12,203 nucleotides of DNA from positions 1-12,203 of the forward strand of contig MEWM01000108.1 of NCBI GenBank assembly GCA_001775355.1. Reading direction: 5' to 3'. This document shows positions 1-12,203 of this stretch, piece after piece. Under the pieces are notes generated by a model. It worked only from the letters and a program-made list of their open reading frames with translations, ran no database searches and had not been told where the DNA came from. A program made the position numbers and the translations under genes. How positions within the stretch are numbered: the stretch's first letter is position 1; each line of letters starts with the position of its first letter. The stretch comes from a candidate division Zixibacteria bacterium RBG_16_43_9 (GTDB lineage Bacteria; Zixibacteria; MSB-5A5; RBG-16-43-9).

Positions 1-357
1 AAAGCAATACCTTACCTCTTTGCCCAAAGTGACTTTTCTACATACACAGGGAAGCCTGACCACCACTTTCACCAGATCAACAATCCTCTCAATATCTTCT
101 ATGGGAACGATCTGCCCGTAATGGACCTTCTTCTGTTTTCTGACTACCAGATTTTTGACAAACCTCTGAACAAATTTAGGTTTTTTTCGAAGAGAATCCA
201 GCTCAGCCAGACTTTTAGCTGCATCTTCATTGAACTTCCTGAGGAAATCCCGCATAAACTCATCGCTTTTCTTCTGATGAAATAATTCTTCAGAATAGTT
301 TTTCATCTGAAGATACCATTTCTTTCCCTCGCCGTGCTGAACGCAGAACTCGCACAT
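1..357 (-). CDS. Cysteine-rich protein, putative Fe-S or metal binding (C-terminus outside window)
   Basis: The first 119 codons of a gene that continues past the left edge. The ATG at 357 is preceded at ideal spacing by AAGGAGG, the strongest ribosome site in the window. The protein begins MCEFCVQHGEGKKWYL, giving a CxxC pair at residues 2 and 5. A charged, probably helical stretch follows (about residues 20-75), then YGQIVPIEDIERI, then VVRLPCVCRKVTLGKEVRYC with three more cysteines. I associate MCEFC...HGEGKKWYL proteins with uncharacterised ferredoxin-like proteins of anaerobic and candidate-phylum bacteria, but I cannot name the family. Five cysteines in two groups suggest a metal or Fe-S site; this is inference. 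It lies downstream of cysS, separated by a REP-like unit and an AACCTC element, so it may be transcribed separately. The missing C-terminus prevents a firmer call. Confidence 0.75.
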   Translation of the reverse strand, partial: MCEFCVQHGEGKKWYLQMKNYSEELFHQKKSDEFMRDFLRKFNEDAAKSLAELDSLRKKPKFVQRFVKNLVVRKQKKVHYGQIVPIEDIERIVDLVKVVVRLPCVCRKVTLGKEVRYCF

Positions 358-369
358 AAGTCCTCCTTA

Positions 370-388
370 GTAGGGCGGGCTGTCCCGC
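370..388 (+). repeat. REP-like unit, GTAG head, degenerate
   Basis: GTAG at 370-373 is followed by GCGGG/CCCGC (375-379 and 384-388) closing on a CTGT loop. A CTACCCGAC remnant follows at about 401-409, resembling the second half of the paired units at 6204 and 7560. It sits only 12 bases upstream of the start of the cysteine-rich gene, just beyond its ribosome site. The stem differs from the other REP types in the window. Confidence 0.5.
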
Positions 389-426
389 TAAAAATCTGAA
401 CTACCCGACTATCTATACCTTTATTC

Positions 427-503
427 AACCTCCCCTTTATCCCCTCCTTGAAAAGGAGGGGAACCCTCCCTCTCCTTTCCAAGGAGAGGGTCGGGGTGAG
501 GTT
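427..503. repeat. AACCTC/GAGGTT palindromic element, copy 1
   Basis: A 77-bp copy with ends AACCTC and GAGGTT. Hairpin 1 is CCCCTCCTT/AAGGAGGGG with a GAA loop; hairpin 2 is CCCTCTCCTT/AAGGAGAGGG with a TCC loop. The 6-base spacer between the hairpins is not conserved among copies. It begins 7 bases after the cysS stop codon. No T-run follows the hairpins on the transcribed strand, so it is not an ordinary intrinsic terminator. Confidence 0.9.
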
Positions 504-510
504 CCATTAG

Positions 511-1908
511 CTAAATCCTCTTTTTCCACTTAGTTCCTTCAGGCGTATCTTCCAGGATAATCCCCAGAGACTCTATTTCTTTTCTGACCTTATCTGCCTC
601 TTCCCATTTTTTCTCTTTACGTGCCTGGTTTCTTTTTTGGATCAACTCCGTTATCTTTTCATCCAGCTTGAGTTCTTCTCTTTTCAAAATCCCCAACACT
701 GAGTCAAATCTCTGCATTAAAGCCAAGGTTTTTTCAGCATCCTGAGAGGAGAAATCGCCTTCATCAATAAACCGGTTAATTTCCTTAACCAGATCGAAGA
801 TTTTCCCTAAAGCAGATGATGTATTTAAATCGTCATCTAATGACTCCTCAAACCCGCTCTGGGCTTCCTTCAAAATCTCTGCAACCTCCGGATGACTTTT
901 CTGGCTTCTAATCCCTTTTAGCCTGTCTATAAAATCATGTAACCTCTGCAGTGCATTCTTGGCTCCGTCTAACCCTTCGAAAGTAAAGTTTAACTGCTGT
1001 CGATAATGTGTAGCTAACAGCAAATAACGAATTGCAATAGGATTGTATCCCTTGGATAAGATGTCTCTTAAAGTGAAGTAATTTCCAAACGACTTCGCCA
1101 TCTTCCTTCCTTCAACTAAGAGATGTTCATTGTGAAGCCAGTAGTTTACGAACTTCTCTCCGGTTGCTCCCTCGCTCTGGGCAATTTCGTTCTCGTGATG
1201 AGGGAAGATCAGGTCTACGCCGCCGGTGTGGATATCAAAATGTTTACCTAAGTATTTCATGCTCATTGCCGAGCATTCTATGTGCCAGCCAGGCCTTCCT
1301 TTGCCAACCTCTGTCTCCCAGAAAACCTCTCCATCCTTTTCATCCCAGGCTTTCCACAGAGCAAAATCTCCTATTTCCTCTTTCTCATATTCGTCTTTAC
1401 TGATCCTTGCTCCTGCTTTCAAATCTTCCATCTTCATTTTGGAGAGCTTACCGTAAGATGGAAAAGTGGAGATTTTGAAATAGCTTGAACCTCCGAGCTG
1501 ATAAGCATGACTTTTCTCCAAAAGCTTTTTGACCAAGTTTACCATATCCACGATATGGGCAGTTGCTTCAGGATAAACATCAGCCCGTTCAATGTTAAGA
1601 GCTTTTATATCCTGGAAAAAGGCATCTTTATATCTTGCGGTATATTCAGACAACGAGATTTTTTCCTGCTGAGAACCTCGGATCGTCTTGTCATCTATAT
1701 CTGTGAGGTTCATCACCTGCTTGACCTCATAACCTTTGTATCTGAGGTATCTTTTCAGAAGGTCAGCAAACACATACGCCCGGAAATTGCCGATATGGGC
1801 AAAATCGTAAACCGTAGGCCCGCAGGTATACATCCTGATTTTCCCTGGTTCAATCGAAACAAAATCCTCTTTTTGACGCGTTAAAGTGTTAAACAGTCTT
1901 AGACCCAT
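511..1908 (-). CDS. cysS: Cysteinyl-tRNA synthetase
   Basis: Class I aminoacyl-tRNA synthetase that activates cysteine with ATP and charges tRNA-Cys in the cytoplasm. The 465 residues match the family length. The catalytic Rossmann domain carries CGPTVYD with C29, the HIGH-type motif HIGN at 38-41, and MNLTDIDDK near 66-74. The zinc site is C29, C212 (WHIECSAMS) and H237/E241 within FPHHENE. The KMSKS loop reads KMAKS at 269-273, a single conservative change in the loop. The C-terminal helical part, about residue 350 onward, ends with the IQKRNQARKEKKWEEAD segment typical of CysRS. The ATG is preceded by AGGAGAG at suitable spacing. It starts 21 bases after the HAD gene stops, consistent with co-transcription. 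Nothing suggests damage. Confidence 0.98.
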   Translation of the reverse strand: MGLRLFNTLTRQKEDFVSIEPGKIRMYTCGPTVYDFAHIGNFRAYVFADLLKRYLRYKGYEVKQVMNLTDIDDKTIRGSQQEKISLSEYTARYKDAFFQDIKALNIERADVYPEATAHIVDMVNLVKKLLEKSHAYQLGGSSYFKISTFPSYGKLSKMKMEDLKAGARISKDEYEKEEIGDFALWKAWDEKDGEVFWETEVGKGRPGWHIECSAMSMKYLGKHFDIHTGGVDLIFPHHENEIAQSEGATGEKFVNYWLHNEHLLVEGRKMAKSFGNYFTLRDILSKGYNPIAIRYLLLATHYRQQLNFTFEGLDGAKNALQRLHDFIDRLKGIRSQKSHPEVAEILKEAQSGFEESLDDDLNTSSALGKIFDLVKEINRFIDEGDFSSQDAEKTLALMQRFDSVLGILKREELKLDEKITELIQKRNQARKEKKWEEADKVRKEIESLGIILEDTPEGTKWKKRI

Positions 1909-1929
1909 ATTCTCTCCTGAAGTTTCTCT

Positions 1930-2670
1930 TTATTCTCCACTCATTTTTCTGACCAATGGAGGAAGCTCCGATAGATTCTTGACCATTCCATCCGGAACAA
2001 TGGAAGCAGTGTAATCCCTTCCTTCCTTATATTTCAAAATTGCTTTCATCCCAACGTTCTTGGCTCCTCCGATATCCTCGATTAGTTTATCTCCGATAAA
2101 AAGCGACTCCTCTGGCTCAATTTTCAAACTTTCGAGACAGTGGAGGAAAATCTGGGGATGAGGTTTCTTGTAACCAACTTCAGAGGAAAATAAAATCGAA
2201 TCCAGATAAGGAAAAAGCCTGAATCTTTTCAGCTCAGTTAGATGAAATCTGTCCGGAAAAATCGTATTTGAAACCAGCCCTAACTTATACCCTTCTCCTT
2301 TAAAATACTTTAGAGTCTCGACCGAACCCTGAATCAGAGTTACCTGCTCAGTTACCGGTTTATAATATGCATCCAAAAAACCAGTGTAATCGCCGTCCCT
2401 TATCTCCAGATGAAGCTCTTTGAAAACATCCTTAGCCAGATCCTCAAATCTGAACTCCTCTAAGTTCTGTTCAGAAATTTCGAAAGCTGAGGACAGAAGA
2501 TTCTTCAGAATGGATGCATAAAGCTCAAAATCGAGCTTAATCAGTCCCTTATCTTTCAGAAAATCGTAACTTCTATGAGCAGATTTTTCACCTAAAACCA
2601 CCCAGCTCGAGTTCTCAAACTCGATCAGAGTACTCCCCATATCAAAAATTACCGCTTTTAATCTTTTCAT
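1930..2670 (-). CDS. HAD-superfamily hydrolase-like protein with altered motif I
   Basis: A 246-residue cytoplasmic protein of the haloacid dehalogenase superfamily with a helical C1-type cap (about residues 20-110). Motif I is FDMGSTL with nucleophile D10. Motif II is the serine in LVSNT at about 132-136. The motif III lysine is K169 in GYKKPHP. Motif IV is FIGDKLIED with acidic D194 and D199. Known HAD phosphatases use DxDxT, with the second Asp as general acid/base; here that position is Gly12. Non-phosphatase branches such as dehalogenases also lack this Asp, so the substrate and even the reaction type are unclear. The start is fixed by D10 being close to the N-terminus and by an AAGGG within the octamer array just upstream. 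It sits between ddl and cysS with short gaps, so it is probably in the same operon. Confidence 0.9.
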   Translation of the reverse strand: MKRLKAVIFDMGSTLIEFENSSWVVLGEKSAHRSYDFLKDKGLIKLDFELYASILKNLLSSAFEISEQNLEEFRFEDLAKDVFKELHLEIRDGDYTGFLDAYYKPVTEQVTLIQGSVETLKYFKGEGYKLGLVSNTIFPDRFHLTELKRFRLFPYLDSILFSSEVGYKKPHPQIFLHCLESLKIEPEESLFIGDKLIEDIGGAKNVGMKAILKYKEGRDYTASIVPDGMVKNLSELPPLVRKMSGE

Positions 2671-2671
2671 A

Positions 2672-2704
2672 CCCTTGATCCCTCAAACCCTTTAACCCTT
2701 GAAC
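2672..2704. repeat. 8-bp tandem array at the ddl/HAD junction
   Basis: Four 8-base units, CCCTTGAT, CCCTCAAA, CCCTTTAA and CCCTTGAA, run from 2672 to 2703. In mRNA sense each unit ends in an AGGG-type core, and the last lies just upstream of the HAD start codon. The array also covers the last codons and the stop of ddl. Unit divergence is moderate. Confidence 0.6.
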
Positions 2705-3723
2705 TTTTTAATAGCTATCTTCGCTATTCTATCCACCAGTTGCGGGAAATCTATTCCTGACGCCTTAGCCGCTTTCGGAACTAAACTTGTAGCCGTCATT
2801 CCCGGTAAGGTATTTACCTCCAAGCAATAGAATTTATCGTCAGTTCCGTAACGAAAATCCACTCTGGCGTAACCCTCACATCCTAAGGCTTTAAAAGCTC
2901 TATAACCTAATTCCTGAATCTCTTTAGTCTTTTCAATTGACAGCTCAGCCGGACATATATATTTGCTTTTCCCTTTGGTATATTTGCACTCGTAATCATA
3001 AATTCCGTGTTCCGGAACTATCTCAATCACTGGCAAAGGAGCCTCTCCGAGCACACCGACGGTCAGCTCTCTGCCAGGTATATATTTTTCAATGAGTATC
3101 TTCTCAGCATAAATTTTTGCCTCATCCATCGCCTTTGCCAGATTTTTCTCTTCCCTGACCACAGTCAATCCTACAGTCGAACCCTGGTCATTTGGCTTTA
3201 CCACTGCTGGATACCCAAAGGCGTTCTTGACCTTTCGCAAAACCTCTGACAGGTCTGTGGAATCGGAGCTTTCTAAAAGAAACCATTCCGGTGTCAAAAT
3301 CCCTTCCCTTTCAAAGATTTTTTTGGACATCGCTTTGTCCATAGCTAAGGCGCTGGCTAAAACCCCTGAGCCGGTATAGGGTATGCCGCTTAATTCCAAA
3401 AGAGCCTGAACTGTTCCATCTTCACCCTGTCCGCCATGCAAAGCTAAAAATACCAGTTCAACGTCCGAAAGGCTGAATGATTCAATCGTTCGCAATGCCA
3501 TCTTTTTCCCTTCGGTTTGCAGAGCCCTTACATCTGGGGGCTCGGTTTTAACTCCATTCGGCAAAAACCTGGTCTGATGTTCGGGTAACTTATATCCTTT
3601 TGACGTATCAATCGCCAAAACCTGATGACCAGCCTCTCTTAACCCCTGAACTATTGCCTCTCCTGAAGCTAAAGAGACATCCCGCTCAGCAGAGGTCCCG
3701 CCCATTAAAACCATTATCTTCAT
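2692..3723 (-). CDS. ddl: D-alanine--D-alanine ligase
   Basis: ATP-grasp enzyme that joins two D-alanines for the peptidoglycan stem peptide. The N-terminal domain has GGTSAERDVSLASG, in which E13 matches the D-Ala-binding Glu of DdlB. The centre has LALHGGQGEDGTVQALLE, then AMDKAMSKKIF, the glycine-rich KPNDQGSTVGL and YDYECKYTKGKSKYICPA (the omega-loop region). The metal site is RVDFR plus EVNTLPGMT, supplying Asp, Glu and Asn. The 343 residues exceed the roughly 305 of E. coli DdlB, mainly through a longer segment at residues about 40-80. The start overlaps the dedA stop in an ATGA, implying translational coupling to the upstream membrane protein. The C-terminus ends inside an 8-bp tandem array. 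Confidence 0.97.
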   Translation of the reverse strand: MKIMVLMGGTSAERDVSLASGEAIVQGLREAGHQVLAIDTSKGYKLPEHQTRFLPNGVKTEPPDVRALQTEGKKMALRTIESFSLSDVELVFLALHGGQGEDGTVQALLELSGIPYTGSGVLASALAMDKAMSKKIFEREGILTPEWFLLESSDSTDLSEVLRKVKNAFGYPAVVKPNDQGSTVGLTVVREEKNLAKAMDEAKIYAEKILIEKYIPGRELTVGVLGEAPLPVIEIVPEHGIYDYECKYTKGKSKYICPAELSIEKTKEIQELGYRAFKALGCEGYARVDFRYGTDDKFYCLEVNTLPGMTATSLVPKAAKASGIDFPQLVDRIAKIAIKKFKG

Positions 3724-4367
3724 TTTCCAATCCCTGTATTGTTTTTCTTTGACCTTTTCTTTATTAACCAGATAAACCAGATGACCACAATCAGAGCCAA
3801 TATAACTAAAATAAAACGGTTATATAAACTTAAAAATTTGAAAAGCTCCCGCTGGTTTTGATGGGTTAGTCTGCCCAGACCGATTATGAGACCATTCCAG
3901 GCAAAGATACTTATAAGACTGTAGGTAGCCATTTTCCACAGTCTTATTTTACCCAGACCCGCCCCCACCGCAATACCGGATCGGACCCCGGTAATAAACC
4001 TGCTGGCTATTATAACCTCTGGTCCATATTTTCCGAACCAGTTTTCAATTTTACCCAACTGAGTTCTGTTAAAGATTTTCCCTTTATCCTTTTCGAAAAG
4101 TTCTCTTCCTTTTTTCATCCCCAGATAGTAAAGGGCCAAAGCCCCACACAGACTGCCAGCACAGGGAATAAGAAAAGCCAAAGGCAAATTCAGTATCCCG
4201 CTAGAGGCTAAATAACCTCCTATAAAGGTAACCGTATCTCCGGGATAAGGAGGGAAAAAGGCCTCTAAAATAGCGCTGAAAAAAAGAAAAAAATAGATCC
4301 ACAAAACTCCATGAGCCGATATGAAGTTTAGTAGTTCAGCTCCTCTGCTGTTAAAAAACTCTTCCAT
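3720..4367 (-). CDS. DedA-family integral membrane protein (VTT domain)
   Basis: A 215-residue inner-membrane protein. Hydrophobic segments lie at about residues 18-38, 58-83, 145-167 and 184-207, followed by a lysine/arginine-rich tail that should face the cytoplasm. Family marks are E35, the FPPYPGD re-entrant motif (38-44), and ASRFITGVRSGIAVGAG with R123 and R129. Some DedA members recycle undecaprenyl phosphate and others translocate phospholipids or affect membrane potential; the sequence alone does not say which this is. Its 4-base overlap with ddl and nearness to ispD/ispF make a role in carrier-lipid recycling attractive, but this is inference. AGGA about 7 bases before the ATG serves as ribosome site and lies in the first unit of a 7-bp array. 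Confidence 0.92.
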   Translation of the reverse strand: MEEFFNSRGAELLNFISAHGVLWIYFFLFFSAILEAFFPPYPGDTVTFIGGYLASSGILNLPLAFLIPCAGSLCGALALYYLGMKKGRELFEKDKGKIFNRTQLGKIENWFGKYGPEVIIASRFITGVRSGIAVGAGLGKIRLWKMATYSLISIFAWNGLIIGLGRLTHQNQRELFKFLSLYNRFILVILALIVVIWFIWLIKKRSKKNNTGIGK

Positions 4368-4374
4368 CTTTTTT

Positions 4375-4404
4375 CCTATTACCTATTTCCTATGACCTAT
4401 CACC
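4375..4404. repeat. 7-bp tandem array at the ispF/dedA junction
   Basis: Four heptamers, CCTATTA, CCTATTT, CCTATGA and CCTATCA, followed by CC. In mRNA sense these read as repeated ATAGG units, the last forming the dedA ribosome-site region. The array includes the stop codon and last codons of ispF (stop at 4390-4392). It resembles in form the heptanucleotide short tandem repeats known from cyanobacterial intergenic regions. Confidence 0.65.
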
Positions 4405-4869
4405 TTTTCTTACCAGAGCCACCGCATATGCCTCTATCCCTTCTTTCCTTCCCGCAAACCCCATTCCTTCAGTCGTCGTCGCTTTAACCGAAACCTTATC
4501 TTTGGATATCCCCAGTGAATCTGCAATATTTTTTCTCATTTTGTCAATATATTTCGCCATCTTTGGCTCTTCTGCCACGATCATCGAATCGATATGCAAA
4601 ATCTCAGCTTTCTTGATCTTTCCTTTGATTAATGACAGAAGCTTTAGACTCGAAATACCCTTGTAACGTTTATCCGTATCTGGAAAATGCTTGCCCAAAT
4701 CACCCAGGGCTAAAGCACCCAGGATAGCATTCCCAATTGAATGAGAAAGAACATCCGCATCCGAATAACCCAAAAGCCCCTTTTTATAAGGAATCTTAAC
4801 CCCACCCAAAATCAAATCCCTATCTTTTATCAATCGGTGAGCATCATATCCGAAACCGATTTTGAGCAT
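4390..4869 (-). CDS. ispF: 2-C-methyl-D-erythritol 2,4-cyclodiphosphate synthase
   Basis: Converts CDP-methylerythritol 2-phosphate to the cyclodiphosphate with release of CMP, the fifth step of the MEP isoprenoid pathway. The 159 residues are standard length for this trimeric enzyme. The metal site is D9 and H11 in GFGYDAHR plus H43 in SDADVLSHSIGNA. HFPDTD (about 61-66), DSMIVAEEPK and KATTTEGMGFAGRKEGIEA are family signatures. The ATG follows an AAAGGT at suitable spacing. It starts 3 bases after the stop of the DUF559 gene, which has come between it and ispD; in many bacteria ispD and ispF are directly adjacent or fused. Confidence 0.98.
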   Translation of the reverse strand: MLKIGFGYDAHRLIKDRDLILGGVKIPYKKGLLGYSDADVLSHSIGNAILGALALGDLGKHFPDTDKRYKGISSLKLLSLIKGKIKKAEILHIDSMIVAEEPKMAKYIDKMRKNIADSLGISKDKVSVKATTTEGMGFAGRKEGIEAYAVALVRKGDRS

Positions 4870-4872
4870 TTT

Positions 4873-5325
4873 TTATACCTTTGTCTTTATTTTAAACCTC
4901 CCCTTATTCCCCTCCTTAAAAAGGAGGGGACTGCTTTTCCCTCTCCTTTCTAAGGAGAGGGTTAGGGTGAGGTTCTCGCAGTTTTTAAGTATATCATGAA
5001 GAACACCATTAATGTTCCATATTACCTCATTATTATTATATCTAATCACTTTAAAGCCTCGCCTTTCCAATTCTCGCTGTCTAATTTTATCATTTCTGGT
5101 TATTTGAGGATCTACATGTATATTCCCATCAATCTCGATTATAAGATACAACTCTGGGCAATAAAAATCTACAATATAGGGACCTATCTGATGTTGCCTT
5201 CTGAATTTGAAACCGGCCATCTGTTTCATTCTAAGCTTCTGCCATAATTTTCTTTCAGCCGGAGTAAGATTTTTACGGAGTTCTCTTCTTCTGTTTAAAC
5301 CTCCTTTATATCCCCTCCTTTGCAA
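4873..5325 (-). CDS. DUF559 endonuclease-like protein carried by a repeat element
   Basis: A 150-residue protein of the DUF559 family, restriction-endonuclease-like (PD-(D/E)xK fold) and distantly related to the Vsr mismatch nuclease. The core spans about residues 15-112: RELRKNLTPAERKLWQKLR, then FKFRRQHQIGPYIVDFYC, IIEIDGNIH and RRGFKVIRYNNNEV. Likely catalytic residues are D53, E64 and D66, with H70 nearby. All core motifs are intact, so it may be active; its substrate is unknown. The apparent start is TTG at 5325 and lies inside repeat copy 3. An AAAGGAGG follows it, but no ATG, GTG or TTG comes between that site and the core. Residues 118-144 are translated from repeat copy 2, and the last few from the ispF leader. 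The gene therefore appears to have arrived with the repeats rather than belonging to the isp operon. Confidence 0.85.
   Translation of the reverse strand: MQRRGYKGGLNRRRELRKNLTPAERKLWQKLRMKQMAGFKFRRQHQIGPYIVDFYCPELYLIIEIDGNIHVDPQITRNDKIRQRELERRGFKVIRYNNNEVIWNINGVLHDILKNCENLTLTLSLERRGKSSPLLFKEGNKGRFKIKTKV
4895..4974. repeat. AACCTC/GAGGTT palindromic element, copy 2
   Basis: An 80-bp two-hairpin copy: CCCCTCCTT/AAGGAGGGG with loop AAA, then CCCTCTCCTT/AAGGAGAGGG with loop TCT. It encodes residues 118-144 of the DUF559 protein and is open in that frame. Confidence 0.9.
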
Positions 5326-5346
5326 GGAGGGGGTTGGGATGAGGTT
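5298..5346. repeat. AACCTC/GAGGTT element, copy 3, single-hairpin form
   Basis: A 49-bp copy with intact AACCTC and GAGGTT ends. It keeps only the CCCCTCCTT/AAGGAGGGG hairpin; hairpin 2 is missing, as if deleted internally. It contains the apparent TTG start of the DUF559 gene and an AAAGGAGG on the transcribed strand. It lies 9 bases beyond the ispD stop. Confidence 0.8.
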
Positions 5347-5355
5347 CTTTTTTAT

Positions 5356-6036
5356 CTATCTCTCTAAAATCCTCTCCGCCAAAATCAAATCCTCCGGTGT
5401 CGTGATTTTGATATTCTCATATTCTCCTTCTAAAACCTTCACTTTGAATCCTATCCTTTCCACTAAAGAGGAATCATCTGTTCCAATGAAACCATCCTCC
5501 ATTGCTTTTTTATATGCCTCCAGAATCAATTTATACTCAAAGGTCTGGGGAGTCTGAGCCACCCAGAGTTTTTCCCGATCCAGAGTGGTAATGACAAATT
5601 TATCTTCGATTCTTTTCACTGTCTCATTTATCGGCAGAGCTAAAATAACAGCTTTCTCTTTTTTGCATATCTCGATGGACTTTGCGATCTTCTCCAAGGA
5701 GATAAAGGGTCTGACCCCGTCGTGAATAACAACTATGTCTGTATTCCCGGATAAAGACAAAAGTGCCTTGTAAACTGAGTCCTGCCTTTCTTTCCCACCA
5801 GCGAGAATCCTCCTCACTTTCTTGAAATCATACACATCCACGACCTGGTATGAGCAGAACGAAACATAATCCTCAGGCACCACTAAGACAATCTCATCTA
5901 TCAAGTCACATTTCTCAAATTTTTCGACCGTATGAGTCAGGACAGGTTTCTTTTTTATTTGTATAAACTGCTTGGGCAGTTCCCCTCCCATCCTCTCCCC
6001 TCTACCACCAGCTGCGATAATTGCTCTTACATTCAT
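5356..6036 (-). CDS. ispD: 2-C-methyl-D-erythritol 4-phosphate cytidylyltransferase
   Basis: Transfers CMP from CTP to methylerythritol 4-phosphate, the third step of the MEP pathway. From the ATG at 6036 the product is 226 residues, the usual length. Residues 8-17 are AAGGRGERMG, the nucleotide-binding loop, and K22 lies in PKQFIQI. VIHDGVRPFI is the HDxxRP motif. ALPINETVKRI, WVAQTPQTF, GTDDSSLVER and NIKITTPEDL complete the family pattern. An in-frame ATG at 6087 would add 17 residues (MRSSSGSLWSQAYW...), but that stretch is translated from a degenerate REP unit and has no family counterpart, so the inner ATG is chosen. Its ribosome site is weak (TGGA). It is separated from ispF only by the DUF559 element. 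Confidence 0.97.
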   Translation of the reverse strand: MNVRAIIAAGGRGERMGGELPKQFIQIKKKPVLTHTVEKFEKCDLIDEIVLVVPEDYVSFCSYQVVDVYDFKKVRRILAGGKERQDSVYKALLSLSGNTDIVVIHDGVRPFISLEKIAKSIEICKKEKAVILALPINETVKRIEDKFVITTLDREKLWVAQTPQTFEYKLILEAYKKAMEDGFIGTDDSSLVERIGFKVKVLEGEYENIKITTPEDLILAERILER

Positions 6037-6048
6037 ATTTTTATTCCA

Positions 6049-6076
6049 GTAGGCCTGGCTCCAAAGGCTGCCTGAC
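6049..6076 (+). repeat. Degenerate REP-like unit upstream of ispD
   Basis: GTAG at 6049-6052 followed by GCCTGGC...AAA...GCCTGAC, the same plan as the GTCGGGC type (head, arm, short inner stem, AAA loop, arm) but with mismatched arms. It lies 13 bases upstream of the chosen ispD start and accounts for the false N-terminal extension. Confidence 0.4.
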
Positions 6077-6106
6077 GAACTTCGCATCTACCCCGATCTA
6101 TTCTTT

Positions 6107-6185
6107 AACCTCCCCTTTGTCCCCTCCTTGAAAAGGAGGGGATTTTTCCCCCTCTCCTTTCTAAGGAGAGGGTTAGGGTGAGGTC
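6107..6185. repeat. AACCTC/GAGGTT palindromic element, copy 4
   Basis: A 79-bp copy with both hairpins intact (loops GAA and TCT). Its right end reads GAGGTC rather than GAGGTT. The 15 bases left of AACCTC (CCGATCTATTCTTT) closely match those left of copy 5, so the true repeat may extend beyond AACCTC. Confidence 0.88.
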
Positions 6186-6203
6186 CTATTAACCGTTGTA
6201 GCT

Positions 6204-6269
6204 GTAGGTCGGGCTATCGAAAATTGCCCGACAAATCAGGCGTCGGGTAGCTCACGCAACCCGACCTAC
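6204..6269. repeat. BIME: two GTAG-headed REP units in inverted orientation
   Basis: Plus-strand unit: GTAG at 6204 with arms GTCGGGC (6208-6214) and GCCCGAC (6226-6232). Minus-strand unit at 6242-6269: arms GTCGGGT/ACCCGAC with its GTAG head at the right end. The GTAG heads therefore face outward. It lies 19 bases downstream of the queA stop and 18 bases from copy 4. Confidence 0.8.
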
Positions 6270-6288
6270 CCTCTCGATGTTTAATATC

Positions 6289-7314
6289 CTACACAATCAA
6301 CATCGCATCCCCGTAACTGTAGAATCTGTACTTTTCTTTTATAGCTTCCTGGTAAGCATTGAAAATAAGCTCTTTTCCTGCAAAAGCAGATACCAGTAAA
6401 AAAAGTGTCGACTTGGGGAGATGGAAATTGGTGATCATTCCATCAACCATTCTGAAATCATAAGGTGGATAGATAAACTTTCTGGTCCAGCCTTTATGCG
6501 ATCCGTTGTTGTTTTCAAACACAGTTTCCAGCGTCCTGACTGCTGAGGTCCCCACTGCAAAAACTTTTCCACCATTCTTCCTGACTGAGATTATTTTCTC
6601 ATACGACTCATTGCATATCTCGAAATACTCTTCTTCCATTTTATGCTCTTCAAAATCTGAAGCCCGGATCGGCCTGAAAGTCCCCCAGCCGATATGCAGA
6701 GTAATCGGAATAACCTCTATTCCTTTTTCCTTAATCTTCTCCAAAAGCTCTGGCGTGAAATGTAAACCTGCAGTTGGAGCCGCAACTGCTCCTCGCTCTC
6801 TGGCATAGACGGTCTGGTATCTATCCCTGTCCTTCAAATCAGCTTCTCTTTTGATGTAAGGAGGCAAAGGGGTGTTCCCTATCCTTTCCAGAAGTTCAAA
6901 AATATCCCCTTTATAATCGAACCGGGCTAAGTCTCCTTCAGTGGTGCTCTCCTTCAAAATCTCACAGCTCAGACTCCCCTGATTAAAACTTATGACTGAC
7001 CCAAGCGTGATTTTCTTTCTGGGCTTTAGCAAAACCTCCCACAGATTGTCCTCTAAATTCCTGAGCAGGAAAACCTCTGCTCTAATCCCATCCCTTTGAT
7101 TTATGCCGAATAGCCTGGCTGGAAAAACTCTGGTTTGATTAACGACCACTGCGTCTTCTGGGTTAAGATAATCGATAATATCGAAAAATTTTCTATGCTC
7201 CAGCTCACCAGTATCTCGATGCAAGACTAAAAGCTTGGAATGGTCCCTTTTTTCCGCAGGATACTGAGCAATTAATTCCTTGGGTAATTTGAAATCGAAA
7301 TCAGTCAGCTTCAT
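6289..7314 (-). CDS. queA: S-adenosylmethionine:tRNA ribosyltransferase-isomerase
   Basis: Moves the ribosyl part of S-adenosylmethionine onto 7-aminomethyl-7-deazaguanine in tRNA, forming epoxyqueuosine at the wobble position. The 341 residues match the family. Signatures include DFDFKLPKELIAQYP with RDHSKLLVL near the start, VVVNQTRVFPARLFG, APTAGLHFTPELLEKIK, LHIGWGTFRPI and MITNFHLPKSTLFLLVSAF. The ATG at 7314 is the only sensible start because the family begins MKxxDFDF. There is no Shine-Dalgarno sequence before it; a REP hairpin ends 5 bases upstream. It lies in the same orientation as queH, whose product performs the next reaction, but 428 bases of repeat-rich DNA separate them. Confidence 0.98.
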   Translation of the reverse strand: MKLTDFDFKLPKELIAQYPAEKRDHSKLLVLHRDTGELEHRKFFDIIDYLNPEDAVVVNQTRVFPARLFGINQRDGIRAEVFLLRNLEDNLWEVLLKPRKKITLGSVISFNQGSLSCEILKESTTEGDLARFDYKGDIFELLERIGNTPLPPYIKREADLKDRDRYQTVYARERGAVAAPTAGLHFTPELLEKIKEKGIEVIPITLHIGWGTFRPIRASDFEEHKMEEEYFEICNESYEKIISVRKNGGKVFAVGTSAVRTLETVFENNNGSHKGWTRKFIYPPYDFRMVDGMITNFHLPKSTLFLLVSAFAGKELIFNAYQEAIKEKYRFYSYGDAMLIV

Positions 7315-7319
7315 ATTTT

Positions 7320-7342
7320 GTAGTTGCCCAATTTATTGGGCA
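7320..7342 (+). repeat. REP-like unit (TGCCCAAT stem) abutting the queA start
   Basis: GTAG at 7320-7323, one T, then the perfect palindrome TGCCCAAT-TT-ATTGGGCA (7325-7342). Its head is 5 bases from the queA start codon, occupying the place where a ribosome site would normally lie. Confidence 0.75.
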
Positions 7343-7380
7343 TCTTTTAATCGTCTGACGTAATTTAAGCCCGTCGTCTT

Positions 7381-7422
7381 GCAGTTGCCCAACTTATCGT
7401 GCTCGATGAATCGAGCAACTAC
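7381..7422 (-). repeat. REP-like unit (TGCTCGAT stem) with partial inverted partner
   Basis: On the minus strand GTAG (7422-7419) is followed by a T and the perfect palindrome TGCTCGAT-TC-ATCGAGCA (7417-7400). The adjoining GCAGTTGCCCAA at 7381-7392 resembles the first half of the unit at 7320 with one head change, forming a hybrid pair. Confidence 0.7.
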
Positions 7423-7442
7423 GTATTCTTGTTATGCAACCG

Positions 7443-7474
7443 GTAAACCCACGTTGCCCCCAACGTGGGTTTAC
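7443..7474. repeat. Perfect 14-bp stem hairpin
   Basis: GTAAACCCACGTTG (7443-7456) pairs fully with CAACGTGGGTTTAC (7461-7474) across a CCCC loop. On the plus strand it is followed by TCTTTTATTT, terminator-like, yet no plus-strand gene precedes it. On the transcribed minus strand no T-run follows. It may be another dispersed repeat type. Confidence 0.6.
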
Positions 7475-7559
7475 TCTTTTATTTCCTGAAAAATATATTA
7501 AACAGAACAAAAAGCAAGGAGAGAATTAGGCTGAGCAGAAGCGAGGAAGTCAGGGGAAA

Positions 7560-7626
7560 GTAGGTCGGGCTGTCAAAGACTGCCCGACAAACTCCTTCGT
7601 CGGGTAGCTTGCGCAACCCGACCTAC
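7560..7626. repeat. BIME: two GTAG-headed REP units in inverted orientation
   Basis: The clearest pair in the window. Plus-strand unit 7560-7588: GTAG, arms GTCGGGC/GCCCGAC, a T-T mismatch, inner stem GTC/GAC and an AAA loop. Minus-strand unit 7599-7626: arms GTCGGGT/ACCCGAC with the GTAG head ending at 7626. A 10-base linker separates them. Confidence 0.85.
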
Positions 7627-7649
7627 TCTTTCTATCCGATCCATTCTTT

Positions 7650-7730
7650 AACCTCCCCTTTATCCCCTCCTTGCAAAGGAGGGGATTGAAGTCTCCCTCT
7701 CCTTTCCAAGGAGAGGGCAGGGGTGAGGTT
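7650..7730. repeat. AACCTC/GAGGTT palindromic element, copy 5
   Basis: An 81-bp copy with intact ends and both hairpins, and a 10-base spacer unlike the other copies. A 15-bp direct repeat, ACCCGACCTACTCTT, flanks it at 7616-7630 and 7736-7750. Confidence 0.9.
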
Positions 7731-7732
7731 CT

Positions 7733-7746
7733 GTTACCCGACCTAC
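7733..7746 (-). repeat. REP head remnant overlapping the queH stop codon
   Basis: The minus strand reads GTAGGTCGGGTAAC, the head and first arm of the GTCGGGT unit without the second arm. The TAG of its GTAG head is the queH stop codon (7743-7745). Confidence 0.55.
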
Positions 7747-8321
7747 TCTTGAAGCCTGAAGCCTTTTTCCTGCCAGATCGGATATGACCCCTTTTTATTG
7801 TAGTATCTTTCTTTTTCGCTGAAAATACAGCCGCAGTATTTCTGACGATACAGGCTCAGTTCCTTAGCCATAGCTTTCCCTTCATAATATCCAGGCCTTA
7901 AGTCCTCATAGAAGAATTTGACATCATATTTCTTAGCTAACTCTTCTCCAATCTCATTGATAAGCTCATGTTTCTGCGTAGGGCTAACTAAAAGGGTAGT
8001 GGAAAAAGCCTCAAAGCCCTTTTCTTTTGCTACACTGGCAGTTCTTGCCAATCTTAACTGGTAACAGAACCTGCAGCGATCATCCAAATGTGGCATGACT
8101 GCCTGAAGGTATTCTACTAAATCATAAGAGTCTTCATAGATCATCGGAAAAACCCTTGCCCACTCTAAATATCTTGCCGCTTCTAACCTGTTCTGGTATT
8201 CGGTGTAAGGGTGGATATTAGGATTATACCAGAAGCCGGTGAGTTTATGTCCCTTCTCTGTCAACCTTTTCAAAGGATACATCAGACAGGGGCCGCAGCA
8301 GACGTGCATTAAAATATTCAT
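7743..8321 (-). CDS. queH: Epoxyqueuosine reductase QueH
   Basis: Reduces epoxyqueuosine in tRNA to queuosine, replacing the unrelated cobalamin-dependent QueG. The 192-residue protein has the family's cysteine pattern: C8, C9 and C12 in HVCCGPC, C83 and C86 in DDRCRFCYQLRL, and C163 and C165 in KYCGCIFSE. In characterised QueH the adjacent pair and the CxxC hold a 4Fe-4S cluster, and the late CxC lies close by. FWYNPNIHPYTEYQNR and TTLLVSPTQKHE are also typical. AAGGA about 9 bases upstream supports the ATG at 8321. Downstream on the same strand, queA encodes the preceding step. The last codons run into a REP head, which supplies the TAG stop, so the native C-terminus may have been slightly altered. 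Confidence 0.96.
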   Translation of the reverse strand: MNILMHVCCGPCLMYPLKRLTEKGHKLTGFWYNPNIHPYTEYQNRLEAARYLEWARVFPMIYEDSYDLVEYLQAVMPHLDDRCRFCYQLRLARTASVAKEKGFEAFSTTLLVSPTQKHELINEIGEELAKKYDVKFFYEDLRPGYYEGKAMAKELSLYRQKYCGCIFSEKERYYNKKGSYPIWQEKGFRLQE

Positions 8322-8345
8322 ACTTTCTTATCCTTATACGACGTC

Positions 8346-9365
8346 TCAAAAAAGCTCCGGTTGAGATTTCGATTCTTTTTTTATCTCTAAATGACGGTAA
8401 GCTGAATCCGTGGCGACTCGTCCTCTGGGTGTTCGTGCTAACAGCCCTTCCTGGATCAAAAAAGGCTCGTAAATTTCCTCAATCGTATCCTCCTCTTCCC
8501 CAACTGCCACCGCAATCGTATTTATGCCAACCGGACCCCCTTTAAATTTTTGAATAATTACTTCTAAAATCCTTTTGTCCATCTCATCTAAGCCCAATTC
8601 ATCCACCTCTAACATCTTTAGAGCCTCTATTGCTACTTTACGGTCTATCTTCCCTTTCGCCTTGACCTGAGCGTAGTCTCTGACCCTTCTTAAAAGCCGG
8701 TTAGCCACCCTGGGTGTACCTCTGGACCTTTTGGCTATCTCCATTGCCCCTTCATCTGTGACGAAAATATTTAGTATCTTAGCTGAGCGATGCACGATCT
8801 TATATATATCCTCAGGCGTATAAAAATCTAACCTGCTGACTACCCCGAACCTCGATCTTAGAGGTGAGGTTAGAAGTCCCGCCCTGGTAGTTGCACCGAT
8901 CAGGGTAAACCGGTTCAGGTTTATCTTTACCGATCTGGCAGAAGGTCCTTTTTCTATCATTATGTCTAAGGTGAAATCTTCCATAGCCGGATATAGATAT
9001 TCTTCTACTATATGACTCAGACGGTGAATTTCATCTATAAATAAAACTTCCCCTTTTTGCAGATTAGTCAGAATCCCGGCTAAGTCTGCTGGTTTTTCAA
9101 GGATAGGACCTGAGGTGGATTTTATATTCGTCCCTATCTCCTTGGCGATGATGAAGGCTAAGGTAGTCTTTCCCAGTCCTGGAGGACCATAGAAAAGAGT
9201 GTGCTCCAAGGACTCTTTTCTTTTTCTGGCCGCTTGAATAAAAATATTCAGATTTTCCTTAACTTTTTCCTGCCCCACGAACTCCTCAAAGCGAGTAGGA
9301 CGCAGAGTTAAATCTAATTCCTGCTCTTCAGTAGAAACCTGGGGGGATGTGATTCTTTCTGTCAT
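8346..9365 (-). CDS. ruvB: Holliday junction branch-migration ATPase RuvB
   Basis: Hexameric AAA+ motor that, with RuvA, drives branch migration of Holliday junctions. Counting from the ATG at 9365, the protein is 339 residues, typical for the family. It starts MTERITSP and continues [15 protein letters not shown]. Walker A is GPPGLGKT (60-67) and Walker B is LFIDEIH (D111, E112). Sensor and arginine-finger elements lie in [19 protein letters not shown]. The C-terminal winged helix includes [10 protein letters not shown] and RTPRGRVAT. An in-frame ATG at 9395 would add ten residues ([10 protein letters not shown]), but these are read from a 7-bp repeat and lack a ribosome site. It is co-directional with ruvA, 60 bases downstream of it. 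Confidence 0.98.
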
Positions 9366-9377
9366 AATCTTCAATAC

Positions 9378-9443
9378 GTAGACAGTAGACAGCATACAGG
9401 GGGGTTGCGTGGCCCTGTCTACTGTCTACTGTTTTCTGTCTAC
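9378..9443. repeat. Heptamer array forming a 15-bp inverted repeat at the ruvA/ruvB junction
   Basis: GTAGACAGTAGACAG (9378-9392) is perfectly complementary to CTGTCTACTGTCTAC (9415-9429), with a 22-base loop. Both arms are tandem 7-mers, and a further degenerate unit extends to 9443. The right part encodes the end of ruvA including its stop (9426-9428). A 15-bp stem in the leader of ruvB could affect ruvB expression. Confidence 0.75.
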
Positions 9444-10037
9444 TTGCCTCAAAGCTTTCTTAATCAATTCCTCTACTGTCAGCTTCTCTTTAATCCCTTC
9501 TTTCCCTTTGTCAATCGCTTTTTTTGCTTCGTAGCGGCTGTATCCTAAGGAGCAAAGGGCTAAAATCGCTTCCTGTTCGATCAGTGCTTCGGTTTGACTC
9601 TTTGAATCGACTTTCAACTCTTTTTTCAGGTCCAGCTTCCCGAATTTTTCCTTAAGCTCTACCACTAACCTCTGGGCAGTTTTCCTGCCTATGCCCGGGA
9701 TGTTGGTGAGAAAGTCAATGTGCTCCTCCATTATCGCTCTGTGAAAATCCTCAACTGAGATGAAAGATAAAATCCCCAGCCCGGTTTTTGGACCTATCCC
9801 GTTAACCGAGATCAGAAGCTCGAACAGCCATTTCTCTTCCGGGGTGTAAAACCCGAAAAGCTGAAGGCAGTCTTCCCGCACATGCTGGTAGGTTATGATT
9901 TTTACCTTTGAGCCTGGCTCACCTAACCTGTCGTAAGTGGAGATAGGTATATTAACGCAATATCCCACCCCATTTACCTCCAGGATTAATTGGGTGGGAT
10001 TTTTCTCTACCAGTTTACCTTCTAAATAGGCAATCAA
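9426..10037 (-). CDS. ruvA: Holliday junction DNA-binding protein RuvA
   Basis: Tetrameric protein that grips Holliday junctions and loads RuvB. The 203 residues match the family. The N-terminal OB-fold domain starts MIAYLEGKL and includes NGVGYCVNIP. The two helix-hairpin-helix motifs are NGIGPKTGLGIL and IPGIGRKTAQRLVVELK. The C-terminal RuvB-contacting domain has EAILALCSLGYSRYEAKKAI. The start codon is TTG at 10037, supported by AGGAAG about 7 bases upstream and by the MIAYLxG family start. A 149-base gap with two REP units separates it from ruvC. The last codons are made of the 7-bp repeat at the ruvB junction. Confidence 0.97.
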   Translation of the reverse strand: MIAYLEGKLVEKNPTQLILEVNGVGYCVNIPISTYDRLGEPGSKVKIITYQHVREDCLQLFGFYTPEEKWLFELLISVNGIGPKTGLGILSFISVEDFHRAIMEEHIDFLTNIPGIGRKTAQRLVVELKEKFGKLDLKKELKVDSKSQTEALIEQEAILALCSLGYSRYEAKKAIDKGKEGIKEKLTVEELIKKALRQVDRKQ

Positions 10038-10093
10038 AATTTTCTTCCTATCTGATAAATAGATGGTTCAGAGTGCTCTGAAAAACTTTTTCT

Positions 10094-10116
10094 GCAGGGC
10101 TGGGAGCCCTGCCTAC
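10094..10116 (-). repeat. REP-like unit (GCAGGGCT stem)
   Basis: On the minus strand GTAG (10116-10113) is directly followed by the perfect palindrome GCAGGGCT-CCC-AGCCCTGC (10112-10094). It is paired head-to-head with the unit at 10141, opposite to the outward arrangement of the BIMEs at 6204 and 7560. It lies between ruvC and ruvA. Confidence 0.7.
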
Positions 10117-10140
10117 GTGTTCGTAAGGTTTTGATTTCTC

Positions 10141-10164
10141 GTAGGTCGGGCACCTCTGCCCGAC
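10141..10164 (+). repeat. REP-like unit (GTCGGGC stem)
   Basis: GTAG at 10141-10144, then GTCGGGC (10145-10151), loop ACCTCT, and GCCCGAC (10158-10164). A run of seven T follows on the plus strand, but no plus-strand gene ends here, so terminator function is unlikely. Confidence 0.75.
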
Positions 10165-10186
10165 CACTCTTTTTTTAGAGACCTCG

Positions 10187-10708
10187 TTAGGTATCCTTGA
10201 TCATCTCCTTTAAACGCTTTTTACTGACTAACTTGTTCAAATGACATAGGGCTATCGCCAGTGCATCTGAGGCATCCTCAGGCTCAGGCAGGTTTTTGAG
10301 TTGCAGGATATTTTTCACCATAAACTGCACCTGGGTCTTGGAAGCTGCTCCTGTGCCGACGATCGAGGATTTAACTTCTCTGGGCGAATATTCGGCAATT
10401 GGGATTTTCGCCTGGGCACCTGCCAGTAAAACCACACCCCTTACCTGTCCCATTACCAGAGCAGACTTGGCATTTTTACTGTAAAAAGCTTCTTCAATTG
10501 CTAACTGGTCTGGCTTTATCCTGGAGATGACATCAGTAATGCATGAGTATATCTCTTCTAATCTTAAGGACAATGGTTTCTTATAGGAGACCTTAATGGT
10601 ACCATAGTCGATCAGGACTGCTTTGTCATGACTTCCTTTTACCACGCCGTACCCGGTTACCCCGCTTCCCGGGTCTATCCCCAAGATTACCAGATCGTCC
10701 TTATTCAA
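10187..10708 (-). CDS. ruvC: Holliday junction resolvase RuvC
   Basis: Dimeric, magnesium-dependent endonuclease that cuts Holliday junctions after RuvAB branch migration. From the TTG at 10708 the protein is 173 residues, equal to E. coli RuvC. The catalytic acids are the Asp of GIDPGSGVTGYG (residue 12), a Glu in LAIEEAFYSKNAKSAL and the two Asp of EDASDALAIALCHLN. KSSIVGTGAASKTQVQ is also typical. GGAGG about 8 bases before the TTG supports this start. The frame stays open upstream to a TTG at 10834, adding 42 residues, but that extension (SPLPSPWKGEG..., PLLFKEGTKGRLK) is translated repeat copy 6 and is rejected. It follows yebC, a common arrangement. Confidence 0.96.
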   Translation of the reverse strand: MNKDDLVILGIDPGSGVTGYGVVKGSHDKAVLIDYGTIKVSYKKPLSLRLEEIYSCITDVISRIKPDQLAIEEAFYSKNAKSALVMGQVRGVVLLAGAQAKIPIAEYSPREVKSSIVGTGAASKTQVQFMVKNILQLKNLPEPEDASDALAIALCHLNKLVSKKRLKEMIKDT

Positions 10709-10736
10709 GTACCTGCCTCCAGCAGCTTTATCCTTT

Positions 10737-10817
10737 AACCTCCCCTTTGTCCCCTCCTTGAAAAGGAGGGGATAGGTTTCCCCCTCTCCTTTCCAAGGAG
10801 AGGGCAGGGGTGAGGTT
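10737..10817. repeat. AACCTC/GAGGTT palindromic element, copy 6
   Basis: An 81-bp copy with intact ends and both hairpins (loops GAA and TCC). It lies between the yebC stop and the ruvC start, 28 bases from the latter, so both hairpins would sit in the leader of ruvC on a shared transcript. Confidence 0.9.
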
Positions 10818-10842
10818 TCACTATCTTCTTTCAATTATCCAT

Positions 10843-11598
10843 CTAAGATTTGATGCTCATCTTCTCCATTATCTCTTCTGCGATATCGAAGTTGGCATAT
10901 ACCTTCGACACGTCCTCATGGTCTTCCAGACCCTCCATCAGCTTGAGCATCTGCTCAGCCTCTTTCCCTTCTAATTTCACAGTGGTCTGAGGAAGCATAG
11001 TCTGTTCTGCGCTGGAATATTTTATTTTGTTCTGGTCTAAGGCCTGTTTGACCGTCTCAAATCGATTGTAAGGGGTAACAATCTCATAATATTCCCTTTC
11101 AGACTTCATATCTATTGCTCCTGCTTCTAACACGATTTCCAGGAGCTTATCCTCATCCACTGGTGCTTTCTCTACCAGGATTAACCCCCTCTTTTCAAAC
11201 ATCCAGCCAACGCACCCGACCTCGCCTAAATTGCCTCCGTAACGGTCAAAGATATGCCTGATCTCGGAAACGGTCCGGTTTTTATTGTCAGTGGTGACCT
11301 CGACTAAAATTGCCACTCCACCTGGTCCATATCCTTCATAGCTGACCTCTTCATAAGAAACTCCAGGAAGCTCCCCTGTACCTTTTTTGACAGCTCTATC
11401 GATATTGGCTGCCGGCATATTAGCCCCCTTAGCCGCCTGAATAGCCGCCCTTAGCCTGGGGTTCCCATCAGTATCTCCTCCACCATGCCTGGCCGCCACG
11501 GTTAGCTCCTTTATGAGCTTGGTGAAGACTTTACCACGTTCTGAATCGGTTTTCTCTTTTTTTCTTTTTATGGTTGCCCATTTCGAATGTCCAGACAT
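10843..11598 (-). CDS. yebC: YebC/PmpR (TACO1) family protein
   Basis: A 251-residue cytoplasmic protein of the YebC/TACO1 family, long annotated as a transcriptional regulator and more recently linked to relief of ribosome stalling; its role here is not provable from sequence. It starts with the invariant [14 protein letters not shown], followed by [17 protein letters not shown] and a [15 protein letters not shown] segment. [31 protein letters not shown] and [14 protein letters not shown] are also hallmarks, with the acidic C-terminal domain intact. GGGAGG at suitable spacing supports the ATG at 11598. It is probably the first gene of the ruv operon, because a long repeat-filled gap with a candidate promoter lies upstream. 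Confidence 0.97.
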
Positions 11599-11615
11599 AT
11601 TATATCCTCCCTTGG

Positions 11616-11660
11616 ATCCGTGGGTGGATCTTACAGGTCCTGCGGATCCGTTTCACGGAT
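11616..11660 (-). promoter_or_regulatory. Possible structured leader of yebC
   Basis: In the presumed yebC leader, ATCCGTG and CACGGAT (11654-11660 and 11616-11622 on the plus strand) can pair over a 31-base interior that repeats GGATCC and contains CAGGACCTG. An alternative small hairpin ATCCGT-GAA-ACGGAT competes with it. It could be a regulatory fold or just another dispersed repeat; no known riboswitch was recognised. Confidence 0.3.
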
Positions 11661-11680
11661 TAATGAACTTATTTCCTTTT

Positions 11681-11711
11681 ATAATAAACAGAATCTATCG
11701 AAAAAAGGCAA
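11681..11711 (-). promoter_or_regulatory. Candidate sigma-70-type promoter for yebC-ruv
   Basis: On the minus strand TTGCCT (11711-11706) and TATTAT (11686-11681) are 19 bases apart, about 85 bases before the yebC start. The region between is A+T-rich. The spacing is longer than the 17-base optimum, so this is a tentative call. Confidence 0.35.
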
Positions 11712-11773
11712 TAGAAAATTTGAGTTGTTTCTGGAGATACGGAAGGAAACGACCGACTGTCGTGTTAATACGG

Positions 11774-11846
11774 GTAGGTCGGGCTATCCCGGACTTAGCG
11801 GGACTGCTCGACAAATGCAACGTCCGACACAAAGGTCGGACACTAC
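11774..11846. repeat. Hybrid BIME of two different REP types
   Basis: Plus-strand unit: GTAG at 11774, outer arms GTCGGGC (11778-11784) and GCTCGAC (11806-11812), with an extra inner hairpin TCCCG/CGGGA between them. Minus-strand unit: GTAG head at 11846-11843, one A/T, and arms GTCCGAC (11822-11828) and GTCGGAC (11835-11841). The two stems are different sequences. Confidence 0.65.
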
Positions 11847-11854
11847 AAACAAAG

Positions 11855-11890
11855 CCCTCTCCTTCTTAAGGAGAGGGTTAGGGTGAGGTT
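11855..11890. repeat. AACCTC/GAGGTT element, copy 7, right half only
   Basis: Hairpin 2 (CCCTCTCCTT/AAGGAGAGGG, loop CTT) and the GGGTGAGGTT end are present. Hairpin 1 and the AACCTC end are missing, replaced by BIME-adjacent sequence. The orientation is the same as that of the other six copies. Confidence 0.8.
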
Positions 11891-11894
11891 CCGG

Positions 11895-11918
11895 GCGAAC
11901 CTGAAAGGTTCGCACTAC
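11895..11918 (-). repeat. REP-like unit (GCGAACCT stem)
   Basis: On the minus strand GTAG (11918-11915), one T, then the perfect palindrome GCGAACCT-TTC-AGGTTCGC (11913-11895). It begins only 5 bases after repeat copy 7. Confidence 0.7.
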
Positions 11919-11936
11919 GAAAAAAAGAACTCTTTT

Positions 11937-11964
11937 GTCGGGTAGCTTGCGCAACCCGACATAC
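11937..11964 (-). repeat. REP-like unit (GTCGGGT stem) with altered head
   Basis: The arms GTCGGGT and ACCCGAC with the GCTTGCGCA core are identical to the right half of the BIME at 7560. The head reads GTAT instead of GTAG, and no partner unit is adjacent. Confidence 0.65.
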
Positions 11965-12001
11965 TTTCTGCTATTGGAGCTTCTTACCGAAAAAGATAGG
12001 G

Positions 12002-12021
12002 GTCAGGAGGAAACTCCTGAC
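12002..12021 (-). terminator. Candidate terminator hairpin behind the outer-membrane gene
   Basis: GTCAGGAG and CTCCTGAC form a perfect 8-bp stem with a 4-base loop, starting 33 bases after the stop codon of the right-edge gene. On the transcribed strand it is followed by CCCTATCTTTTTC, a displaced T-rich stretch, so termination is plausible but not ideal. It might instead be a further dispersed repeat. Confidence 0.4.
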
Positions 12022-12054
12022 ACCATCATAAAATTCTGATGAATCCTTGAACTT

Positions 12055-12203
12055 TTAGTATGCTAAGGCGTTAACTGTAAGCTTCACAGAAAAGGCATTA
12101 GAATTAACTTTAATCCCAAACTCTGACTTGCCTGGTTTTCCCCACATTAAATCCAACTCAGCATTTAAATGGCGGGTGAACTCATATCCTGCTCCTGCGA
12201 ATA
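12055..12203 (-). CDS. C-terminus of an outer-membrane beta-barrel protein (N-terminus outside window)
   Basis: The last 48-49 codons of a gene entering from the right edge, stop TAA at 12055-12057. The visible end reads GAGYEFTRHLNAELDLMW, then GKPGKSEFGIKVNSNAFSV and KLTVNALAY. Alternating hydrophobic/polar residues form at least three short amphipathic strands (GYEFTRHLNAELDLMW, SEFGIKVNS and FSVKLTVNALAY) separated by turns. The chain ends in tyrosine, the aromatic C-terminal residue recognised by BAM for many barrel proteins. The pattern fits small OMP_b-brl or porin-like barrels. This is the main evidence for a diderm envelope. It is probably not part of the yebC operon, given the hairpin and long gap that follow. 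Confidence 0.7.
   Translation of the reverse strand, partial: FAGAGYEFTRHLNAELDLMWGKPGKSEFGIKVNSNAFSVKLTVNALAY

Follow-up and report, generated by a model that had tools for sequence, protein, structure and literature searches.

A DUF559 nuclease gene between hairpin-bearing inverted ends as the candidate core of a very small mobile element

In a candidate division Zixibacteria bacterium (RBG_16_43_9), a short open reading frame (ORF) lies between ispD and ispF amid copies of a dispersed palindromic repeat, and the locus raises the question of whether this gene is part of the repeat family or only its neighbour. The window that we analysed is a whole stretch of 12,203 nucleotides (contig MEWM01000108.1, assembly GCA_001775355.1). 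Its minus-strand gene order is cysS, a HAD gene, ddl, a DedA gene, ispF, the ORF of interest, ispD, queA, queH, ruvB, ruvA, ruvC and yebC, with cysS, ispF, ispD, queA, queH, ruvC and yebC identified by Pfam and the other genes by eye. No methylase gene was noticed by eye among the ORFs of the window.

The ORF (4873-5325, minus strand, 150 residues) is flanked by ispD (5356-6087, minus strand) and ispF (4390-4869, minus strand). It matches the DUF559 profile (PF04480) with an E value of 1.2e-35 and 122.2 bits, against a curated cut-off of 20.6; at E 0.001, its only other match is PF18741, below the cut-off of that family. The predicted protein has a Vsr-like PD-(D/E)XK nuclease fold, and the solved structures closest to its model (pLDDT 84.3) are the DUF559 protein NGO0050 (3HRL), the homing endonuclease I-Bth0305I (3R3P) and Vsr. 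To our knowledge, no function is known for NGO0050 (PDB 3HRL). No variation is seen among 23 diverse relatives in FRRQH, in DFYC, or in the E, D, G and next H of the EIDG-H motif.

The repeat copies on the two sides of the gene differ in build. The upstream end, in gene orientation, consists of one C-rich hairpin with the outer tag on both sides (5298-5346, 49 nt), and the downstream end is a full two-hairpin copy of the order tag-hairpin-hairpin-tag (4895-4974), whose tag next to the gene is AACCTCACCC when written in the direction of the gene. The earlier note had described one AACCTC/GAGGTT palindrome on each side of a DUF559 gene between ispD and ispF, and the profile match and repeat coordinates agree with it. 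Its two further claims were also borne out, as the TTG start codon lies inside the upstream copy, and residues 118-144, in the C-terminal tail, are the translation of the downstream copy.

Other copies in the window are devoid of the gene. Full two-hairpin copies were found at 427-503 (missing at the syntenic place in the related genome G002), in the ispD/queA gap at 6107-6186 (common to the window's own genome, G000, and to G001 and G002), in the queA/queH gap at 7650-7730 (not found at the syntenic place in G001, G002 or G003) and in the ruvC/yebC gap at 10737-10817 (not found syntenically in G001 and G003; the G002 contig stops there). The last of these coincides in part with the ruvC ORF start as called mechanically. 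A half copy with one hairpin and one tag is present at 11855-11890, so that the five gaps with gene-less copies counted by the earlier note are reached if it is included, and only four if full copies are required. The five two-hairpin units, including that downstream of the gene, measure 77-81 nt. When folded as single-stranded DNA, none of the seven copies was equalled by any of 200 dinucleotide shuffles (z -3.5 to -5.5). Over the whole genome assembly (1.95 Mb, 74% complete), 19 blastn matches to the window repeat correspond to 17 distinct places. Seven of these 17 are on the window's 17-kb contig (G000:C108), which represents <1% of the assembly, and they are thus clustered near the nuclease gene. 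The window also harbours a second dispersed repeat family (6204-6270, 7560-7627, 11774-11965 and 369-384) of the form GTAGGTCGGGC...GCCCGAC; one of its ends bears GTAG, which fits RAYT-type REPs, and in the same genome, a Y1_Tnp gene (locus L165) is flanked by GTAGGCGGAGC repeats.

The earlier note had proposed to compare orthologous ispD-ispF loci with and without the insert, and in this comparison, the DUF559 gene is missing in all nine relatives where ispF was found. The two genes are neighbours in eight of these, with other genes intervening in G006, and the gap between them is ~20 nt in G001 and G002. In G003, the gap contains a half repeat without the gene (L149:3720-3830), which could be the relic of a lost older element or an independent insertion; the repeat and the gene at this site may therefore have arrived separately. 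A second site of this kind was found in a Nostoc group, where the gene is present in three of eight genomes and absent in five, two of the latter retaining both flanking genes. The sequences adjoining the unit at ispD-ispF (left, ATAAAAAAG; right, AATAAAG) are suggestive of a target duplication but A-rich, and they were not counted as such; the flanks compared at both sites are too diverged or too A-rich to fix exact junctions or a target duplication.

We then looked at the flanks of DUF559 genes elsewhere. The set examined comprises 59 genomes, that of the window and those of its relatives; PF04480 matches occur in 23 of them and are strong in 19. Comparison by eye of 22 loci showed mostly palindromes on both sides, different in sequence and alike in build, with tags in the relatives that read GAACTC, TAATCCCC, ACACACCCC and others. 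The survey was extended to the best 80 of at least 551 confirmed named DUF559 loci from genome contigs, many of them from MAGs, in Nitrospira, candidate phyla, Chloroflexi, Cyanobacteria, Bacteroidetes, Proteobacteria, Planctomycetes and others (L120 equals L026, and L084 and L129 come from one genome). Flanks were called paired when the upstream and downstream 300-nt segments matched with a score of at least 14; they were taken from the matched stretch for DUF559 and from 30 nt inside the ORF ends for size-matched control genes. The definition of C-rich hairpins was made after the flanks of the 22 loci had been seen, and the pairing score was set after those and before the 80 loci.

Among these best 80 of at least 551 loci, 42 have paired flanks. 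Pairing is far rarer among the controls, with 15 of 462 genes matched for size within these loci and 16 of 800 placements drawn at random. Two-sided C-rich hairpins accompany DUF559 in 46 of the 80 loci; another 22 have them on a single side and 12 have none, versus 6, 52 and 404, respectively, of the 462 controls. At least one sign, pairing or two-sided hairpins, characterizes 54 of the 80 DUF559 loci versus 19 of the 462 controls, and the remaining 26 of the 80 fail both flank tests. The flank sequence recurs elsewhere within the locus in 23 of the 63 loci of at least 9 kb, versus 164 of 1,260 random placements. Six control genes score at least 20, two of which are nucleases, namely a second DUF559 (by eye) and a GIY-YIG protein. 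The expectation that such repeats flank DUF559 genes elsewhere thus held far above controls, but the AACCTC motif did not carry over, as the repeats vary by genome; the common rule across genomes is the build of the repeat, not the motif itself. A different arrangement was observed in a Myxococcota locus (L088), in which the DUF559 gene is bracketed by a ~111-nt inverted repeat with no short hairpin.

The limits of the gene-bearing unit were examined by all-against-all DNA comparisons of DUF559 genes with at most 1,500 nt on each side. Several pairs of loci are alike across ~420-580 nt only (L080/L090, L078/L095, L026/L027, L026/L044, L062/L063 and L038/L039, the match of the last pair being 584 nt), and L026/L092 is an instance of unit-limited similarity between phyla. 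The aligned edges coincide with the outer base of the hairpin, most clearly in L080/L090 and L078/L095; in the former pair, the common unit has one hairpin on each side and the similarity stops there. The upstream hairpin of L044 is decayed. Two copies in a single genome, L222 and L237, are 77% identical over 463 nt and do not share their flanks. Some pairs cover part of the unit only (e.g., L063/L090, 75% over 348 nt), and L051/L054, L056/L057, L073/L102, L081/L111 and L070/L079, which are alike far past the unit, do not bear on its ends.

From one side to the other, the unit consists of a hairpin, a short linker, a G-rich tag, the gene, a C-rich tag, a linker and a hairpin, and in 90 of 103 hairpins, G is richer than C on the gene side. 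The gene-less copies of the window have the opposite order, tag-hairpin-hairpin-tag, as if the right end were joined to the left end. In G001 and G002, which belong to the window's genus, the sole DUF559 gene has a full two-hairpin copy on each side, but from a second family, with the tag GAACTC, which has 30 and 50 matches in these genomes, respectively, some of them representing one place on both strands. The AACCTC family nevertheless has 18 matches in G001 and 10 in G002. Conversely, the GAACTC family has 17 matches in G000 and 19 in G007 without a bracketed DUF559 gene, and G007 is devoid of any DUF559.

The abundance of C-rich hairpins, counted genome by genome with the pattern CCCYYYCC-N(2-10)-GGRRRGGG, follows the presence of DUF559. 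The median is 46 hairpins in the 19 genomes with a strong DUF559 match and 1 in the 40 others, which include four genomes with weak matches (E 2.7e-4 to 3.5e-5, above the family cut-off) (p 8e-7). Outside the order of the window's genome, the medians are 24 and 1 (p 1.4e-5), and the association is marginal under within-family permutation (p 0.047). A reversed control pattern is likewise commoner with DUF559 (median 3 versus 0, p 5e-5). Seven genomes without a clear DUF559 exceed 10 hairpins (G026, G036, G045, G007, G005, G004 and G050), including G026, which has 70 on one contig and no DUF559. A relaxed profile search for hidden or broken DUF559 genes found none in six of them and a weak match in G036 (E 0.07). 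These genomes may have lost the partner, or their repeats may have another mobilizer.

The protein itself is under purifying selection. dN/dS values range from 0.11 to 0.29 in nine pairs, seven of which are at different sites, and six of the nine dS values are at least 0.74; two of the 11 initial pairs, L046/L049 and L038/L039, were left out after a stop had been reported inside the core, for the latter probably through misplaced L039 coordinates. Two of the nine retained pairs, L084/L095 and L051/L054, could be copies by inheritance, as their similarity continues into the adjacent DNA on one or both sides. A repeat-type peptide occurs within the last 40 residues of 132 of 190 fetched homologues, as judged with a by-eye pattern on a set biased to two queries. 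Phages and plasmids were considered as carriers and rejected, as DUF559 matches occur in only 2 of 50,697 phage and 44 of 72,556 plasmid records. In IMG/VR, we collected 23 DUF559 loci; among the 15 with both flanks, 10 are paired and 8 have two-sided hairpins. DUF559 was also reported in incomplete prophages, according to the available part of the source (PMC8861277).

Given the two-sided flanking in many phyla, the hairpin-bounded units, the filled and gene-free sites, the co-occurrence across genomes and the purifying selection, we propose, with a probability of roughly two in three, that the window holds a copy of a very small one-gene mobile element with hairpin ends, that its nuclease acts on these ends and that the short repeats are its derivatives. 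The mobility of the unit is well supported, and the role of the nuclease is the part that we infer. The element would consist of the gene for the Vsr-like PD-(D/E)XK nuclease between two inverted ends, each made of a C-rich hairpin and a G-rich tag facing the gene, and the dispersed short palindromes would be gene-less derivatives, with the same ends joined back to back. The nuclease might bind the tag and cut or nick the base of the extruded hairpin, in its own copy and in gene-less ones, and host replication, ligation or repair might complete the move. The idea of the earlier note that this DUF559 locus represents the repeat family in its gene-carrying state thus gains from flanks well above controls, a gene-free ispD-ispF site and ends common to unrelated loci; the 26 loci that fail both flank tests among the best 80 of at least 551 and the seven hairpin-rich genomes without a clear DUF559 count against it. 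Also against the mobile element are the GAACTC matches of G007 and the AACCTC matches of G001 and G002, which lack a DUF559 gene bracketed by that family, the marginal within-family result, the commoner reversed control pattern, the half repeat of G003, and the other published roles of DUF559 proteins (Caulobacter VsrA and an intein homing endonuclease).

An alternative that we consider unlikely is homing-like spread, in which older repeats were moved by something else, and the nuclease cuts gene-free repeats into which its gene is then copied by recombination, with the flanking repeats as homology arms. The nearest folds include the homing endonuclease I-Bth0305I, the G003 half repeat stands at ispD-ispF without the gene, and the G001 and G002 gene sits between two full two-hairpin copies, all consistent with such a process. 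Moreover, an intein DUF559 gene has been placed in the EDxHD homing endonuclease family, as far as the available portion of the report goes (PMC9403480), and we moved four hundredths of our confidence from the mobile element to homing on that account. However, the tags of the unit point toward the gene with the hairpins outside, and those of the gene-less copies are outermost, which argues against insertion of the gene into the middle of a simple copy. Pairs of the L080/L090 type share one hairpin per side and nothing beyond, and the number of hairpins tracks DUF559 rather than the number of Y1_Tnp matches, two further points against homing.

It is more doubtful still that a RAYT or another mobilizer moves the repeats, and that DUF559 is a defence or repair gene that just happens to travel with them or lie between them. 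Y1_Tnp matches occur in 56 of the 59 genomes, seven genomes are rich in hairpins without DUF559, and a repeated segment with a transposase and DUF559 has been described, from what is accessible of the report (PMC12308824). We compared flanks in the 59-genome set. Those of DUF559 are paired in 16 of 24 loci and have two-sided C-rich hairpins in 16 of 24 when taken from the domain core (14 of 23 and 12 of 23, respectively, from the ORF ends). The corresponding numbers are 23 of 29 and 0 of 29 for Y1_Tnp (RAYT-type) genes, and 0 of 29 and 0 of 29 for HNH genes, both with flanks from the ORF ends and from 30 fetched loci each rather than all matches; loci with a flank <100 nt were dropped (1 of 25 or 2 of 25 DUF559 loci, from the domain core or the ORF ends, and 1 of 30 in each of the other two gene groups). 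Y1_Tnp genes in the window's taxonomic class are thus associated with other repeats, and hairpin counts do not follow theirs (rho 0.15, p 0.26), which led us to reject RAYT as the mobilizer of the C-rich hairpin repeats. In addition, the common unit leaves no room for a second gene of ordinary length, and the pairing of DUF559 with repeats recurs across phyla. Lastly, such repeats do occupy several intergenic gaps of the window, but the notion of a small native gene that simply has terminators or insertion hot spots for neighbours has next to no credit left. Chance flanking was rejected on three controls, namely random placements, genes matched for size within each locus and HNH genes from the window's taxonomic class, the latter two mostly lacking such repeats; moreover, relatives have no gene at the site.

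IS200/IS605 elements are very small, with an HUH Y1 transposase and subterminal hairpins, and we know of no established mobilizer for dispersed palindromes devoid of a RAYT-type tag. The proposed DUF559 element resembles IS200/IS605 in its very small size, its single enzyme and its hairpins near both ends, as described in the accessible part of PMC6006769, but its enzyme belongs to another superfamily, and its ends are inverted, with the hairpins outermost and the tags toward the gene. Similarities to the REPIN-RAYT system, for which parts of two reports were available (PMC3116915, PMC3733652), include dispersed inverted palindrome pairs, copies flanking a small enzyme gene and lineage-specific families; the repeats studied here indeed flank an enzyme gene and recur as inverted doublets. 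The differences are that DUF559 is a Vsr-like PD-(D/E)XK nuclease and RAYT an HUH Y1 transposase, that neither GTAG nor CGTC stands as a tag at the base of the DUF559 palindromes, the window tag being AACCTC, that 19 further named genomes have 1-6 PF04480 matches each, and that the gene-bearing unit has its own recognizable ends and gene-free sites. As both enzyme and tag differ, the DUF559 unit is best read as analogous to REPIN-RAYT, with an unrelated enzyme.

The EDxHD/Vsr-like homing endonucleases (I-Bth0305I, PDB 3R3P; the Thermosynechococcus DUF559 intein, described in the available part of PMC9403480) have the fold in common with the window protein and link DUF559 to mobility through an intein, but the window gene has no intron or intein and possesses hairpin ends and dispersed gene-less copies. 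According to the available part of PMC12907096, the SOS response of Caulobacter cells without the methylase ScmA is attributed to the DUF559 protein VsrA (CCNA_02930), which a methylase keeps in check; VsrA has the same domain as the window ORF and differs by its host-type pairing with a methylase. Taken with the intein (PMC9403480), VsrA (PMC12907096) indicates that DUF559 members are capable of DNA damage and of mobility. Another candidate source, PMC9454445, was set aside, as the domain named in its available part is DUF5593. No link of DUF559 to palindromic repeats was found in the open-licence literature, preprints excluded.

Small stand-alone GIY-YIG genes were also observed near repeats. 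They were identified by Pfam at L069:6259-6543 and L104:5742-5939, and by similarity at L118:16064-16345 and L064:869-1069. Those of L069 and L104 lie between long direct repeats unlike the hairpins around DUF559 (GTCATTCTGA...AGGATGACA and CCTGAGC...GTCGAAGG; pair scores 69 and 71, respectively), and the pair score of both L118 and L064 is 9. Stand-alone GIY-YIG genes with direct repeats are perhaps a second nuclease-repeat pairing. At L006 and L153 (G000:C125) and at L148:2099-2299 (G002:C74), a GIY-YIG gene adjoins tRNA-Gly (2350-2423 in L148, 900-973 in L153), with a partial tRNA duplicate on the opposite side and pair scores of 44-47.

More tentatively, and with rather less than an even chance, we suggest a pan-bacterial class of minimal transposable elements in which a lone Vsr-like PD-(D/E)XK nuclease works on hairpin ends, and which is the source of C-rich palindromic repeats in many phyla; it is possibly one of several nuclease-repeat pairs, stand-alone GIY-YIG being another. 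Spread of short hairpins by a single nuclease would represent a form of DNA mobility outside the transposase chemistries known to us. If this is true, many DUF559 members of 'unknown function' would gain a role, and the repeat-encoded tails of these proteins would be explained.
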